64,000 nt of DNA. Source: an uncultured bacterium (lineage in GTDB: Bacteria > Bacillota_I > Bacilli_A > RFN20 > CAG-826). The stretch covers positions 62,001 through 126,000 of the forward strand of contig CASFKG010000001.1 in assembly GCA_949295325.1 (NCBI GenBank). Direction: 5' to 3'. The notes under the pieces are model-generated. The model was given only the letters and a program-made list of their open reading frames with translations, was not told the DNA's origin and ran no database searches. Below, piece by piece: positions 1 to 64,000 of this stretch. How positions within the stretch are numbered: the stretch's first letter is position 1; each line of letters starts with the position of its first letter. The position numbers and the translations under genes were made by a program.

Positions 1-2
1 TG

Positions 3-395
3 GGGCTGGTCTGTCCCCTGTTTTCCTTCTTCTGGCTAATAGGCGCGGCCCTTTACGTCTTGCTTTTGGGCGAACCGATGGTAGCTTTCGGCGGATTGCT
101 CGCCGCCAACTACCTCTCGCTTACTTATCCCCTGGGCATTTTCACGGGGGTACTCTGCATCGACCTCGGATATAGCTTGGGCGTCGTGAAGAAACTGCGC
201 AGCGCCATAGAGGATTCCCGCGTCGTTGCCCATTGGGAAAAGACGAAGGTCATACTCCGCGACTACTACAAGGAACTCAAGGAAAAACAGTCCTTCCTCC
301 TTCCTTTCGTCAACGCCCATGACCGCTTCCGTGAGGCCATAGCCAAATACCTCGAAAGGAAGAAGGCGGAAGGTAAGGAAGCCGGCGATCAGTAG
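3..395 (+). CDS. Membrane protein, 5' end outside window (partial)
   Basis: The reading frame is open from the left edge, so the true start lies outside the window. The visible part begins with hydrophobic residues (around LFSFFWLIGAALYVLLL) and a second hydrophobic stretch (LGIFTGVLCIDLGYSLGVV). It ends in a charged, lysine/glutamate-rich helix likely to be cytoplasmic. At least two membrane helices can be seen. I do not recognise the family. The last 7 bases overlap the end of the convergent reductase gene. Confidence 0.6.
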   Translation, partial: GLVCPLFSFFWLIGAALYVLLLGEPMVAFGGLLAANYLSLTYPLGIFTGVLCIDLGYSLGVVKKLRSAIEDSRVVAHWEKTKVILRDYYKELKEKQSFLLPFVNAHDRFREAIAKYLERKKAEGKEAGDQ

Positions 396-1549
396 GGATA
401 TACTTCCACTTCGATGTCGCTAACGGGATAAGAGCAGCAGGGATGGAAATAATGGAGGTCCTTGTCGACGTCCGTGACCTTGCTTAGCTTGGTCGTTTTG
501 ATTTCGCCCGAAAGCAGCCTGCTACGGCAGTAGCCGCAGCCGCCAAGATGGCATTTCGCCCTAATGACGACGTGGGCCCTTTCGAGTGCGGCTAGTACGG
601 TTTCGTCGCCGCGCGCCGTGGCTTCGACGACTTCCCCTTCGACATGGACTTTCATCTTGTAGACGTTTTTGTCGCCCTCCAAGGTAAACGGGGAACGCTC
701 CAAGCGGAAATACTTCTTGGGCAGTCCCAGTTTGGCGACTTCCTTTTCCATATGGTCGAGGAGGCCGTTTGGCCCGGAAGCAAAGACGGAATAGGCTTTT
801 TCCTTCGGGGCGTACTTCCTTATGAGATCCGTATCGATGAGCCCCTTTTCGGCTCCGGGCAATTCTCCCTCTTCGAGGACGTAGACGACCTTGACCTTGC
901 CTTTGAGACCGTCGAGGAAGGCACGGTAGATTATGTCGCTTTCCTTTTTGACGCCGTAAAGGATGGTCAAGTTGAAATCTTCGCTTCCTTCCGAAATGGC
1001 CTTCGCCATCGAAACGAAGGGGGTAATGCCCGTCCCGCCGGCGACGGCGACGACGTCCTTGGCGTCCCGGAGGCCGTCATAGGTCAAAAAGCCGCCGGGC
1101 TCGGTCGAAAAGAGTTTATCCCCGATCTTGGCTTCGTCGAGCAGATAGCCGGAGACGACCCCGCCTTCCTTCCGCTTGACGGTTATCTCGTAGATTCCCT
1201 TTTCGGCGTCTTCCGGAGAGGAAGAGACCGCATAGGCCCGGGAGATGAATTCCCCATGGACGTCGACGTATAGCGAAATGTAACTGCCGGCCTTGAAAGG
1301 AGCCAGCTTGGAGGTGCCTTCCGCGGCATCCGGCACGAGGACGAACGTCTTGCTCGTCTCGTTTTCCTCGCGGATGTCCTTGATAAGAAGATGCTGTTTG
1401 TAGGGATGGTAGTAATTGGCCAAATCGTTTATCGGATAATCCGGGAGTTTTTCGGCCTTGGTGTTTTCTATGGCCTCAAGGCGGTTTTTGGCGAGGTTCT
1501 TGAACCTCAGCATGTCGGTAAGGCCGAACAAAGATACTTTGACTTTCAT
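389..1549 (-). CDS. NAD(P)H:[2Fe-2S] ferredoxin-reductase-like flavoprotein
   Basis: The 386-residue protein has the layout of a phthalate-dioxygenase-reductase type enzyme. An N-terminal extension is followed by an FAD-binding barrel with the motif RAYAVSSS, then an NAD-binding domain with GGTGITPF near residue 172. A C-terminal plant-type [2Fe-2S] domain has Cys333, Cys338 and Cys341 in CHLGGCGYC and a closing cysteine at 371 or 372. Such proteins pass electrons from NAD(P)H through FAD and the cluster to a partner. Its start overlaps the stop of the upstream FAD oxidoreductase (ATGA), so the two are probably cotranslated and that protein is the obvious electron acceptor. The substrate is unknown. 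Confidence 0.85.
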   Translation of the reverse strand: MKVKVSLFGLTDMLRFKNLAKNRLEAIENTKAEKLPDYPINDLANYYHPYKQHLLIKDIREENETSKTFVLVPDAAEGTSKLAPFKAGSYISLYVDVHGEFISRAYAVSSSPEDAEKGIYEITVKRKEGGVVSGYLLDEAKIGDKLFSTEPGGFLTYDGLRDAKDVVAVAGGTGITPFVSMAKAISEGSEDFNLTILYGVKKESDIIYRAFLDGLKGKVKVVYVLEEGELPGAEKGLIDTDLIRKYAPKEKAYSVFASGPNGLLDHMEKEVAKLGLPKKYFRLERSPFTLEGDKNVYKMKVHVEGEVVEATARGDETVLAALERAHVVIRAKCHLGGCGYCRSRLLSGEIKTTKLSKVTDVDKDLHYFHPCCSYPVSDIEVEVYPY

Positions 1550-3084
1550 TGCTTGTCCTCCTTCATATCCCCCAGGGTCAGCTTGGCGGCCAAGTCGCCG
1601 GAGAGATAGGCCGAGTTGTAGCCGCTCGAACGGGCGGCATGGCCGCCGGCGAAGCGCAGGCCCTTCACCCCTTCTTCCTGATACATGGTGGTAAGTCTCG
1701 GCATCATGTTGTCGAGGCCGGCCGTGTAATAGCCGTAGATGCTTCCGTCCGGAGTCGAGGTGTAATGGGCGTAGGTAAGCGGGGTGGCGACTTCTATTTC
1801 CTCTATCGCGTCGCTTATCTTGGCCCCCGTGGCTTTCTCGAAGGTTTCGATGAAGCCCTTGGCGACCTTTTCCTTGATCTCAAAGTAATTGGATTCGTCC
1901 ACGACCTTGTCGAAGACGTCGGAGAAATACAAGGTGGTCATGTAGAGGATCGTGGTTCCCTTGGGCGAAGCGTCGGGAAGCGCATTGTTGAGGACGACGG
2001 AAACCTGGTTGTGGTTTCCGATCCCCTTCATGGCCTCGTAGGCCTTCCTCGAGTCGAGACTATCGTAAATGAAGTAGCTGTAGTCCTTGAGCCCGAGTTC
2101 TTCTTTGCTCTTGTTGAGCCCTAGGAAAATGGAGAGCCCGCGGCCGGAAAGCCGGCGGAAGCTGACGAGCTTCTTCTGCGTTTCGGTAATGAGGGATTTG
2201 TCCTTCACCATGTCCTTGTAGACGGCATTCGGGGAAGCGTTGGAAATGACGTGCCTCGTTTCGATTTCCTTCCCGGAATCGAGGACCACTCCTTCGACGC
2301 CGTCCTTGCCGAGCTTTATTTCCCTGACGCCGTCGCCGAAGTAGACGTCCCCGCCCGCTTTTTCTATTTCCTCGACCAGCAAAGCGCTTATCTGGTGGGA
2401 CCTCTTGGTCGGTATCTGGGCTTTGCAATGGATATAGAGGTACACCATGATGCAGTAATGGACGAAACCAAGTTCGTCGGTCGGGGTGCCGAGGTAGGAC
2501 CAATAGGTATCGAGGATCCTTTGCGCCTTCTTCGGCATCTTGATGGCGTCTAGCACCTTGTCGACGCTATAGACGGCCACGCGCATGAAGTTCGGGTATT
2601 CCTTCATCAGCACCTTGGTGTCGGGGTGTCCGTGCGTTTCGTTGAGATAGCGCAAAGCCCTTTGGATTTCTTCCCCGAGTTCGAAGAACGTGGTAACGGA
2701 TTTCCTCGATCCCGGGACGTACTCCTCCATCTTGTCGATGTAGGCCTTTATCCCGAAAGGCATTTCGTAGCGTTCCCCGGTTTCTAGATCGACGGCGCAG
2801 TAGGCCTCGGGAACGTCGACGAACTCGAGTTTGTCGTAAATGCCGAGTTCGTTGAACAGCTCGTAGAGGTTCCCGTGGGCTTCCTCGTGTCCCAGGTCGC
2901 AGAGCTCGTGCAGGCTCGCTTCGAAATAGAAGCGGCCCCGCGAAAAACCAGTGGCGAAGCCGCCCGGAAGGATGTGGCGTTCGGCAAGAAGGACCTTCTT
3001 GCCCGACTTGGCGAGGCGCAGGGCGGCAATCAGACCGCCGTTCCCGGCCCCGATTACGACAGCGTCGTAACGTTTCTTTTCCAT
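1546..3084 (-). CDS. Phytoene-desaturase/retinol-saturase-like FAD oxidoreductase
   Basis: The 512-residue protein opens with a Rossmann dinucleotide motif (VVIGAGNGG) followed by the LLAERHILPGG region typical of the CrtI / carotenoid isomerase / retinol saturase family. It ends with the family's FAGGHAARSSG-type FAD-contacting segment. The start at 3084 was chosen because AGAAGG lies just upstream; the longer frame to 3165 would run through the promoter region. No carotenoid genes are nearby, so carotenoid synthesis is not implied. Together with the downstream [2Fe-2S] reductase it more likely saturates a double bond in a lipid or fermentation substrate (inference). Confidence 0.8.
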   Translation of the reverse strand: MEKKRYDAVVIGAGNGGLIAALRLAKSGKKVLLAERHILPGGFATGFSRGRFYFEASLHELCDLGHEEAHGNLYELFNELGIYDKLEFVDVPEAYCAVDLETGERYEMPFGIKAYIDKMEEYVPGSRKSVTTFFELGEEIQRALRYLNETHGHPDTKVLMKEYPNFMRVAVYSVDKVLDAIKMPKKAQRILDTYWSYLGTPTDELGFVHYCIMVYLYIHCKAQIPTKRSHQISALLVEEIEKAGGDVYFGDGVREIKLGKDGVEGVVLDSGKEIETRHVISNASPNAVYKDMVKDKSLITETQKKLVSFRRLSGRGLSIFLGLNKSKEELGLKDYSYFIYDSLDSRKAYEAMKGIGNHNQVSVVLNNALPDASPKGTTILYMTTLYFSDVFDKVVDESNYFEIKEKVAKGFIETFEKATGAKISDAIEEIEVATPLTYAHYTSTPDGSIYGYYTAGLDNMMPRLTTMYQEEGVKGLRFAGGHAARSSGYNSAYLSGDLAAKLTLGDMKEDKQ

Positions 3085-3100
3085 ATACGTGCCTTCTTTC

Positions 3101-3119
3101 TCGGTAAAAGTATACCCGA
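3101..3119 (-). promoter_or_regulatory. Possible Rex-like half-site at the flavoprotein promoter
   Basis: On the minus strand a TATACT -10-like hexamer lies inside TCGGGTA-N5-TTACCGA. The TTACCGA half is identical to the half-site found twice at the rex promoter (39719-39793), but the other half is off by one base in spacing. It lies about 17-35 bases before the start of the FAD oxidoreductase. Treat as a weak candidate. Confidence 0.3.
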
Positions 3120-3151
3120 TGGAATTCATCGCGCACGCGAAATAGTGTGTA

Positions 3152-3157
3152 TATACT
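3152..3157 (+). promoter_or_regulatory. -10 box TATACT, leaderless arrangement
   Basis: TATACT ends 6 bases before the ATG at 3164, so transcription would start at or next to the start codon. No convincing -35 or Shine-Dalgarno sequence is seen. The same spacing recurs at many genes in this window. Confidence 0.5.
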
Positions 3158-3163
3158 GAAATC

Positions 3164-4081
3164 ATGGAATATCTCTATTTCGGAATACCGATGCTGCTTC
3201 TCACCGGGCTTGGCTTCTTTTTCTACCTGCGCGAGAGAAAGGCGATAAGAAACGCGGCCAAGGAAGGCTTCTTCTTCCTGGCGATCGGCTGGATCATCTT
3301 CCTCGTCTGCCTCATATACGAAGCCGCGACCGGCTTCGGATTGGAAGCGGCTATCCGCTGTCTCTTAGGGCTAATCGGACTAATCGGGTCCCTGCTTTTC
3401 CTCGGGATGGAGGGGGTCTATATCGAAGCCACCGAAAAAGGCATAGCGAAATCCGTCTTCTTCTGGAAAAGGGAATACCCTTTCGAAGACATATACATGC
3501 GTTTCCTCCCCGCGGCCGTCCGCTTGGAATCGATCTCCACCGGGAAATTCATTTGGAACGTCCTTGCGACCGCGAAGGGCATGGAAGGTCTCGTAGTCAA
3601 AATAAAGGAGAACGAGAACAAACATCCCGCCTTCCTTAACCACAAGATGAAGCCAATGCGGATGCTAGTGGTTTTCGGAAGCCTCTTCCTCCTCGCTTCG
3701 CTGTTCTTCCTCGTCTTCGGAATCGTTGCCGGTCTTGAACTCGTGCCCGGCCTAACCAAAGAAGAAGGCGCGGGCCTCACCATGGGGTTGAGCCTCGGCC
3801 TTTTCGCCTTCCTTTTCATCAGCGGTGGGGGCCTCGTCCTCTATTACCTCCTGAACAGTATCGAGATAGAAAACGGGACGCTTACCATCAAACGCTTCCT
3901 GAAGAAAACAATAAGACTCAAATTGGAAGGACTGACCTATGCCTACGAGGCCTTCAACATCGTCGTATTCGATTCGAACAATCTCCCAGTAGCGACGATA
4001 TTGCCCAATCTATTCACCAATGCCGGGATGCTTTTGACTTCCATTCCCAACCGCGGGGACCTTTTCAAGGAGAAGCAATAA
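3164..4081 (+). CDS. Membrane protein of unknown function
   Basis: The 305-residue protein has about five hydrophobic segments. Two lie near the N-terminus (residues ~5-20 and ~38-58), one near 75-85, and two around 172-192 and 215-235. A soluble beta-rich stretch lies between the pairs. The alternation of paired helices with PH-like beta segments resembles bacterial membrane proteins with a PH-like domain, but I cannot assign a family. The gene is divergent from the flavoprotein pair and probably has a leaderless transcript. Confidence 0.65.
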   Translation: MEYLYFGIPMLLLTGLGFFFYLRERKAIRNAAKEGFFFLAIGWIIFLVCLIYEAATGFGLEAAIRCLLGLIGLIGSLLFLGMEGVYIEATEKGIAKSVFFWKREYPFEDIYMRFLPAAVRLESISTGKFIWNVLATAKGMEGLVVKIKENENKHPAFLNHKMKPMRMLVVFGSLFLLASLFFLVFGIVAGLELVPGLTKEEGAGLTMGLSLGLFAFLFISGGGLVLYYLLNSIEIENGTLTIKRFLKKTIRLKLEGLTYAYEAFNIVVFDSNNLPVATILPNLFTNAGMLLTSIPNRGDLFKEKQ

Positions 4082-4140
4082 CCCGCAAAAAGACTATTTA
4101 TTGATTGCTTTTGGCTTGAATTGCGAAGGTATTCGACCAA

Positions 4141-4914
4141 ATGGACGGCTCCAAACTCCTGATTGCCCGCTACAGGGAACTCGCAGACCGATGCAACGCC
4201 CGCGGCATATTGACGCACGGCGATTTCCTAAGCCTCGAGGAAATAGAGACCTTCCTTTCGCTTCTCCCGGTCCCCCAGGAAGAGGGCATATTCATGGACG
4301 TCGAATACAAGCTGGAAGGCGGCCACGACGATGCCGAGAGACGGATGCTCTTCTTCATGCCCGATTACATGGATGAAGTCGATCTTGCCGAATACATCGC
4401 CTGCGTGAAGGTAGAGCCCAAGAGCGATAGATACTCGGAAAAACTTACCCACCGCGATTATCTAGGAGCCCTCATGTCCTTGGGGTTCAACCGACCCCAG
4501 TTCGGGGATACATTGACCGACGGTACAAACGGATACCTCTATATGGAAAAGCCGACCGCGGATATCGTTTTGAAAGACCTCAATAAAGTCAAACATACCG
4601 ACGTGAGGTGTTCAATGTTCCCGCTTGGGGGCACTCCCATCGAACCCAAGTTCGTCATAAAGACGGCCTTCATCAACTCCCCACGTTTGGACGTTGTCCT
4701 GAAAGAGGCTTTCGGGCTTCCGAGAAAGGAGGCCCAAGAGGCCATCGAGACTGGTCTAGTGAGGTTAAACGGGAGAACCGAAACCGATACCTCGCATTCT
4801 TTGGACGAAGGGGACCGGATATCCATGCACGGCAAGGGGAAGTTCGTCTACCTCGGCCAGAAAGGCACGACCAAAAAGGACCGTCTCGCGGTAGAACTGA
4901 AAATATTTGGTTAA
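4141..4914 (+). CDS. ylmH: YlmH-type S4-domain RNA-binding protein
   Basis: The 257-residue protein matches the YlmH family in length and order. An N-terminal alpha/beta part contains a stretch near residue 110 (HRDYLGALMSLGF) typical of the family, followed by IGD-like FGDTLTD. A C-terminal S4 RNA-binding domain (residues ~180-245) contains SPRLDVVLKEAFGLPRKEA and VRLNGR. YlmH in Gram-positive bacteria lies near division genes and has been linked to rescue of stalled ribosomes. Here it stands alone between a membrane protein and the mobile-element scar. Confidence 0.85.
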   Translation: MDGSKLLIARYRELADRCNARGILTHGDFLSLEEIETFLSLLPVPQEEGIFMDVEYKLEGGHDDAERRMLFFMPDYMDEVDLAEYIACVKVEPKSDRYSEKLTHRDYLGALMSLGFNRPQFGDTLTDGTNGYLYMEKPTADIVLKDLNKVKHTDVRCSMFPLGGTPIEPKFVIKTAFINSPRLDVVLKEAFGLPRKEAQEAIETGLVRLNGRTETDTSHSLDEGDRISMHGKGKFVYLGQKGTTKKDRLAVELKIFG

Positions 4915-5010
4915 ACTTAATATCGGATTTTTGACCGTTTTCCTTAGCCACGGTCGGACGTTCCACTGTCGGTAGACCATCTTCATAGTGCGGGTATCTA
5001 CCCCTCTTCC

Positions 5011-5016
5011 TAGAAT
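5011..5016 (+). promoter_or_regulatory. -10 box TAGAAT before the xre remnant
   Basis: TAGAAT ends 6 bases before the ATG at 5023, the same leaderless spacing seen at intact genes. A short inverted repeat GGGTA-TC-TACCC lies just upstream (4992-5003). Confidence 0.45.
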
Positions 5017-5022
5017 AGGGCC

Positions 5023-5217
5023 ATGGAAATAAGCGAAGTTGCAAAACGCCTCGTGGACCTGAGAGAAAAAAGTTCTGACGCAACAGGAAGAAGCGGATTT
5101 GATAGGAGTAACCAACAAAGCCGTATCCAAATGGGAATGCGGGGAATCGCTCCCCTCCGTCCTTGCGTTGCTGGCTTTGGCCAAGTAATACGGGGTGACG
5201 TATGGTATCAGCCTTGA
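5023..5217 (+). pseudogene. Frameshifted XRE-family HTH regulator remnant
   Basis: The first frame reads MEISEVAKRLVDLREK, the usual opening of a Cro/C1-type HTH. After about codon 16 the homology jumps frame and continues as LTQQEEADLIGVTNKAVSKW then ECGESLPSVLALLALAK, which is the rest of the HTH. A TAA then interrupts it and the frame goes on as YGVTYGISLDS. One frameshift and one in-frame stop therefore disable it. It sits at the left edge of the mobile-element scar and was probably a regulator. Confidence 0.7.
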
Positions 5218-5262
5218 TTCTTTTTGTTTCCCACTTGAACTCGTTAATATTAAAAGCCTTAA

Positions 5263-6135
5263 ATCAGAATCTACCATTACGACGCATATGGAAACCATGA
5301 GGTAATCAACCATACCGAAGAGAAGATTGGCGATGTCAACCCATTCAGATATCGTGGCTATTACTTCGATGTCGAAACCGGTTGGTATTACCTAAACGCC
5401 AGATACTACTCCTCTGCCATGGGTAGATTCATCTCTCCAGATGAATTATCTATCTTGGATGAAACCAAGTCCCAAATTAACGGGTTGAACCTCTACATGT
5501 ACTGTGGGAACAATCCAGTGATGAATATTGATTCGAGCGGACAAGATTTTTGGGGCATCTTTAAAAGCGTAATAGGAGTTTTTGTTGGTGTAGCTCTTGC
5601 TGTAGTTGCAGTTGCAAGTGTAATCGTTACTGGTGGTGCAACACTAATTCCAGTTGTCACTGGAGCTGTTCTTGGTGCTGGATCATCACTACTCGGGCAA
5701 GGTATAGGCAATGTACTAAACGGAAAGTCTTTCTTTGAAGATATTAGCGTTGCATCAATAATAATGTCCGGATTGGCTGGAGCTGCATTAGGCACAGGAG
5801 TAGGTGGTTTTTGGGGAGCGGTAGCTATAGGAAGTTCTTCAAATTTAGGTACGGCTTGTCTTGAAAATAAAGGGACTAATGAAATATTACTTAGTACACT
5901 TGTTGGCGGTATAGCTGGTGGGGTTGGTTACGGAATTGCAAGCCTAGGAAAACTTCTTGTTTATGGTAAAAATCCATTAACGTATATGGACTACTATAAA
6001 CTTGGAAGAATAGATACCAATGCATTCAAAGCATCTTTACATGCCATACGAGCAACATGGTATAAATTCCTACCTTCTATCTTCAGTGGTGCCGCAAAAG
6101 GAATCATAAACAAAATTGATGATTTATTAATTTAA
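5263..6135 (+). pseudogene. Rhs/RHS-core C-terminal fragment with toxin-like tail (5' truncated)
   Basis: The frame opens at 5263 with no start codon and no upstream RHS repeats. It begins with YDAYGNHEVINH and carries the RHS-associated core: FRYRGYYFDVETGWYYLNAR, YYSSAMGRFISPDEL and YMYCGNNPVMNIDSSG. After the core, composition changes to AT-rich DNA and the protein becomes glycine/alanine/valine-rich (several hydrophobic stretches), ending in a short basic tail. This is the usual layout of a Rhs polymorphic-toxin C-terminal module. An internal ATG at 5419 could allow a shorter product. Whether anything is made is doubtful. Confidence 0.75.
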
Positions 6136-6152
6136 TCACTAAAATTAACAAA

Positions 6153-6184
6153 AGCAGGGATTAACTTTGAAATCCCTGCTTTTT
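6153..6184 (+). terminator. Terminator after Rhs fragment
   Basis: A perfect 10-bp inverted repeat (AGCAGGGATT / AATCCCTGCT, loop AACTTTGA) is followed by TTTT. The -35 box of the next gene lies inside the hairpin (TTGAAA, 6167-6172). Confidence 0.85.
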
Positions 6185-6195
6185 CATGATAAAAT
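6167..6195 (+). promoter_or_regulatory. Promoter TTGAAA-17-TAAAAT, leaderless
   Basis: The -35 TTGAAA (6167-6172) and the -10 TAAAAT (6190-6195) are separated by exactly 17 bases. The -10 ends 6 bases before the ATG at 6202. The -35 is nested in the terminator of the Rhs gene, so the downstream gene can be expressed on its own. Confidence 0.75.
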
Positions 6196-6201
6196 ACTTG
6201 C

Positions 6202-6573
6202 ATGAAAACTAATTTCAAGTTATTGCTTTTTATTTCATCATTTATTTGTTACGTTTGCGTCAATGTTCTATTTTTGCTCGAAATAACAGCAATCGTTTAT
6301 CATGAATTTGAATATTACTATTGGATTGCTTATGGATTTTCTGTTTTAGGATTTGTATTTTCATGTTTAGGTCTTTCCAATAAATATAAGCGTTGGGTAG
6401 TTGCAAAAATAATGCATATAGCCTCAAAAGATAAAGGGCTAGCTAATGATGTCGATTACGGAAACTATCCAAATGCACAATATAAAGCTTTTGATTACAC
6501 AAATTTATTTTTGTTTCTTGTTTCATTTTTAACCTTATTTATCGCAATAATTGTTTTTAAGTCCTCGATTTAA
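6202..6573 (+). CDS. Small membrane protein, candidate Rhs immunity protein
   Basis: The 123-residue protein has four hydrophobic segments (residues ~5-28, ~38-60, ~100-120 and a weaker one) and a polar loop in between. It is strongly AT-rich compared with the surrounding chromosome. Position directly downstream of a Rhs C-terminal module, with an independent promoter, is what is expected of a cognate immunity protein. That function is inferred from position only; no immunity family was recognised. Confidence 0.6.
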   Translation: MKTNFKLLLFISSFICYVCVNVLFLLEITAIVYHEFEYYYWIAYGFSVLGFVFSCLGLSNKYKRWVVAKIMHIASKDKGLANDVDYGNYPNAQYKAFDYTNLFLFLVSFLTLFIAIIVFKSSI

Positions 6574-6637
6574 CAAAGTGCATAGGAAAATAGACTGCCA
6601 AACCATACTATGACTAACAGGATAAAGCAGTTTTTTA

Positions 6638-6905
6638 TTATGCTTTGTTTGATGCGTTCTTAAGTGTGTTTATGCTCGCCTCAATCTGGGTATTGATCCA
6701 GATATCTACGTCACCAAAGTTCTTGCTAATGTACTCTTTGATGTCATCGCTAAGCTGAGCAAGAACGATATCTTTAGCTTTATTAAGTGCTATAAGTTGA
6801 GCATCCTTATTGAAACTCCCTTCGTTCTTCAAGGCTTCGACATATGTTTGAAACACGCATTTAACAGCATCCAAAACTATAGTTGCTCGTTGGTCAGGCC
6901 AAAGC
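6638..6905 (-). pseudogene. Phage holin-like / unknown phage protein remnant
   Basis: The minus-strand frame (open up to 7027) is protein-like only from about MLWPDQRATIVLDAVKCVFQ onward to the stop at 6638, with KAKDIVLAQLSDDIKEYISK and DVDIWINTQIEASINTLK. This resembles the C-terminal helical part of LLH-type phage holins or a related small phage protein (moderate recall). Upstream of about 6900 the sequence is instead the antisense of the recombinase gene, so the N-terminus is missing. The junction looks like a deletion joining two mobile-element genes. Confidence 0.45.
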
Positions 6906-7835
6906 ATCAGGCAGATATTAAAAAATGAAAAATACTGCGGGATGGTGATACTCCAAAAGACATATACCCAAAACGTTCTTACGAATAAAAGGCATAACAA
7001 CGACGGGAAGTTAGACAAAGTTATCATTGAGAACGCCCTTCCCCCAATCGTAAGTAAGCAGGTCTATTTAGAAGTGCAGGAAAGGATGAAAAGCCTCGCC
7101 GAGAAATACAATCTTTCCGGTGGCAGAAATGCCTACGACCATACCAACTCCTACACCGCCTTCGGATATTGCCCTTATTGCAGGAGCCCATACTTCAGGA
7201 AATGGAACCACGGGAACGAAGCCCTATACTGCTCCTCCAACAAGGAAAGGGCGAGGTGCAAGGAAAGCGAGTCGGTGTTCGTGAAGCACCTAGACGAGAT
7301 AATCCCTTTGATGGTCAAAAAATTGATCGCTAACGAAAGCGAGTTCAAGAAGGAACTCTTAGAGGCATTTAGCGATAAAAGCCTCATAGAGAAAAAGGAA
7401 AGGATAGACGCTCTTTCAAAGGAAATCGAAGAGCAACGAGACAAACTTCTTCAATACGATGGGCTTTCAGGAGATGCGTTCGACGCCATTAAAGAGTATC
7501 TAAGGAAGAACATAAACGAATTATCAGATGAAAAAGCAGTTCTCGAAAACGAATGGCTGATCGAGGCAAATCCAGAAACGAGGGTGAACGAAATAATCAA
7601 GGAACTACATAGGTTCTCCGCTAGAGATAAAATCGGTGATTATGACTTTAGAAAACTATTCAAAAGGATGATAGTGATAAACAGAGACAGGCTGATATTC
7701 GTAGTAGGTTCAGACAATTTAAATAACCTCCCCTACAACCCTCAATCCATAAACATGAAGTTCATAGAAACGTATAAATATAGACTTAGATGCACTTGGT
7801 TCACGTGCAATTTCGGTATCTACATCAACAAATAA
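6894..7835 (+). pseudogene. Large serine recombinase, 3' fragment
   Basis: The frame contains SIRQILKNEKYCG then VILQKTYT, the recognisable central 'recombinase' domain. This homology begins upstream of the first ATG (6942). A zinc-ribbon domain follows (CPYC about 75 residues into the ATG-started frame, then two more cysteines), then a coiled coil (~140-200) and the C-terminal helical region. The N-terminal catalytic resolvase domain with its serine is absent, so it cannot act as an integrase. It is the strongest sign that an integrated element once sat here. Confidence 0.85.
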
Positions 7836-7887
7836 AAAGAGCCTCTCACGATATAGGCAATACCTATACCATGGGAGGCTTTTTATT
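7831..7887 (+). terminator. Terminator after recombinase remnant
   Basis: An outer stem pairs AGCCTCTC with GGGAGGCT and an inner stem pairs TATAGG with CCTATA. It is flanked by A-rich and T-rich tracts (AATAAAAAG / CTTTTTATT), so it could act in both directions. Confidence 0.75.
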
Positions 7888-7899
7888 GTCTTTGCGAAT

Positions 7900-7948
7900 G
7901 TTCGAACCCGAAGTGCTATTGCGGTGTGCGTATTGCGGTGGTTCGAAC
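7900..7948. repeat. Inverted plus direct repeat cluster beside recombinase
   Basis: GTTCGAACC (7900-7908) and GGTTCGAAC (7940-7948) are perfect inverted repeats. Between and overlapping them lie two direct copies of TATTGCGGTG (7917-7926 and 7931-7940) separated by 4 bases. Position just after the recombinase fragment suggests a remnant attachment or crossover region; this is inference. Confidence 0.5.
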
Positions 7949-8037
7949 TTTTAGAGGTATTTTTGACTATTTTCGATGGCTATGTCATGACCCTAAACTT
8001 TTAGGATACGACATAATGAGCACGAATGGTAAGATTT

Positions 8038-8074
8038 GGTAAAAAAATAACCTATAATGCTTACACATTATAGG
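8038..8074 (-). terminator. Terminator of tRNA-His
   Basis: A perfect 9-bp inverted repeat (CCTATAATG / CATTATAGG, 6-base loop) lies just past the 3' end of tRNA-His. On the minus strand it is followed by TTATTTTTTTACC. Confidence 0.8.
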
Positions 8075-8087
8075 TGTTCGTCAGAAA

Positions 8088-8165
8088 TGGGGCGAATGAT
8101 GGGAATCGAACCCATGCGTGACCGGTTCACAGCCGGTTGTGTTAAACCTCTTCACCACATTCGCC
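8088..8165 (-). tRNA. tRNA-His (GTG)
   Basis: The anticodon stem-loop has loop CTGTGAA (anticodon GTG). The T-arm GGTTCGATTCC is present. The acceptor GCGAATG pairs with CATTCGC, and the extra G at the 5' end (position -1, 8165) faces C73, the tRNA-His identity feature. The CCA end is encoded. It borders the mobile-element scar. Confidence 0.95.
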
Positions 8166-8197
8166 AGCCGCGATAGTTTATTCCCTCGGGCACTTTC

Positions 8198-8719
8198 CTA
8201 CAAGCGATATTTCGAATAATCCTTGAAGGCCTTGAGCAGTTGGAGTTCCCGATTGCGGACCAGGTTTCCGATGGCGGTATCCGGTTGGTTTTCGTATAGG
8301 TCAATTGCCTCGTCGAAGGTGACGAACAGGGTCTTATCGATAAGCAGATCCCCCATGGAGTCCAAATTCTTTACCCCCGTGTCCTCCGTCAAACGGAAAA
8401 GATAGTACTGCGTATGGTTCTCCTGCCTAATCGGATAATAGAAATCCCATATCTCGCAAAGGCAGCGGATGCTCGAACCCCGCCAGCCTAGTTCTTCCCG
8501 GATTTCCCTTTCCAATGCCTTGGAAACGTCTTCCCCGTCCTGGACTCCGCCGCCGGGAAGCTCGTAATAGGAAGCCTTACCGAAAATATCATCCCGGCTT
8601 ACGAGATTGAGGGCAATCTTATAGTCTTCCCGTATGCAAACTCCGCGCACAGTCTGCCTGAGGCGGGTCACCATGGAGTGTCGGTAAAGACCATCTTCGA
8701 GATAAAGCCGGTACGCCAT
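8198..8719 (-). CDS. Nudix hydrolase
   Basis: The 173-residue protein has a Nudix box around residues 50-72: GGGVQDGEDVSKALEREIRE followed by ELGW, with the expected glycines and the REIREE metal-binding glutamates. Nudix enzymes hydrolyse nucleoside diphosphates linked to another moiety. The substrate cannot be predicted from the sequence. It stands alone between tRNA-His and a divergent membrane protein. Confidence 0.85.
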   Translation of the reverse strand: MAYRLYLEDGLYRHSMVTRLRQTVRGVCIREDYKIALNLVSRDDIFGKASYYELPGGGVQDGEDVSKALEREIREELGWRGSSIRCLCEIWDFYYPIRQENHTQYYLFRLTEDTGVKNLDSMGDLLIDKTLFVTFDEAIDLYENQPDTAIGNLVRNRELQLLKAFKDYSKYRL

Positions 8720-8802
8720 TGCCTTTATTTTCTATGTAACCCCGGCGACGTCAAGTTTTTTCTATCTCATTTCCCCGATTTCGGATATAAATTAATCTGC
8801 TT

Positions 8803-9492
8803 ATGTGCATAAGGAATCGCCTGGTTAGCCTTATATACCGCTCCGTAATCCTAACGGCATTGATAGCCGTCTATGCCGGCGTTTGGCTTACCTCCCCTAG
8901 TTCCTCGGAGACCTTTTTCACCTTCTCGGTGGAGACGAGCCTGTTGGTTCTTATAGCGATGGCTTTCAACGTCTATTTCTCGGCGAAGGACCTAAGTTCG
9001 ACCGGCCGGATCGGGGTAACCGGGTCGATATGCCTCCCCCTATCGCTGGCCATCCTTTCCTACAGCGTTCTCGGGTCGATTTCCTTCTACGTGGGGGAAA
9101 GCTACGTCGACCTCTACTACCTTCCCTGGCGCGTTGCCATGAACGTCATATTCCCCCTTTCCTATTTGCTCGATTACCTGCTTTTCCAGGAAAAGGGACC
9201 GGTTCTATTGACCCACCCCTGCTACTTCGTCCTCTACCCGTTCTTCTATATCGCCGTCATGATGGTGAAGCCCTTCATCACCGGCTACGATTCGTTAAAT
9301 AGCTGCCGCCTGCTATCGCCCAATAACTACGTCATGGAACAAAACTTCCTTTCGGGGAACGGGGGCTATAACGGGGTCGTGATTTCCGCCCTATTCGCCC
9401 TGCTCCTCTATTTGATAATCGCCTATGCAGTCGTTCTGCTCGACCAGCTATTGGGCCAAAGGTTCCGGATCAAGGACCGCGATTCCTATTAG
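8803..9492 (+). CDS. Membrane protein of unknown function
   Basis: The 229-residue protein is mostly hydrophobic with six likely membrane segments and few charged residues until the C-terminal KDRDSY. A TATAAA hexamer at 8786-8791 and TTAATC at 8792-8797 lie just before the ATG, so the leader would be a few bases at most. No family recognised. Its end overlaps the convergent neighbour by 4 bases. Confidence 0.6.
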   Translation: MCIRNRLVSLIYRSVILTALIAVYAGVWLTSPSSSETFFTFSVETSLLVLIAMAFNVYFSAKDLSSTGRIGVTGSICLPLSLAILSYSVLGSISFYVGESYVDLYYLPWRVAMNVIFPLSYLLDYLLFQEKGPVLLTHPCYFVLYPFFYIAVMMVKPFITGYDSLNSCRLLSPNNYVMEQNFLSGNGGYNGVVISALFALLLYLIIAYAVVLLDQLLGQRFRIKDRDSY

Positions 9493-9854
9493 ACCCTTGC
9501 AAGTGTTCCTCCTTTTTCAACCAGATCCGCCATCTCGCGGTCGGAGAATTCCCGGAAAGAACGGTAAGCGAAATCCTTTTCCGAAACGGAAACCGCCCAA
9601 AATCGGAGTCCCCTTGCGGTCTTGAAGCCCCTTATCAAAACGATTTCCTCCCCCGTAAGACCCGCGAAATCCGGTTCCTTCACCGTCTCTTTAACCATCT
9701 CGATGGCCTTAAGGTACCTATCCGGGTATTTGTCCGTCAGACCGCGCAGGGCCTTTTCGGGTAGATACACGCTTGGGTATGACTCGTATTCCTTTCCGAT
9801 GGCCCTTTGGATTTTCCGGCTTATCCGCCCGATTTTTAGATTTTCCATTTCCAT
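9489..9854 (-). CDS. Small PBECR-like (barnase/EndoU/RelE-type) nuclease-fold protein
   Basis: The ~121-residue protein contains VYLPEKALRGLTDKYPDRY, then VKEPDFAGLT, and a strand-like LRFWAVSVS. This order resembles the PBECR nuclease domains found at the end of phage and polymorphic-toxin proteins (segment with 'nPDyig' then a lysine/arginine strand). Here it is a free-standing protein with no toxin-delivery part and no recognisable antitoxin. The start is uncertain: ATGs lie at 9881, 9854 and 9848, and the latter two are preferred because homology starts after them. The assignment is tentative. Confidence 0.45.
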   Translation of the reverse strand: MEMENLKIGRISRKIQRAIGKEYESYPSVYLPEKALRGLTDKYPDRYLKAIEMVKETVKEPDFAGLTGEEIVLIRGFKTARGLRFWAVSVSEKDFAYRSFREFSDREMADLVEKGGTLARV

Positions 9855-9874
9855 ATACAAAAGTAATGGGGCTT

Positions 9875-9903
9875 TTGCCACACCGTCCCGATTTGAATAG
9901 AAT
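9875..9903 (+). promoter_or_regulatory. Promoter TTGCCA-17-TAGAAT, leaderless
   Basis: The -35 TTGCCA (9875-9880) and -10 TAGAAT (9898-9903) are 17 bases apart. The -10 ends 7 bases before the ATG at 9911, which would place the transcription start on the start codon. Confidence 0.75.
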
Positions 9904-9910
9904 TTCCTAG

Positions 9911-10618
9911 ATGAAATACGAAAAAGATTCCGCGACCACCATTGCCTACGGCATAACCCTGGTCTACTATCTGTTGGAAAATTGCCCGGAAAGGGGGAAA
10001 GTCCTCTATCTTCACCCGGATTTGAACGCCGGAAAGAAGGAGGAGCTCCTTAATCTGGGAAGGCAGAAGGGCCTGCAGTTAGTGGCGGACTCGAAAAAGG
10101 CCTTCTCCCTGAGCAAGGATTCGACCTACGCGGCCGTCACCTTCGACAAGCGGTATTCGCCGCTAATCGGGAATCTACCCCACGTGGTTCTCCACGAGGT
10201 TTCCAACATGGGCAACCTCGGCACCATCATGCGCTGCATGGCGGCCTTCGGGATCCACGACCTCGCCTTGGTCGGGGTGACCGCCGACCCCTACGACCCG
10301 AAGACCGTTAGGGCTTCGATGGGAGGGATATTCCGCTTGAGGATCGCCCGGTTCGCGAATATCGGGGAATACCGGAAATCACATCCGGAGCATAACCTCT
10401 ATCCCTTCATGCTAAGGGGGGCCAGTCCTTTGGAAAGCGTGGTGTCAAAAGCCCCGTATGCCCTCCTATTCGGGAACGAGGCAAGGGGGTTGCCGGATGA
10501 TTTCGCGGGTCTAGGCACCCCGGTCAAGATAGAACAGAATAGCGACGTCGATTCCCTGAATCTCGATAACGCCGTCTCGATCGGCCTATATTCCTTCCTA
10601 CATAAAAAGGCTTCCTGA
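9911..10618 (+). CDS. TrmH/SpoU-family RNA 2'-O-methyltransferase
   Basis: The 235-residue protein carries the three SpoU motifs: motif 1 HEVSNMGNLGTIMRCMAAFG (residues ~97-116), motif 2 LLFGNEARGLPDDF (~190-203) and motif 3 VDSLNLDNAVSIGLY (~213-227). The C-terminal trefoil-knot fold binds S-adenosylmethionine. It methylates the ribose of a tRNA or rRNA nucleotide; the target is not predictable. Motif 2 and 3 residues are intact, so it should be active. Confidence 0.85.
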   Translation: MKYEKDSATTIAYGITLVYYLLENCPERGKVLYLHPDLNAGKKEELLNLGRQKGLQLVADSKKAFSLSKDSTYAAVTFDKRYSPLIGNLPHVVLHEVSNMGNLGTIMRCMAAFGIHDLALVGVTADPYDPKTVRASMGGIFRLRIARFANIGEYRKSHPEHNLYPFMLRGASPLESVVSKAPYALLFGNEARGLPDDFAGLGTPVKIEQNSDVDSLNLDNAVSIGLYSFLHKKAS

Positions 10619-10650
10619 CGGGGATAACCCCGCAGAAGCCTCTTTGTTTT
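10608..10650. terminator. Terminator between SpoU and WYL genes
   Basis: Outer stem AGGCTTC / GAAGCCT and inner stem CGGGG / CCCCG with loop ATAA, followed by CTTTGTTTT on the plus strand. The opposite strand has an AAAAA run, so it may serve the convergent gene too. Confidence 0.8.
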
Positions 10651-10657
10651 GCCAAAA

Positions 10658-11698
10658 CTAAGCGTTTGTCGTTTCGGGAGGAAGGATGCCGTAGTCGTTG
10701 GCCATTTCAATCAGGAGTTCCTTGACCTTGTCCACGAGTTCCCGCGGGCCGACCGCGGTTACGTCCTCGCCGTACTGGCAGCACCAGTAGGAAAGGCTGA
10801 GCACGTCGGCCTTGACGCTGGCGTAGTGCTTGCCGTCCTCGGAATAGTATTTGACCCTGTCCCCGAACCAATCGTTTAGGGCATCCACGCCCTGCACCTT
10901 CTTGATCAATAAGGTCGCGTCCACGGAATCGCCGCCGAAGAGATAGACCCGGTCGTTCAGGTATTTGGCAAGGCTAAAGCCCGGCAATACGGAAGATATA
11001 TCGGCCCGGCCATCTTCGAGGACCTTGATGTCGACCATGTGGTCGACGCGGTAGGCGGTGATATGGCCGTGTTTGTAATAAGCCAGAAGGTAATAACGTC
11101 CGTTATTGGCAACTAGATAATAAGGCGAGACGACGAAGGTCTGCGGACCGTACATGCCGCGGAGTTTCGGATTGCCGTCATAATCGTAGCAGCGGTATTT
11201 GAAGCTTATCTTCCTCTCTTTTTCTATGGCTTCGACGAGGTAATCGACGTTGAGGAAAAAATCGACTCCCGTCTTCCTTTTCGATATGGAGGGCGAAGCG
11301 GTGATATAGGAGAAGTTCTTCTTTTTGTGCCGGCTAAGGAACCCCGTGAGCCTTTCGGCGATGTTCTTCACCTGTCCCGAAGGGATGTTGCGGCTAAGGA
11401 AGACGGCGTCGATCAGGTAGCGCACTTCGCTTTCCTGGAAATAGGAATCGACTATGTAAATGCCCTTGCGGGTGTGTTTTATCTCGAAGCCCAGATCCTC
11501 AAGGAGCTTTATGTTGGCCCCGATCGCCTTGCGCTGCATTTCCAAACCGTAACGGCGGTTCAGCAGGACGATTATGTCTTCCTGCAAGAGTGGGTGCTCC
11601 TGGTCCGATTCGCTGACGAGCAGGTCGAGAATCAATAGAGGAGAAGCCTTCGGCGTTATCTGATAATCGCCGTTCCATTGGAGATTCAAAAATGACAT
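10658..11698 (-). CDS. WYL-domain transcriptional regulator
   Basis: The 346-residue protein has an N-terminal winged-helix part (to ~residue 85) with LLQEDIIVLLNRRYGL and KAIGANIKLLEDLGFEI. A central WYL domain (~140-235) includes VSPYYLVANNGRYYLLAYY and a conserved TAYRVDHM. A C-terminal WCX extension follows. WYL regulators bind ligands, often nucleotides or nucleic acid, and control phage defence, DNA repair or metabolism. No defence genes are next to it, so the target is unknown. Two palindromes upstream suggest autoregulation. Confidence 0.85.
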   Translation of the reverse strand: MSFLNLQWNGDYQITPKASPLLILDLLVSESDQEHPLLQEDIIVLLNRRYGLEMQRKAIGANIKLLEDLGFEIKHTRKGIYIVDSYFQESEVRYLIDAVFLSRNIPSGQVKNIAERLTGFLSRHKKKNFSYITASPSISKRKTGVDFFLNVDYLVEAIEKERKISFKYRCYDYDGNPKLRGMYGPQTFVVSPYYLVANNGRYYLLAYYKHGHITAYRVDHMVDIKVLEDGRADISSVLPGFSLAKYLNDRVYLFGGDSVDATLLIKKVQGVDALNDWFGDRVKYYSEDGKHYASVKADVLSLSYWCCQYGEDVTAVGPRELVDKVKELLIEMANDYGILPPETTNA

Positions 11699-11727
11699 GT
11701 CTTCTTTTTACCACACATAATGGGAGA

Positions 11728-11749
11728 AATTTGTTACACGAAACAAATT
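11728..11749. promoter_or_regulatory. Candidate WYL operator
   Basis: AATTTGTT-N6-AACAAATT is a perfect inverted repeat 30 bases before the WYL start. It overlaps the expected -35 of a minus-strand TAAAAA -10 (11705-11710) that ends 6 bases before the ATG. A second perfect palindrome, TCCCTTTAAAGGGA, lies at 11774-11787. Confidence 0.45.
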
Positions 11750-12015
11750 CAACAAAATGTGTTCCCTCCTTTCCCTTTAAAGGGACCACTGCCCTAATGA
11801 AAAACGTTCGCTTTCCAAAATGGAATAGGAAATTCCGCAAAGAGGTTAAAGTTTTTTATATACGTTGGGCCGAAAATCTTTAAAAAGGGCAGCAACGACC
11901 TAACGATTTTCGTACTGCAAGAGAATATGCCAACCAGTCGCTTTGCAATATAAAGTCCGATAGTTTTACAAATCGTGGCCTTATACGGCCCAATCAAACC
12001 GCCGCCTTAGGCCCT

Positions 12016-12280
12016 TTATTTGGACGTTTCCTCGCTGGCAACGGAAAATGCCACGTGATAGTACCCTTGGCTAATCTCAGCCAATCGATCGATGCTTTTA
12101 GTTAAGCCCAAGAAGGAAGAGAACCGGCCGAGGAGCGGATATTCCTTCCGGGAAGCCCTGCCACCTACTTGCATCCAAATTGCCACGGAGGAAATATTCG
12201 AAGGCTGGTTTCCAATCCCCAATGGACGCCAGCCACTTCAGGGGATCAAGGTTTTCGGGAAGGGAAAAGCCGACGAGCAA
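12016..12280 (-). pseudogene. Possible degraded coding sequence (VOC/glyoxalase-like tail)
   Basis: Most of the 11699-12324 gap shows no gene. On the minus strand two overlapping frames look protein-like: the first with PENLDPLKWLASIGDWKPAF, the second, shifted by one base, with LTKSIDRLAEIS then GYYHVAFSVASEE before a stop at 12016. The segment GYYHVAFSV resembles the metal-binding strand of VOC/glyoxalase domains. No start codon follows the terminator at 12283-12311 in a sensible place. Low confidence; it may be chance. Confidence 0.25.
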
Positions 12281-12282
12281 CG

Positions 12283-12311
12283 AAAAAGCCCGACGCCGGA
12301 AGGCATCGGGC
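12283..12311 (-). terminator. Terminator of gltX-tRNA-Glu transcript
   Basis: On the minus strand GCCCGATGCC-TTCC-GGCGTCGGGC is followed by TTTTT. It lies 14 bases past the CCA end of tRNA-Glu. Confidence 0.9.
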
Positions 12312-12324
12312 AAGGTGTTTAGCA

Positions 12325-12399
12325 TGGTGACCCAGCCGGGAATCGAACCCGGGATTCAACCTTGAGAGGGTTGCGTCTTAGCCGCTTGACCACAGGGCC
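12325..12399 (-). tRNA. tRNA-Glu (CTC)
   Basis: The anticodon stem-loop is CAACC-CTCTCAA-GGTTG, giving anticodon CTC (reads GAG). The T-arm is GGGTTCGATTCCC, the acceptor GGCCCTG pairs with CTGGGTC, and CCA is encoded. It begins 30 bases after the gltX stop on the same strand and ahead of a shared terminator. Confidence 0.93.
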
Positions 12400-12429
12400 G
12401 CGCCAGATATTAAACCATTCTGGGGATGG

Positions 12430-14079
12430 TTAATCAAGGCAAAGGCGCGCGCATACGCGCTCCTTTCCGAGGATGGAAATGACTTCGTGGAGGTTCGGCG
12501 AATTCTTCGAACCGGTTATCGCCACCCTGAGCAGTCCGGCCGCATCGGCCATGTTGCCCTTGTAGGCGGACGGGTTGGCCTTGTACTCCTTGTTGGCGAT
12601 TGCGAAGCCCATGGCCGAGGCGATGGCCTTGACCGAATTCCACCAGGCGTTTTCGTCTTCCCCGAAGTCCATGGACTCCCGGCACTTGCCGAAGAAGGCG
12701 CTTATTAATTCCTTGTCGAACTTCGGATCGTAAGGCAGGCCCTTGGCCTTGATCTTCGCGAACTCGTCGTCGTAGAAGAAGGCGACGGAAGCCTCGATAT
12801 CGCTGTATTTGGCGTAGTCCTTGCGTGGATTCGGCCTATCCTTCTCGATGTCGATGCAGCGGGAGAAATACGCGGGATCGCGATTGATCTTCGCGAGGAG
12901 GGAAGGCGAATGCACGGCCGCCCAGTCGGCGATTTCCCGGACCAATCCCATACCCTTTTCGCGTGCAAGAACCTCGCGGGAGAAGTAATTGAGTTTGTCC
13001 ATGTCGAAGAGGGCTCCGTCGAGGCTCATCTTTTCAAACGAGAACCCGAAGTGCGATATGTCGTAGTCCTTGGTCTCGATGGTCCATTCCTCGAAGTTGC
13101 TGTTGGCGATCGACATGAGGTAGACCAAGACGGCCTTGGGCATGTAGCCCATTTCCTCGAAATAGCCGACCGAGGCTTCGGGATCCTTGCGCTTGCTAAG
13201 TTTCCTCTTGTTCCCGTGGTCGAGTTTCATGATGACCGGGAGATGGGCATAGCGCGGGGCCTTCCAGCCCATGTCGGCGAACAGCTGCAGGTGGACCGGG
13301 GTCGAGGGGATCCATTCCTCGCCGCGGCTTACGATGGTCGTGCCCATCAGGTGGTCGTCGACCACGTGGGCGAAGTGGTAGGTCGGCAGCCCGTCGCGCT
13401 TGAGAATGACGATGTCCATGTCGTTGTCCTGCAACTCTATATGGCCGCGGATAAGGTCGTCGAAGCCCGTTTTCCCGTTGTGGTCGCCCATCGACTTGTA
13501 GCGGATGACCCAAGGCTCGCCGGCCTTGACGCGCCTTTCGACTTCCTCCAATGGGAGATTGCGGTCGCGGGCGTATATCCCGTAGTAGCCCGGCAGGACC
13601 TTGCTGGCCTCCTGTGCCTCCTTGATCTTGGCGAGGTCCTCGGGAGTGGCGAAGTCGACGTAGGCTTTTCCTTCCAAAAGCAGGTGTTTGACGGCGCTCT
13701 TGTAGATGTCGGCCCGGAGCGACTGGCGGTAGGGCCCGTAGGCACCCTTGTCGCCTTCCGGGAACCAGCCTTCGTCGGGTACTATGCCGAAGCGGAGAAG
13801 CTGCCCGAGCAATTGCCGGTCGCTTCCTTCGATGGTCCTCTTGGTATCGGTGTCTTCCACGCGGAAGATGAACACGCCGCCCGTCTGCTTGGCGATAACG
13901 TAGGCGATGAGCGCGGTGAAAAGGCTCCCCGTGTGGAGGAAGCCGGTGGGCGAAGGGGCGAAGCGCGTTACTTCGGCTCCCTGCTTGAGTTCCCGCTTCG
14001 GGAACCGTTCTTCGAGATGTTCCAGGCTCGGATCGATGCCCGGCAATACCAGTTCGGCGATATCATTCAGGGTAGGCAT
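12430..14079 (-). CDS. gltX: Glutamyl-tRNA synthetase
   Basis: The 549-residue class I synthetase charges tRNA with glutamate. The HIGH-type motif is HTGS in RFAPSPTGFLHTGSLFTAL, FRVEDTDTKR follows, and the KMSKS motif appears as KLSKRKD. The start at 14079 is preferred because GCCGGAG lies 5 bases before it; the upstream ATG at 14094 overlaps that Shine-Dalgarno sequence. The protein is somewhat longer than many GltX. It is directly followed by tRNA-Glu with no terminator between, so enzyme and substrate RNA are probably cotranscribed. No T-box leader is visible. Confidence 0.93.
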   Translation of the reverse strand: MPTLNDIAELVLPGIDPSLEHLEERFPKRELKQGAEVTRFAPSPTGFLHTGSLFTALIAYVIAKQTGGVFIFRVEDTDTKRTIEGSDRQLLGQLLRFGIVPDEGWFPEGDKGAYGPYRQSLRADIYKSAVKHLLLEGKAYVDFATPEDLAKIKEAQEASKVLPGYYGIYARDRNLPLEEVERRVKAGEPWVIRYKSMGDHNGKTGFDDLIRGHIELQDNDMDIVILKRDGLPTYHFAHVVDDHLMGTTIVSRGEEWIPSTPVHLQLFADMGWKAPRYAHLPVIMKLDHGNKRKLSKRKDPEASVGYFEEMGYMPKAVLVYLMSIANSNFEEWTIETKDYDISHFGFSFEKMSLDGALFDMDKLNYFSREVLAREKGMGLVREIADWAAVHSPSLLAKINRDPAYFSRCIDIEKDRPNPRKDYAKYSDIEASVAFFYDDEFAKIKAKGLPYDPKFDKELISAFFGKCRESMDFGEDENAWWNSVKAIASAMGFAIANKEYKANPSAYKGNMADAAGLLRVAITGSKNSPNLHEVISILGKERVCARLCLD

Positions 14080-14124
14080 AAAAACTCCGGCCATATATTA
14101 AGGGAAGTCACCGCTTAAATCCAC

Positions 14125-14153
14125 TTGATTAGCAGGCCAGCCCTACATATAAT
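14125..14153 (+). promoter_or_regulatory. tRNA-Gly promoter
   Basis: -35 TTGATT (14125-14130), 17-base spacer, -10 TATAAT (14148-14153). The tRNA begins 21 bases after the -10. Confidence 0.85.
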
Positions 14154-14174
14154 GTGCAAGCCCGAAAGGGTCAT

Positions 14175-14248
14175 GCAGGTGTAGTTCAATGGCAGAACAT
14201 TACCTTGCCAAGGTAAATATGCGGGTTCGATTCCCGTCACTTGCTCCA
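14175..14248 (+). tRNA. tRNA-Gly (GCC)
   Basis: The anticodon arm is TTACC-TTGCCAA-GGTAA, anticodon GCC. The T-arm GGGTTCGATTCCC is present. The acceptor GCAGGTG pairs with CACTTGC (one G-U), discriminator T, CCA encoded. Confidence 0.95.
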
Positions 14249-14259
14249 GCGATATGATG

Positions 14260-14280
14260 CCCCGGAAACGGGGTTTTGTT
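14260..14280 (+). terminator. Terminator after tRNA-Gly
   Basis: CCCCG-GAAA-CGGGG, a GNRA tetraloop hairpin, followed by TTTTGTTG. Confidence 0.75.
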
Positions 14281-14291
14281 GTTTATATATA

Positions 14292-14879
14292 ATGAAAAAA
14301 GAAATAGTCCTTGCCTCCAACAATCCCGGAAAGCTCGCGGAGTTCCGCGAGATACTCTCCCCGATGGGTTACGTGGTCTATTCCCCTAGGGATCTCAACA
14401 TCGATTTCGATCCGGTCGAAAACGGCCGTGACTACCGCGAAAACGCCCTGATAAAGGCCAAAGCCGCCTTCGCTAAGGTCAGGTTTTCCGTGATCGCCGA
14501 CGACTCGGGGTTCGAGATAAAGGACCTTAACGGCTTCCCGGGCCTATATACCGCCCGTTACCTGAAGGAGATGGGCAGCCTCGAAGGCGTGCTCAGGGAT
14601 TTGGAGGCCCGGCTTCCGGAAGATAGCAGCCGCAAAGCCACTTTCAAGTGCTGCCTCTGCCTGCTCGAAAAGGGTCTTGGCAAGCCCCTTTACTTCGAGG
14701 GGGAATGCCCCGGATACCTATTGAAAGAGGCAAAGGGCGAAAACGGGTTCGGCTACGACCCCATATTCCATAGCTACGAAAAGGACCTCGATTTCGGGAC
14801 CGCCCGCAAAATCGACAAGGACAGGGTAAGCCACCGGGGCAAGGCCCTTTTCCGGCTCGCCCTGTATCTATCAATTTGA
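14292..14879 (+). CDS. rdgB: Non-canonical purine NTP pyrophosphatase (RdgB/HAM1)
   Basis: The 195-residue protein begins IVLASNNPGKLAEFREIL and carries the HAM1 signature region VIADDSGFEIKDLNGFPG followed by TARY, then GFGYDPIF near residue 155. It removes dITP/XTP from the nucleotide pool. The start at 14292 was chosen because the longer frame runs back into the tRNA-Gly gene. No Shine-Dalgarno is visible; the ATG is preceded directly by TTTATATATA. Confidence 0.9.
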   Translation: MKKEIVLASNNPGKLAEFREILSPMGYVVYSPRDLNIDFDPVENGRDYRENALIKAKAAFAKVRFSVIADDSGFEIKDLNGFPGLYTARYLKEMGSLEGVLRDLEARLPEDSSRKATFKCCLCLLEKGLGKPLYFEGECPGYLLKEAKGENGFGYDPIFHSYEKDLDFGTARKIDKDRVSHRGKALFRLALYLSI

Positions 14880-14917
14880 AGAAAGCCGTCTTAGGATAAT
14901 CCCATAAGGAGCCCCCT

Positions 14918-16336
14918 ATGGAAGAGAAAAGACGTTTCGGTGCCCGCAACTGGGCATCGCTCGTTCTCATAGGCCTGGTGGGACAGCTTTCCTGGGCCAT
15001 CGAGAACAACTACATCAACCTTTGGGTCTACAGCCAGACCTACGATACCCTCTACGTCACCCTGATGACGGTTTTCAGCGCCGTCGCGGCCACCTTGACC
15101 ACCCTGCTCATGGGTGCCCTGAGCGACCGGTTGGGAAAGCGCCGCGTCTTCATTGCGGGCGGCTACGTCGCCTGGGGCGTTTCCGTCTTCCTCTTCGGCC
15201 TCATCAACTACCGGAACATGGTTAACCTGGCCGGGGCCGCGATGGCCACGACGATGGTCGGGACCTTCATGGTCATTGCCGACGTCCTCATGACCTTCTT
15301 CGGCTCCACCGCCAACGACGCCTGTTTCAACGCCTACCTCACCGACGCGACGAACAGCGAAAACCGCGGCAGAATCGAGTCGGTCAACTCGGTTTTGCCT
15401 TTAATCGGCAACATCGTGATAGTTCTGGTCGCGGGCTTGATGGGCTGCGGCGCGGTCGTGCCGGGGGAAAGCCTGCCGCTAGAACAAAACGCCTTGGCCC
15501 TAGAAGAGCCTTGGTTCGTCTTCTTCCTGGTATTCGGGGCCGCCATCCTCCTCATGGGGGTGGCCGCCTGGTTCCTATTGCCCAAGGACGAGACACGGCC
15601 GAATACGGAAACCAAGTACCTCAGGCAAATCGCCTACGGCTTCCGCCCGAGCGTCGCCAAGTCCAACAAGACCCTTTATCTCGCGCTTCTCTCCTTCATG
15701 GCCTACAACTGCGCCATCAATTCCTTCATGCCCTACTGGATGATCTATTTCCAGAATTCCCAGGAAGCCGGGGGGGCCGGACTCGGCAGCGGCCTGGACT
15801 TCTACCTCACCGTCGGGATCATCCTGGTATTAGCCAGCATCCTCACCGTGGTCTTCGGGCTCTTCATGGACCGGATCGGAAGGCTGCGCCTAATGGTTCC
15901 CGCGCTCCTATTGACCGCGGTCGGCTTCATAGGGGTTTTCTTCAGCAAGGAGACATGGTCCTTGGCGCTTACCGGCACCATAATGATGTTCGGCTACCTT
16001 CTTTCCACCGCCGTGCTGGGCGCGGAAATCCGCGACCTGACCCCCAAGGAAAGGGTCGGGGCCTTCCAGGGGGTCAGGATGGTGTTCGTGGTCTTAATCC
16101 CGATGATAATCGGCCCGGCCGTCGCCCAGACGACCTTCACGGTCACGGCGGACTACGTAAACTCCTACGGCCAGACCGGAACGGCCGCCCCGAACGCCTA
16201 CATGTTCCTCGTGGCCCTGGGATTCGTCATCGTTTCCGCTCTCCCGATGGCTTTCCTCTTACGGCAAAAAAGAAAGGACGTCGGAGCGTCCTTGGAAAAA
16301 GCCAAGAAGGAAGAAAGCCAAGAACCTAGGCAATGA
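14918..16336 (+). CDS. MFS transporter
   Basis: The 472-residue protein has about 12 membrane segments. The loop between helices 2 and 3 has the MFS signature GALSDRLGKRRVFIAGG (residues ~65-82), and a second, weaker copy (LFMDRIGRLRLMVPA) opens the second half. It has AAGGAG 7 bases before the ATG, so its translation is Shine-Dalgarno-led. It may follow rdgB in one transcript. The architecture recalls sugar:cation symporters of the MFS/GPH type, but the substrate is unknown. Its end overlaps the convergent lipoprotein gene by 11 bases. Confidence 0.85.
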   Translation: MEEKRRFGARNWASLVLIGLVGQLSWAIENNYINLWVYSQTYDTLYVTLMTVFSAVAATLTTLLMGALSDRLGKRRVFIAGGYVAWGVSVFLFGLINYRNMVNLAGAAMATTMVGTFMVIADVLMTFFGSTANDACFNAYLTDATNSENRGRIESVNSVLPLIGNIVIVLVAGLMGCGAVVPGESLPLEQNALALEEPWFVFFLVFGAAILLMGVAAWFLLPKDETRPNTETKYLRQIAYGFRPSVAKSNKTLYLALLSFMAYNCAINSFMPYWMIYFQNSQEAGGAGLGSGLDFYLTVGIILVLASILTVVFGLFMDRIGRLRLMVPALLLTAVGFIGVFFSKETWSLALTGTIMMFGYLLSTAVLGAEIRDLTPKERVGAFQGVRMVFVVLIPMIIGPAVAQTTFTVTADYVNSYGQTGTAAPNAYMFLVALGFVIVSALPMAFLLRQKRKDVGASLEKAKKEESQEPRQ

Positions 16337-18416
16337 CGTAGGGGATCTCTACCCCGGTCGCATCGTTAAGGTTCCAGCCCTCGCCGTAAGCCGCGAGGGT
16401 TTCTTCGCTGGGCAGGCTTAGGTCGAATCGTATTGCCGTTAAGGCCGTCGAACCGAAGCAAAGTGAGCCGATATAGGCCACCGAATCGCCGCCCGGAAGG
16501 CATACGGAAGAGAGGCTTTGGCAATTGTGGAATGCCCGGATCCCGAGTTCCAGGGAAGCATAGCCTTCGAGATTTTCGATTTCGGCGAGTTTGCGGCAAT
16601 TGCGGAAAGCGTAATCCCCGATGGCCAGATGGCCGCCCGGGACGGCGGGGAAGGAGATTCCCGTCAGGCTTTGGCTATTCTGGAAAGCCCCGGCGGGGAT
16701 TTCGGTTATCCCGGTGCCGAAGGAGACAGAAACCAAATTTTCTAGCCCGGAGAAGGTCGACGGGGCGAACCCGGTTATGAAGTCCGGCACGGCGAAGTCG
16801 GTAATGCTGCCGGCGACGTCGGTCCCGAAACAGCTTCCGAGGGCCGTGACCGGTATATCGATGCCCGTTAGGTTGCTATCCACGGCCGGCGAAAGGGAAC
16901 TGCCGTCTTCCCCGCTTCCGGTGCCGGTCACCTCGTAGCTCTTGGCCGAAGCGACGTAGGTGTATTCGTTGCCGCCGAGGCTCACGGTATCCTCGGCGAA
17001 GCAGGCGTAGAGGGTCAGGCTTTCCGTCACGCGTCCCAGGTCGCCTCCGTATAGGGAGTAGCCCGTTTCCCCGGAAACGGCGTAGCCGTAGAAGGCTTTT
17101 CCGGCGGCAACGGGGTCGGCCACTTCGAAGGCGGTCCCGTATTCGACCGGGTATAGGGCCGTGGGCTCCCCCGCGAATTCGTTTACGACCGTAACCTCCA
17201 GCATGTCGTTTGCCGCCTCGGCATCGATCTCGACGCTCACGTCGCTTCTGACGGAATTGAGATCGAATTCGGACGAATAGGAAAATTCGTAATGCTGGCC
17301 TTCGGATAATCCCGAAGGAGCGGCGAAACTGCCTTCGTGGATCAGGGTGGAGTTTTCCCCTTCCTTTTTGTAGACGAGGTAGCTGACCTCTTCCCCGGCC
17401 TTGGCGGACGCGGGGAGGAATTCGATGCTCAGGCTCCCGCCGTAGCTGACCGCGTCATGGAGCACGACCTTTTCCGCGGAAGACTCGAAAGAGGTGACGA
17501 TGGTGACGTCGTAGGTCTCGAGGACCGGTTCGCTATAGACGGCATTGAGGACGAGCTGCCCTTCGTCCGAAAGGTTTCCGATGTTTATCCAGTCGTCCGC
17601 CAGGTCATCGCCGTTATCGAGGTAAATCCAAAGCGGGTAGGAAGGATCGCCTTCCGCCGTCCTCGCGGAAGTATCGACGTATATATATCCCGATTCGTCA
17701 CCCTGCGCGTATTCCGGGTCCCCTTCCCCTTCGGCGACGCGACCGGCGATTTCGGAAACCTCCACGTAACCCTTGAGGGTCCTCGAATCGCGTTCGCTGC
17801 CATAACCAAGGAAGGTCGAAGCATGCCCGGTGGGAGCGCTTGCCTCCGGGAGGTCGTCGGTCGTTTCGCGGCCGGGGTAGTCGAGGGTTTCGGTCCCGGC
17901 TTCGATGGCCTTGAGGGTCTTGAAGGTGATCGGGTCGGAGCCGATTAGTTCCCGGTAAGCGCCGCTATCCTGTCCGCGGCGGAGGTACTTGCCCCCGTCT
18001 TTGTAGACGAAGGTGAATTCGTAATACTCCTCGAGGAAGGTGGCGCGGGCGGCGCAGTCGGCGTAGACGTGCTCCGGATCGACCGGGGTACCCGAAAGGT
18101 CGGCTTGCCCTTCGCCACTGGAAATGCTCGTTTCCGCCGGATAGTTCCCGTAATCCCAGTCCGAAAAGACGAAATAGGTGCCGGTGGCCGGCTGCCCGCC
18201 GCTACGGTCGCGGAAATCGTAAGTCGTCTCAGCCAGGGGAGAAAAAGTCGGGGAGTGGCCTTTTATCACGTAGTCGATTCCGACCAGGCTGGGGGTCGGC
18301 GCATTATCGTAATAGGAAACGGTTGCGAAGGAGGAGGAAGAACCGCCCTCCCCGCACGATGAAAGGAGCAAAACGCCGGCCGCGAGGCTTAACGCAAACG
18401 AAAATCTTTTTGCCAT
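16326..18416 (-). CDS. Large lipoprotein with InlB-like and BspA-type leucine-rich repeats
   Basis: The 696-residue protein starts with a lipoprotein signal (charged MAKRF, hydrophobic core, lipobox LLSSC at Cys21) and a serine-rich linker. Beta-rich domains follow (residues ~40-400). A segment near 430-480 with a VEYGTAF / FYGYAVSG / LTLYACFAED pattern resembles InlB B-repeat folds. The C-terminal ~180 residues are BspA-type LRRs (for example FSGLENLVSVSFGTGITEI and FRNCRKLAEIENLEGYASL). Such surface proteins often bind host or polysaccharide ligands. AAGGAA precedes the start. Confidence 0.8.
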   Translation of the reverse strand: MAKRFSFALSLAAGVLLLSSCGEGGSSSSFATVSYYDNAPTPSLVGIDYVIKGHSPTFSPLAETTYDFRDRSGGQPATGTYFVFSDWDYGNYPAETSISSGEGQADLSGTPVDPEHVYADCAARATFLEEYYEFTFVYKDGGKYLRRGQDSGAYRELIGSDPITFKTLKAIEAGTETLDYPGRETTDDLPEASAPTGHASTFLGYGSERDSRTLKGYVEVSEIAGRVAEGEGDPEYAQGDESGYIYVDTSARTAEGDPSYPLWIYLDNGDDLADDWINIGNLSDEGQLVLNAVYSEPVLETYDVTIVTSFESSAEKVVLHDAVSYGGSLSIEFLPASAKAGEEVSYLVYKKEGENSTLIHEGSFAAPSGLSEGQHYEFSYSSEFDLNSVRSDVSVEIDAEAANDMLEVTVVNEFAGEPTALYPVEYGTAFEVADPVAAGKAFYGYAVSGETGYSLYGGDLGRVTESLTLYACFAEDTVSLGGNEYTYVASAKSYEVTGTGSGEDGSSLSPAVDSNLTGIDIPVTALGSCFGTDVAGSITDFAVPDFITGFAPSTFSGLENLVSVSFGTGITEIPAGAFQNSQSLTGISFPAVPGGHLAIGDYAFRNCRKLAEIENLEGYASLELGIRAFHNCQSLSSVCLPGGDSVAYIGSLCFGSTALTAIRFDLSLPSEETLAAYGEGWNLNDATGVEIPYVIA

Positions 18417-18532
18417 GGCTTATTTTTTTCCTTAAATGGAGTTTGAGCAACCCTTTTCTACGAAAAGCGCTCATTGATAGGACTTTTCTTAGGGCGTATA
18501 TTATGGAAGCGCAAAAAAAGGAACGCCTAATA

Positions 18533-18988
18533 ATGAAAAAGAGCAACAGTGCTAAGATTCTCGGGCTTGTCGCCCTTGTCTGCGGCCTCGTGGCCGTGTT
18601 CTTCTGGTTCGGTCCGGCCTTCGACGAAACCGGCCACCCCTATAATCTCATCCAGACCGCCTTCGCCGTGGAAGACCACGGCTACCCGACGGTTTGGCCC
18701 CTGGTCGGCGCCTTCGTGGCCCTTTGCCTAGGTTCGATCTTCGCCATCGTCGTCCCCTTCTTCAGCAAGAAGGGCGCGGTGACCATGGGCTTGATCTCCC
18801 TTGCATTGCTCGTCGCCGGCGGCGTCATGACCTTGCTTACGAAGACCTTCTTCATCGCCGCCAACCCCAACCCCGTTCCGTTTGAGAACTTCGGGCTTGG
18901 TTCCGGGACGATTACCTCCGCGGTATTCGCCTTCATCGCCGCCCTGTTCGTCCTGATTTCCACGAACATCGCCCGCAAGGAAAACTAA
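18533..18988 (+). CDS. Small four-helix membrane protein
   Basis: The ~151-residue protein starts at 18533, with AAGGAA about 9 bases upstream. The frame is open further upstream, but that part is antisense to the lipoprotein gene start. Four hydrophobic segments (residues ~10-28, ~55-80, ~88-108, ~128-148) are separated by short loops. No family recognised. Confidence 0.6.
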   Translation: MKKSNSAKILGLVALVCGLVAVFFWFGPAFDETGHPYNLIQTAFAVEDHGYPTVWPLVGAFVALCLGSIFAIVVPFFSKKGAVTMGLISLALLVAGGVMTLLTKTFFIAANPNPVPFENFGLGSGTITSAVFAFIAALFVLISTNIARKEN

Positions 18989-19004
18989 AAAAAGACAAAC
19001 GAGG

Positions 19005-19030
19005 GGACCCGTCAGCGCGGGTCCTTTTCC
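19005..19030 (+). terminator. Terminator overlapping vsr 3' end
   Basis: GGACCCG-TCAGCG-CGGGTCC followed by TTTTCCTT. The hairpin overlaps the last codons of the convergent vsr-like gene. Confidence 0.8.
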
Positions 19031-19449
19031 TTATACCCGCCTTTGACATAGGCCTTTAGGATCTCTTCGACGCAGGTATCGAGGTCCTTTTCTATTTGCC
19101 TCCCCCAGAAGCGGAGGACGCGGAAGCCCATTTCCTTGAGCTTCCTATCCACCTCGATGTCCCTTTCGATGTTCCGCTTGATCTTCCTAATCCAGAATTC
19201 CTCGTTCCACTTGACCTTCTTGATGTTTTCCTCGAAGAGGTAGCCGTGCCAGAACTCGGAATCGCAGAACACCGCGACCCGGTACTTCAGGCAGCTGATG
19301 TCGGGATGCCCCGGTATCTTCCTGCTATAGAGGCGGTAAGGCAGGCCGCGGCCGTATAGGGCTTTCCTGAGCCTCAGTTCGATTTTCGTGTCCTTGCCGC
19401 GTATCTTCGACATCTGCTCGTGCACGCTTTGCGGATCGAGGTGGTTCAT
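19012..19449 (-). CDS. vsr: Vsr-type DNA mismatch endonuclease
   Basis: The ~145-residue protein matches the very-short-patch repair family. It has MSKIRGKDTKIELRLRKALY near the start, PGHPDI with the catalytic aspartate, FCDSEFWHG with the catalytic-site histidine, then FRVLRFWG near residue 115. Vsr nicks next to T:G mismatches that arise from deamination of 5-methylcytosine. The partner cytosine methyltransferase is usually adjacent but none is found here. The start at 19449 follows a TAGAAT -10 box 7 bases upstream. It is divergent from the GNAT gene with only 37 bases between start codons. Confidence 0.85.
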   Translation of the reverse strand: MNHLDPQSVHEQMSKIRGKDTKIELRLRKALYGRGLPYRLYSRKIPGHPDISCLKYRVAVFCDSEFWHGYLFEENIKKVKWNEEFWIRKIKRNIERDIEVDRKLKEMGFRVLRFWGRQIEKDLDTCVEEILKAYVKGGYKEKDPR

Positions 19450-19456
19450 GCTCGAG

Positions 19457-19480
19457 ATTCTAGCCCAGAAAGTCCATAAT
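19457..19480. promoter_or_regulatory. Overlapping divergent promoters, vsr and GNAT
   Basis: On the minus strand TAGAAT (19457-19462) ends 7 bases before the vsr ATG. On the plus strand CATAAT (19475-19480) ends 6 bases before the GNAT ATG. The two promoters must overlap, so RNA polymerase can probably serve only one at a time. Confidence 0.55.
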
Positions 19481-19486
19481 TTCGCC

Positions 19487-20029
19487 ATGGTTTCCCTAAA
19501 AAAGGCCCTGCCGGGCGATTTGGAAGGCGTCCTTAGGCTATGTAGGCGCGTCACCTACTCCCTGGAACAAGCGGGAAACGACGTCTATTCATACGGCTAT
19601 CCGGCCGATGAGCATTTCGCTAACGACATCGGGGAAGGCCGGGCCTATCTCATAAAGGACAAAGGCCGCATCGTCGCCTATCTCTCCTACGACCGGGATC
19701 TCGTCGGCAGTTTCTTCCCCGCGGCCGGGGACGCGGAGTCGAAGGTCTACGACCTCCTAGAGGAATGCGGCTATAAAGGCGAGGGGTATATCGTCCTCCA
19801 CCGCTTCATGGTGGACCCTAGTTACCAGAGAAAGGGGTACGGAAGGATGCTTCTGAACGATTTCATGAGCCGCTTGAAAGGCAACCTGCTTCTGCTTTGC
19901 GTCTACTACAAGTCGCTGCCGGCCCTGAGGTTCTACAAGGCCCTCCACTTCAAGAACCACGGGATATGGCCCTTCGACTACGGAAAGGACTACCCCGGCA
20001 AGGAATATCTGGTCAGCAAGTACCTCTAG
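19487..20029 (+). CDS. GNAT-family N-acetyltransferase
   Basis: The 180-residue protein has the GNAT acetyl-CoA motif VDPSYQRKGYGRMLLNDFM (residues ~107-125) and the later LRFYKALHFKNHG strand-helix. The acetyl acceptor is unknown. The start at 19487 is preferred because a -10 box lies 6 bases upstream and the family's N-terminal strand (SLKKALPGDLEGVLRLC) begins directly after it. Confidence 0.8.
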   Translation: MVSLKKALPGDLEGVLRLCRRVTYSLEQAGNDVYSYGYPADEHFANDIGEGRAYLIKDKGRIVAYLSYDRDLVGSFFPAAGDAESKVYDLLEECGYKGEGYIVLHRFMVDPSYQRKGYGRMLLNDFMSRLKGNLLLLCVYYKSLPALRFYKALHFKNHGIWPFDYGKDYPGKEYLVSKYL

Positions 20030-21753
20030 GCGAACTGGGCGCCGTAGAGCTCGCTATAGAAACCGCCTTTAGCAAGAAGTTCCCTGTGGTTGCCCATCTC
20101 GACTATCCGGCCTTTTTTCATGACGACTATGAGGTCGCTGTTGACGATGGTGGAAAGCCGATGGGCCACGACCACCGAGGTCCGCCCTTCCATGAAGGCA
20201 TCGAATCCCTTCTTGAGCAGGGCTTCGGTATGGAGGTCGATGTTGCTCGTGGCCTCGTCCAAAATGACGATGTCCGGCGAAATGAGCATCGCCCTGGCAA
20301 GGCAAATGAGCTGCTTCTCCCCGGTCGATAGTCCCGATCCGGAACCGATTACCGTGTCGTAGCCATTCTCGAGGCGGGTTATGAAGGAGTCCGCCAAGGC
20401 GAGTCTGGCGGCCTTTTTGATGTCTTCCATGCTCGCGTCCGGCTTTCCATAGGCGATATTTTCGGCGACGGTGCCGAGGAATATCCAAGGCTCCTGCAGT
20501 ACGGCGCTGACATGCCGGCGCAGTTCCTTCTTGGAGATGTCGGAAGTCTTGATCCCGTTCACTTCGATATCCCCGGACTGGGGATCGTAGAAACGAAGCA
20601 GCAGGTTGATAAGGGTGGTCTTGCCGCAGCCGGTCGGCCCGACCAGGGCGATTTTGTGGCGGGGGTAAATCTCCAAGTCGAAGCCGTCGATGACCTTCTT
20701 GCCCTTGACGTAGCCGAAGTCGACGTTCTTGAAGGCAAGGGATTCTATTTCCTTGGGGAACTCCGAGGTACCCTCGTCGATATCTTCCGGCAGTCCAAGG
20801 AGATCCATCGTCCTCTTGAGGGAAGCTTCCGCGCCCGAAAGTTCGCTCGAGACGTCCGCTATTTCGTTGAACGGGGTCATGTAGGAATTGGCATAGGTAA
20901 GGAAGGACGAAAGTCCCCCGACGGTGAAGGCCGTCCCGAAATCGAAACCGGTAAGAAGCATCGCCGTGCCGGCAATTATGACCGAGGCGTAGATGGCATT
21001 GTTCACCAGACGCGTCGAGGGGTTTATGAGGCTCGCCATGAGCATGGCCTTGTAGCCGCTGTCGCGCTGCTTGGCGGCGATGGCGAGGAATTCCCTCCTT
21101 CTTCCCTCGGAGGCACCCAAGGTCCTGACCGCCTCGCTTAGGCTCAGCTCTTCCCTTATGAAGCCGCCGACCTCGCTGGACTTCTCGGCCTGGGCCTTGA
21201 AGTACTTGGCGTTGCCTTTGGAAATGTAACGGCTGACCAAGACCGATAGCGGCGTCAATAGCACCACCAGGGCCGCGAGAGCGTAGTTGACGCTGGCCAT
21301 GAAGGCCAAGGTGAACAAGAGCGAAACGGCCCCGTCGTAGATGGTAACCGCCCCGAGGACCAGACCCGTTTTGACGTTCTCGATGTCGACGTTCAGGGTA
21401 TGGACGAGCTGTCCTTTCTCGAAACCGTCCAATTTGTAGATCGGGGCCCGGAGTATCCGGTCGTAGGCTTTCCGCCGGAGCGAGAAGACGACTTCTTCCC
21501 CGAGTCTCATCGTCAGCTGCTCGTAGAAGAAGCGGAAGAGAGATCCGACGAGCACGAGGGAAACCATGAGCATCAGATAGCCGCCCATCGTGTTCGGATC
21601 GAAGCCGTTTTTGTCGAGGTTATCGATCGCCTTGCCGGCGATATAGGGGACCGAAAGGCGGGCCCCGGCGCTCACGAAAGCCGCGACAAGCGAAAGGACA
21701 AGGCCCTTTTTGCGGGATTTCAATAGCGGCCACAAATTCCTGAGGGCTTTCAT
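20026..21753 (-). CDS. ABC exporter half, catalytically canonical subunit
   Basis: The 575-residue protein has a six-helix transmembrane domain (residues ~1-310) and a nucleotide-binding domain. Walker A is GPTGCGKTT, the signature is LSTGEKQ (departing from LSGGQ), Walker B is IVILDEATSNID with the catalytic Glu, and the H-loop is VVAHRLST. The odd signature completes the degenerate ATP site of its partner, as in TM287/288 or BmrCD-type heterodimers. The start overlaps the upstream half-transporter by ATGA. Confidence 0.88.
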   Translation of the reverse strand: MKALRNLWPLLKSRKKGLVLSLVAAFVSAGARLSVPYIAGKAIDNLDKNGFDPNTMGGYLMLMVSLVLVGSLFRFFYEQLTMRLGEEVVFSLRRKAYDRILRAPIYKLDGFEKGQLVHTLNVDIENVKTGLVLGAVTIYDGAVSLLFTLAFMASVNYALAALVVLLTPLSVLVSRYISKGNAKYFKAQAEKSSEVGGFIREELSLSEAVRTLGASEGRRREFLAIAAKQRDSGYKAMLMASLINPSTRLVNNAIYASVIIAGTAMLLTGFDFGTAFTVGGLSSFLTYANSYMTPFNEIADVSSELSGAEASLKRTMDLLGLPEDIDEGTSEFPKEIESLAFKNVDFGYVKGKKVIDGFDLEIYPRHKIALVGPTGCGKTTLINLLLRFYDPQSGDIEVNGIKTSDISKKELRRHVSAVLQEPWIFLGTVAENIAYGKPDASMEDIKKAARLALADSFITRLENGYDTVIGSGSGLSTGEKQLICLARAMLISPDIVILDEATSNIDLHTEALLKKGFDAFMEGRTSVVVAHRLSTIVNSDLIVVMKKGRIVEMGNHRELLAKGGFYSELYGAQFA

Positions 21754-23450
21754 CTTGCCTCCTTCTGCGTTTGGTCGATTTCCCTATATAGAGGGCAGTT
21801 CTGCAGGAGTTCCACGTGTTTTCCGCGTCCCACGACCCTGCCTTCTTTCAAGACGAGTATTTCGTCGGCGTGGCTAAGCGAAGAAGTCCTCTGGGAGATG
21901 GTCAAAGTCGCCGTGCCTTCCATGGAGGAGAGGTTTTCCCTCACGCGTTTTTCGCTTAGGTAATCGAGGGCGCTCAGGCAGTCGTCGAGGATGACTAGCC
22001 TCGGGTGTCCGAGGAAGGCCCGGGCCAAGGCCAGCCTCTGGCGCTGGCCGCCGCTGAGGTCGGCCCCGCTTTCCTTTACGACGTGGTCGAGTCCGTCCTT
22101 GTACTCGGAAACGAATTCGTAGGCCAGCGATTTTTTGAGGGCCTCGATTAGTTCCTCGTCGCCGTAGTCGCCCCCGAGGCAAAGGTTCTCGCGGATGCTC
22201 CCCTGGAAGATGGAAGGCTTCTGCATTATGAAGCGGACGTCCTCCCGGAGCTCTTTCTCGCCGTAGTCCCTTATGTCGATGCCGAAAAGCGAAATCTTCC
22301 CTTCCCTAGGCAGAAGCAGCCGGCTTGACAGGTAGGCGATGGTGCTTTTACCCGAACCGGTACCGCCTATGATGCCGAGGCTCCCGCCTTTAGGAAGGAC
22401 GAAACCGATGTCGCTCAGGGCATCTTCCCCGCCGTAGCTGAAGCTGACCTTTTCGAAAGCAAGCGCATCTTCGCCTTGCCCCCGGAGGCTGCCGCTAGAA
22501 AGAAACGATGGCTTCAGGGCAAAAAAGGCATCGAGCCTCTTCAGGGACCCGCCGGCCTTGTTGAGGCTATTGATGAGCCGGGAAAACATGGTAAGCGAGG
22601 TAAGCGAGGCGGTCAGGTAGCCGACCAGGGACACTATTTCCCCGGTGGTCAGCAGCCCTTCGCTTTGGTAGAGGCCGCCGAGATAGACGACCAAGGCCAA
22701 GGCGAGGTAAATGAGGGCAAAGGATATCGGGTTTACCAAGGAGTTCAGGTTTCCTAGCGAGATGTTCCTCTTCTTGTAGTCCTCGGCGGCGGAGGCGTAC
22801 TTCCCGCTTTCCCTTCCGGTCTTTTCGTAGGCCCGGACGGAGCGGATGCCGCTAAGGGCGTCCCCGGAGTAAAGGGCCATCCTGTCCAGCCCTTCCTGGA
22901 CTTTGGCGTAGCGTTTGGGCGAAACGAAGACGACGGCGAGCAATACGATGCTCGACAGGCCGAGGGCAGTTAGGAAAATGAGCCCGGCCTCCCACGAAAT
23001 GACAAAGGACAAAACGAGGGATCCGAGGATGATCAAAGGCGAACGGACGAAAAGCCGCATGAACATGGCCACGCCGGTCTGGAGGTTCTGGGCATCGCTG
23101 CCGAAGAGGTTCATGGCCCTGTCCTTCCCGTAAAGCGAGAGTTCCCTCTCCCCCAGTTCGGAAACGTGGTCGAAGAGGCTCCTTCTCAGATCATAGCCGA
23201 AATCGGCGCTGACCCGGCTGGCCAGGTACTGGGTGACCATGGTGGTGAAAAACCCGACGACCGAAAGAAGAAGTATGAGGGCGCTAAGGCCATAGGCGAC
23301 GAGCGGGTCGCTTTCCCCCATGCCGACGTCGATTATGTACCTAACCAAAAACGGCGTCGCTAGTTCGAAGACGCATTCGAAGGCCTTCATGGACGGAGCG
23401 AAAACAACCTTGCTCCTATAGGGTTTTAGCAGCGACAGGGATTTTCCCAT
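21750..23450 (-). CDS. ABC exporter half, degenerate-site subunit
   Basis: The 566-residue protein has a transmembrane domain followed by an NBD with Walker A GGTGSGKST and a canonical LSGGQRQRLALARAF signature. Walker B is LVILDDCLSALD, with Asp in place of the catalytic Glu, and the H-loop residue is Gln (SQRTSSL). These are the hallmarks of the inactive site of a heterodimeric exporter, complementary to the neighbour. The start at 23450 overlaps the upstream stop (TGATG) with GGAAGG before it. The longer frame to 23687 is antisense-like and not real. Confidence 0.88.
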   Translation of the reverse strand: MGKSLSLLKPYRSKVVFAPSMKAFECVFELATPFLVRYIIDVGMGESDPLVAYGLSALILLLSVVGFFTTMVTQYLASRVSADFGYDLRRSLFDHVSELGERELSLYGKDRAMNLFGSDAQNLQTGVAMFMRLFVRSPLIILGSLVLSFVISWEAGLIFLTALGLSSIVLLAVVFVSPKRYAKVQEGLDRMALYSGDALSGIRSVRAYEKTGRESGKYASAAEDYKKRNISLGNLNSLVNPISFALIYLALALVVYLGGLYQSEGLLTTGEIVSLVGYLTASLTSLTMFSRLINSLNKAGGSLKRLDAFFALKPSFLSSGSLRGQGEDALAFEKVSFSYGGEDALSDIGFVLPKGGSLGIIGGTGSGKSTIAYLSSRLLLPREGKISLFGIDIRDYGEKELREDVRFIMQKPSIFQGSIRENLCLGGDYGDEELIEALKKSLAYEFVSEYKDGLDHVVKESGADLSGGQRQRLALARAFLGHPRLVILDDCLSALDYLSEKRVRENLSSMEGTATLTISQRTSSLSHADEILVLKEGRVVGRGKHVELLQNCPLYREIDQTQKEAR

Positions 23451-24835
23451 CAGGCCTTCCTCACGTGCGTGTCGTTCTCTTCTCCGTCTTCCTGGAACTC
23501 CACTTCCATGATAATGCCTTTCCCGTCGCAGCCGAAGAAGACTATGCTGTCGTCCCCACAGCCGATGGTGGCCACGGAAATGTCCTTGGCCTCGGGAAGG
23601 CGGACGCTTTTGACGTCCACGAATTTCCAGGATATTTCCCCTTCGACGTAATCGCAGAAAAGATTGGACGCATCGAGGATAAGGCATTTGTTTAGTCCCG
23701 ACGCGGCCGCCTTGAAGCTCAAGGTGGCGCTTTCCTCGTCGTAGGCGATGTCCGTTATTTCGAAACCGTCCAAGCGGTTGGAAATCGGGTACTCGGGGCT
23801 ATGTTCGAAGCTGTCGCGGAAGGTGTACTGGTCGTATGTCGGCATTCCCCGGACCAGGGAAAACTTCGCCGAAAGTTCCTTTATCCGGTCTTTCGAATCG
23901 CGCCAGTCGTCGAGCAGCACGGTGCCCGGGTCGCTGAACTCCGCCGTCCGGTCCAAGGCGAACTTGGCTAGCAGGAAGTAACGCAGGGCCTCAAACTCGT
24001 CGGGCTCGTAACTGATGCCGCTTAGCTCGAACCGGCCAAGCCTATAGGCGGCGTGACCGAAAAGGGTAGCGGCGTAGTCGTAGCCTTTTTGGACATCGCC
24101 CACCACCAGCGGACGGTAATCGTGGACGAAGAAATTCGAATAGCTGGCGTAGGCAAACTCGGGATCGGGCGCCATCTCAAGACCGTATAGGAACATGTCG
24201 GCCAAAACCAGGCAGGCGATGCCGTCTCCAAGCGAAACGGCCTTTTCGATACACTCCCGGGCCTTGCCGTAATCGACCATCTCATAATCGGGGTCGAGGT
24301 ACATGATGCCGAGCATCCTGAAGGCCCTTTCGTCCATCAGCCTGGCGTCTTCCTCGAAAACGCCCTTGGCCCTCGCGTAATCGGGCTTGACGGCCTCGAA
24401 TTCGGTGAGCAGGGCACAGCCGAAGAAGAGCAGATCGTCGGGGTCTCCGCTTTGGGCCTTCCGCTCGACGTAGGTCAGCCAGAGTTTCTCGTTTTCCCCG
24501 GTATCGGAAATCTTCCCGTCCATGAAGTCCGAAATGAACTGTTCCTGCTCTTTTTTCCCTACCGGGGAGGCTTCCGCGGAGCCGTAAATCGCCGCGTGGG
24601 CTTCCTCCACGTCCTTGCTTTCGAGGCTGAGCCCCGAGGCGTCCCCTACCACCGCCCGCATGCCGCAGACGGGGCAAAGGGCCGATTCGCCCTTGCCGCC
24701 GGCTTCCCAGTCCGCCACCTTCCTGGCCGAAAAACGGGAAAGGCAGGAAAGGCAGACGGCCTCCCCGCTTCGCAGTATTTCGAGTTCGTTGTCGAAGGTA
24801 TGGAGACGGTATTGCCGGAGTCTGTCGCTTTCCAT
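23450..24835 (-). CDS. Zinc-ribbon protein with Sel1-like repeats
   Basis: The 461-residue protein has an N-terminal treble-cysteine zinc ribbon (CLSC near residue 29 and CPVC near 55). A helical region (~115-300) has Sel1/TPR-type repeats, for example AFRMLGIMYLDPDYEMVDYG and ACLVLADMFLYGLEMAPDPE. The C-terminal ~120 residues are beta-rich. Its stop overlaps the start of the ABC exporter gene, so it is in that operon. It may be a scaffold or adaptor; function unknown. Confidence 0.65.
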   Translation of the reverse strand: MESDRLRQYRLHTFDNELEILRSGEAVCLSCLSRFSARKVADWEAGGKGESALCPVCGMRAVVGDASGLSLESKDVEEAHAAIYGSAEASPVGKKEQEQFISDFMDGKISDTGENEKLWLTYVERKAQSGDPDDLLFFGCALLTEFEAVKPDYARAKGVFEEDARLMDERAFRMLGIMYLDPDYEMVDYGKARECIEKAVSLGDGIACLVLADMFLYGLEMAPDPEFAYASYSNFFVHDYRPLVVGDVQKGYDYAATLFGHAAYRLGRFELSGISYEPDEFEALRYFLLAKFALDRTAEFSDPGTVLLDDWRDSKDRIKELSAKFSLVRGMPTYDQYTFRDSFEHSPEYPISNRLDGFEITDIAYDEESATLSFKAAASGLNKCLILDASNLFCDYVEGEISWKFVDVKSVRLPEAKDISVATIGCGDDSIVFFGCDGKGIIMEVEFQEDGEENDTHVRKA

Positions 24836-24854
24836 CAGGCTTAATATTTAGCCC

Positions 24855-25484
24855 TCAGAGGAAAAGGAAAGCAATAGGGCAAAGCCCTAGGATCACCGGG
24901 AACACCATGGCCGTCCCGATGGAAAGGCTCGGGAAACGGAACTTGAAATAAGGCGGGAGGAAATAGGAGAGGGCGGCCGCGGCGACCGGTATGAACAAAA
25001 GGCAATAAGCCCCCTGGAAGCCCTTGTCGTAGCAAAGCAGGCAGCAGCTTAAGACCGTGAAGAAGGCCATCGCGACCAAACCGATATTGCGCACGACGAG
25101 GAAGTACTGCGGGGTTTTGCCGCCCTTCCAGTCGTTTTCCTTGAAAAAGCATATGATGACGCCATAGGCCATTATGACCAGCGATACCGCGTAAAAGAAA
25201 TCGAAGGGCTCGCCGTAGGAAAACCCCATTATGGCCAAAACCAGGCATAGGAAGACGTTCATGAGGGCTTGCATGAGGGCCCGGAATACGTAGGCCGCCC
25301 CGGGAAGGGCGACGGCCATGATCCTGCAGGCGAGAATCAGGAAGAGGACAAGGCAGGCCCCGCCCCCGATGTAGCGGCCCACGTTTTGGCCGACCGTGAA
25401 CAAAACGATGGCCGAAGCAAGGGAAAAAATGGAAAAGGGAAGGGCGAACACGGCCGAGGCCTTCGATTCTCCTAATGCGTTCAT
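24855..25484 (-). CDS. Membrane protein of unknown function
   Basis: The 209-residue protein has six or seven hydrophobic segments with short polar loops. A TAATAT -10-like box (25491-25496) ends 6 bases before its ATG, so the transcript that probably continues into the zinc-ribbon and ABC genes may be leaderless at its first gene. No family recognised. Confidence 0.65.
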   Translation of the reverse strand: MNALGESKASAVFALPFSIFSLASAIVLFTVGQNVGRYIGGGACLVLFLILACRIMAVALPGAAYVFRALMQALMNVFLCLVLAIMGFSYGEPFDFFYAVSLVIMAYGVIICFFKENDWKGGKTPQYFLVVRNIGLVAMAFFTVLSCCLLCYDKGFQGAYCLLFIPVAAAALSYFLPPYFKFRFPSLSIGTAMVFPVILGLCPIAFLFL

Positions 25485-25528
25485 CGCGATATATTATTTA
25501 TCAGCAAAAGCCGAAAGTCCCCACCAAG

Positions 25529-26386
25529 ATGAAAAAAGCCTATGCAGCAAACGCCCTATCAAGGACCCCGGCAAGGAAAAAGGAAAGGATCGCCGAGATA
25601 GACTTCCTGCGGGGATTAGCCATTTTCCTCATGGTTTTGGACCATCTCTGCTACGACCTTTCCTACTGGGGCGACGCCCTGATCTATATCGGCGGCGGGA
25701 ACCTGAGCGAGACGATAGATGCCATAGCACCGGTCGTGAAACTGGCCAGGGCCATCGAAACCTCCGCCTGGCGCGCCGGCCTCCACATAGTCTTCGTCGG
25801 CGTGTTCATGCTCCTTAGCGGCATTTCGCTGACCCTGTCGCGCGACTATCGGAAAAGAAGCCTCCAGATCACCCTGTTAGGCTATTCCCTCACCCTCCTC
25901 ATGTCCGGAATCGCCGCCTATTCCGGCGACGCGACGATGAACATCGCGATGGGCATTTTGAACGTCATGGCCATCGCCCATCTCCTCTACTGCCTGAAGC
26001 AGTTTTTCTTCAAGGGGTACAAAAGCGATCTCTACTTCTTCGGCGTCTTCCTGGTTTTGACAATCGCCCTGGTCGACCCGACCCCGAGGGTACTTGGGAC
26101 GGGCTCAAACTTCGTCCGGAACTATTTCTACCTCATTACCGGACAGGCCATCGGAGGACTTGACTACATAAGGCCCCTGCCCTGCATTTCGCTGCTTTTC
26201 CTGGGGGCGTTGCTCGGAAAGACGCTTTATGCAAAAAAGAAGTCCTACCTCCCCTTCCTCAGGCACGCCCAGCCGATTGCCTTCATGGGGTCCCATACCC
26301 TCTTCATCTACGTCTTGCACCAATTCGTTCTCGTATTCATACTAGCCATCGCCAGCCTCGCTCTCGGTTTCGTCCCCAATCTATGA
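25529..26386 (+). CDS. DUF1624/HGSNAT-like membrane acyltransferase
   Basis: The 285-residue protein opens with EIDFLRGLAIFLMVLDHLCY, the hallmark of the heparan-alpha-glucosaminide N-acetyltransferase-like (DUF1624) family, including the conserved Asp and His in the first helix. About eight membrane segments follow. Family members are thought to move acyl groups across the membrane to extracytoplasmic sugars. It shares an ATGA overlap with the next gene, an acyl-activating enzyme, which could supply its acyl donor. The start at 25529 is the best-placed ATG; 25475 would overlap the divergent gene. Confidence 0.75.
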   Translation: MKKAYAANALSRTPARKKERIAEIDFLRGLAIFLMVLDHLCYDLSYWGDALIYIGGGNLSETIDAIAPVVKLARAIETSAWRAGLHIVFVGVFMLLSGISLTLSRDYRKRSLQITLLGYSLTLLMSGIAAYSGDATMNIAMGILNVMAIAHLLYCLKQFFFKGYKSDLYFFGVFLVLTIALVDPTPRVLGTGSNFVRNYFYLITGQAIGGLDYIRPLPCISLLFLGALLGKTLYAKKKSYLPFLRHAQPIAFMGSHTLFIYVLHQFVLVFILAIASLALGFVPNL

Positions 26387-27963
26387 AAAGCCTTTACCAA
26401 TTGTTCCTCGGCGCCCTGGAAAAGCATCCGGATGCCGTCGCCTTGCGCTACGAAGGCAAAACACTTACCTATAGGCACCTCGACAGGGAGATAAAGAAAA
26501 CCGCCGCCAAACTCCGTGGCCTAGGCATAGGAAAGGGGGACGTGGTGGCCTACAACCTCCCCAACTGCATCGCCGCGGTTTCCCTTTTCTACGCGACCAA
26601 CGCGCTCGGGGCCGTCGCCTATCTGATCCATCCCCTTACCCCGGCGGCCCAATTGAACGAATTCCTGAAACGGACCTCCTGCGGCTTCCTTTTCTGCCTA
26701 TCGGTCAACGCCAAGGAATACGAAGGGAAGATCAAGGGCGCCAAAATCATTGGAATCAATCTCTACAAAGGCGTGAATCCTTTTAAATCCCTCGTGGTTT
26801 CGCTGATATCGAAGAAAGGCACCAAAACGGTCAACTATTCCAAAATCCGGGCAAAAGCCGCCGATATCCCGGTGAATTTCTCCGATCACGAACCGTGTGC
26901 CTACCTCAATTCCGGGGGAACCAACGGCGAGCCCAAGGTAATAATGCTTTCCAACGAGGCAATCGGGTATCTGGGGATCGAAGGCCTGAGGATCATCGGC
27001 GTGGAGGATCCCACGGTCGTCAAGATGCTGACCGTCATACCGCTCTTCCACGGCTTCGGGCTCGCCATGGGGGTGGTCGCCCCCTTGACCAACGGGGCCA
27101 CGAGCGTCCTCATGACCAAATTCCGTACCAAGGACGCCTGCCGGCTGCTCAGGAGCGGGAAGGCGAACACGGTAATCGGGGTCCCGGCCCTCTTTAACGC
27201 CCTCCTCAACTCGCCGAGGTTCGTAGGCAAGGCCTGCAGGAACCTCATCGTCTGCTACGTCGGGGGAGACTCCGTCACCGTCGAACTGCTGGACCGCTTC
27301 GACAAACGCGTCGCCGATAACGGCGGGAAAGCCAGGCTATTCGAAGGATACGGGCTTACCGAAACCGTCACGGTTACCAACGTCAATACCGAAAACCACT
27401 GCCGCCGCGGCACGGTCGGTCGCCCGCTCGAGGGCATAAAGGAAGCCATAGCGGACATCGAAACCGGCGAGCTCCTGCCCCCGGGCAGGGAAGGCGAAAT
27501 ACTGATTTCCGGGCCGACCCTCATGGAAGGCTATTACGGCGACGCCGGATTGACCGGGAGCACCTTCCGGGAAATCGACGGCGTCCGTTACGTATCCTCG
27601 AGGGACCTCGGCTTCCTCGACGAGGACGGATACCTCCATTTCCGGCAGCGCCTAAGGCGGGTCGCCAAGATAAACGGCGTCCCGGTCTGCCCTAGCGACC
27701 TCGAGAAAACCGCGCTTGCCGACGGGGCGGTCTACGAATGCTATGCCTACGCGGTCAAAGACGACCGCTTCGGCGAGATACTGGAACTCGCCTTGGTCAA
27801 GAACCGGGAACCCCCGGAAAGCGACGAAGACATCCGGGAAAGGCTTTACAAAGCCATCCGGGAATCGCTTCCCGTCTACTATAGGCCCAGGCGGATCTAT
27901 TTCATGGAGAAGCTGCCGCGCACCGCGGTTGGGAAAATCGATTCGACCAAGTTCCCCGCCTAA
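26383..27963 (+). CDS. Class I AMP-forming acyl ligase
   Basis: The 526-residue protein is an adenylate-forming enzyme. It has LNSGGTNGEPKVIML in place of the usual TSGTTGxPK phosphate loop, GYGLTETV (A5 motif), the SRDLGFLDEDGYL region (A7) and the C-terminal PRTAVGKID with the catalytic lysine (A10). It activates a carboxylic acid as an acyl-AMP and passes it to CoA or a carrier. The altered phosphate loop keeps Lys and the glycines. Operon position after the DUF1624 acyltransferase suggests the two act in one acylation pathway. Confidence 0.82.
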   Translation: MKSLYQLFLGALEKHPDAVALRYEGKTLTYRHLDREIKKTAAKLRGLGIGKGDVVAYNLPNCIAAVSLFYATNALGAVAYLIHPLTPAAQLNEFLKRTSCGFLFCLSVNAKEYEGKIKGAKIIGINLYKGVNPFKSLVVSLISKKGTKTVNYSKIRAKAADIPVNFSDHEPCAYLNSGGTNGEPKVIMLSNEAIGYLGIEGLRIIGVEDPTVVKMLTVIPLFHGFGLAMGVVAPLTNGATSVLMTKFRTKDACRLLRSGKANTVIGVPALFNALLNSPRFVGKACRNLIVCYVGGDSVTVELLDRFDKRVADNGGKARLFEGYGLTETVTVTNVNTENHCRRGTVGRPLEGIKEAIADIETGELLPPGREGEILISGPTLMEGYYGDAGLTGSTFREIDGVRYVSSRDLGFLDEDGYLHFRQRLRRVAKINGVPVCPSDLEKTALADGAVYECYAYAVKDDRFGEILELALVKNREPPESDEDIRERLYKAIRESLPVYYRPRRIYFMEKLPRTAVGKIDSTKFPA

Positions 27964-27979
27964 AGCCTCTCCGGGATGC

Positions 27980-27985
27980 TAGAAT
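27980..27985 (+). promoter_or_regulatory. -10 box TAGAAT, leaderless arrangement
   Basis: TAGAAT ends 6 bases before the ATG at 27992. No clear -35. Confidence 0.5.
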
Positions 27986-27991
27986 TGCGCC

Positions 27992-28462
27992 ATGAAGGAA
28001 CCTAGGAGGTACGTGGTTCTCGACCGGGAAGGCTATGAAGGCGTAAAGGTCAGGAAAGCCTATACCGGCACGGCCGTCGACGCCTACTTTTTTCTCGTCT
28101 TCGGCCTCTTCTTCGCCCTACTGGCCTACCCGGCTCCCGGCGACCTCTCTTCTACCCTGGACTCCGTCCTTGCCGGAACCATGGCGGGCGGCCTAAACGG
28201 CATCGCACTTAGCCTTGCCTCCCCCGCCGTCCTAGGCTATCCCGCCGCCTTGGTCGTGAACTACATGACGCCCTACGCGGCGGCCATATGCCAATGGGGC
28301 GCGGTGGCCGGGCTCTTCTTCCTTCTCGTGGCCCTTTGGTGCTCTTTCCTCTGCTTCTTCTCGTACAAAGGAAGCGTCACCGCGGCCGGGGCACTCGCCA
28401 TGCCCTTCGCGGCCGTCGCCTTGCTGACCGGCATCGTCCGGCTCGTTCCCTATTTCTTCTAG
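27992..28462 (+). CDS. Small membrane protein
   Basis: The 156-residue protein has four hydrophobic segments in its C-terminal 120 residues (~30-47, ~65-90, ~100-120, ~130-152) and a charged N-terminus (RRYVVLDREGYEGVKVRKAY). It resembles small YIP1- or DUF4190-like membrane proteins in layout only. Function unknown. It precedes the next gene by 5 bases. Confidence 0.6.
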   Translation: MKEPRRYVVLDREGYEGVKVRKAYTGTAVDAYFFLVFGLFFALLAYPAPGDLSSTLDSVLAGTMAGGLNGIALSLASPAVLGYPAALVVNYMTPYAAAICQWGAVAGLFFLLVALWCSFLCFFSYKGSVTAAGALAMPFAAVALLTGIVRLVPYFF

Positions 28463-28467
28463 TGCCT

Positions 28468-30015
28468 ATGAAAATATCGATCTGCGAAGGCTTCTTCGCC
28501 TCCCTAAATTCTTTGAAAGGCGGCTGGCCGGACAAACGGAAATCCCTGTTCGACTGCTACCGCATTCTTTTCCAACTGCCGGGCTACGACAGGAACAGGC
28601 GCGAATACGCCTCCGGCTACTGCGAGTATTTGATGCCGGACGGCTTGCGCTACCTCGTCGAGGAAAAAGGGGAGTCTAGCCGCACGGTCGTGGACCTCAT
28701 CTCCGAACCCGGCCCCGCGGACATAAGCAGGCACGAAAGCCAAATCCGTCTCTCATCGGAATTAAGCGACCTGGTCTACGGCTTCGCTCCGGCAAACCAG
28801 GATTCCTTGCTGAGCGCCCTTCTTTCCGCGGCCTTCGCCCCCTCCTTCTGCATGCTCCTCGACGCCCTTACCCCGGAGGAAAGGAACGCGATAAAGCGCA
28901 ACGTCCAAAGGCCGTATTCCCGCAAGAAGGAAGACATCGAGGAGGCCCGGCAGTCAAGCCGGCACATCTTCAACAACGCCCTCGCGATGCTCGGCATTAG
29001 GGAAAAGGAAGACGCCTTGGAAAGGGCCCTGGCCAGGCTGCAGGAGGAAGAGCCGGACGCCCCGAAATCCGAAATCATCATCAAGGCCATCGGCGAAAAG
29101 GAGGCGGGAAGCGCCGCGGAAGGCGCCGGGGATGCCAAGGTGGAACCGGTTCCCGAAGAAGGGAAGCCGGCCGCGGGGGAAAAGACGGGGACGCCCGAAG
29201 AACCGGCGCGGGAACCCTATGTGCGCCCCGTCAAGTCGAAAGCCAAGGACTTCTCCCCCGCCTTCGACATACCGGAGCCGAAAAAGAGGAAACAAGAGCC
29301 CGTCCCGAAACCGGCCAAAAGGACCCGCGACGTCAAGGTCGACCCCGCGGACCTCGAAAGGGCGATACTGAAGTCCCTGGCGGAAAACTACCGGAACCAG
29401 CTGCTTTCCTACCGCAAGGTGGAAGCAAGGCCCCTTAGCCACGTAACCCTCGCGGATAGGGAAATAGTCGTTACCTACGGCAGCCTCGACGAGGCCTTCA
29501 AGAAACTCGATTCCCGGATCCGCAAAAACGGCCTGCGTTCCTCGGAAAATAACTGGGCCATCTTCCTTGCCCTGAGCGTCGAGGAAGAAGACTACGAAAT
29601 ACTCAAGGAACACTATCCCGGAAAAGTCTTCTACACCGACGAGCCCGGGAAGGGACGGCCCCGGGTCGCGATCATAGTGAAGCCCGGAAAGGGGGCGGAA
29701 GGGGAAAACGCGACCACCTTCGTCCGCGACAAAAGGGCCGACTACATGGCACCCCCGGAGGAAAACGCGGTCGATCCCGCGGCCTTGGAGGACGAATACC
29801 CCTTCCTCGACGATTTAGAGGATGAGTGGGACGGCGGGGGAGGCGGGGCCCGGCCGGATTTGCCCTACGGAAAAGAGCAACCGGCCCATAGGGCGAAATG
29901 GCATTGCTACCTCTGCGGGAACAAGAAACTATATACCGGCACCCCGAGCAAGACAGTGACCCTTTCTAGTGGAAAAACGGTCTACCTGTGCAAGAAGCAC
30001 AAGGACCGTCTCTGA
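28468..30015 (+). CDS. Uncharacterised protein with C-terminal zinc knuckle
   Basis: The 515-residue protein starts at 28468, 5 bases after the previous stop. The N-terminal ~180 residues are helical. A low-complexity Lys/Glu/Pro/Ala linker (~200-290) follows, then an alpha/beta segment (~300-420) including VTYGSLDEAFKKLDSRIRKN. It ends with a CYLCGNKKLYTGTP ... VYLCKKHKDRL knuckle (CxxC then CxxH), which likely binds zinc. The linker suggests two folded domains joined flexibly. I do not recognise it. Confidence 0.6.
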   Translation: MKISICEGFFASLNSLKGGWPDKRKSLFDCYRILFQLPGYDRNRREYASGYCEYLMPDGLRYLVEEKGESSRTVVDLISEPGPADISRHESQIRLSSELSDLVYGFAPANQDSLLSALLSAAFAPSFCMLLDALTPEERNAIKRNVQRPYSRKKEDIEEARQSSRHIFNNALAMLGIREKEDALERALARLQEEEPDAPKSEIIIKAIGEKEAGSAAEGAGDAKVEPVPEEGKPAAGEKTGTPEEPAREPYVRPVKSKAKDFSPAFDIPEPKKRKQEPVPKPAKRTRDVKVDPADLERAILKSLAENYRNQLLSYRKVEARPLSHVTLADREIVVTYGSLDEAFKKLDSRIRKNGLRSSENNWAIFLALSVEEEDYEILKEHYPGKVFYTDEPGKGRPRVAIIVKPGKGAEGENATTFVRDKRADYMAPPEENAVDPAALEDEYPFLDDLEDEWDGGGGGARPDLPYGKEQPAHRAKWHCYLCGNKKLYTGTPSKTVTLSSGKTVYLCKKHKDRL

Positions 30016-30022
30016 TAATTGG

Positions 30023-30733
30023 CTATTCGAGCGGATCGAAGTACTGGTACGTTATCGTATCGGTGTAATCCTTGTTGGCCAAATAGGTTTCTTTGTCCTC
30101 GTAGGTCCAGGAATTGACGATTCCGCCCCTTTTGCGGTAGCCAAGGACCCGTTTGTCTTTAAGAACCGCGATGTCCAAATCCAAGGATTCGAAGAAGCCC
30201 CTGAGTTTCAGCGTCCAGATCTTTTCCTTGCAGACCAAAAGTTCCCTTACGTAGCCCTTCCCGAAGGCCCATAGGGCCCTCGGGTCGAAGGATATGACGA
30301 CCGCTTTCTTGCGGGGTATGGAGAACCTTCCTTCCATCAGGGAACGGACCGCTTTCGCCAAAGGCTTGTAATTGCCCTCGTAGACCTTCAACTCCACGAC
30401 CATGAGGGAACGGAAGTCCTTGTTGAGTTCGAACACCTCTTCCAAGGTCGCTATCTTCTCCCCGTTAGGAAGACGAAGCGAGGAAATCTCCTCGTCGCTT
30501 AGTTTTTCGATGTCCTTATCCACGCCGCAGAGGCGCTTGAGGTTGCTATCGTGGATGACGTAAAGCGAACCTTCCTTGGTCAAATGGACGTCGAATTCGA
30601 AAGGAAGGCCCTTTTCAATGGCGGCCCTAAAGGCCGGAAGGGAGTTCTCGGAAATGCTTCCCCCGTGAAGTCCCCGGTGGGCTATTCCTAGGAAAAAGGA
30701 AGGATCGAAATCCTTCCCGGTTGCCTTTTTCAT
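30023..30733 (-). CDS. Glycerophosphodiester phosphodiesterase
   Basis: The 236-residue protein has the GDPD motifs: IAHRGLHGG at residues ~15-23 with the catalytic His-Arg, SENSLPAF, FEFDVHLTKEG with the metal-binding Glu and Asp, and VIHD with the second catalytic His. It cleaves glycerophosphodiesters to glycerol-3-phosphate and an alcohol. No signal peptide, so it acts in the cytoplasm. It is the last gene of the rex-adhE-hydrogenase operon (ATGA overlap with the DUF362 gene), although a link to that pathway is not obvious. Confidence 0.87.
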   Translation of the reverse strand: MKKATGKDFDPSFFLGIAHRGLHGGSISENSLPAFRAAIEKGLPFEFDVHLTKEGSLYVIHDSNLKRLCGVDKDIEKLSDEEISSLRLPNGEKIATLEEVFELNKDFRSLMVVELKVYEGNYKPLAKAVRSLMEGRFSIPRKKAVVISFDPRALWAFGKGYVRELLVCKEKIWTLKLRGFFESLDLDIAVLKDKRVLGYRKRGGIVNSWTYEDKETYLANKDYTDTITYQYFDPLE

Positions 30734-31848
30734 TTTATTACCACCAAGTCGTAGGCCCGGCTACCCAGACCTATTTCCTCGCCGTGGCGGAGCGCCGAAT
30801 CGTCGTCGACCTCGGGGTTGGAGTCGCGGAACAAGTCGCCCGTATTGCCCTCCCCCTTGGCCATGCGGTCGCCGACCTGGGAATTGCCGACCCTGATGGC
30901 CTTATCGCACAAATCGCGCGAAGCCTGGTCGAGGGCGACCATGTCGAAACTGCAGAGCATCCCGACGTCGGGGATGATGGCCGCGTCGTTTTCGCTATGG
31001 CAGTCGCAGTTTGGCGAGACGTTGTTGATGATGTTTATGTAGAAGCAGGGGCGCCCGGCGGTGACCGCCTTGGCGTACTCCGCCATCTTCTCGCCCAGTA
31101 TTTCGTTGGCAAGATAGCTCAGGGGGCTGATCGCGTCGAAGGGACAGGCCCCGATGCAGCGGCCGCAGCCCTTGCAGGCCTCGAGGTCGATTCGGGCCTT
31201 GCCGCCCTCGTAGGATATCGCGTTGCTGCCGCATTCCTTCGCGCATTGGTGGCAGCCGCGGCATTTGGACAGGTCGACCTTCGGCTTCCCGGAGGAATGC
31301 TGGTCCATCTTCCCGGCCCGCGAGCCGCAGCCCATGCCCGTGTTCTTGATGGCGCCGCCGAAGCCGGCTTCCTCGTGCCCCTTGAAGTGGGCGAGGGAAA
31401 TGTAGACGTCGGCGTCCATGATGGCCCGGCCGATATGGGCGAGGGGGCAATGCTTGGCCCCTTCGACCGGTACGTCGACTTCGTCGGTCCCCTTCAAACC
31501 GTCGCCGATGATTATCTCCATGCCGGTCGAATCGCGGTTATAGCCGTTCATGGCCGCGCAGTAGAGATGGTCGAGGGCGTTCTTGCGGTAGCCGGGGTAA
31601 AGCGTATTGCAGTCGCTGAGGAAGGGGAAACCGCCCAGCTGCCTGACGTACTCCCCGACCGCCTTGGCGTACTGGGGGCGGAGGTAGGTAAGGTTCCCGT
31701 ATTCCCCGAAATGGAGCTTTATCACCGCGAACTTGTGGTCGAGGGGAAGGCTTTCGAAGCCGGCGGCCTTCATGAGGCGCTTGAGCTTGCTTGGAAGGCT
31801 CACGCCGACCTTGGTGCGGAAATCGGTGAAATATACTTTGCTTGCCAT
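30730..31848 (-). CDS. DUF362 protein with two [4Fe-4S] clusters
   Basis: The 372-residue protein has the DUF362 domain (residues ~30-180, with VIKLHFGEYGNLTYLRP, LSDCNTLYPG and SLAHFKGHEEAGFGGAIKN). Two ferredoxin motifs follow: CRGCHQCAKECG (~195-206) and CKGCGRCIGACP (~222-233). DUF362 proteins are common near anaerobic redox enzymes; their role is not settled. Its ATG abuts the hydA-like stop (TAAATG), so they are translated together. It may act as an electron carrier or cluster-related factor for the hydrogenase. Confidence 0.85.
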   Translation of the reverse strand: MASKVYFTDFRTKVGVSLPSKLKRLMKAAGFESLPLDHKFAVIKLHFGEYGNLTYLRPQYAKAVGEYVRQLGGFPFLSDCNTLYPGYRKNALDHLYCAAMNGYNRDSTGMEIIIGDGLKGTDEVDVPVEGAKHCPLAHIGRAIMDADVYISLAHFKGHEEAGFGGAIKNTGMGCGSRAGKMDQHSSGKPKVDLSKCRGCHQCAKECGSNAISYEGGKARIDLEACKGCGRCIGACPFDAISPLSYLANEILGEKMAEYAKAVTAGRPCFYINIINNVSPNCDCHSENDAAIIPDVGMLCSFDMVALDQASRDLCDKAIRVGNSQVGDRMAKGEGNTGDLFRDSNPEVDDDSALRHGEEIGLGSRAYDLVVIK

Positions 31849-33306
31849 TTAGTCTCCCATTACCGACATGACCGGCTTCAGGGCGCCTTCGATCGTCGTT
31901 TCCTTGCTTTCCTTGCCGTATTTGTCCACGGAAGCCGCGTCGCGGACTTCGTGGGTCAGGCAGCAGGGGCCGCCGATGCAGCCGCCGGTGCAGGCCATGC
32001 CTTCGATGAAGTTGCCGGGCAGCGTGCCGGCCTTTAGCTGGTTCAGCGCGGTGCGGCAGCCGTCGAGGCCCGAAACCGAAACCGGCCTATATTCGAAGTC
32101 GGCATCGAGGCCCCTCTCCTTCAGGGCCTGGGCGACCGCGTCGCGGAGGCCGCCGCTCCGGGCGAAGATGCGCCCGTAGTAGGAAGCGTTGTCCAAGGGC
32201 TTGTCTTCCAAGGTGGTCAAATCGACCCCTTTGGCGTCGATCAGGGCCTGGAGTTCCTCGAAGGTAATCACGCAGTCCACGTAGGGGGCGTTGTTGTTAG
32301 GTTCGAACTGTTCCATCTTCTTGGCGATGCAGGGCCCGCAGAAAACGGTCTTGCAGGTGGGATCGGTCGTTTTGAGGTAGGAGGCGATCCTCGCCATCGG
32401 GGAAAGGTTGTGGCTTATCTTGTCCTTGAGTTCCGGGAAGGAGGTCTCGATGTACTTTACGAAGGCCGGGCAGCAGGAAGAAGTCAGAACCCCCTTGTCG
32501 TGGAGTTCCTTCGCCTCGCTATAGGCGGTCATGTCGGCCCCCAGGGCCGCTTCGACCACCTCGTGGAAACCGAGTTCCTTTATACCGGTAACGACCTGCC
32601 CTAGGCGGGCGTAGTGGAACTGGCTGGAAATCGAGGGCGCGACGATCATGTAGACCTTGCCGCCGCCGTTTTCGGCGTCTTTGAGCAAATCGAGGCAGTG
32701 GAGGATGTAAGACTTGTCGACGATGGCCCCGAAGGGGCAGGCATAGGAACAGGCCCCGCAGCGGGTGCACTTGCCTTCGTCTATTTCCGCGATGTTGTCT
32801 TCCTTGCGGGGATGGATGGCCTTGATCTTGCAGGAGGCCTCGCAGGGGCGCACCCTCTTGATGATCGCGCCGTAGGGGCAGGCCCTCGCGCACAGGCCGC
32901 ACTGGATGCACATGCTCTTGTCGATATGGGCGTGCAGATCGCCTTCCTCGAACCTGATGCACTTCCGCGGGCAGGCCTGGGCGCACCTGTGGGCCAGGCA
33001 GCCGCGACAGGCATCGGTCACTTCCATCCCGCCGATCGGGCACTGGTCGCAGGCCGCGTCGATGATTTCCAAGAGATTGGGGTTGTTTTTGTCTCCGCCC
33101 ATGGCGATTTTCACACGTTCGGCGGCGATTGCCCTTTCCTTGTAGACGCAGCAGCGCATGGTGGGCTTGGGCCCCGGGGCGATGCGCTTTGGGATATCGG
33201 GAATGTCTTCGTTCAGGGTCCCGGCCATGTAGGATTTGGCCACTTCCTTGAGTACGTTATATTTCAGTTCCTGGACCTTGGTATCGAACTTTAAGATTCC
33301 TGCCAT
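31849..33306 (-). CDS. [FeFe]-hydrogenase-family protein, ferredoxin-type N-terminus
   Basis: The 485-residue protein has several [4Fe-4S] motifs (CRGCLAHRCAQACPRKC, CIQCGLCARACP and CTRCGACSYACP, residues ~100-210). The H-cluster domain has L1 TSCCPAF (~272), L2 GPCIAKKME (~324) and L3 MACTGGCIGGPC (~436). All H-cluster cysteines and the proton-relay cysteine of L1 are present. L2 has Gly where catalytic group A enzymes have Met (MPC). The N-terminal MRCCVYKERAI block resembles group B enzymes. It may oxidise or evolve H2 with ferredoxin. AGGAG precedes the ATG. No hydEFG maturases are in the window. Confidence 0.85.
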   Translation of the reverse strand: MAGILKFDTKVQELKYNVLKEVAKSYMAGTLNEDIPDIPKRIAPGPKPTMRCCVYKERAIAAERVKIAMGGDKNNPNLLEIIDAACDQCPIGGMEVTDACRGCLAHRCAQACPRKCIRFEEGDLHAHIDKSMCIQCGLCARACPYGAIIKRVRPCEASCKIKAIHPRKEDNIAEIDEGKCTRCGACSYACPFGAIVDKSYILHCLDLLKDAENGGGKVYMIVAPSISSQFHYARLGQVVTGIKELGFHEVVEAALGADMTAYSEAKELHDKGVLTSSCCPAFVKYIETSFPELKDKISHNLSPMARIASYLKTTDPTCKTVFCGPCIAKKMEQFEPNNNAPYVDCVITFEELQALIDAKGVDLTTLEDKPLDNASYYGRIFARSGGLRDAVAQALKERGLDADFEYRPVSVSGLDGCRTALNQLKAGTLPGNFIEGMACTGGCIGGPCCLTHEVRDAASVDKYGKESKETTIEGALKPVMSVMGD

Positions 33307-33329
33307 AACTTTCTCCTTCTTGATTTTGC

Positions 33330-34505
33330 TTAGAAATAGGCGATTTTTACGCGTTTTCCCATCGTCTTGAGCTTTTCGGACAGCCTTTCGACTATCTGCA
33401 TCTTCATGTTGAAGCCGATGTTGTAACGGGGATCCTGGTGGGCGGAGTTGACCGCGCAGCCGACGAAGAAGTCGATGTCGGTCGCCTCTTCGAAGAGCAG
33501 CTTCGCGAGCCGGCTGGCCCCGTCTTGCTTGTAGGCCCAGTCGAAGTACTTCTCGTTGGTGCCCAGGTAGTCGTCGGCAAGGCACAGCACCCTGTTCAAC
33601 GTAATCACCCCCTCGGTCACGAGATCCATGCCCTTGATTTCGCTCGTGGGCGGGATCTCCCTGTCTTCGTAGCAAAGGGACGGGATGACCGGCGTATTGA
33701 GGAAGTTCGAGACGATCTTCGCCGTCGTGCCGCCGCAGCTGACGTGCTTGCCGCGCTTGGCGAAGAAGAGGGTCAGCATCTTCCGGTCGTCTTCCTTGCT
33801 GGTGGGCGGGCCGATGACGACGTTCACCTGGCTTCTTTGCCTTAGCCTTATGGCGGCCGCGGAAGTATCGTCCCCTGGGTGGCCGTTGTAAAGGTCCTTG
33901 CAGCGGCCCACGATGAGGGTCGCGAGGTTCTTGGCGCTGAAGCCGGGGTCGTAGAGGCCTTCGAGGTAGTTGACGATTTCCTTTCTCGTCCAGCCGAAGT
34001 TCAGGGTCTCCCCCACCCCGGCGTATATGCAGCCGTCGCTCATCGCGATGATTGAATCGCCGAGGCGCAGTTCCGTCTCGGCCTTCCCGATCGACTTGCC
34101 TTCTATGTTCTCGGTGCTGTAGCTAAGCGGAAGTTCCTTTCCGTTACGGAGATAGACGGGAACGGGGTTGTCGTAGTTGTAGATCACGCACCGCTCCCCG
34201 TTTTTGACAAGTATGACGGTGAAGGTGCTATAGGCGATGTTCCCGCGGTCGCGGGCCACCGGAAGCGAGGCCACGAGGCTCTTGACCGACTCTTCTATGC
34301 CCATGCCCGATTCCATCATCGTGCAGAGGATCGTGCTGGCCAGGGTCGACAGGATTCCGGCTTTCACCCCGGAACCGAGGCCGTCGGCCAAAACCAAGGC
34401 CCGGTCGTTCCCCTCTTCTATGTACTGGATGTGGTCGCCGCAGAGTTCCTCGCCCTTCTTGTTGAGGCTCAGATACCCGGCTTCGATCGCATAGCCCTCA
34501 TTCAT
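33330..34505 (-). CDS. SpoIIE/PP2C-type serine phosphatase
   Basis: The 391-residue protein has a SpoIIE phosphatase domain in its first ~225 residues: ALVLADGLGSGVKAGILSTL with the metal-binding Asp, SDGCIYAG, and GHPGDDTSAAAIRL with the closing Asp pair. The C-terminal ~165 residues are an extra domain (VNVVIGPPTSKEDDRKML and GGTTAKIV) of unknown role that could bind a ligand. It overlaps the PAS hydrogenase gene by 8 bases. SpoIIE-type phosphatases next to sensory hydrogenases suggest the redox signal is passed on by protein dephosphorylation. Confidence 0.85.
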   Translation of the reverse strand: MNEGYAIEAGYLSLNKKGEELCGDHIQYIEEGNDRALVLADGLGSGVKAGILSTLASTILCTMMESGMGIEESVKSLVASLPVARDRGNIAYSTFTVILVKNGERCVIYNYDNPVPVYLRNGKELPLSYSTENIEGKSIGKAETELRLGDSIIAMSDGCIYAGVGETLNFGWTRKEIVNYLEGLYDPGFSAKNLATLIVGRCKDLYNGHPGDDTSAAAIRLRQRSQVNVVIGPPTSKEDDRKMLTLFFAKRGKHVSCGGTTAKIVSNFLNTPVIPSLCYEDREIPPTSEIKGMDLVTEGVITLNRVLCLADDYLGTNEKYFDWAYKQDGASRLAKLLFEEATDIDFFVGCAVNSAHQDPRYNIGFNMKMQIVERLSEKLKTMGKRVKIAYF

Positions 34506-36180
34506 CGTCGCCTTCCTTCTTCAGGGCTTCCTTTAGCCTATTCAAGGCCACCTTGGTCTCGGCGGCCGATTCGCCGAGCAGCAAGGCGATTTCCTGGACC
34601 GCCTTCATGTTTTTCGCGACGACCTGGTCTGCGATATTGACCGTCTCTTCGGTCTTCTTTTCCATCGACAGGCGGCGTTCCCTCAATTTGGTGACGTCGC
34701 GGTAGATGCCGATCAGGATATGGTAGTTCCGATCGTAGGTCACGGTGGCTTCGAGGTACTTCCCGGCATCGGCGAGATACTCGGGCTTGTTGACGATCGG
34801 GGTGCCGGAAAGGGCCAAGGCGAACGATTCGGGCGAAAGGATGGTCGAAACCGGCGAGCCCACGAGGGTGCCGGGATCCGCGAGGCCCAATATCTTCCCC
34901 ATCGCCGGGTTAATCAGCTGGATGTTGAAGTCCTCGCTCACGACGATGATGCCGTTTTGGGACGAGGTGACGATGGTGTTCGAGAAGCTCTTCGCCTTTT
35001 CCATCAGGAAAGGCAGGCACATCTCAAGGTTGGCCTTGCCCCGGATGACGGCGATGGCCTTGTCGCGGCAGGTCGAGTAGCCGCAGCAGCCGCAGTTGAG
35101 TTCGTCTTCCTTCTTCGTCTTGCCTATTTTCCGCAGGACGGCGGATATTTCGCCTTCGTCCGGGACGGCTTCGAAAAGCGGGAAGGGCTTGAAGTCCTTG
35201 GCGATTTCCCCTCCGGTATAGTTGCGGGCGTCGAAATCCTCCCGGCCGGCGCTCCGGACGGTGTCGACGAAGGCACGGAAGGAAGCGCTCCCCTCTCCCA
35301 GAGCCGGGCCGTTTATGCAGGAGCCGCGGCAGGCGCTCATTTCGATGAAGGCGTTATGGATTTCGCCCCGCCTGACCGACTCGAGGGCCTTAATCGCGGC
35401 CTCGGTGCCCGAGACCGGGAAGTAGACGTATTTCTTGGATTTTTTCTCCATCGTTCCGAGGATGCCGCCGTCGGTGGGGAAAAGCCTGGCCCGGGACTTT
35501 TCCGGGGCCTTTCCCTCCATTTTCTTCTCCGGCTTTATGCCCTTATCGTCAAGCAGGGACTTCAGCTCGTCGAAGGTAAGCACGCAGTCGTCGATTCCGT
35601 AGGTATCGCATTCGTCTTTCTTCGAAATGCAGGGGCCGACGAAGACGACGGAAGAACCGGGGTGGCGTTTCTTCAGGTCCTCCGCGTGGGCAAGCATCGG
35701 GGAAAGATAGGGCGCCAGGCACCCGACGAGATCCGGGAAGTGCTTTTCCACGAGCAGGTTGATGGAGTGGCAGCAGGTCGAAATCACCACGTCTTTATCG
35801 CCTTTATCGACGGTTTCGTCGTACAGGCGCTTGACGATGGTGGCCCCGACCGCGGTTTCCTCGGCATCCTTGAAGCCGAGTTTCAGCAAAGCCTCCCGGA
35901 GGGCGGGGAAACCCGTCCCCGGGAAGGCCGAGAGATAGCTTGGGGCTACCGAAGCGATGGCATTCCCCGTCTCGATAAGCGCCTTCGCCTTGGACCGGTC
36001 GTCGCGGATTTTCTTCGCCTTCTGCGGACAGGCCAAATAGCAGGCCCCGCAGAGGATGCAGCCATCCGGGACGATGGTCGCCCTCCCCTCCTGGAAGGAG
36101 ATGGACTTGGTGGGACAGACGCGGATGCACTTGTAGCAGCTGCGGCAGTCGTGGGTATCGCTATAAAGTGGAAATGCCAT
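34498..36180 (-). CDS. Sensory (HydS-like) [FeFe]-hydrogenase homologue with PAS domain
   Basis: The 560-residue protein begins with two [4Fe-4S] motifs (CRSCYKCIRVCP at ~13 and CILCGACYLACP). The H-cluster domain has L1 STCCHS (~132), L2 GPCISKKDE (~182) and L3 SACRGSCINGPA (~281). A further FeS motif CGCCGYSTCRDKA with a later Cys (~363-390), a PAS domain (~397-500) and a C-terminal coiled coil follow. This is the layout of group C/D putative H2- or redox-sensing hydrogenases. Partner genes, a phosphatase and a thioredoxin-like ferredoxin, flank it. Confidence 0.87.
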   Translation of the reverse strand: MAFPLYSDTHDCRSCYKCIRVCPTKSISFQEGRATIVPDGCILCGACYLACPQKAKKIRDDRSKAKALIETGNAIASVAPSYLSAFPGTGFPALREALLKLGFKDAEETAVGATIVKRLYDETVDKGDKDVVISTCCHSINLLVEKHFPDLVGCLAPYLSPMLAHAEDLKKRHPGSSVVFVGPCISKKDECDTYGIDDCVLTFDELKSLLDDKGIKPEKKMEGKAPEKSRARLFPTDGGILGTMEKKSKKYVYFPVSGTEAAIKALESVRRGEIHNAFIEMSACRGSCINGPALGEGSASFRAFVDTVRSAGREDFDARNYTGGEIAKDFKPFPLFEAVPDEGEISAVLRKIGKTKKEDELNCGCCGYSTCRDKAIAVIRGKANLEMCLPFLMEKAKSFSNTIVTSSQNGIIVVSEDFNIQLINPAMGKILGLADPGTLVGSPVSTILSPESFALALSGTPIVNKPEYLADAGKYLEATVTYDRNYHILIGIYRDVTKLRERRLSMEKKTEETVNIADQVVAKNMKAVQEIALLLGESAAETKVALNRLKEALKKEGDDE

Positions 36181-36191
36181 AATCGGTAGTC

Positions 36192-36446
36192 TTATTTGCT
36201 AAGCAAAGGCATGACCTCGCGGTCGAACACCTCCGGCAGGTTGGCGGTGGTGACGCCGGTTATAATCTTGTCTTCGACTTTGATGGAGACGCCGGCAAAG
36301 CCGCATTTGCCGAGGCAGAATGCGGCTTGCAGCTTGACGGAATCGCCGAGGTTGCGTTTTTCGATTTCCTTCTGGAAACCGCCGATGACGTCGTAGGAGT
36401 CCTTGAGATGGCAGCTCGAACCGACGCAGATGGCAACGGACACCAT
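36192..36446 (-). CDS. Thioredoxin-like [2Fe-2S] ferredoxin
   Basis: The 84-residue protein has the NuoE/HymA-type cluster motif: CVGSSC (Cys8 and Cys13) and CLGKC (Cys44 and Cys48). It would shuttle single electrons, here most likely to or from the sensory hydrogenase whose gene follows 11 bases later. It lies 2 bases after the adhE stop. Confidence 0.88.
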   Translation of the reverse strand: MVSVAICVGSSCHLKDSYDVIGGFQKEIEKRNLGDSVKLQAAFCLGKCGFAGVSIKVEDKIITGVTTANLPEVFDREVMPLLSK

Positions 36447-36448
36447 GG

Positions 36449-39070
36449 CTAGTTGCCCTTATAGGCCTTCCTCATGATGTCCATGAGCTCGGGGATGAGC
36501 GGAACCCTGGGGTTGGCCGGAGTGCACTGGTCCTCGTAGGCCAGGTAGGCGATTCCCTCGAGGTTCTTTTCCCAAAGTTTCTCGTCCGGGACAAGGGAGC
36601 AGAAGTTCATGTCTATTCCGATTTCCTTGCCGAGGTTCATGACCGCGTCGGCCAAGGCGTTGACGCCCTCTTCGGGGGTCGAATGCGGCAGTCCGAGCAT
36701 CTTGGCGATGGCCTGGAACTTCTTGTCGGCGCAGTACTCCTCGTACTTCGGCCAGACGGCCAGCTTGGTCGGCATGGTGCCGTTATAGCGGATGACGTGG
36801 GGCAAGAGGATGCCGCAGGTACGTCCGTGGACGGTGTGGTATTCGGCGCCGATCTTGTGGGCCAGCGAGTGGGTGATGCCGAGGAAGGCATTGGCGAAGG
36901 CCATGCCGGCGATGGTCGCGGCATTGTGCATCTTCTCCCTCGCCTTGAGGTCGTGCTTCCCGTCCTTGACGGCACGCGGCAGGTACTCGAAGACCAGGCG
37001 GATAGCTTCGAGGGCCAGACCGTCGGTATAGTCGCTGGCCATGACCGAGGTATAGGCCTCGATGGCGTGGGTCAACACGTCCATGCCGGTTTCGGCGGTG
37101 GACTTGGCGGGCAAATTGGTCGTGAACTCCGGATCGACGATGGCGATGGTCGGGGTCAGCGAGTAGTCGGTCAACGGGTATTTCTTGAGGTTGGCCTTGT
37201 CGCTTATGACCGCGAAAGGCGTGACTTCGGAACCGGTGCCCGAGGTGGTCGGGATGCAGATGAGCTTGGACTTACGCCCGAGTTCGGGGTACTTGAAGGC
37301 CCTCTTGCGGATGTCCATGAACTTCTGCTTCAGGTCGTCGAAGTTGACTTCTGGGTGTTCATAGAAGAGCCACATGCCCTTGGCCGCGTCCATGGCCGAA
37401 CCGCCGCCTAAGGCGATGATGGTATCGGGCTGGAACTGGCTCATCAGGGCTACGCCGCGCTTCACGGTGGTGATGTCCGGGTCCGGCTCCACCTCGCTGA
37501 ATAGCTGGTAGGTGACCGGGTTGCGGCGCTGGTTGAGTTCGTCGATTATCTTGTTAAGGAAGCCGAGTTCGACCATGGAACGGTCGGTGACGATGAATAC
37601 CTTGCCGACTTCCTTGCAGGAGCGAAGGTACTGGATCGAATTCCTCTCGAAGTAGATCTTCTGGGGCACTTTGAACCACTGCATGGTATTCCTCCTTTTG
37701 CCGACTTGCTTGATGTTCAAAAGATTGACCGCGCTGACGTTGCCGGAGACCGAGTTGTGGCCGTAGGACCCGCAGCCGAGGGTAAGCGATGGCAGGAAGG
37801 AGTTGTAGACGTTCCCGATGCCGCCGAAGGTCGAGGGGGAATTCCAGACGATGCGGATGGCCTTGCAGATGTCACCGAAGCGGTCGGCCATCTCCTGGCT
37901 ATGGCAATGGATGGCGGCGGTATGCCCGAGGCCGCCGAATTCGAGCATCTTCTCGCAAAGGGCGACGCCTTCATCGAATCCCTTTACCTTGTAAACGCCG
38001 AGCACCGGCGAAAGCTTTTCGCGCGATAGCGGCTCCTTGGGTCCGACTTCCTTGAGTTCGGCACAGATGACCGAGGTGCCTTCCGGCACGCTGAAGCCGG
38101 AATTCTCGGCGATTTTGGCGGCGCTCATGCCGGCCACGTCGGCGTTGAGGCGGGCGTTTTCGACGCCGGCTTCGCCTTTGGAGAACCCGAACATGTACTT
38201 TTCGAGCTTGCGGGTTTCTTCCGGGGTGGCGAAATAGCAGCGGAACCTCTTCATGCGTTCCACCGTTTCCTTGTAGACCGGCTCGTCGATGAAGACGGCC
38301 GACTCGGAAGCGCAGATCATGCCGTTATCGAAGGACTTCGACAGGACCACGTCGTTGACCGCCTCGTCCAGATCGGCCGAGGAGTCGATGTAGCAGGGGA
38401 CGTTGCCGGCCCCGACGCCGAGCGCCGGCTTGCCGCAGCTATAAGCGGCCTTGACCATGGAGTTGCCGCCGGTCGCCAGGATGGTGGCGATGCCGGGGTG
38501 GGCCATGAGGGCGCTGGTGGCATCCATGCTGGGGTGCTCGATCCACTGGATGCAGTCCTTCGGGGCGCCGGCCGCGACGGCGGCGTCGCGCATGACGATG
38601 GCCGCGGCCTTGCTGGACTGCTGGGCCTTCGGATGGAAAGCGAAGATGATGGGGTTGCGGGTCTTCATCGAGATCAGCGACTTGAAGATGACGGTCGAAG
38701 TCGGGTTGGTCACCGGGGTGACGCCGCAGATGACGCCGACGGGTTCGGCGATCTTCGTGATTCCGGTCACGGGGTTGCTGTCGATGATGCCCACGGTCTT
38801 CAAGTGGCGCATGTTGTTGACCACGTATTCGCAGGCGAACAGGTTCTTGGTCGCCTTGTCTTCGAAGCAGCCGCGCTTGGTTTCCTCTATCGCCTTGCGG
38901 GCCAAAGTGCCGTGGTGGTCGAGGCCAGCGACCGACATCTTCGCGACGATGTAGTCGATTTTCTCCTGGTCGTAGGAAGCGAATTCGTCCAGGGCCTTGA
39001 GGCCTTTCTTGACTAGGGCGTCGACTTCCTCCTGGGCCAGTTCGGCCTGGGTTTTCTTCTCTTCTGCCAT
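36449..39070 (-). CDS. adhE: Bifunctional aldehyde/alcohol dehydrogenase
   Basis: The 873-residue protein fuses an acetyl-CoA-reducing aldehyde dehydrogenase (residues ~1-450, catalytic Cys in NGMICASE near 255) to an iron-dependent alcohol dehydrogenase (~455-870). The latter has GGGSAMDAAK for NADH and the iron-binding histidines in SLAHKIGAEYHTVHG near 735. It converts acetyl-CoA to ethanol using two NADH. Length is usual. It follows rex by 4 bases with AAGGAGG-type sequence before the ATG, so Rex is expected to control it. Confidence 0.95.
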   Translation of the reverse strand: MAEEKKTQAELAQEEVDALVKKGLKALDEFASYDQEKIDYIVAKMSVAGLDHHGTLARKAIEETKRGCFEDKATKNLFACEYVVNNMRHLKTVGIIDSNPVTGITKIAEPVGVICGVTPVTNPTSTVIFKSLISMKTRNPIIFAFHPKAQQSSKAAAIVMRDAAVAAGAPKDCIQWIEHPSMDATSALMAHPGIATILATGGNSMVKAAYSCGKPALGVGAGNVPCYIDSSADLDEAVNDVVLSKSFDNGMICASESAVFIDEPVYKETVERMKRFRCYFATPEETRKLEKYMFGFSKGEAGVENARLNADVAGMSAAKIAENSGFSVPEGTSVICAELKEVGPKEPLSREKLSPVLGVYKVKGFDEGVALCEKMLEFGGLGHTAAIHCHSQEMADRFGDICKAIRIVWNSPSTFGGIGNVYNSFLPSLTLGCGSYGHNSVSGNVSAVNLLNIKQVGKRRNTMQWFKVPQKIYFERNSIQYLRSCKEVGKVFIVTDRSMVELGFLNKIIDELNQRRNPVTYQLFSEVEPDPDITTVKRGVALMSQFQPDTIIALGGGSAMDAAKGMWLFYEHPEVNFDDLKQKFMDIRKRAFKYPELGRKSKLICIPTTSGTGSEVTPFAVISDKANLKKYPLTDYSLTPTIAIVDPEFTTNLPAKSTAETGMDVLTHAIEAYTSVMASDYTDGLALEAIRLVFEYLPRAVKDGKHDLKAREKMHNAATIAGMAFANAFLGITHSLAHKIGAEYHTVHGRTCGILLPHVIRYNGTMPTKLAVWPKYEEYCADKKFQAIAKMLGLPHSTPEEGVNALADAVMNLGKEIGIDMNFCSLVPDEKLWEKNLEGIAYLAYEDQCTPANPRVPLIPELMDIMRKAYKGN

Positions 39071-39074
39071 GTTG

Positions 39075-39710
39075 TCATTCCTCCTTAAGAATGGTTTTCA
39101 TGCGGTGGCTTAATACCGCCAGAGAGCTAGCTAGATTGACGTTTTCCGCGATGGCGGGGGCCTTCACGTCGAGGGGTACGGGTGCAAAGTTCCAGATGCC
39201 CCTTATGCCCGCTTTGACTGCGGCATCGGCCACCTTCTGGGCGGCCCTTGAAGGGACGCAGAGTATGGCGATGGAGGCCTGTAGCTTCGGTAGCATTTCG
39301 GAAAGGTCGGCGGCGTCGAGCACCACGTGGCCGCTGACCTCGGCCCCGATCTTGCCTGGATCGGAATCGAAGGCGGCGACGATGTCGAAGCCGATTTCCT
39401 TGAAACCCGGATAGTCCAAAAGGGCGGCCCCGAGGCGCCCCACGCCCACGAGGACGGCCCTCGTGGAATCGCGGTAGCCCAGGAAGTTTTCGATGTCGTC
39501 GATCAAAGAGGATACATCCCTCCCCTTCCCCGGAACGCCCAGGGAGGCGCTGACGGCCGCGAGGTCCTTCTTGACCTGTTCTTCCGAATTTCCGAGCATC
39601 GAAGCCATCTGGCTTGAAGTAACCGTCGCGGCACCCTCTTCCTTCATCTTCTTCAGGATGCGGAGATAGAGCGGATAACGACCCAGTTGGTTCTTGCTGT
39701 AGGACTTCAT
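39075..39710 (-). CDS. rex: Redox-sensing transcriptional repressor Rex
   Basis: The 211-residue protein has an N-terminal winged helix (YSKNQLGRYPLYLRILKKMK; VTSSQMASMLG) and a Rossmann domain with VLVGVGRLGAALLDYPGF (residues ~94-111). Rex binds DNA when NAD+ is high and lets go when NADH rises, so it represses fermentative genes under oxidised conditions. It is the first gene of the adhE/hydrogenase operon. Two candidate operators flank its promoter. Confidence 0.95.
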   Translation of the reverse strand: MKSYSKNQLGRYPLYLRILKKMKEEGAATVTSSQMASMLGNSEEQVKKDLAAVSASLGVPGKGRDVSSLIDDIENFLGYRDSTRAVLVGVGRLGAALLDYPGFKEIGFDIVAAFDSDPGKIGAEVSGHVVLDAADLSEMLPKLQASIAILCVPSRAAQKVADAAVKAGIRGIWNFAPVPLDVKAPAIAENVNLASSLAVLSHRMKTILKEE

Positions 39711-39718
39711 AGCTCGTT

Positions 39719-39736
39719 TCGGTAATGTTTTACCGA
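39719..39736. promoter_or_regulatory. Candidate Rex operator 1
   Basis: TCGGTAA-TGTT-TTACCGA is a perfect 7-4-7 inverted repeat, 8 bases before the rex ATG and just downstream of the -10. Rex sites in other bacteria share the 7-4-7 architecture (TTGTGAA-N4-TTCACAA) but not these bases. Confidence 0.65.
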
Positions 39737-39740
39737 GCGA

Positions 39741-39769
39741 AATATACCACTGCCGTCCCAGAGGGACAA
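39741..39769 (-). promoter_or_regulatory. rex-adhE-hydrogenase operon promoter
   Basis: On the minus strand -35 TTGTCC (39764-39769), 17-base spacer, -10 TATATT (39741-39746). It sits between the two TCGGTAA inverted repeats. Confidence 0.65.
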
Positions 39770-39775
39770 GGGAAA

Positions 39776-39793
39776 TCGGTAATGTTTTCCCGA
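39776..39793. promoter_or_regulatory. Candidate Rex operator 2
   Basis: TCGGTAA-TGTT-TTCCCGA differs from operator 1 in one base of one half-site and lies just upstream of the -35. The two sites are 57 bases apart, start to start. Confidence 0.6.
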
Positions 39794-39804
39794 AAGCGCT
39801 TTCA
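39791..39804. promoter_or_regulatory. Candidate cre box (CcpA site)
   Basis: CGAAAGCGCTTTCA matches the consensus TGWAANCGNTNWCA at 13 of 14 positions and contains the 12-bp palindrome GAAAGCGCTTTC. It lies upstream of the -35, the position from which CcpA activates rather than represses in known cases. Confidence 0.6.
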
Positions 39805-39815
39805 TCCTTCCCTGT

Positions 39816-40850
39816 TCATTTTACGGGACGCACGAAGAAGCGTCCATATACCTGGACTAGGGACGTGACCTCGACGAAGGCCTGGGGATCGGTTTCGCGG
39901 ATGACCGCGATGGTATCGTTCAGTTCGAAGGAGGCGACGACCATCGTGATGATCGTTTTGTCCTTTCCGGAGAAGGCTCCTTTGCCGTTGAGTATCGTGG
40001 CGCCATGCGGAAGGGAGTCGATGAGGACGGTGGCCAGATCCGGAATCGACGTCACGACTTCGACCTTGTACTTCTTGTTGCGGATGTTTATGGCGTCTAT
40101 CACCAATTTGGTGACCAAAATATACAGGCCGGTGAAAAACATCGATGCGAAGGACTCCACCACGGAGTTGTACTCCCATCCGCCCTTGGTCGAGGAAAGA
40201 AGGAAGAAGCATACCGCCACGGTCGCGTTAAGCACCATCGAGTATTTCCCGGCCATGGTCGACTTCTTCAAAGCGATGTAGTAGGCGATTACGTCGAGTC
40301 CCCCCGGCGAAAGATCGGCCTTGAAGGCCAGCGCGGTCGACAATCCCGTGCAGACGCCGGCGAAAAGGGCACGGCAAAGCATGCCGCCGTTGGTATTGAA
40401 GAAGGCAACCATCGTGCGCATCCATTCAAGCGGCACGAGGTTAAGCAGCGAATTCAGGAGCGATACCGAGGCGACGTTTATAAGGGTATAGACGGCAAAC
40501 CTCTTGCCTATTCCGAACCAAGCCAGAATCAAAACAGGAACATTCAAGATAAAATAAAGAACGGAGAACGCAAGGCTCTCGTTAATGGTTATTCCTGGGA
40601 AAACGACCTCGAAGGCCAATGTCAGAACTTGGCTAACGCCCGACATACCGCCGGCTACGATCCTATGGAGAACGGAGCCGTCGGCAAGCGTGACGCTGGG
40701 GGCTAAGAACGTGACGAAACCGAAGGCAAAGAATAGAGCCGACACGGTCGACATGAACAACGTATAGCCGTGGTCGAGGATAGCAGCGGCCGCCGGATGG
40801 CTGTACAGCCACCCTTCGGAGCGCTCCCGGAAGCCCTTCCTACGTTTCAT
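39816..40850 (-). CDS. YitT-family membrane protein
   Basis: The ~344-residue protein has an N-terminal membrane domain with about six helices, including FGFVTFLAPSVTLADG and the family motif FKADLSPGGLDVIAYYIALK. It ends in a cytoplasmic DUF2179 domain (~residues 255-344) with GATILNGKGAFSGKDKTIIT. The substrate of YitT proteins is unknown. The start at 40850 follows a TATAAT box 10 bases upstream; the longer frame to 41009 would cover the divergent promoter. Confidence 0.85.
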   Translation of the reverse strand: MKRRKGFRERSEGWLYSHPAAAAILDHGYTLFMSTVSALFFAFGFVTFLAPSVTLADGSVLHRIVAGGMSGVSQVLTLAFEVVFPGITINESLAFSVLYFILNVPVLILAWFGIGKRFAVYTLINVASVSLLNSLLNLVPLEWMRTMVAFFNTNGGMLCRALFAGVCTGLSTALAFKADLSPGGLDVIAYYIALKKSTMAGKYSMVLNATVAVCFFLLSSTKGGWEYNSVVESFASMFFTGLYILVTKLVIDAINIRNKKYKVEVVTSIPDLATVLIDSLPHGATILNGKGAFSGKDKTIITMVVASFELNDTIAVIRETDPQAFVEVTSLVQVYGRFFVRPVK

Positions 40851-40860
40851 GTGCGAGCCG

Positions 40861-40888
40861 ATTATAACAACAGCGGCGACCCGTTCAA
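40861..40888 (-). promoter_or_regulatory. YitT promoter
   Basis: -35 TTGAAC (40883-40888), 16-base spacer, -10 TATAAT (40861-40866) on the minus strand, 10 bases before the ATG. Confidence 0.7.
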
Positions 40889-40928
40889 GGGGCCAATTGA
40901 AGGGGATTTGCACCCCCTTATTGACTTG

Positions 40929-40957
40929 TTGCCACCTATGGTGGCCGGTGCTATGAT
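40929..40957 (+). promoter_or_regulatory. Promoter with palindrome in its spacer
   Basis: -35 TTGCCA (40929-40934), 17-base spacer, -10 TATGAT (40952-40957). The perfect inverted repeat GCCACC-TAT-GGTGGC (40931-40945) overlaps the -35 and fills the spacer, a typical place for a repressor or MerR-type site. Confidence 0.6.
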
Positions 40958-41001
40958 TACCACGCTGTTTTGGAAAACAGGCTACTTTTCGGAGGAATCT
41001 C

Positions 41002-41877
41002 ATGGTCATTCTTAAGTCAATAGGCGCCTTCTTCGCGAGAATTTGGCGCTGGATTAAGGAAACCGCTTGGGTCCAGCCCTTGCTTATCGTCGGCGCCGTT
41101 TTCGCCGTTATCTTCTCAATACCTTCGATTACGGACCTGATCGGGTCCTTGGCTGGAACCGGCGAAGGGACGTTCTACGAGCGTTTCAACCAGTCCCTCG
41201 AAGGGGAAATACTCTATGACGAGGGCGGCAACACCGTGACCTCGGCCGACCAGATCACCGCCGATTTGGCCGCGGCGATTAGCGACCTCGACGACGCGGA
41301 TGCCATAAATACCGTACGCGAGCGCTACGGCGAGAAGTTCTATTTTGCCTTCGTCGGGAATTCCTGCGAGGCCTGCCTTAACGACGAGGGCGGTTTCAGC
41401 AAGCTGGAAAGCGACTGGAATACCAACTTCAAGGTCACCGACAACCGCGCCTTCCGCCTCTACACGATCGATAGCGACCAGACTTCCACCAACGACGACG
41501 ACTACAAAAACCGCGACTGGAATACCGCCTTCCGCCGTTATCTGCTTAACTTCGCCGATAGTTTCTTCCAGCCCCTTAGCGAAATACTCTACGAAACCGA
41601 ATACCACTACAATGCCGACATCTCCGACGACACCTACCAGTATTTCGGTGATGCTTCCATCACCGGCGAAAACGTCTTCACCGTGCCGGTAACCATATTG
41701 TTCGACTTCTCAGAAGAGGCCGTCGAGGCCAACAGGGTTGCCGAAGGCGTCCTTACTTCCTTGACGGGAAGCACGGACATCGAGAAAGCCAACTTCCTGC
41801 TCAGCATGTGGAACCACCTCGACAGCAACAGGAACAACCCCTTCAGCACTTCCTACTGGCCGACCAGCGCCGAATAA
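41002..41877 (+). CDS. Membrane-anchored thioredoxin-like protein (CxxC)
   Basis: The 291-residue protein has one N-terminal membrane helix (~residues 24-44). An outer domain contains FYFAFVGNSCEACLND (CxxC near residue 118-121) preceded by a beta strand, as in a thioredoxin fold, and later FRLYTIDSDQ and VPVTILFDF strands. It may act in extracytoplasmic thiol-disulfide exchange, or have lost it. GGAGG lies 8 bases before the ATG, so it has a normal leader. Confidence 0.55.
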   Translation: MVILKSIGAFFARIWRWIKETAWVQPLLIVGAVFAVIFSIPSITDLIGSLAGTGEGTFYERFNQSLEGEILYDEGGNTVTSADQITADLAAAISDLDDADAINTVRERYGEKFYFAFVGNSCEACLNDEGGFSKLESDWNTNFKVTDNRAFRLYTIDSDQTSTNDDDYKNRDWNTAFRRYLLNFADSFFQPLSEILYETEYHYNADISDDTYQYFGDASITGENVFTVPVTILFDFSEEAVEANRVAEGVLTSLTGSTDIEKANFLLSMWNHLDSNRNNPFSTSYWPTSAE

Positions 41878-41882
41878 TCCCA

Positions 41883-41888
41883 TATAAT
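41883..41888 (+). promoter_or_regulatory. -10 box TATAAT, leaderless arrangement
   Basis: TATAAT ends 6 bases before the ATG at 41895. Confidence 0.6.
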
Positions 41889-41894
41889 AAGGTT

Positions 41895-42437
41895 ATGGAA
41901 AATAGGGCCTTCGACTTCACCTCAGATTACCTCTCCTTCCATGTCGAAGGGAAAGGGAATTCCGGAAAAGGCGCGAAGGCCTTTTCGTTTGAAAAGGCGG
42001 GGGAAATCGCCATTTTGGCCAAGGAAGAATGCGTGGTCATGCTTGCCTCCGGAGGCCATGTGGCCGCCGGGAAATACACCAAGGCGGACGGACTCAAGGA
42101 CAAAATAGAAGAGGACTTCCGCTCCTACTTCACTGCCACGGAGGAAAAGCCCGGGGAATCCCACGCGGTGGTATTTGCCGGCAAGACCTTCACCCATATC
42201 GAGGCAGAGGCCGGCGACTACGAAACCCTCGAAAGGCTAGGGTATCTAGAAGCCGGGAAAATCACGGGCGGGGTGGATTACGTCGATCTCCCGGTCCTAG
42301 CTCTCCTAAGCCTAAGGAAATTGGGTCTCAAGACCGAGAACATCGAGGTGCTCCCCTACGATGTCGCGGAATTCCCCGATACTCTCTATAGGGAAAAAGA
42401 CGAAGGGTACAACCGCTTCGTCCTAATCAGGAAATAA
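41895..42437 (+). CDS. Unknown protein, possibly a degenerate laccase-domain (YfiH-like) homologue
   Basis: The 180-residue protein ends with a pattern that resembles the end of laccase-domain proteins: VDLPVLALLSLRKLGLKTEN then IEVLPYDVAEFPDTLYREKD then a strand. The middle part (AKEECVVMLASGGHVAAGKY) could align with the ADC/HAGW region, but the catalytic His and Cys are not there. If related, it is shortened and inactive as a metalloenzyme. Tentative. The start at 41895 fits the leaderless promoter. Confidence 0.5.
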   Translation: MENRAFDFTSDYLSFHVEGKGNSGKGAKAFSFEKAGEIAILAKEECVVMLASGGHVAAGKYTKADGLKDKIEEDFRSYFTATEEKPGESHAVVFAGKTFTHIEAEAGDYETLERLGYLEAGKITGGVDYVDLPVLALLSLRKLGLKTENIEVLPYDVAEFPDTLYREKDEGYNRFVLIRK

Positions 42438-42456
42438 GGCCTAACGGCCTTTTTTC
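42436..42456. terminator. Terminator between gene at 41895 and coaD
   Basis: AAGGCC-TAAC-GGCCTT followed by TTTTTC on the plus strand; it overlaps the last codons of coaD. Confidence 0.7.
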
Positions 42457-42917
42457 TTCAGGAATTCGTTTACGACCGGCGGCACCAGCGGACTGACGTC
42501 CACCCCCGACTTGAATAGGGAGATTACGCCACTAGAGGAAATGAAGGTATCCTTTTGCCTCGCCATGAAAAAGACCATGTCGACGCTCGAATCGGCAAAC
42601 TCGTTGGAAGCAGCGAGCTGGAATTCGTACTCGAAATCCGTCACCGCCCTCAGGCCCCGGATGATGTGGCGGCTATTGACCTTATGGCAGTAGTCAACCG
42701 TAAGCCCCGGGGTGAAGTCGACCTTCACGCCTTTTAGGCCTTTCGTGGCCTCCTTCATCATGGCCAGCCTTTCTTCCACGCTGAAATGGGCTTTTTTGTC
42801 CGGATTCACGGCGAGCAAAAGAACCACTTCGTCGAAGATGCCCAATGCCCTTTTGAGGACCTCGAGGTGCCCGTTGGTCATCGGATCGAACGATCCGGGA
42901 TAAACTCCGATTGCCAT
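42441..42917 (-). CDS. coaD: Phosphopantetheine adenylyltransferase
   Basis: The 158-residue protein has the nucleotidyltransferase motif GVYPGSFDPMTNGHLEVL (TxGH) at its start and ISSSGVISLFKSG near residue 125. It makes dephospho-CoA from 4'-phosphopantetheine and ATP. It starts 1 base after the rsmD stop with GGAAG just before, the usual rsmD-coaD pair of Bacillota. Confidence 0.95.
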   Translation of the reverse strand: MAIGVYPGSFDPMTNGHLEVLKRALGIFDEVVLLLAVNPDKKAHFSVEERLAMMKEATKGLKGVKVDFTPGLTVDYCHKVNSRHIIRGLRAVTDFEYEFQLAASNEFADSSVDMVFFMARQKDTFISSSGVISLFKSGVDVSPLVPPVVNEFLKKKGR

Positions 42918-42918
42918 A

Positions 42919-43446
42919 TCACTTCCAAAAGTGTACAGCCAAAGTGCTCCTTCCGTAACGGTAAATGCGATAACCCCCCATGTCCTCTAGCGGCGGCTCC
43001 CCTTCGAATTCGATGATGATTGCCCCGCCCGGGGCGAGCATGGAGGAAACCTCCTTCTCCGCTTTTCCATAAAATTCGAGCCTCGCGTAAGGAGGGTCGA
43101 TGAAAACGTAGTCGAAGAGGATTCCCTTGGCTTTGAAGGAAGATAGGGCCGCCAGATAATCCCCCGCGAAAATAACCGCGTTTTGCAGCCCTTTTACGTT
43201 TTTCCTAAGCAAGTCCAGCGCCTTTTTGTCGATTTCGGCGAAAAAGGAGGCCTTTGCGCCGCGGCTCAGGGCTTCGATGCCCACCGCCCCGGAGCCCGCG
43301 AAGAGGTCGAGGAACGTTTTGCCGCGTAAACCCGGTCCGAGTATATCGAAAAGCGCCTCCCTGACCCGGTTCTTGGTGGGGGCGGTTGTCCCTTCCGCCA
43401 CCTCGATTTTCCTACCGCGGTATTGACCGCCGATGACCCTCAGCAT
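42919..43446 (-). CDS. rsmD: 16S rRNA guanine-N2-methyltransferase RsmD
   Basis: The 175-residue protein has LDLFAGSGAVGIEALSRGA for S-adenosylmethionine binding and the catalytic VFIDPPYARLE (DPPY). It methylates G966 of 16S rRNA. Its start abuts the stop of the YlbF-family gene. Confidence 0.93.
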   Translation of the reverse strand: MLRVIGGQYRGRKIEVAEGTTAPTKNRVREALFDILGPGLRGKTFLDLFAGSGAVGIEALSRGAKASFFAEIDKKALDLLRKNVKGLQNAVIFAGDYLAALSSFKAKGILFDYVFIDPPYARLEFYGKAEKEVSSMLAPGGAIIIEFEGEPPLEDMGGYRIYRYGRSTLAVHFWK

Positions 43447-43746
43447 CTATAGACCCTTGAAGCCGTCGAAAAGCAGCGAGTCGATTTCGGAAATCGTATG
43501 GCGGTAGGCGAGGTAGGCTTCCTGGTATGCCTTACCCGCCCCGGTGGAGGCGAGCTTCTGCCTGGCTTCGGAAAGTTCCTTCTCGGCATGGGAGAGCGAC
43601 TCGAGCCTTTTTATTTCGTCCATCAGGGCTTTGCATTCCCCATCGGATTCCAGAGCCCTCCTGGCTTCTTCTAGCCTAAGCGAGACCGGCGATTCTTCGA
43701 TGGCCTTCTTCAGGGCATAGAGCTCTTTCCTGGTATTGTTTTCCAT
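43447..43746 (-). CDS. YlbF/YmcA-family protein
   Basis: The 99-residue helical protein contains YALKKAIEESPVSLRLEEAR and ends AYQEAYLAYRHTISEIDSLL, the pattern of the Com_YlbF family. In Bacillus, YlbF acts with YmcA and YaaT in RNA processing, and ylbF lies near rsmD-coaD, as here. The start at 43746 is supported by a TAGAAT box (43754-43759) ending 7 bases upstream. Confidence 0.8.
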   Translation of the reverse strand: MENNTRKELYALKKAIEESPVSLRLEEARRALESDGECKALMDEIKRLESLSHAEKELSEARQKLASTGAGKAYQEAYLAYRHTISEIDSLLFDGFKGL

Positions 43747-43849
43747 GAGAAATATTCTACTCCGGTAGAAAAAGAAACCGCCACAAGCCGGTTTGGCAAC
43801 TGCAAAAAACCAAAACCGCCCTAAATTTATGATCGAAGCATGGCGATGC

Positions 43850-44149
43850 CTGCTCCTAGGATTACTGAGCAAGCATGTTTGGAGGTATTTGATTTCATGG
43901 TTGCATCACCCCTCCTGCGTCCCTTCGACCGTATCCTCTGTGCTGTTCCGGTGGCTGGGCATCGTCGGATCGGTTCTTGGCCTCATAGCCATCGCCTTGG
44001 CCGTCAAGTCCAAGAAAAGCAAGGCGGCACGTTCTCCGGGATGGCCGTCGCCCTACCGGGAACGTTGGCGTTCTCCTCGGGTCCATGGTGGCCATCATAT
44101 TCATATGGGCCATGGCATTGTCTGCCATCGGCCTCTCGGCCGCTCTTTA
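43850..44149 (+). pseudogene. Frameshifted small membrane protein
   Basis: Membrane-like segments are split across frames. LFRWLGIVGSVLGLIAIALA then VKSKKSKAA lies in one frame, SGMAVALPGTLA in a second, and VLLGSMVAIIFIWAMALSAI GLSAAL with a stop in a third. Joined, they resemble a small DUF4190-like membrane protein. At least two frameshifts are needed, so it is probably dead. It fills most of the gap between the YlbF-family gene and def. Confidence 0.5.
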
Positions 44150-44221
44150 AGCCGCTTTCTCCGCTCCCCCGGCCGTACGGGGGATTTTATTTTGCCCTCA
44201 AGGCCTCCGTGAGCCGATGTT

Positions 44222-44250
44222 TTGGCCTATATCGGCCGGGGTGCTACAAT
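44222..44250 (+). promoter_or_regulatory. def promoter TTGGCC-17-TACAAT, leaderless
   Basis: -35 TTGGCC (44222-44227), 17-base spacer, -10 TACAAT (44245-44250), 7 bases before the GTG at 44258. The transcription start would coincide with the GTG. Confidence 0.7.
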
Positions 44251-44257
44251 TGGCCAC

Positions 44258-44821
44258 GTGCTACGTATTACGAAAGACAACGCGACTTCCTTGAGGGGAA
44301 AAAGCAAGCCCCTCGATTTGCCTCTATCCCCAAAAATGGAATCCCTCCTTTTGGAGATGCTCGACTACCTGAGGCTAACCCAAGACGAAAAATTCCGCGA
44401 GAGGCATCCCAGCTGCCGCGAAGGCGTCGGCCTGGCCGCCCCGCAGGTCGGAAAAAACGTCAGGATGCTCGTCGTCAGCTACGACAAGCCGGCGGAGGAA
44501 GAAGGCAAGGAAAACGTCAAGATCGAATACGCATTGGTAAACCCGGTCATCAAGTTCGCCTCCCCGAAACTTGCCTACCTCAGTAACGGAGAGGGATGCC
44601 TATCGGTGGACAAGCCCCACGAAGGCTACGTCTACCGGCATTACGAGATAGAAGTCGAAGCCTACGACCTTCTCCAGAAGGCCGATGTCGTAATCCATGC
44701 CTACGGCTTCGATGCCATAGTGCTTCAGCACGAAATAGACCATCTTGATGGCATATTGTTCTACGACCGCATAGACAAACAGGACCCGTTCAAGGCCATT
44801 CCCGGTTCGGTAGCCATTTAG
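44258..44821 (+). CDS. def: Peptide deformylase
   Basis: The 188-residue enzyme has the three PDF motifs: GVGLAAPQVG, EGCLSV with the metal-binding Cys, and QHEIDHLDG with the two His and the catalytic Glu. It removes formyl groups from new proteins. The GTG at 44258 is chosen over the upstream frame (which would begin inside the promoter at 44222) because an evident promoter lies 7 bases before it. Confidence 0.93.
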   Translation: MLRITKDNATSLRGKSKPLDLPLSPKMESLLLEMLDYLRLTQDEKFRERHPSCREGVGLAAPQVGKNVRMLVVSYDKPAEEEGKENVKIEYALVNPVIKFASPKLAYLSNGEGCLSVDKPHEGYVYRHYEIEVEAYDLLQKADVVIHAYGFDAIVLQHEIDHLDGILFYDRIDKQDPFKAIPGSVAI

Positions 44822-44936
44822 TTTGGAAGCGTTTTCCTAGCCTCACCCCCTCCCCTTGTCCTTTTCTTTTTTGTATTATGTATTCGATTTAACGGCCGAT
44901 ATATAAACCAATGCCGGAAATAATTTGAGTTTGTGC

Positions 44937-46592
44937 ATGAATAATCCAGTCAATATCTTTGCCCTCGGCGGTTTGGGGGAAGTAGGCAAGAACACCTATG
45001 CCTTCGAAACCGGGGACTCCATCATTTTGGTGGACGCCGGGGTCCGCTTCCCGGAAGCCAATCTTCCGGGCGTGGATTACGTGATTCCCGATTACACGTA
45101 TCTGAAGAACAACCGGGGGCGCTTCAAGGCCCTCTTCATAACCCACGGCCACGAGGACCATATCGGCGGCATTCCCTTTTTGGCCAGGACGGTTTCGATT
45201 CCGGTGATATACGCGCCCCGGCTCGCCGCGGCGCTTATCCGCCATAAACTGGAAGACGCGAGGATAAAAGAGCCCATCAAAATCGTCGAAATCGATAGCA
45301 ATTCCAAGGTCAAGGTCGGAAACGACTTCAGGGTTTCCTTTTTCAGGGTCACCCATTCGATACCCGATGCCTTCGGCATCTGCATCGATACCGACCAGGG
45401 AAGGATAATCGAGACCGGCGACTTCAAGATCGACCTTACCCCGGTCGGCCCGAAATTCGAAATCGACAAACTCGCGGGCCTAGGCCAAGAAGGGGTGGAC
45501 CTCCTCATGGCCGACTCCACCAATGCCGAACTAGAAGGCTATACCCCGAGCGAAACCGCGGTAAGAAGCGGGGTCGAGGAAATATTCGACAAGGCCATCG
45601 GCCGCATAATCGTTTCCACTTTCTCAAGCAACATAAACCGCATTCAGCAGGTCGTGGAAGTCGCAATCGAACACGGCCGAAAGATATGCATACTGGGACG
45701 CTCGATGGAAAACGTCGTCGGCATCGCCAGGGAATACGGTTACATCAAAATCCCCGATAGTGCCATCGTAAGCGACGACATGGTCAAGGGGCTGCCGGCC
45801 AACCAGGTGTGCATCCTCTGCACCGGGAGCCAAGGCGAGCCCATGGCCGCCCTAAGCCGCATCAGCAGAGGCGAACACAAGGTCCGTATCATGCCGGGGG
45901 ATACCATCGTCTTTTCCTCCAACCCCATTCCGGGCAACGGCGCGCTCGTCGATAGGCTGGTCAACGACCTGGTGAAGCAGGGCGCCGACGTGAAGCAAAA
46001 CGGCATAGCCTTCTCGCTGCATTCCTCCGGGCATCCTAGCCGCCAGGAACTGCGGCTTATGCTGAGTCTCGTAAACCCGCGGAACTTCATGCCGGTCCAC
46101 GGGGAATACAGGATGCTTAGGATGCACGGCGACATCGCCAAGGCCATCGGGGTCAAGGAAGACAACATCTTCATCTGCAATAACGGCGACATGCTGACCC
46201 TATTCGACCACAAGGTTACCCGGGGCGGACACGTGCCGGCCGAGGACGTCTACATCGACGGCAACGACCTCGACGGCCTTAGCGCCGGCGTTATCCATGA
46301 TCGCGACATTCTCAAAAACGAAGGCATGATCGCCGTTCTGCTAACGATAGACAAACGCGGCGAAGTGACGGTTCCGCCGATTGTCTATGCCCGGGGCTTC
46401 TCCGCCTCCATGGATACCCATGTCGTAAGGCATGCGCAGATGCATGCCGCGGAGGCGCTTAGGGACACGCTAAAGGAAACCAAGGCCATCGCGACCATCA
46501 AGGCCGCGGTAAAAAACGCGGTCGGCAAATACATTTTCCGCAAGACCGAGAGGTCGCCCATGATCATCCCGGTCGTCATGCAGGGCAAATAG
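44937..46592 (+). CDS. rnj: Ribonuclease J
   Basis: The ~551-residue protein has the metallo-beta-lactamase motif FITHGHEDHIGGIPF (residues ~67-81), GDFKIDLTP, the beta-CASP part with DSTNAE, and PVHGEYRML near 375. RNase J has 5'-exonuclease and endonuclease activity in mRNA decay and rRNA processing. The ATG at 44937 is taken as the start. It may be especially relevant to short-leader mRNAs, which is speculation. Confidence 0.93.
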   Translation: MNNPVNIFALGGLGEVGKNTYAFETGDSIILVDAGVRFPEANLPGVDYVIPDYTYLKNNRGRFKALFITHGHEDHIGGIPFLARTVSIPVIYAPRLAAALIRHKLEDARIKEPIKIVEIDSNSKVKVGNDFRVSFFRVTHSIPDAFGICIDTDQGRIIETGDFKIDLTPVGPKFEIDKLAGLGQEGVDLLMADSTNAELEGYTPSETAVRSGVEEIFDKAIGRIIVSTFSSNINRIQQVVEVAIEHGRKICILGRSMENVVGIAREYGYIKIPDSAIVSDDMVKGLPANQVCILCTGSQGEPMAALSRISRGEHKVRIMPGDTIVFSSNPIPGNGALVDRLVNDLVKQGADVKQNGIAFSLHSSGHPSRQELRLMLSLVNPRNFMPVHGEYRMLRMHGDIAKAIGVKEDNIFICNNGDMLTLFDHKVTRGGHVPAEDVYIDGNDLDGLSAGVIHDRDILKNEGMIAVLLTIDKRGEVTVPPIVYARGFSASMDTHVVRHAQMHAAEALRDTLKETKAIATIKAAVKNAVGKYIFRKTERSPMIIPVVMQGK

Positions 46593-47138
46593 ATGCTCAT
46601 ACTCGCCAGCGCCTCGCCGAGGCGGAAGGAACTTCTTAGGAAGCTCGTGCCGGAATTCAAGATAATCCCTAGCCGCATCGACGAAAGGGTCATGGACGAT
46701 CTTGATCCTTCGATCATGCCGTTAGAAGAAAGCAGGCTGAAGGCCTATGACCTCTTCAGCCGCTACCCCGGTAACGAGGTTCTGGCCGCCGACACGGTCG
46801 TGATCCTCGACGGGAAGATCTACGGGAAACCCAAGGACTACGATGACGCGGTCCGAATGCTCAAGGCGGAACAGGGGCGTTCCCAGATGGTGCTGACCGG
46901 CTACTGTTATCTCAGCAGCGACCGGGAAATCAACCGCACCGTTTCCACGAAGGTAAGGTTCCGCAAAATGGGCGAAGCCGAAATAAGGGAATATCTGGAC
47001 AGGTGCAGACCGTTCGACAAGGCCGGGGCCTACGGAATCCAGGACGAGGGCACGCCTGTCGAAAGCATCGAAGGCAGCTTCGACAACGTCATGGGCCTTC
47101 CGACCGAGGATCTAGCCCTCCACGTCTTCCGGAAATAA
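46593..47138 (+). CDS. maf: Maf nucleoside triphosphate pyrophosphatase
   Basis: The 181-residue protein begins MLILASASPRRKELLRKL and has ADTVVILDGKIYGKPKD and GAYGIQDEG, the Maf signatures. It hydrolyses dTTP/UTP or modified nucleotides. Its ATG abuts the RNase J stop. The last 27 bases overlap the convergent gene. Confidence 0.93.
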   Translation: MLILASASPRRKELLRKLVPEFKIIPSRIDERVMDDLDPSIMPLEESRLKAYDLFSRYPGNEVLAADTVVILDGKIYGKPKDYDDAVRMLKAEQGRSQMVLTGYCYLSSDREINRTVSTKVRFRKMGEAEIREYLDRCRPFDKAGAYGIQDEGTPVESIEGSFDNVMGLPTEDLALHVFRK

Positions 47139-47519
47139 TTTGGCCGCGAGTTCGCGGCTTTTTCCTTCTAAGACGATGGTTATCTTTTCGCTTCCGAGAA
47201 TGTATTTGGATAGCCCCATGGCCTTGAGGGATTCGCCGTCGACTTTGCCGGAATCCTTTATGGAAATGCTCAATCTGCTGCCGACCAGGCGGTGGGAAGT
47301 CACGTTGTCTTTCCCTCCCAGGGCCTTATAAATTTCGTTGTCGTCCTGGCTAAGGGCGATAATCTCTTCTTTGATGGCCTTTTTGCGGGGTTTCGACAGC
47401 TTTATTGCGGCAATGGTACCGAAAACCACGGCCAGCAGTCCCACTACGGCGACGATGGCGTAGAAGGCGATGTCCGGGAACCCGGGTATTGTTTCTAGGG
47501 CCTTAACGGTATAACTCAC
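47112..47519 (-). CDS. Membrane-anchored PTS EIIB-like domain lacking the active cysteine
   Basis: The 135-residue protein has one membrane helix (~residues 18-40), then IYKALGGKDNVTS, SRLSISIKDSGKVD and LKAMGLSKYILGSEKITIVL. This closely follows the glucose-type PTS EIIB fold (family pattern aLGGkdNi ... CxTRLR ... VkD). The phosphorylated Cys of CxTRL is replaced (LVGSRL), so it cannot accept phosphate from EIIA. It may be a sensor or regulator of PTS state. A plus-strand terminator for maf lies inside its 3' end. Confidence 0.75.
   Translation of the reverse strand: MSYTVKALETIPGFPDIAFYAIVAVVGLLAVVFGTIAAIKLSKPRKKAIKEEIIALSQDDNEIYKALGGKDNVTSHRLVGSRLSISIKDSGKVDGESLKAMGLSKYILGSEKITIVLEGKSRELAAKLFPEDVEG
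47143..47165 (+). terminator. maf terminator inside the EIIB-like gene
   Basis: GCCGCG-AGTT-CGCGGC followed by TTTTTCC, located within the coding sequence of the opposite gene. Confidence 0.75.
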
Positions 47520-47549
47520 TTTGTTATAATAACCACCGAGGTAAGAAAG

Positions 47550-48119
47550 ATGTCAAATGCCATCGAAATTGAAGCCAAGGCCTTGGTGGGCAAGGCCGAC
47601 TATCTTAAACTGGTCGGGCTCTTCCCGGAATCGGTACCCTACGAACAGACCAACTACTACATCGACAACGACGATTCCCTTCTCAAGGAAGAAGGCATAT
47701 CGCTCCGCATAAGGCGCAAGGGCGGCGCCCTGATGATGACCCTGAAGACCCCGCTTTCCCAAGGGCTTCTGGAGAAAAACGAAGACCTGACCGAGCAGGA
47801 ATTCGGCGAATTCGAAAAAGGCACCTTCCCCGAAAACGACCTCAAGAGGTTCCTCACGATGCTCGATATCGACCCATCCTCGCTCAAGATAATCACGTCC
47901 CTGACAACCAAACGCGTCGACGTGAAATACAAAGAAGGCCTGCTTTCCATAGACGAAAACCACTACTCGGGGCAGACCGACTACGAAGTCGAACTCGAGT
48001 ACAACAACGAGGCCGAAGCCGAAAAGCTCCTGCGGGAACTTTTGGAAGAAAACGGGATACCCTACGTCCTCAACAAAAAGACCAAGGTCAGCCGGGCGCT
48101 GGCCGCGGTTGGCCGCTAG
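47550..48119 (+). CDS. CYTH-domain protein
   Basis: The 189-residue protein begins with the ExExK signature (IEIEAK) and has YYIDNDDSLLKEEGISLRIR and the tunnel-lining alternating charged strands (ALMMTLKTP, YEVELEYNN). CYTH enzymes hydrolyse triphosphates (inorganic or thiamine triphosphate). It resembles the YjbK group. TATAAT at ~47524 and GAGG before the ATG suggest a short normal leader. Confidence 0.85.
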   Translation: MSNAIEIEAKALVGKADYLKLVGLFPESVPYEQTNYYIDNDDSLLKEEGISLRIRRKGGALMMTLKTPLSQGLLEKNEDLTEQEFGEFEKGTFPENDLKRFLTMLDIDPSSLKIITSLTTKRVDVKYKEGLLSIDENHYSGQTDYEVELEYNNEAEAEKLLRELLEENGIPYVLNKKTKVSRALAAVGR

Positions 48120-48131
48120 TCGGCCTTTTTT
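48111..48131 (+). terminator. Terminator holding both stop codons
   Basis: GGCCG-CTAGT-CGGCC then TTTTTTA. CTAG in the loop provides TAG stops for both convergent genes. Confidence 0.8.
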
Positions 48132-48568
48132 ATTTTCCCCTGTTCGTCGAGGCTTTTCAGACAGGTCCCGTAGCTAGGGCAGTTTTCGGGGTTGCAGACC
48201 GAGTCGGAAATCTTCTGGGCTAGGGAACGGAAGGTGGAAATCTCCTCTTCGTTGTAGCCGGTCTGGATACGGTGGTCGTCCATGATGATCGGCCGTTTCA
48301 AAACCGAGGGGTTTTTCTTTATAAAGGCGATTAGTTCGCTCATCTTCATGTCGTCGAAGTCGATCTTGTTTTCGGAAACTATCTTGGAACGGGTCGAAAT
48401 AACGTCGTCGGTCCCGTTTTCGGACTTGCTTAATATTTCCAAAATGTCCTTTTCCGAAAGCGTTCCGGAAAAAATGTCCTTCGTTTGGTAGGGTATGTGG
48501 TTGTCGTCGAACCACTTCTTCACCTTGCGGCAGCTGGCACACGACTGCGAAACATAAATCTTTATCAC
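48116..48568 (-). CDS. spx: Spx-family regulator with extra cysteine-rich tail
   Basis: The 150-residue protein has the redox CxxC (CASC, residues ~10-13) and RPIIMDDHRIQTGYNEEEI near residue 93-111, as in Spx. Spx binds the RNA polymerase alpha subunit and switches on thiol-stress genes when CxxC is oxidised. Unlike Bacillus Spx, it ends with CNPENCPSYGTC, which could bind a metal or form a second thiol switch. The GTG start at 48568 is supported by a TATCAT box (48575-48580) ending 6 bases before it. Confidence 0.8.
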   Translation of the reverse strand: MIKIYVSQSCASCRKVKKWFDDNHIPYQTKDIFSGTLSEKDILEILSKSENGTDDVISTRSKIVSENKIDFDDMKMSELIAFIKKNPSVLKRPIIMDDHRIQTGYNEEEISTFRSLAQKISDSVCNPENCPSYGTCLKSLDEQGKIKKAD

Positions 48569-48716
48569 GCGGCAATGATAGCACCGGTGGCCGCAGTTTG
48601 GCAGTTAGTTGTGGATAATCCTTCGGTTGGCTTTCTACGTAAAAAATGCCATCATTACCGTCAGTGAGCAGTGCTTTATCTTACTTAATTTGTAGAAGTA
48701 AACAAAATTAAACGGC

Positions 48717-48737
48717 TTTTTCCCTTCATGGGAAAAA
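48717..48737. promoter_or_regulatory. Hairpin upstream of secreted-protein operon
   Basis: TTTTTCCC-TTCAT-GGGAAAAA, a perfect 8-bp inverted repeat about 20 bases before the -35, followed by TTGTTTTT. It could block read-in or be an operator. Confidence 0.4.
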
Positions 48738-48756
48738 TTGTTTTTAAAAATAATAT

Positions 48757-48785
48757 TTGACTTTTCCAAAGTTCATTTTTTTAAT
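48757..48785 (+). promoter_or_regulatory. Promoter of secreted-protein operon
   Basis: -35 TTGACT (48757-48762), 17-base spacer, -10 TTTAAT (48780-48785) in AT-rich DNA. AAAGGAG follows with a normal spacing to the ATG at 48810, so this transcript has a leader of about 18 bases. Confidence 0.7.
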
Positions 48786-48809
48786 TCAGGCGTCAAAGGA
48801 GCGTGATGC

Positions 48810-51359
48810 ATGATCAAAAAAGGTCTCATCCTTCTGGCCATTGCTTCGCTCGGAGGCGTTTCGCTGCAGACGCCTGCGGTCGGGGCCTTGGCGGAAAACA
48901 GCGTCGAATCCGGTACCGGAGATTCATCTGAAACTTCGGAAACTTCGAAGATCTACGCTGCCCTCGAAGAAATATGGACTTCGGGGAATTACACCCTCGA
49001 ATGGGAATACGGCGGTAAAACATACCGCGACGTCTATACCCCCAACTACAGCGTCATCGGAGGAGGATCGAGCGGTTACGTCCTGCTTCCCAGCGTCGAC
49101 GGAGCCTACCAGCATATGGCCTATAACGCGCCGTATACCATTTCCGCGAACGGAGTGAAGAACATTACCTTGGGAACCCCGCTCGTCGGTGCTACCCGCA
49201 CTTTCCTACCCGGCGATGCCAACATGGGCGCCAATTTCGCCGTCTACCAGAACCCGGTCGACAGCATCGATGAATACAACCCATTAAGCGAAACCAACCG
49301 CTCGATGTCATTCTGGGCGGATTATTTTACGGAAGACAAGATAGTCGACCTCGGTTTCGGGGACGGGACCCTCGGCTGCCTCGGCTATACCTCCACCGCC
49401 ACCTCCGTGAAGGGGCAGGCGGCCATCTACCTTACCACCTGTGCCGTCCTGGGCTTCTACCGCGGGACCAGCAATTTCAACGCCATATACGTAACCGGAC
49501 GCTTCTACCAAGTAGCCGACGCCAATTCCTATTCGGCTTCCTCGAGGCCCTATGCCGTGAGCTTCGATTTCGACGAGTACGACAATCTCGTCGCTTCGGT
49601 TTGGCTTGAGGACGATGACGGGACCTACTATGTCCCCGACGGAGGAACCGGCACCTTCAAGGACATCGGAACTTCAAGCGACATCGACTTCGACGAGTTC
49701 ATGTCGGAAGCGACCGCGAATGTTTCGAAGAAATCGCTTTCGCGGGAGCAGGCCGCTCCGATAATCGGCCGCGAATTCTCGAGTACGACTACCGTGACAA
49801 CCGTCTACGACACGATGTCGGGCATCGTCGAGCAAAACCCGGTGACCTACTACCTCGACTACAACGATTCGTATCTGCGTTCCTATAGCGAAGACAATAT
49901 GGAAGGCAACCTTTATTGCCGCGAGAGCGATGGCAGCGCGTCCTTCGTGCTCCTGACCGGGGACAACAAGGTCGAACACTATAACGAAGAAGGCGATATG
50001 TGGCTGGACTGGATGTTCGCCTACGAATTCATGGATCTGGGTTCCTGGCGCCTCAATCCCGTGACCGGCACCTATTTCTACTACGGACTCAACGCGGATT
50101 CGGTCTACACCGCCCTGACCGGGTGTGCCGTTCCGGGAATCGATAGCTCTACCTCGTTCGATATCGTGTCCCTGGAAATTAGTCTCGAAAACGGAGTCGT
50201 GAGCCATATGGAGGCAACGACTTCGACCATCAGCGCCTTCGGACCCGACGGCAGCGTTTCCTATCTCTACTGCGTAAGCGAAGTCGACTTCGATAAGGAA
50301 CCCAGGGAAATAAAAGTCCCGACGCCGTTTGAAAGGGACGAATCCTACGACACCGTGAAAGCGGCCTTCGACAGCGTCAACGACGTCACCAAGCCCCACA
50401 AGACCGTCAAGGTCGAGTACTTCACGGGTGTCAATGAGAACAACGCCCTCCACATCCATTCGTGGTTCACGCCCGACGTCGTCTATATCGAAAACCGCCT
50501 CCAGCAGGAAAGCGGCTACTCCGACTTCTCGGCGATGGGCTACTACCTTAAGAAAGACTCATCCGGCAATCCGTTAGGAATAATCCGTTTCGAGCGGGAC
50601 TGGGATACCGGGGCCGTAGAGGCAGCCGCGCCAATCTATGAAGGCGAAGGCATCGAAGATTACTGGGACAAGATCACGGCCAATCCGGACATCATGACCT
50701 TCGACTCCAACGAACGCACCCTCAAGCTCAAGGGCAACGTCCACCTCCTGCCCTCCTACTTCCCCACCATTTCCGGGGACGACGAGGGGGAGGAAGACAG
50801 CGTCAGCAACCTCAAAATCACCCTCAATGAGGACGGGACGATTTCGAAAATCGACTACAACGCCGGGGCGAGCATAACTTCCTATGGAACCTTCAACACC
50901 ATCGGCCGCATCGACTACTACTACGGCGAAGAACTTCCGGAAGGCCTATTGGACCAACTGGCGGCCATGCCGGAATGGGTGACGCCGGAAAGCTGGAGCG
51001 AAAGCGCCTACGGTGCCGACGAAGACTTCATGGAGGACATAAATTCCTTCCTCGAATACTATGCCGAGGAAACCGGAGAGGTCCTAACCGTCGAGGATCT
51101 GCCCTACGTCTATGACGAGGACTGGGAAGAAGGCGGCTATTCCTCCTTCTGGAGTTCCTACAGCCACTACTTCTACACCTACGCGAATTCGGGCGACTGG
51201 AGCGAGCTCATCGCGGCATACGAAACCCTATTGGCGGGAGAAGGCTATGTCCTGACCGACGACCAGTGGGTAAAGGGACGGCTTTACGTCGAAGTTCGTC
51301 CTTATTCGACCTACAGCGGTACCGGTTTCCGCCTCGAATTCGGGGTAACCGATGCCTAA
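48810..51359 (+). CDS. Large secreted protein of unknown function
   Basis: The 849-residue protein has a Sec signal peptide (MIKKGLILLAIASLGG, likely cut after AVGALA) without a lipobox cysteine. The mature part is acidic, Ser/Thr/Tyr-rich and beta-rich. Segments such as YAALEEIWTSGNYTLEWEYG recur in looser form later (AAFDSVNDVTKPHKTVKVEY; LLDQLAAMPEWVTPE), suggesting repeated beta-barrel-like domains. It is first in an operon with two lipoproteins of similar style. AAAGGAG precedes the start. Confidence 0.7.
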   Translation: MIKKGLILLAIASLGGVSLQTPAVGALAENSVESGTGDSSETSETSKIYAALEEIWTSGNYTLEWEYGGKTYRDVYTPNYSVIGGGSSGYVLLPSVDGAYQHMAYNAPYTISANGVKNITLGTPLVGATRTFLPGDANMGANFAVYQNPVDSIDEYNPLSETNRSMSFWADYFTEDKIVDLGFGDGTLGCLGYTSTATSVKGQAAIYLTTCAVLGFYRGTSNFNAIYVTGRFYQVADANSYSASSRPYAVSFDFDEYDNLVASVWLEDDDGTYYVPDGGTGTFKDIGTSSDIDFDEFMSEATANVSKKSLSREQAAPIIGREFSSTTTVTTVYDTMSGIVEQNPVTYYLDYNDSYLRSYSEDNMEGNLYCRESDGSASFVLLTGDNKVEHYNEEGDMWLDWMFAYEFMDLGSWRLNPVTGTYFYYGLNADSVYTALTGCAVPGIDSSTSFDIVSLEISLENGVVSHMEATTSTISAFGPDGSVSYLYCVSEVDFDKEPREIKVPTPFERDESYDTVKAAFDSVNDVTKPHKTVKVEYFTGVNENNALHIHSWFTPDVVYIENRLQQESGYSDFSAMGYYLKKDSSGNPLGIIRFERDWDTGAVEAAAPIYEGEGIEDYWDKITANPDIMTFDSNERTLKLKGNVHLLPSYFPTISGDDEGEEDSVSNLKITLNEDGTISKIDYNAGASITSYGTFNTIGRIDYYYGEELPEGLLDQLAAMPEWVTPESWSESAYGADEDFMEDINSFLEYYAEETGEVLTVEDLPYVYDEDWEEGGYSSFWSSYSHYFYTYANSGDWSELIAAYETLLAGEGYVLTDDQWVKGRLYVEVRPYSTYSGTGFRLEFGVTDA

Positions 51360-51371
51360 AAAGGAGCCAAC

Positions 51372-52634
51372 ATGGAAAAAACTAAATTCATTGCGTTGAT
51401 GGGCCTGGGCCTGCTGGCCCTTTCGGGATGCGCGGGCGGCTCCGGATCGTCCGCGTCCGTAGAAAGCGGGACACCGAGTCTCGACCCGGATCTGGACGAA
51501 AAGCAGGAGTTCGTCTCCTTCCTCCATTCGATGGCGGAAAATCCCTTCGACCTGGCAATCGGGGAAACCACGATGACCGTGGCCGCCGGCTACGTGGCCG
51601 GGGAAAACGGCGGGACCCTGCTGCTCGATGCCTATGCCGGCGACACCGACAAAATCGCCTATCCCTACGAAATAGGGGAAGGAGGCATCGACCTGGGAAT
51701 AGCCCTTACCGATGCAGACGGTGCTCCCCTTTCCGCACTAGAAGGCGGAATCCCGGCGCAATTCGCCGAAATCGGAGTGGACGATATCTCCATCCTCGAT
51801 GACGGCGGCGCCACGACCGAAAACGCCTCCGTGACTTCCTACTTCGCCCTTGGGGAAGACGCGACCGGAGCCATAAAGATGGTGCTAGGGGAAAACGGCC
51901 TTAGCGTGGCGTTCGAAGGCGGTTTCTCCTTAACCGTGGAGAACGTCGGTACCGCTTCCGACCCGACCGTAGAGTCCTATCTGGCGGAAGTCGGCCTTCC
52001 TCTGGCTTCCATCGCCCCGGCCAATTCCACCAACATCGCTTACGGGAACGTCTACAACTCGGTCACCGATTTTTATGCGGTAACCGACGGCGTCATAGCG
52101 GACACCCCGGAGAAAACCACCATGCTCGACCAAGGACCGACGACCATCCACCTCTATACCGCTGAGGACCCGGTCGGGACCATCCTGGTAAGAGGGGAAG
52201 ACGGCAACACTGACCAGATGTCGGTAACCCTCGGCGAAGACGGTGTACCGACGGCCTTGACCACGACGGACTATCTTCCGGATGGCGAGCAGCTCCCCTG
52301 GTCCGAAGCCGGACTGACCGTCGACTATTTCGACATCTCCGGGTTCAGGGGAACCTACGATGCCGACGCTTTGGCGGAAGGCGGCTACGACCAGATCTTC
52401 CAGTACTACGGCTGGCATGCCATGGACTGCTATTTCAGTGCCGTGAGGGAAAGCCTGCCGGAAGGCGAAACGATAACCGATATCGAAATCACGGTCCCAA
52501 GGGACGAAACGCCGACCGACGACATGGTCAGCCAGATCGTCTTCGAAACCAAGGAAGAGGGCAATAACGGCCACCTCATCGTGACGACTGTCAGCGATGA
52601 TCCCGTCATACCATCCCTCCCGGAAATCCAATAA
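51372..52634 (+). CDS. Lipoprotein of unknown function
   Basis: The 420-residue protein has a lipoprotein signal with lipobox LSGC (Cys19) and a Ser/Gly linker. The body is beta-rich and acidic, with FLHSMAENPFDLAIGETTMT near the start like the repeated unit of the preceding gene. It starts 12 bases after that gene's stop with AAGGAG before the ATG. Confidence 0.7.
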   Translation: MEKTKFIALMGLGLLALSGCAGGSGSSASVESGTPSLDPDLDEKQEFVSFLHSMAENPFDLAIGETTMTVAAGYVAGENGGTLLLDAYAGDTDKIAYPYEIGEGGIDLGIALTDADGAPLSALEGGIPAQFAEIGVDDISILDDGGATTENASVTSYFALGEDATGAIKMVLGENGLSVAFEGGFSLTVENVGTASDPTVESYLAEVGLPLASIAPANSTNIAYGNVYNSVTDFYAVTDGVIADTPEKTTMLDQGPTTIHLYTAEDPVGTILVRGEDGNTDQMSVTLGEDGVPTALTTTDYLPDGEQLPWSEAGLTVDYFDISGFRGTYDADALAEGGYDQIFQYYGWHAMDCYFSAVRESLPEGETITDIEITVPRDETPTDDMVSQIVFETKEEGNNGHLIVTTVSDDPVIPSLPEIQ

Positions 52635-52646
52635 GGAGCAAAAACG

Positions 52647-54371
52647 ATGGAAAAACCCGCAAAAATCCTTTCTTTGCTCGTTTCTTTGGCGGCACTAGGC
52701 CTGGTGGGATGCGCCGGGCAGGGCCCGGCTAGTTCCATAGAAGATGAAACTTCGAGCCTCTCGCCGGTGGAGCCCGTTACCTTGAAAGTAACTGGTTTCC
52801 CGGGCGAAATCGGGCTTGGCGCCGACCACGCCCTGAATCTCGACGACTACGTCGAAGTAACCGGGGCCGAAACCTATGAAATAGACGTGATTTCCGGCCC
52901 CGTTTCGCTAGAAGGCCACGTCTTGACCGGGACGGGCTACGGCGACTTCGCCCTTTCCGTTTCGGCGAAGGACAAGTCGACCAGGCTCGAAGGCCGCGTC
53001 GTCACGGACAACCGCCTCGAACTCTCGGCCGCCATCTCCGCGCTGAGCGACAACTACACCGCTTCGATAGCGATAAGCGGACAGAAAACCTACAACTTCC
53101 GCAATGAAAACTACATCGCGATAGGAAGTTACCTTGACGAAACCTATAACTCCTATGCCTACGAGACCAGCATCATCGCCCCGGACGGCAATGCCTATTT
53201 CGCCTTGTTCGGGACGGATTTGGAAAACGTGCCATTCAGTGACCTCATCTTCTCGAGCGGCGTCGACCGGACCCCGGACGAGAAGGGCTACGTCCCGCTC
53301 ACCCTCGTTCCATCCGACTTCGAGGATGTCTACGGGCGGGACGGCAATCCGACCGGCCAGTACGTCCTGAGCGACCAGGAAGCCATAAGCACATTCTTCG
53401 CTTCTGCCTTCATGTACAGTTGGGCCAGCCTTGTGCAGACCAGCTATGCCGCCCAGTTCCTCTGCACCTTCGAGGAAGGCACGCTGACGATGGTCGCGGT
53501 CAACCGCAACTTCTACGAAGTAGGACTTGTCATCACCTTGGAGGATATCGGAACCACTGAAATCGGACTGGTCGAAGACTGGCTTGCCGATCCGGTCTAT
53601 CCCGCCAAGATCGACACGACTCCGATAAGTTCCTTCCTCGACGAAGCCGACGCAAGCGGTTCCTACCACATGTCGGTCCAAGCCGCTTGGGTCAATACCA
53701 ATAACGGAAGCATGACAAACGTCCCCAGTTCCATGGAAGACAGCAACGGCTACGCGCCTTTGTTCAATTACCTGGCCGATGTCTACGTCACCGAGGACTA
53801 TGTCCTTACTTCGGTCAACTACATAACCGATAACGTCTATTCCGCCTACGGGGATAACGGCTACGTTACCGACGGCGTCGTCCTCTACTCCTATAACCAG
53901 GGAAGTCCCACCACCGCCAAGGGTTCCTTGGTCAGGGATGAAAACGGCGAAATAGAGACGGTTCTTTGGGGCGGAGCCTCTTCCACCACCGGCGTCCCGC
54001 CGCTTGAGGGCTATCTCTATTCCCTTTCCGGCATCGACCGCGGCGTGCTCGAAAACGGGAACTTCCGCAGCGAAGGCGACGACACCACCGGCACCATGAC
54101 CCTCTACGGGTTCGACCATTACGGAGACGGCGGGGCATTGAGGCAGGAAATGTACGATCTTGGCGGTTTCCCGCTTAGTTCGATCTACGACAACTTCGGC
54201 ATGTTCAGCCTGCTTGAGAACTACCTAAGCGACGCGATTGCCCTAAGCAAGGACGGCACGTCGCTCGTCTTCCAGTCCTCGCTTGCCTATGCCACCTCCC
54301 AGATATACCTGGTGTCCATAACGGTCGACAGCTTGGGCAGCGGCGATTCGCCCATTGCCCTTCCGGCTTAG
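52647..54371 (+). CDS. Lipoprotein of unknown function
   Basis: The 574-residue protein has lipobox LVGC (Cys~19) and an acidic, tyrosine-rich beta-type body. ISALSDNYTASIAISGQKTY parallels units in its two operon neighbours. It starts 12 bases after the previous stop with AAGGAG. A terminator follows. All three are likely displayed outside the cell. Confidence 0.7.
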   Translation: MEKPAKILSLLVSLAALGLVGCAGQGPASSIEDETSSLSPVEPVTLKVTGFPGEIGLGADHALNLDDYVEVTGAETYEIDVISGPVSLEGHVLTGTGYGDFALSVSAKDKSTRLEGRVVTDNRLELSAAISALSDNYTASIAISGQKTYNFRNENYIAIGSYLDETYNSYAYETSIIAPDGNAYFALFGTDLENVPFSDLIFSSGVDRTPDEKGYVPLTLVPSDFEDVYGRDGNPTGQYVLSDQEAISTFFASAFMYSWASLVQTSYAAQFLCTFEEGTLTMVAVNRNFYEVGLVITLEDIGTTEIGLVEDWLADPVYPAKIDTTPISSFLDEADASGSYHMSVQAAWVNTNNGSMTNVPSSMEDSNGYAPLFNYLADVYVTEDYVLTSVNYITDNVYSAYGDNGYVTDGVVLYSYNQGSPTTAKGSLVRDENGEIETVLWGGASSTTGVPPLEGYLYSLSGIDRGVLENGNFRSEGDDTTGTMTLYGFDHYGDGGALRQEMYDLGGFPLSSIYDNFGMFSLLENYLSDAIALSKDGTSLVFQSSLAYATSQIYLVSITVDSLGSGDSPIALPA

Positions 54372-54384
54372 GCCGGCGTTGACC

Positions 54385-54411
54385 AAAAGGGCCCCTACGG
54401 GGTCCTTTTTG
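54385..54411 (+). terminator. Terminator of secreted-protein operon
   Basis: GGGCCCC-TAC-GGGGTCC (one G-U) followed by TTTTTG, preceded by AAAA. Confidence 0.85.
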
Positions 54412-54422
54412 TTATAAAAGCC

Positions 54423-54450
54423 TTGACAAAGAAGACATTTAGGGGATGAT
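54423..54450 (+). promoter_or_regulatory. M6 protease promoter
   Basis: Consensus -35 TTGACA (54423-54428), 16-base spacer, -10 GATGAT (54445-54450), 8 bases before the ATG at 54459; no Shine-Dalgarno sequence. Confidence 0.55.
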
Positions 54451-54458
54451 TTTCGGGC

Positions 54459-56369
54459 ATGAAAAAACACCTTACTATCATATCGTTGCTGCCGTTGACC
54501 GCGATTGCCCTCTCCGGCTGCGAACTCTTGCGGATTCCGGCTTCGTCTTCGGACGGAAAAGAATCCACGACGACCTCGACGCATGTCGAGCCCTATCCGA
54601 TACCGGACGATTCCTCTTCCAGCGCGGAACCCGGAACCGTAGGGCTGACGTTCACGCTTGGAAACGAATACGTTTCCGAAGGCACGTCCTTCCTCGACTC
54701 GGCCGATCCCTATGTTTCGTTTTTCGACGGGACGACGAGCAAGGCGGTCTCCAACACCGTCGTTTATTCAATCCACAACCAGACTAACGGCAAGAACTAC
54801 AGCGAGGAAGAAGCCCTGGAACCCGGCTTATATTCCGTTACCGCCAGTTATACCTACGGAAAAGATGTCTACACCGCCCAGTGCTTCCTGTCGGTGAGGC
54901 CGTACGAGGCCGAACGAAACAAAGGCTATAGCCAAGTCGATTTGGAATATACCATCTCGACGGATCCCGAACTCGGCGTCTTCGGAATGGAATCGTCTTC
55001 GCCGACCCTAGGAAGTCCGAAGTTCCTGGTCGTCCCGGTTACCTTCAACAACGTCCCGGATTTCACGCAGACGGAACTCGACAACATCTATGATGCCTAT
55101 CTGGCCGACGGAATGGCCGACAAGGGCGGCTTCTATTCTCTGCACGAGTACTACTACCGCTCTTCCTACGGCAAGCTCGACCTCGACATCGAAATAGCCG
55201 ATCCGCTCGAACTGCCGATTTCCACCTCGACTTTCGAAAAGGACAATAATTACCTCTGGACCCTGATGAGCGATTTCCTAAACGAATTCGTCGATAACCG
55301 CGGGATAAACCTGAGCGACTACGATAGCGACGGAAACGGCTATATGGACGGCATCCATTTCATATATAAAACGGACAAAAGCGTCGACGGGACCAGCGAC
55401 ATCTGGTGGAACTACACCACCGGCTTCGAGTTCGAGCCAAACGAAATACATCCAAGCGACGATCCGGAAGCCGCCATGGCTTCCCCGGCCATCTTCTTCT
55501 TCTCGGCCTACGTCTCGATGATGTCGACTTACGCCAGCGTCCCGGATTCCCACACGATCATCCACGAAAGCGGCCACATGCTCGGCCTAAACGACTACTA
55601 CTCCTACGACTACGACGAAGCCCCGGCCGGCGGATCCATGATGATGGATCTGAACGTCGGAGACCATGACCCCTATAGCAAGATGCTCATGGGCTGGGTC
55701 GACCCCTATGTCGTCGACGGGACCAGCGACCATTTCGAAATAACGCTTCGGCCCTTCGAGAGAAGCGGCGACGTCGTGCTTCTTAGGAATACCAGCGAGG
55801 ATCCCTTCAACGGAACCCCCTTCGACGAATACCTGACCCTCAGCTACTACACCCCGACCGGCCTAAACGAACCCGACAGCCGCGGCTATCCGGAATGGAG
55901 CGTCATCGGGGAAGGGCGGATTTACGACCAGCCGGGCCTACAGGTCTACCACGTCGACTCGAGAACCGGCATCGAAACCCGTAATTTCGTGCAGACCAGC
56001 TTCGAATACGTCGACGTAGACGAGGCGACCGCCGAGCAGAAGGAAAACCTCCGCATCGGCGCCGACAACACGCAGAGCAGATCCTGCAACGAAAACTTCC
56101 GCCTTATCGAAGCGGTGGCTTCCGACGGGCTTGACCATTTCACGACCGCTTATTACATGGAGGATTACCTCTCCTACTTCGGAAACAACGAGATCCTTTT
56201 CGGCAACGGCTCCGCTTACGGCGGAAGCCAATATACCAATGCCAAGTTCACCCGCTATTACTACAACGGCAACCTGATGAACGACGGCACCGCCATCGAA
56301 TATTCCTTCCGGGTAATGGACATGGACGGGGAAGGCTTGACCCTGAGATTCGACCGCATAGGGCAGTGA
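54459..56369 (+). CDS. M6-type (immune inhibitor A-like) metalloprotease lipoprotein
   Basis: The 636-residue protein has a lipoprotein signal (lipobox LSGC at ~Cys21) and an Ig-like segment. The catalytic domain has the zinc motif HESGHMLGLND near residue 368 (HExxH with a third ligand downstream) and GGSMMMDLNVGDHDPYSKML, like the M6 family. A beta-sandwich tail ends it. It would act at the cell surface on host or dietary protein. It follows three other secreted proteins but has its own promoter. Confidence 0.85.
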   Translation: MKKHLTIISLLPLTAIALSGCELLRIPASSSDGKESTTTSTHVEPYPIPDDSSSSAEPGTVGLTFTLGNEYVSEGTSFLDSADPYVSFFDGTTSKAVSNTVVYSIHNQTNGKNYSEEEALEPGLYSVTASYTYGKDVYTAQCFLSVRPYEAERNKGYSQVDLEYTISTDPELGVFGMESSSPTLGSPKFLVVPVTFNNVPDFTQTELDNIYDAYLADGMADKGGFYSLHEYYYRSSYGKLDLDIEIADPLELPISTSTFEKDNNYLWTLMSDFLNEFVDNRGINLSDYDSDGNGYMDGIHFIYKTDKSVDGTSDIWWNYTTGFEFEPNEIHPSDDPEAAMASPAIFFFSAYVSMMSTYASVPDSHTIIHESGHMLGLNDYYSYDYDEAPAGGSMMMDLNVGDHDPYSKMLMGWVDPYVVDGTSDHFEITLRPFERSGDVVLLRNTSEDPFNGTPFDEYLTLSYYTPTGLNEPDSRGYPEWSVIGEGRIYDQPGLQVYHVDSRTGIETRNFVQTSFEYVDVDEATAEQKENLRIGADNTQSRSCNENFRLIEAVASDGLDHFTTAYYMEDYLSYFGNNEILFGNGSAYGGSQYTNAKFTRYYYNGNLMNDGTAIEYSFRVMDMDGEGLTLRFDRIGQ

Positions 56370-56376
56370 ATCGCTA

Positions 56377-56382
56377 TATAAT
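56377..56382 (+). promoter_or_regulatory. -10 box TATAAT before trpS, leaderless arrangement
   Basis: TATAAT ends 6 bases before the trpS ATG. No T-box leader can fit in the 19-base gap to the upstream gene. Confidence 0.55.
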
Positions 56383-56388
56383 GTCGCT

Positions 56389-57372
56389 ATGCCGCGCATA
56401 TTATCTGGTATAAAGCCGACGGGACAATTGACCCTCGGCAACTATCTGGGCGCCTTGAGGCGCTTCCCCAGTTTCCAAGAAGGAAACGAACCCTTCATCT
56501 TCATCGCCGACCTGCATGCCCTGACGCTGCCGATCGACCCGAAGCTATTAAGGGAAAATTCCATCGACATCGCCTGCTTCTACTTGGCCTCTGGCCTCGA
56601 TCCGAAAGTCACGACGATTTTCCTTCAGTCCTCCGTTAGCGAACACGCGGAATTAAACGCCATCCTCCAGAACTATCTCTACATGGGCGAGCTCAAGAGA
56701 ATGACCCAATTCAAGGACAAGTCGAGCAAGATGAAGGACGAAGCCATCGGGATGGGGCTATTCGCCTACCCGGTTCTGATGGCCGCCGATATCTTGCTCT
56801 ACAATAGCGACATCGTTCCGGTTGGCGAAGACCAGAACCAGCACGTCGAGCTTTGCCGCGACCTCGTCCGCCGCTTCAACGGACGCTACGGCGAAATTCT
56901 CAAGCTCCCCAAGGCCTCCGTGCCCGAAACCGGGGCCCGCATCATGAGTCTCGCCGATCCCCATAAGAAGATGTCGAAGTCCGATCCGAAAGGCGATATC
57001 TTCCTCAAGGATCCGATGAACGTAACCCGCAAGAAGATCATGTCGGCCATTACCGACTGCGGATCGGAGGTTACCTACGATCCGGTCGAAAAGCCCGGCA
57101 TCTCCAATCTTCTGACCATTTACGGCGCCATCTGCGAAATGACCCCGCAGGAGGCGGCCAACGTTTTCAAGGGCTACCGCTACGGCGAATTCAAGAAAGC
57201 CGTGGCCGATAAGGTCGTCGAAGAACTCGAACCCTTCCAAAACCGCTATCTGGCCATCAAGGAAAGCGGCGAATACAAGGACATACTCCGCGACGGGGCC
57301 GCCCGCGCCAAGAAAATCGCCCACAAAACCCTTACGAAAGTTCAAAAAGCCGTTGGATTGCTTGTCTTGTAA
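56389..57372 (+). CDS. trpS: Tryptophanyl-tRNA synthetase
   Basis: The 327-residue class Ic synthetase has GIKPTGQLTLGNYLGAL with the TxGN variant of HIGH and KKMSKSD near residue 195. GEDQNQHVEL binds tryptophan. Length is normal. It appears to have a leaderless promoter and no T-box or anti-TRAP control. Confidence 0.95.
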   Translation: MPRILSGIKPTGQLTLGNYLGALRRFPSFQEGNEPFIFIADLHALTLPIDPKLLRENSIDIACFYLASGLDPKVTTIFLQSSVSEHAELNAILQNYLYMGELKRMTQFKDKSSKMKDEAIGMGLFAYPVLMAADILLYNSDIVPVGEDQNQHVELCRDLVRRFNGRYGEILKLPKASVPETGARIMSLADPHKKMSKSDPKGDIFLKDPMNVTRKKIMSAITDCGSEVTYDPVEKPGISNLLTIYGAICEMTPQEAANVFKGYRYGEFKKAVADKVVEELEPFQNRYLAIKESGEYKDILRDGAARAKKIAHKTLTKVQKAVGLLVL

Positions 57373-58164
57373 ATGCTCTTCGCCATCGATATAGACGGGA
57401 CTTTGCTGCATAGCGACGGTTCTTTGCCGAAGGCGAACGCGGACGTCTTGAGGAAGGCGGCTTCGCAAGGGCACACGGTTGTTCTTTCAAGCGGCCGCCC
57501 GCCGCGGTCGCTTTTGCCTATCTACGGCGAGATCGGACTCTCCGCTCCCCTTGTCGCCTATAACGGCGGCTATGTCTTCGACCCCGGGGATCCCGGCTTC
57601 CCGGAAAGGAGGTTCACGTTCCGCCGCCAAGACCTCATAGATGTCGAAAAGGCGATGCGGGGGAGGCTTATTTCGATCATGTGCGAATCCTCGTCGGCGA
57701 TCTACGGGAACGGAATCGACCGCGAACTCGACAAATACTTCCCCTATGCCGGCATGAAACACGTTTTCGGACCTTTGGAAGAAGTGCTGAAGGAGGATTG
57801 CTTTACCGCCCTCTTCAGGTGCCGGCGGAAAGAAGACGAACGCCTCCTCGAGCATGTCTTGGAAAGCCATAAGGGAGTCCGTTACCGCCACTGGAGGTCA
57901 TCCCCCTACGCGGAGGCTTTCATCGAAGGCGCCGACAAAGGCGATGCCATAGCCTATATCCAGGAAAAAACCGGAATACCAAAAGAGCAAACCGTCGCGA
58001 TAGGCGATTCCGACAATGATTTCGGAATGTTGAAAAACTCGCAATTCCCCTATCTTATGGCCAATTTCAGGAAAAAACCGGAAGTTGAAGGCTTCCGGTT
58101 GAGCAAACGTTCAAACGACGAAGACGGGGTCGCCGCGATCGTCGCTTCCTTCCTAGGCGCCTAG
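57373..58164 (+). CDS. Cof-type HAD phosphatase
   Basis: The 263-residue protein has motif I AIDIDGTLLHSDG, motif II LSSGRPPRSL and motif IV IGDSDNDFGML, with a type IIB cap between. Such enzymes dephosphorylate sugar phosphates, nucleotides or flavin intermediates. The ATG abuts the trpS stop. Its end overlaps the convergent mutase by 12 bases. Confidence 0.88.
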   Translation: MLFAIDIDGTLLHSDGSLPKANADVLRKAASQGHTVVLSSGRPPRSLLPIYGEIGLSAPLVAYNGGYVFDPGDPGFPERRFTFRRQDLIDVEKAMRGRLISIMCESSSAIYGNGIDRELDKYFPYAGMKHVFGPLEEVLKEDCFTALFRCRRKEDERLLEHVLESHKGVRYRHWRSSPYAEAFIEGADKGDAIAYIQEKTGIPKEQTVAIGDSDNDFGMLKNSQFPYLMANFRKKPEVEGFRLSKRSNDEDGVAAIVASFLGA

Positions 58165-59859
58165 GTATTCCCTTAGGGCCGAGTAGATCGATTCGGCTTT
58201 TTCGAGCAGGCCCTCTTCGCCGGTGCCGACGGCTTCGACGTAGAACTTGATCTTCGGTTCGGTGCCGCTAGGACGGACCGCGACCCAGCTGCCGTCGCTT
58301 AGGAAGAGCTTTACCAACTGCGACTTGGGCAATGTCAAGGGGCCTCTTTCCCCTTTCTCTTCCCAAAGGGAGGTTTCGTAGTCTTCGAGGCGCAGGACGC
58401 CGTTGCCCAGGACTTCGTGCGGCGGGTTGCTGTGCAGCTTTTCCATCATGCGGCCCATCTTCGCGTGGCCGGTGGGTCCTTCGAGTTCGAGCGAATAACC
58501 GCGGGCCATATGATAGCCGTAACGCTTCATCAGGCCTTCGTAGGCCTCGTCGAGGGATTCCCCTTTCAGGTGGTGGAAAAGGGCCATTTCGCAATAAAGC
58601 AATATGGCCTGTATGCCGTCCTTGTCGCGGACGAAAGGAGCCAGGAGGCAGCCGTATGATTCCTCGTATCCGAAAACGAAGGTCGAAGGGACGTGGGCTT
58701 CTTCTTTCCTCGCTATGGCGTCGCCTATGAACTTGAATCCGGTGAGGAAGGATTCGGTGGCCACGCCGTAGCCATGGGCGATTTTGCGGCCCAGATCGCT
58801 GGTTACGACGGTGTCGTAGACGACCGAGTCGGCCGGCAATTTCCCTTTGAGTTTCCTCTCCGAAAGGACGTAATCAAGTAGCAATGCCGCCGATTCGTTC
58901 CCGGTGAACAGCCTCCAGTCTCCCTTGCTTGACTTGTAGGCTACCCCTACCCTGTCGCCGTCGGGATCCGTCATGACGACGAGATCGGCATCGATGTCCT
59001 TGGCGAGTTTCAGGGCCTCGATATAGGCATCGGGGTTTTCGGGATTGGGCGATTTGGTGCCGGAGAAGGCGGGATCGTGGGTGCATTGGCTGAGCACGGG
59101 CGTCACTTCATAACCGGTTTCCCGGAAGACGCGCATGGCGTTTTCGTAACTGGCTCCGTGCTGGGGGGTATAGACGATTTTGAAACCCTTTTTGCAAAGG
59201 CCGGGATTCAGTTGGACTTCCTTGACGAGCCGGATGTATTCGTCATCCACCTCGGCTGGGAGTATTTCGGTTGTTCCCGGCTTTCCGCCTTTTGGCACTT
59301 CCACCTCCAGGGGATCGGGGTACTCGGCGATTATCTGCAGGAGCCTTGCTATCTTGTCCGGAACGAGCTGGCAGCCCTTTTCGTCGTAGACCTTGTAGCC
59401 GTTATATTGCTTCGGATTATGGGAAGCGGTGATCATCACGCCGCCGACGCAGCCCTTGTAACGGACGGCGAAGCTCAGTTCCGGGGTCGGGCGGAGGCTG
59501 TCGAATAGATAGGCCTTAAGGCCCATCGCATTGAAAATCTCCGCGGACAGTTCACTGTAGTCGCGGCTATGGAACCGGTTGTCGTGGCTGATTGCCACGC
59601 CCTTTTCGTAGGCTTGTTTCCCGAATTTCTCGATGAGATAGCGGCCGAAGGCCACCGCGGCGCGCCGGACCGTGAATTCGTTCATACGGTTGGTACCCGG
59701 CCCCAAAACGCCGCGCATTCCCGCGGTCCCGAATTCGATGTCGCGGTAAAAGGCATCCGCTTTTTCCTCCGCACTCATCGAGGAAATGGTGTTTTTGTCT
59801 TCTTGGCTAACAAGCGGCGAGTTAAGCCACCTGCCGACCCTAGTCTCTATGCTTTCCAT
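58153..59859 (-). CDS. Phosphoglucomutase/phosphomannomutase
   Basis: The 568-residue protein has the phosphoserine loop TASHNPKQYNGYKVY (residues ~143-157), metal loop DPDGDRVG, sugar-binding GYEESYG and the C-terminal RPSGTEPKIKFY. It matches the large PgcA type that interconverts glucose-1- and glucose-6-phosphate. A TATAAT box lies 15 bases before the ATG, with GGGAAA between as a weak ribosome site. Confidence 0.93.
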   Translation of the reverse strand: MESIETRVGRWLNSPLVSQEDKNTISSMSAEEKADAFYRDIEFGTAGMRGVLGPGTNRMNEFTVRRAAVAFGRYLIEKFGKQAYEKGVAISHDNRFHSRDYSELSAEIFNAMGLKAYLFDSLRPTPELSFAVRYKGCVGGVMITASHNPKQYNGYKVYDEKGCQLVPDKIARLLQIIAEYPDPLEVEVPKGGKPGTTEILPAEVDDEYIRLVKEVQLNPGLCKKGFKIVYTPQHGASYENAMRVFRETGYEVTPVLSQCTHDPAFSGTKSPNPENPDAYIEALKLAKDIDADLVVMTDPDGDRVGVAYKSSKGDWRLFTGNESAALLLDYVLSERKLKGKLPADSVVYDTVVTSDLGRKIAHGYGVATESFLTGFKFIGDAIARKEEAHVPSTFVFGYEESYGCLLAPFVRDKDGIQAILLYCEMALFHHLKGESLDEAYEGLMKRYGYHMARGYSLELEGPTGHAKMGRMMEKLHSNPPHEVLGNGVLRLEDYETSLWEEKGERGPLTLPKSQLVKLFLSDGSWVAVRPSGTEPKIKFYVEAVGTGEEGLLEKAESIYSALREYLGA

Positions 59860-59880
59860 AAAATTTCCCGTTTGATTATA

Positions 59881-60840
59881 TCAAAGGCCGGCCAAAGTGC
59901 CTTCGAGGATGTTGTCGATTTCCGCCTCGGCCTTAACGTCGGCAAGCCCCTGCAGCGGAGCGGGAAGCTTCCCGAATTCGAGGCGGTAGGCAACCAGCCA
60001 CTGCCTATTAAGGCCGAACTTCTCGCGGAGTTCGCGATTAAGGGCGAAATCCCCGTATTTGGGGTCGCCGGCGATCGGATGGCCGATCGAAGCCAGATGG
60101 ACCCTAATCTGGTGGGTGCGCCCGGTCAAAAGGCTGACCTCCAGCAAGGTAAATCCCCGGTAATGCCTTATGGGGGTATACGCGGTCAACGCGTTTTGGC
60201 CCCCTTCGCTGACCGGAACGACCCTAACGAGGCCGGAAGCCGAATCTTTCCTCAACGGAAGATCGATCTGCCCGCCTTTCTCCACTTCCCCCTTGACCAA
60301 CGCCAGATAGGTCTTGGCGATGCCTTCCCTGGACTTGAAGGCTTCCTCCAGCGCCTTGAGGGCGCCGTCCGTCTTTCCGAACACGACAAGGCCGGCGGTA
60401 TTCCGGTCGAGGCGATGGGCCGGCGAAGGCACGAAAGAAGCCGTTTGGGGGTCGAATTCGCCCTTGAAGCAAAGGTAGTCGAGAACCGCCTGGGTCAAGG
60501 TCTTCCGCTTTTCGGTGCTGTCCCCGTAAACGAGGAGGCCGGCCGGCTTATCGGCAATCAGGATGTTGGCGTCTTCATAGGCGATGCGATAAGGAAAGGG
60601 CTTCCCGGTTACCGGGCGGGGCTTGCGGAAGCTTTCCATCTGCTCGTCGGTAACGTAAATTCGCACGATGTCGCCCGCATGCAGGGCCTGGTCTTTCTTG
60701 ACCCAGTGCCCGTTTACCTTGATGTCCTTTTTCCGGAATGTCCGGTAAATGAAGGAAAGCGGGGCTTCCGAAAGGTATTTGCGGACGAACTTCTCGGCCT
60801 TCATCCCCTCTTCAAGAGGGGAAATCAGTTTTTCAACCAT
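59881..60840 (-). CDS. RluA-family pseudouridine synthase
   Basis: The ~319-residue protein has an N-terminal S4 domain (residues ~13-70) and the RluA catalytic motif HRLDRNTAGLVVFGKT with the nucleophilic Asp, then a LLTGRTHQIRVHLASIGHPI motif. It is RluC/RluD-like and modifies 23S rRNA. The start at 60840 is preferred because TATAAT (60848-60853) ends 7 bases before it; the longer frame to 60864 crosses that box. Confidence 0.9.
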   Translation of the reverse strand: MVEKLISPLEEGMKAEKFVRKYLSEAPLSFIYRTFRKKDIKVNGHWVKKDQALHAGDIVRIYVTDEQMESFRKPRPVTGKPFPYRIAYEDANILIADKPAGLLVYGDSTEKRKTLTQAVLDYLCFKGEFDPQTASFVPSPAHRLDRNTAGLVVFGKTDGALKALEEAFKSREGIAKTYLALVKGEVEKGGQIDLPLRKDSASGLVRVVPVSEGGQNALTAYTPIRHYRGFTLLEVSLLTGRTHQIRVHLASIGHPIAGDPKYGDFALNRELREKFGLNRQWLVAYRLEFGKLPAPLQGLADVKAEAEIDNILEGTLAGL

Positions 60841-60864
60841 CGGGGAGATTATACTAAACCGCAA

Positions 60865-60893
60865 TTGAAATGCCCACCGCCCGCCCCTATAAT
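60865..60893 (+). promoter_or_regulatory. tRNA-Ser promoter
   Basis: -35 TTGAAA (60865-60870), 17-base spacer, -10 TATAAT (60888-60893). Confidence 0.85.
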
Positions 60894-60906
60894 AGCGGGG
60901 CGCTAC

Positions 60907-60997
60907 GGAGGAATACCCAAGTGGCTGAAGGGGCGGGCTTGGAAAGCTCGTAGGCTCTTAACCGGGCGCAAGGGTTCGACTCCCTTTTCCTCCGCCA
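60907..60997 (+). tRNA. tRNA-Ser (GGA)
   Basis: The anticodon arm CGGGC-TTGGAAA-GCTCG gives anticodon GGA. The long variable arm, T-arm GGGTTCGACTCCC, acceptor GGAGGAA/TTCCTCC, discriminator G and encoded CCA are as expected for tRNA-Ser. Confidence 0.95.
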
Positions 60998-61009
60998 GAT
61001 CGAAACAGC

Positions 61010-61038
61010 GATCCCGGTCGATGCCGGGGTCTTTTCTT
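61010..61038 (+). terminator. tRNA-Ser terminator
   Basis: GATCCCGG-TCGATG-CCGGGGTC (one G-U) then TTTTCTT. Between here and 61286 I see no convincing gene. Confidence 0.8.
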
Positions 61039-61285
61039 ATTCAAAGGAGTAACGATTTCTTTAAATTGTTGTCCCCATCCTTGCTTCTAAAACATCAATT
61101 TAGTAAATCGAAGTAATTCATGGGCCTAAAAATATCCCGGACCGCTAAAGCAGATAAATGACCGGTTCGACCGGGAAAAGGTGGCAGAACCGCTTCGGCG
61201 ATTTCTTCATGCGGTAACGAAAGTAGGAGGCAACGCCCTAGCCGCTCCTGCTTGCCGGGGGATTGGGCATTTTTCCAGCCGGCGG

Positions 61286-61312
61286 CAAAAAGAAAAGACC
61301 CGCTTGGGGTCG
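61286..61312 (-). terminator. Terminator of 61330-63564 operon
   Basis: On the minus strand GACCC-CAAGC-GGGTC followed by TTTTCTTTTT. Confidence 0.75.
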
Positions 61313-61329
61313 ATTCTTCTAAACGCGGC

Positions 61330-61770
61330 TTACTTGGCCTCGGCTTCGGGGGTTGTTTCCTTTCCCTTTTCGCCTTCGGGAAGGGCTTCGCTACCGTCCG
61401 GGGCGACTTCCTTCGCTTCGCCTTCGATTGGGGCGGCGGACTCGCTAAGAATCTGCATCCTCTCGCGCCGGCGGGCATTCCTTTCCTCGTCCCTGTCTTC
61501 CCGCTTGGCGTAGGCGCTAAGGGCCACGGAGGCGATGACGGCTCCTAAGATGAGGGCGATAACCCCCCACCAGCGGAAACCGATTCCGGTAGAAGCTAAG
61601 AGGACTTCTTCGCTCTGGGCAATGGGGTTATCGGCCTGCTGGGTACCCAGATGGGTCCCGACGATGCCCGTTATTATGAGGGCAATGCCGGTAAGCCCGA
61701 TGAGCCCGGAGGCAACATAGAGACCCAGTTCGGTCTTCTTGAGCTTGCGTTTGGTTTTCTTCTCTTCCAT
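61330..61770 (-). CDS. Small membrane protein with charged tail
   Basis: The 146-residue protein has two membrane helices (~residues 14-36 and ~65-85) after a Lys-rich N-terminus (MEEKKTKRKLKKTELG). The C-terminal tail is rich in Arg, Glu and Ala, probably disordered and cytoplasmic. Third gene of a three-gene operon with a one-base gap to the upstream gene. Function unknown. Confidence 0.65.
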   Translation of the reverse strand: MEEKKTKRKLKKTELGLYVASGLIGLTGIALIITGIVGTHLGTQQADNPIAQSEEVLLASTGIGFRWWGVIALILGAVIASVALSAYAKREDRDEERNARRRERMQILSESAAPIEGEAKEVAPDGSEALPEGEKGKETTPEAEAK

Positions 61771-61771
61771 A

Positions 61772-62698
61772 TCAGGCCTTCGGCAGACCGGTCACGGGAT
61801 CGAGTTTGATTCCGCCGTCTTCCTTTTTCTTTTCCTCGGCGGGCTTGGCCTGGCCTTGCGACTTGATGACGTTGTTGTCGGCCTTGGCTTGGGCAATCAG
61901 CTCGTTGATGAGGGGGATGTAGCGCTCGCGGAAACTCGGTTCGGCTTCCCGGACGAAGTTCCCGATGGTGGTCTGTACGTCCTTAATGACCTCGCCGAAG
62001 TTCTTTCCCTTGGGAAGGTCCCGGCGGCCGGTCATCATTTCGCAGAGGTCGACCACCTTGTCTTCCATCGTCTTGTAGGTTTCGTCGGTAAGGTGGCTAT
62101 TGGCCTTGACTCCGTTGATGAAGCCGATTATGCGGCCGATGTCGCTGCCGATGAAGCGGGAGGAAGGAGATTCGGCTCCCTTGGCTTCCCTACGGGCTTG
62201 GTTGTAGTCTCCGAAGAGCTTGGCCAGATCGTTGACCAAGGTCATGAAGGCCACACCGCAGTAGAGGCGGTTTTCGGCCTTGTTGACCTTGCTGGCCTCT
62301 TCGACGTCTATCTTCTTGTTCTCCGCGTCGCGGACGATGCCGATTATCATGGCCTCGACGTTGTTATGGACGGTAAGCGCCCCTTCGTAGATGGCCAGGT
62401 GCTGGGCATGGTCGACCCTGAGACCGTCGTCGGCGAGCTTGAGGATGGTGGATTCGTCGCCGTAGACGTTATCGTAAAAATCCTTGATGACTTTCCTTAG
62501 CTTTTCGCCGTTTTCCCCGCTATGGTCGAGAATGCTCTTGAGCGGGGTGTTCTGTTCGATTTCCACCAAAACCGAGCGCTTCTTTTCCTGAAAGGCCCTC
62601 GTGTCGTACGTGTCCTTCTTAAGGCAATACTCCAAGGAGTCGCGCATCACGACGTTGTAGTGGATGAGTGTGGTTATTACTTCGCTGACGTTATTCAT
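61772..62698 (-). CDS. Uncharacterised helical cytoplasmic protein
   Basis: The 308-residue protein is predicted largely helical and soluble, with AIYEGALTVHNNVEAMIIGI and RRDLPKGKNFGEVIKDVQTT. Its tail (residues ~285-308) is Lys/Glu/Pro-rich. It overlaps the HAD gene by 4 bases (ATGA). I do not recognise the family. Confidence 0.65.
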   Translation of the reverse strand: MNNVSEVITTLIHYNVVMRDSLEYCLKKDTYDTRAFQEKKRSVLVEIEQNTPLKSILDHSGENGEKLRKVIKDFYDNVYGDESTILKLADDGLRVDHAQHLAIYEGALTVHNNVEAMIIGIVRDAENKKIDVEEASKVNKAENRLYCGVAFMTLVNDLAKLFGDYNQARREAKGAESPSSRFIGSDIGRIIGFINGVKANSHLTDETYKTMEDKVVDLCEMMTGRRDLPKGKNFGEVIKDVQTTIGNFVREAEPSFRERYIPLINELIAQAKADNNVIKSQGQAKPAEEKKKEDGGIKLDPVTGLPKA

Positions 62699-63564
62699 TT
62701 TTCCTTCTTTCCTTCTTTCTCCTCCGACGGGTAGACGAAGTCTTGAAGTTCGTAGAAACGGTCTATGACGTGGCCGGCCCGCTTTTTGACGTTTTCCGGA
62801 CCGTGGCTCATGCAGAAACTGCTCTCCGGGAAGTCGAGAAACATCGAGATATCGTTACCCGAATCCCCGACAACCAGCACATTATCGCGGTTGAGGCCGT
62901 TGTATTCAAGATAAAAGGCCAGTCCTTCGGATTTGCTGCACCCCTTTGGGGTGACTTCGATGGATGTGCCGACCCAGCTGAACTCCGCGTCCTTGTATTT
63001 TTCCCGAAGCTCCTTGTTGGCTTCCTTGGCCATTTCCTGCTTCTTCTTGGTAAGCCCGAAGAAAAGCATGATCTTGTAGACGTCGCCCTTGTCCAATTCT
63101 TCCCGGAAGACCTTGTCGCTTCTGACGAATCTCTCCCGGTAGCTGCCCATCACCCACTGGTAGACGAAGTATCCGAAATTTGTGAAGTTGCTGACGTCCG
63201 TCCTATTCAGGACCATGTTCCTATCGCGGCTCATGAGGATAAGCAGCGGCGGGTTGTACCTCTTCCTTATGTCGTCGAGGAGGTCTTTCGAAAACTTTGG
63301 CTCGAATGTTTTCTCCCGGATTATCGATCCGCCGGAAATGATGTAGGCTCCGTTGCAGCCGATTGCATCGACCTGCCTATGAAGCCTCTTCCCCACTTTT
63401 TCGGAAATATAGCGGTTGCGCCCGGAAACGATTACCAGCCTTCCGCCGTCGTCCATGAACCGCTTCACGAAGCGCTTGCTTCTAAGCGGGATCATCGTGA
63501 TGGGGGCCCGTGGGTAGAAAAGGGTCCCGTCTAGATCCGTCGCGATTACCTTGTTGGTTTGCAC
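62695..63564 (-). CDS. Cof-type HAD phosphatase
   Basis: The 289-residue protein has motif I VIATDLDGTLFYP at its very start, motif II IVSGRNR and motif IV VVGDSGNDISMFLD. The start is taken at GTG 63564 because a TATGAT box (63571-63576) ends 6 bases before it and motif I follows within 15 residues. The longer frame to 63633 would run through the promoter and hpf terminator. First gene of the three-gene operon. Confidence 0.85.
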   Translation of the reverse strand: MQTNKVIATDLDGTLFYPRAPITMIPLRSKRFVKRFMDDGGRLVIVSGRNRYISEKVGKRLHRQVDAIGCNGAYIISGGSIIREKTFEPKFSKDLLDDIRKRYNPPLLILMSRDRNMVLNRTDVSNFTNFGYFVYQWVMGSYRERFVRSDKVFREELDKGDVYKIMLFFGLTKKKQEMAKEANKELREKYKDAEFSWVGTSIEVTPKGCSKSEGLAFYLEYNGLNRDNVLVVGDSGNDISMFLDFPESSFCMSHGPENVKKRAGHVIDRFYELQDFVYPSEEKEGKKEK

Positions 63565-63570
63565 GAGCAA

Positions 63571-63576
63571 ATCATA
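63571..63576 (-). promoter_or_regulatory. -10 box TATGAT, leaderless GTG arrangement
   Basis: TATGAT on the minus strand ends 6 bases before GTG 63564. TTGCGT 17 bases further upstream is a weak -35 that touches the T-tract of the hpf terminator. Confidence 0.55.
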
Positions 63577-63597
63577 AGTAAGTTGTGGCCAAAACGC

Positions 63598-63629
63598 AAA
63601 AAGGCCGGGGAAGAAACCCCCGGCCTTTT
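63598..63629 (-). terminator. hpf terminator
   Basis: AAGGCCGGGG / CCCCGGCCTT, a perfect 10-bp stem, with T-runs on both sides, so it may act in both directions; on the minus strand it ends hpf. Confidence 0.85.
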
Positions 63630-63636
63630 CCATAGA

Positions 63637-64000
63637 TCAGGCGATTTTGTTTTCGGCCTGAATTACGCCGTAGCCGCCTTCGTCGCGGCGGTAGGCTACG
63701 GAAATCCGGTCGTCGTCTTCGTCCAGATAGAGGAAGAAACTGTGCCCGAGGGCTTCCATGCGGGTAATGGCCTCGTCGAGGTTCATCGGCTCAAGATAGT
63801 ATGACTTGGTGCGGACGACCTGTTCGGCCTCTTCGTTTTCCTGCTCTTCCATGAAGTTCTCGAAGGCGATGGCCTTGCCTAGCGAGGTGGCTTCGTCCTT
63901 GCGGCGCTCCATACGGGTCTTGAGTTTCCTCATTTGGCCCTCGAGCTTGTCTATGGCGAAGTCGAAGGCGGCATAAAGGTCGTTGTTGCGGACTTCGGTG
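63637..64000 (-). CDS. hpf: Long-form ribosome hibernation factor HPF (5' end outside window)
   Basis: The frame runs off the right edge. The part visible includes NNDLYAAFDFAIDKLEGQMR, the end of the HPF/RaiA N-terminal domain, and then a linker. The C-terminal dimerisation domain has VVRTKSYYLEPMNLDEAI, MEALGHSFFLYLDEDD and VAYRRDEGGYGVI. The long form joins 70S ribosomes into inactive 100S dimers in slow growth. The first ~70 residues are missing from the window. Confidence 0.92.
   Translation of the reverse strand, partial: TEVRNNDLYAAFDFAIDKLEGQMRKLKTRMERRKDEATSLGKAIAFENFMEEQENEEAEQVVRTKSYYLEPMNLDEAITRMEALGHSFFLYLDEDDDRISVAYRRDEGGYGVIQAENKIA

Follow-up and report, generated by a model that had tools for sequence, protein, structure and literature searches.

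Our analysis indicates that a short membrane protein encoded in the window, by which we mean the whole 64,000-nucleotide stretch of DNA analysed here, is probably a repurposed EIIB domain that can no longer be phosphorylated, serves as a membrane docking domain outside the PTS, and descends from the EIIB of a PTS permease. The host is an uncultured bacterium (GTDB lineage Bacteria; Bacillota_I; Bacilli_A; RFN20; CAG-826) with a genome of 1.10 Mb at 95% completeness, and action outside the PTS is proposed because no PTS was found in it. We use the name EIIBL for short proteins of this type, which consist of a membrane helix and an EIIB domain. An orphan EIIB, MG_129, was already known, and the EIIBLs present themselves as a widespread non-catalytic orphan EIIB with a probable origin by ptsG decay. 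Judged from the sequences, the PTS label carried by the family is misleading, as the catalytic residue has been discarded almost everywhere and the protein persists in bacteria in which no PTS was found.

The gene, its parts and its neighbours have the following window coordinates:

47112..47519, minus strand: EIIBL gene, 135 aa, GTG start at 47519, stop codon inside the range; one membrane helix and a Cys-less glucose-type EIIB domain
47403..47459, minus strand: predicted membrane helix, residues 21-39 by hydropathy (helix 14-42 in the model)
47124..47351, minus strand: EIIB-fold domain, residues 57-132 (AlphaFold2; VIA-align Z 10.9 to 1o2f_B)
47268..47285, minus strand: degenerate active-site loop V-G-S-R-L-S, residues 79-84 (C-x-T-R-L-R in PTS EIIBs)
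47526..47531, minus strand: -10-like hexamer TATTAT, ending 6 nt before the EIIBL GTG start
46593..47138, plus strand: maf, convergent, sharing 27 bp with the 3' end of the EIIBL gene; a neighbour conserved in the genus
44925..46592, plus strand: RNase J gene, a neighbour conserved in the host's own family and in group f3
47550..48119, plus strand: gene for a CYTH-type protein, divergent, 30 bp from the EIIBL gene; no NCBIfam match
48116..48568, minus strand: gene for an Spx-family regulator, upstream neighbour of EIIBL

Its orthologues and the dN/dS values show the EIIBL reading frame to be coding. The 6-nt spacing between the -10-like hexamer and the start codon recurs in 15 of 23 same-genus loci, with start codons as assigned in this analysis, and suggests that the EIIBL transcript may be leaderless. 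Neighbourhood labels here and below, including CYTH and trpS, were given mostly by clustering and by eye, with many genes left unlabelled and ten representatives checked with NCBIfam; the CYTH-type label of the 47550..48119 product rests on its ExExK motif. Between spx and trpS, positions 48810-56369 of the window hold four consecutive plus-strand ORFs of secreted or lipoprotein type (849, 420, 574 and 636 aa). The same-genus relatives L097, L098 and L156 have little or nothing between spx and trpS, which points to a lineage-specific insertion of the four-ORF block.

Profile searches place the protein at the edge of the EIIB family. Residues 62-94 match Pfam PTS_EIIB at 28.5 bits, a marginal pass over the cut-off of 27, and the NCBIfam model EIIB_glc (TIGR00826) is not reached, with 25.7 bits against a cut-off of 45.75. 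An AlphaFold2 model built on a 24-row alignment (mean pLDDT 83.9) has a long helix at residues 14-42 and an EIIB fold at residues 57-132, and the top solved structures matching it in Foldseek were the E. coli IIB-Glc chains 1o2f_B, 3bp8_C and 3bp3_A, with a best E value of 2e-5. Superposition on E. coli IIB-Glc with VIA-align gave Z scores of 10.4-10.9, the best of which, 10.9, extends over 75 residues. C-terminal domains of ArgR also appeared in the VIA-align and Foldseek lists, with Z scores of 5-7, and were taken as a common arrangement only. Orthologues, fold and selection all speak against a chance similarity to EIIB, which was therefore rejected.

The position of the phospho-cysteine is occupied by Val79, and the second arginine of the motif is also gone, with Ser84 in its place, while the Ser-Arg pair (S81-R82) is kept. 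A hydropathy scan found a single hydrophobic segment, residues 21-39, and the Lys/Arg-rich stretch that follows the membrane helix would be cytoplasmic by the positive-inside rule. The first-pass annotation of this DNA had described an EIIB fold, a replaced phosphorylation cysteine and a tie to a single membrane helix, and all three are borne out: fold prediction with AlphaFold2, Foldseek and VIA-align all point to EIIB, Val79 stands at the site, and the hydropathy segment coincides with part of the modelled helix. Its further statement that the domain cannot take part in phosphotransfer as known also appears correct, since the loss of the cysteine should make transfer by the known mechanism impossible.

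To learn how far these features extend, we surveyed relatives of EIIBL, which a protein search detected in 35 of 41 genomes, including all 25 of the host's own genus; none of the 24 rows of the EIIBL alignment has a cysteine at the active site. EIIBLs are known from 22 family-level groups of the phylum, presumably the mycoplasma group (f1, f3, f4, f6, f8, f11, f12, f14 to f23 and f27 to f31). Profile searches gave higher tallies, 342 of 395 genomes in the class-labelled group and 367 of 392 in the phylum, which include ordinary PTS EIIBs and are not counts of EIIBLs. A common alignment of 122 domains from the same phylum was made, with 62 EIIBL rows from loci picked for spread, not as a random sample, and 58 rows of EIIBs from PTS permeases. 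The full permease L143, which has the cysteine, was counted among the PTS rows, and the duplicates L160-L162, L200 and L201 were left out of the 62. The cysteine is present in 1/62 EIIBLs versus 58/58 PTS EIIBs, and the second arginine in 6/62 versus 58/58. The exception with a cysteine is a short relative from a Turicibacter MAG that lies nearer the PTS EIIBs in the tree. Orthologues that keep the cysteine, or a fold other than EIIB, would have spoken against the first-pass annotation; in general neither turned up, with 61 of 62 EIIBLs lacking the cysteine.

Within the loop, position 82 is Arg or Lys in 54/62 EIIBLs and position 81 is Ser or Thr in 45/62. The positions of Cys79, Arg84 and Gly118 decay in EIIBLs; the scaffold residues Gly68, Asn72, Ile/Val73 and Asp89 are conserved, and structural positions are conserved in EIIBLs and PTS EIIBs alike. 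Two EIIBLs of group f11, L221:1489-1851 (-) and L236:1462-1830 (-), keep TRLR intact beside the changed cysteine position, a minimal inactivation. In the simple hydropathy scan, 50 of the 62 EIIBLs have one hydrophobic segment, with three or four in group f14 and two in f18; three rows from f22 and f29 fall under the threshold, and a helix is still modelled in the f29 representative. At an E value of 0.01, Pfam PTS_EIIB matches 33 of the 42 members of EIIBL alignment A2.

The phylum-level profile search found no EIIBL match in some genomes of groups g150 and g20, so that these genomes seem able to do without the function or have a protein too divergent to be found. No short EIIBL was found in several genomes of groups f11 and f25, where the inspected matches were PTS permeases, apart from two membrane proteins of f25 whose EIIB-like end lacks the cysteine. 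These f25 proteins, L222:331-1854 (+) and L224:331-1857 (+), are about 510 aa long and have many hydrophobic segments besides the EIIB-like C-terminus; Pfam does not recognise PTS_EIIC in their membrane part, and they are possibly another decayed permease.

Purifying selection on the EIIB domain is strong. In pairwise comparisons of nine close relatives from the genus, dN/dS over the 71 codons of the domain was at most 0.19 in 36 of 36 pairs and mostly 0.02-0.06. In L007, L009, L010, L016, L017, L018 and L022 the domain protein is nearly identical and the membrane helix region strongly divergent. Among the rows read, only L020 is interrupted by an in-frame stop, which lies between helix and domain and may come from an assembly error.

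Searches for PTS components gave a sparse picture. In the host genome, EIIBL is the only PTS_EIIB match, HPr had no match, and the EI model stayed below its cut-off. An apparent EI match (PF02896) lies in an 897-residue frame, the size of a pyruvate phosphate dikinase, and scores far below the EI cut-off, so it was not counted as EI. Glucose-type EIIA had no match in any of the 41 genomes, in a search that took in the glucose type only. HPr was found in 12 of the 41 genomes and, within the genus, in only 2 of 25. Among the 35 EIIBL-bearing genomes, EI was above the cut-off in 18, four had divergent or fragmentary matches, and 13 had nothing beyond frames of about dikinase size. The one-contig genome with locus L081 (G156) has EIIBL and HPr side by side and no EI above the cut-off, and thus an HPr without its usual phosphate donor.

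In 14 of 59 mapped loci, from seven groups (f14, f16, f18, f19, f21, f27 and f28), ptsH is the next gene downstream of EIIBL; the gaps range from -23 to 125 bp, and in 8 of the 14 the genes overlap or are at most 4 bp apart. Two representative downstream proteins were confirmed as HPr with NCBIfam, and in both of them the His and Ser sites of phosphorylation are present. Three Turicibacter-type genomes (group g42) have a full Cys-bearing EIICB of 528-548 residues in the slot before ptsH-ptsI, one of which matches PF02378 and PF00367. In a sister genome, the Turicibacter sp. MAG (WRGF01000214.1), a short membrane-bound EIIB that still has the cysteine is followed by HPr and EI, and in a third genus a Cys-less EIIBL precedes HPr and EI. 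We read this graded series as a sign that EIIBL derives from the ptsG gene of a ptsGHI operon. A tree on 77 columns leaves many of its forks open; in it, the short Turicibacter form that has kept the cysteine is nearest to full ptsG, and this form may be an independent truncation of ptsG. The same columns do not reject the EIIBLs as one clade (p-AU 0.83 without and 0.81 with the Cys-bearing Turicibacter row), which does not prove a single origin.

The M. genitalium-type locus has the order trpS, spx, NAD kinase, EIIBL and an RNase Y-type gene, which presumably corresponds to MG_126 to MG_130, and in loci of the window's genus the order is trpS, spx, CYTH, EIIBL, with the four further ORFs separating trpS from spx in the window itself. 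This common gene order, in which spx lies near EIIBL in both, makes the window protein and the M. genitalium-type protein, presumably MG_129, probable orthologues despite an identity of 19%. The two are alike in size (135 versus 117 aa), N-terminal helix, EIIB fold and lack of the cysteine; the model of the M. genitalium-type protein has a pLDDT of 87.4 and a Foldseek E value of 6e-7 to 1o2f_B. They differ in that the M. genitalium-type protein has the NAD kinase and RNase Y-type genes at its flanks instead of CYTH and maf, and has also lost the Ser-Arg pair that the window protein keeps. Unlike the window's host, the M. genitalium-type genome has EI and, according to PMC13047044, HPr. There, MG_129 and M. 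pneumoniae MPN_268 are called an "orphan PTS EIIB" protein, an AlphaFold3 prediction places MG_129 in contact with the SRP receptor FtsY, and one crosslink, at a distance above 30 Angstrom, is given for MPN_268. In the open-licence PMC literature we found nothing on the family beyond PMC13047044, and neither its loss of the cysteine nor its wide spread was found described there.

Taken together, the mechanism that we propose would begin with a PTS permease, most likely the ptsG product of a ptsGHI operon, whose EIIB part became EIIBL. The EIIC transport function and phosphotransfer (positions Cys79 and Arg84) would have been lost and the fold kept under strong selection, with one helix holding the EIIB domain at the inner face of the membrane. 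There EIIBL would most likely offer a docking surface by which a cytosolic partner, with FtsY as a candidate, is recruited or regulated, in the manner of the EIIB surfaces that serve Mlc and MtlR. The PDB entry 3bp8 is the E. coli complex of Mlc and EIIB, and B. subtilis MtlR is recruited by the EIIB of MtlA. In these systems a membrane-held EIIB binds a cytosolic protein, which makes them a model for EIIBL, although those EIIBs can be phosphorylated and are part of working permeases, and EIIBL is neither. The EIIB of the glucose PTS permease (PtsG, PF00367/TIGR00826) shares the fold, the GG-x-x-N-I scaffold and a Pfam match, which for EIIBL is just above the cut-off, but EIIBL lacks the cysteine, the second arginine and the EIIC part, falls below the TIGR00826 cut-off and resides in a host in which no PTS was found. 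EIIB-like domains of PRD-containing regulators serve protein-protein contact and not transport, according to PMC8560693; they differ from EIIBL in being of the galactitol type, inside transcription factors and without a membrane anchor.

A narrower form of the docking reading would make EIIBL the specific membrane partner of FtsY in co-translational targeting, and we regard it as possible but doubtful. FtsY is the only partner candidate with outside evidence, namely the predicted contact and the crosslink in PMC13047044, and the window protein resembles the MG_129-type protein in size, helix, EIIB fold, loss of the cysteine and spx neighbour, as described above. The FtsY proteins of these genomes have no clear membrane helix of their own, which would fit a membrane partner; yet their N-termini are alike in 16 genomes with EIIBL and 12 without it, neither set having a clear helix, and the highest 19-residue hydropathy is 1.64 in one EIIBL-bearing row and at most 1.38 in the other 27. 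The idea that FtsY has acquired a membrane helix of its own in genomes without EIIBL thus found no support, and nothing suggests that FtsY compensates for the absence of EIIBL. Genomes without EIIBL have an intact FtsY, neither ftsY nor ffh was seen beside EIIBL in the 59 mapped loci (with labels by clustering or by eye and many neighbours unlabelled), and the length of the crosslink also counts against a specific partnership. As a partner of the docking domain, FtsY is the best outside candidate.

The first-pass annotation had suggested a sensor of HPr or EIIA as a new role, and such a protein would report the phosphorylation state of the PTS at the membrane. The tightly spaced ptsH genes downstream of EIIBL, with HPr confirmed in two cases, speak for this and leave some room for it in relatives, but the linkage may be a relic of ptsGHI, and canonical EIIB binds EIIA and EIIC and is not known to bind HPr. 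In the host, where HPr, EI, glucose-type EIIA and a further EIIB all went undetected, the role is improbable; HPr is also unmatched in 23 of the 25 same-genus genomes, all of which have EIIBL, the glucose-type EIIA is missing from all 41 genomes, and EI went undetected in 13 of the 35 with EIIBL. For the family as a whole we consider a PTS sensor unlikely. A membrane sensor of another anion or of sugar phosphate, the latter also raised in the first-pass annotation, acting through the Ser-Arg pair of the old active-site loop, draws on the frequent Arg/Lys at position 82 and Ser/Thr at position 81; this retention could be structural, however, the MG_129-type protein and several further mycoplasma-type rows no longer have the pair, and 56 of 62 EIIBLs have lost the second arginine, so we hold this role to be improbable. 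It is more improbable still that EIIBL anchors or tunes an enzyme encoded next to it. NAD kinase is encoded directly upstream in 13 of 59 loci from five groups, with three more loci in two further groups seen by eye, and the EIIBL and RNase Y-type genes of the M. genitalium-type locus overlap by 11 bp; but neither the window nor the mapped loci of its genus have the NAD kinase gene beside EIIBL, the RNase Y adjacency was identified in one locus, and neither enzyme is among the partners named in the available part of PMC13047044. Very little speaks for a functionless ptsG relic on its way out. The decay of the cysteine, the second arginine and Gly118 and the missing matches in some small genomes would fit it, but the protein is matched in all same-genus genomes, is kept in a genome of 0.58 Mb and shows a single in-frame stop among the rows read, and the selection data make this explanation highly unlikely.

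The docking reading can be extended, tentatively, to a history in which ptsG was stripped in place to give a widely kept membrane receptor for a core non-PTS process, such as SRP-dependent targeting, and this receptor outlived the PTS in many lineages, including that of the window; we hold this to be possible, though short of probable. Members of the family match PTS models and are named as parts of the PTS, and with MG_129 the family is represented in one of the smallest cell genomes on record. Should EIIBL indeed be a docking domain, a missing membrane part of a core mollicute process would be identified. The family would then also show clearly how a gene for a transporter can be reused for a receptor, and Turicibacter-type genomes may still hold intermediates.
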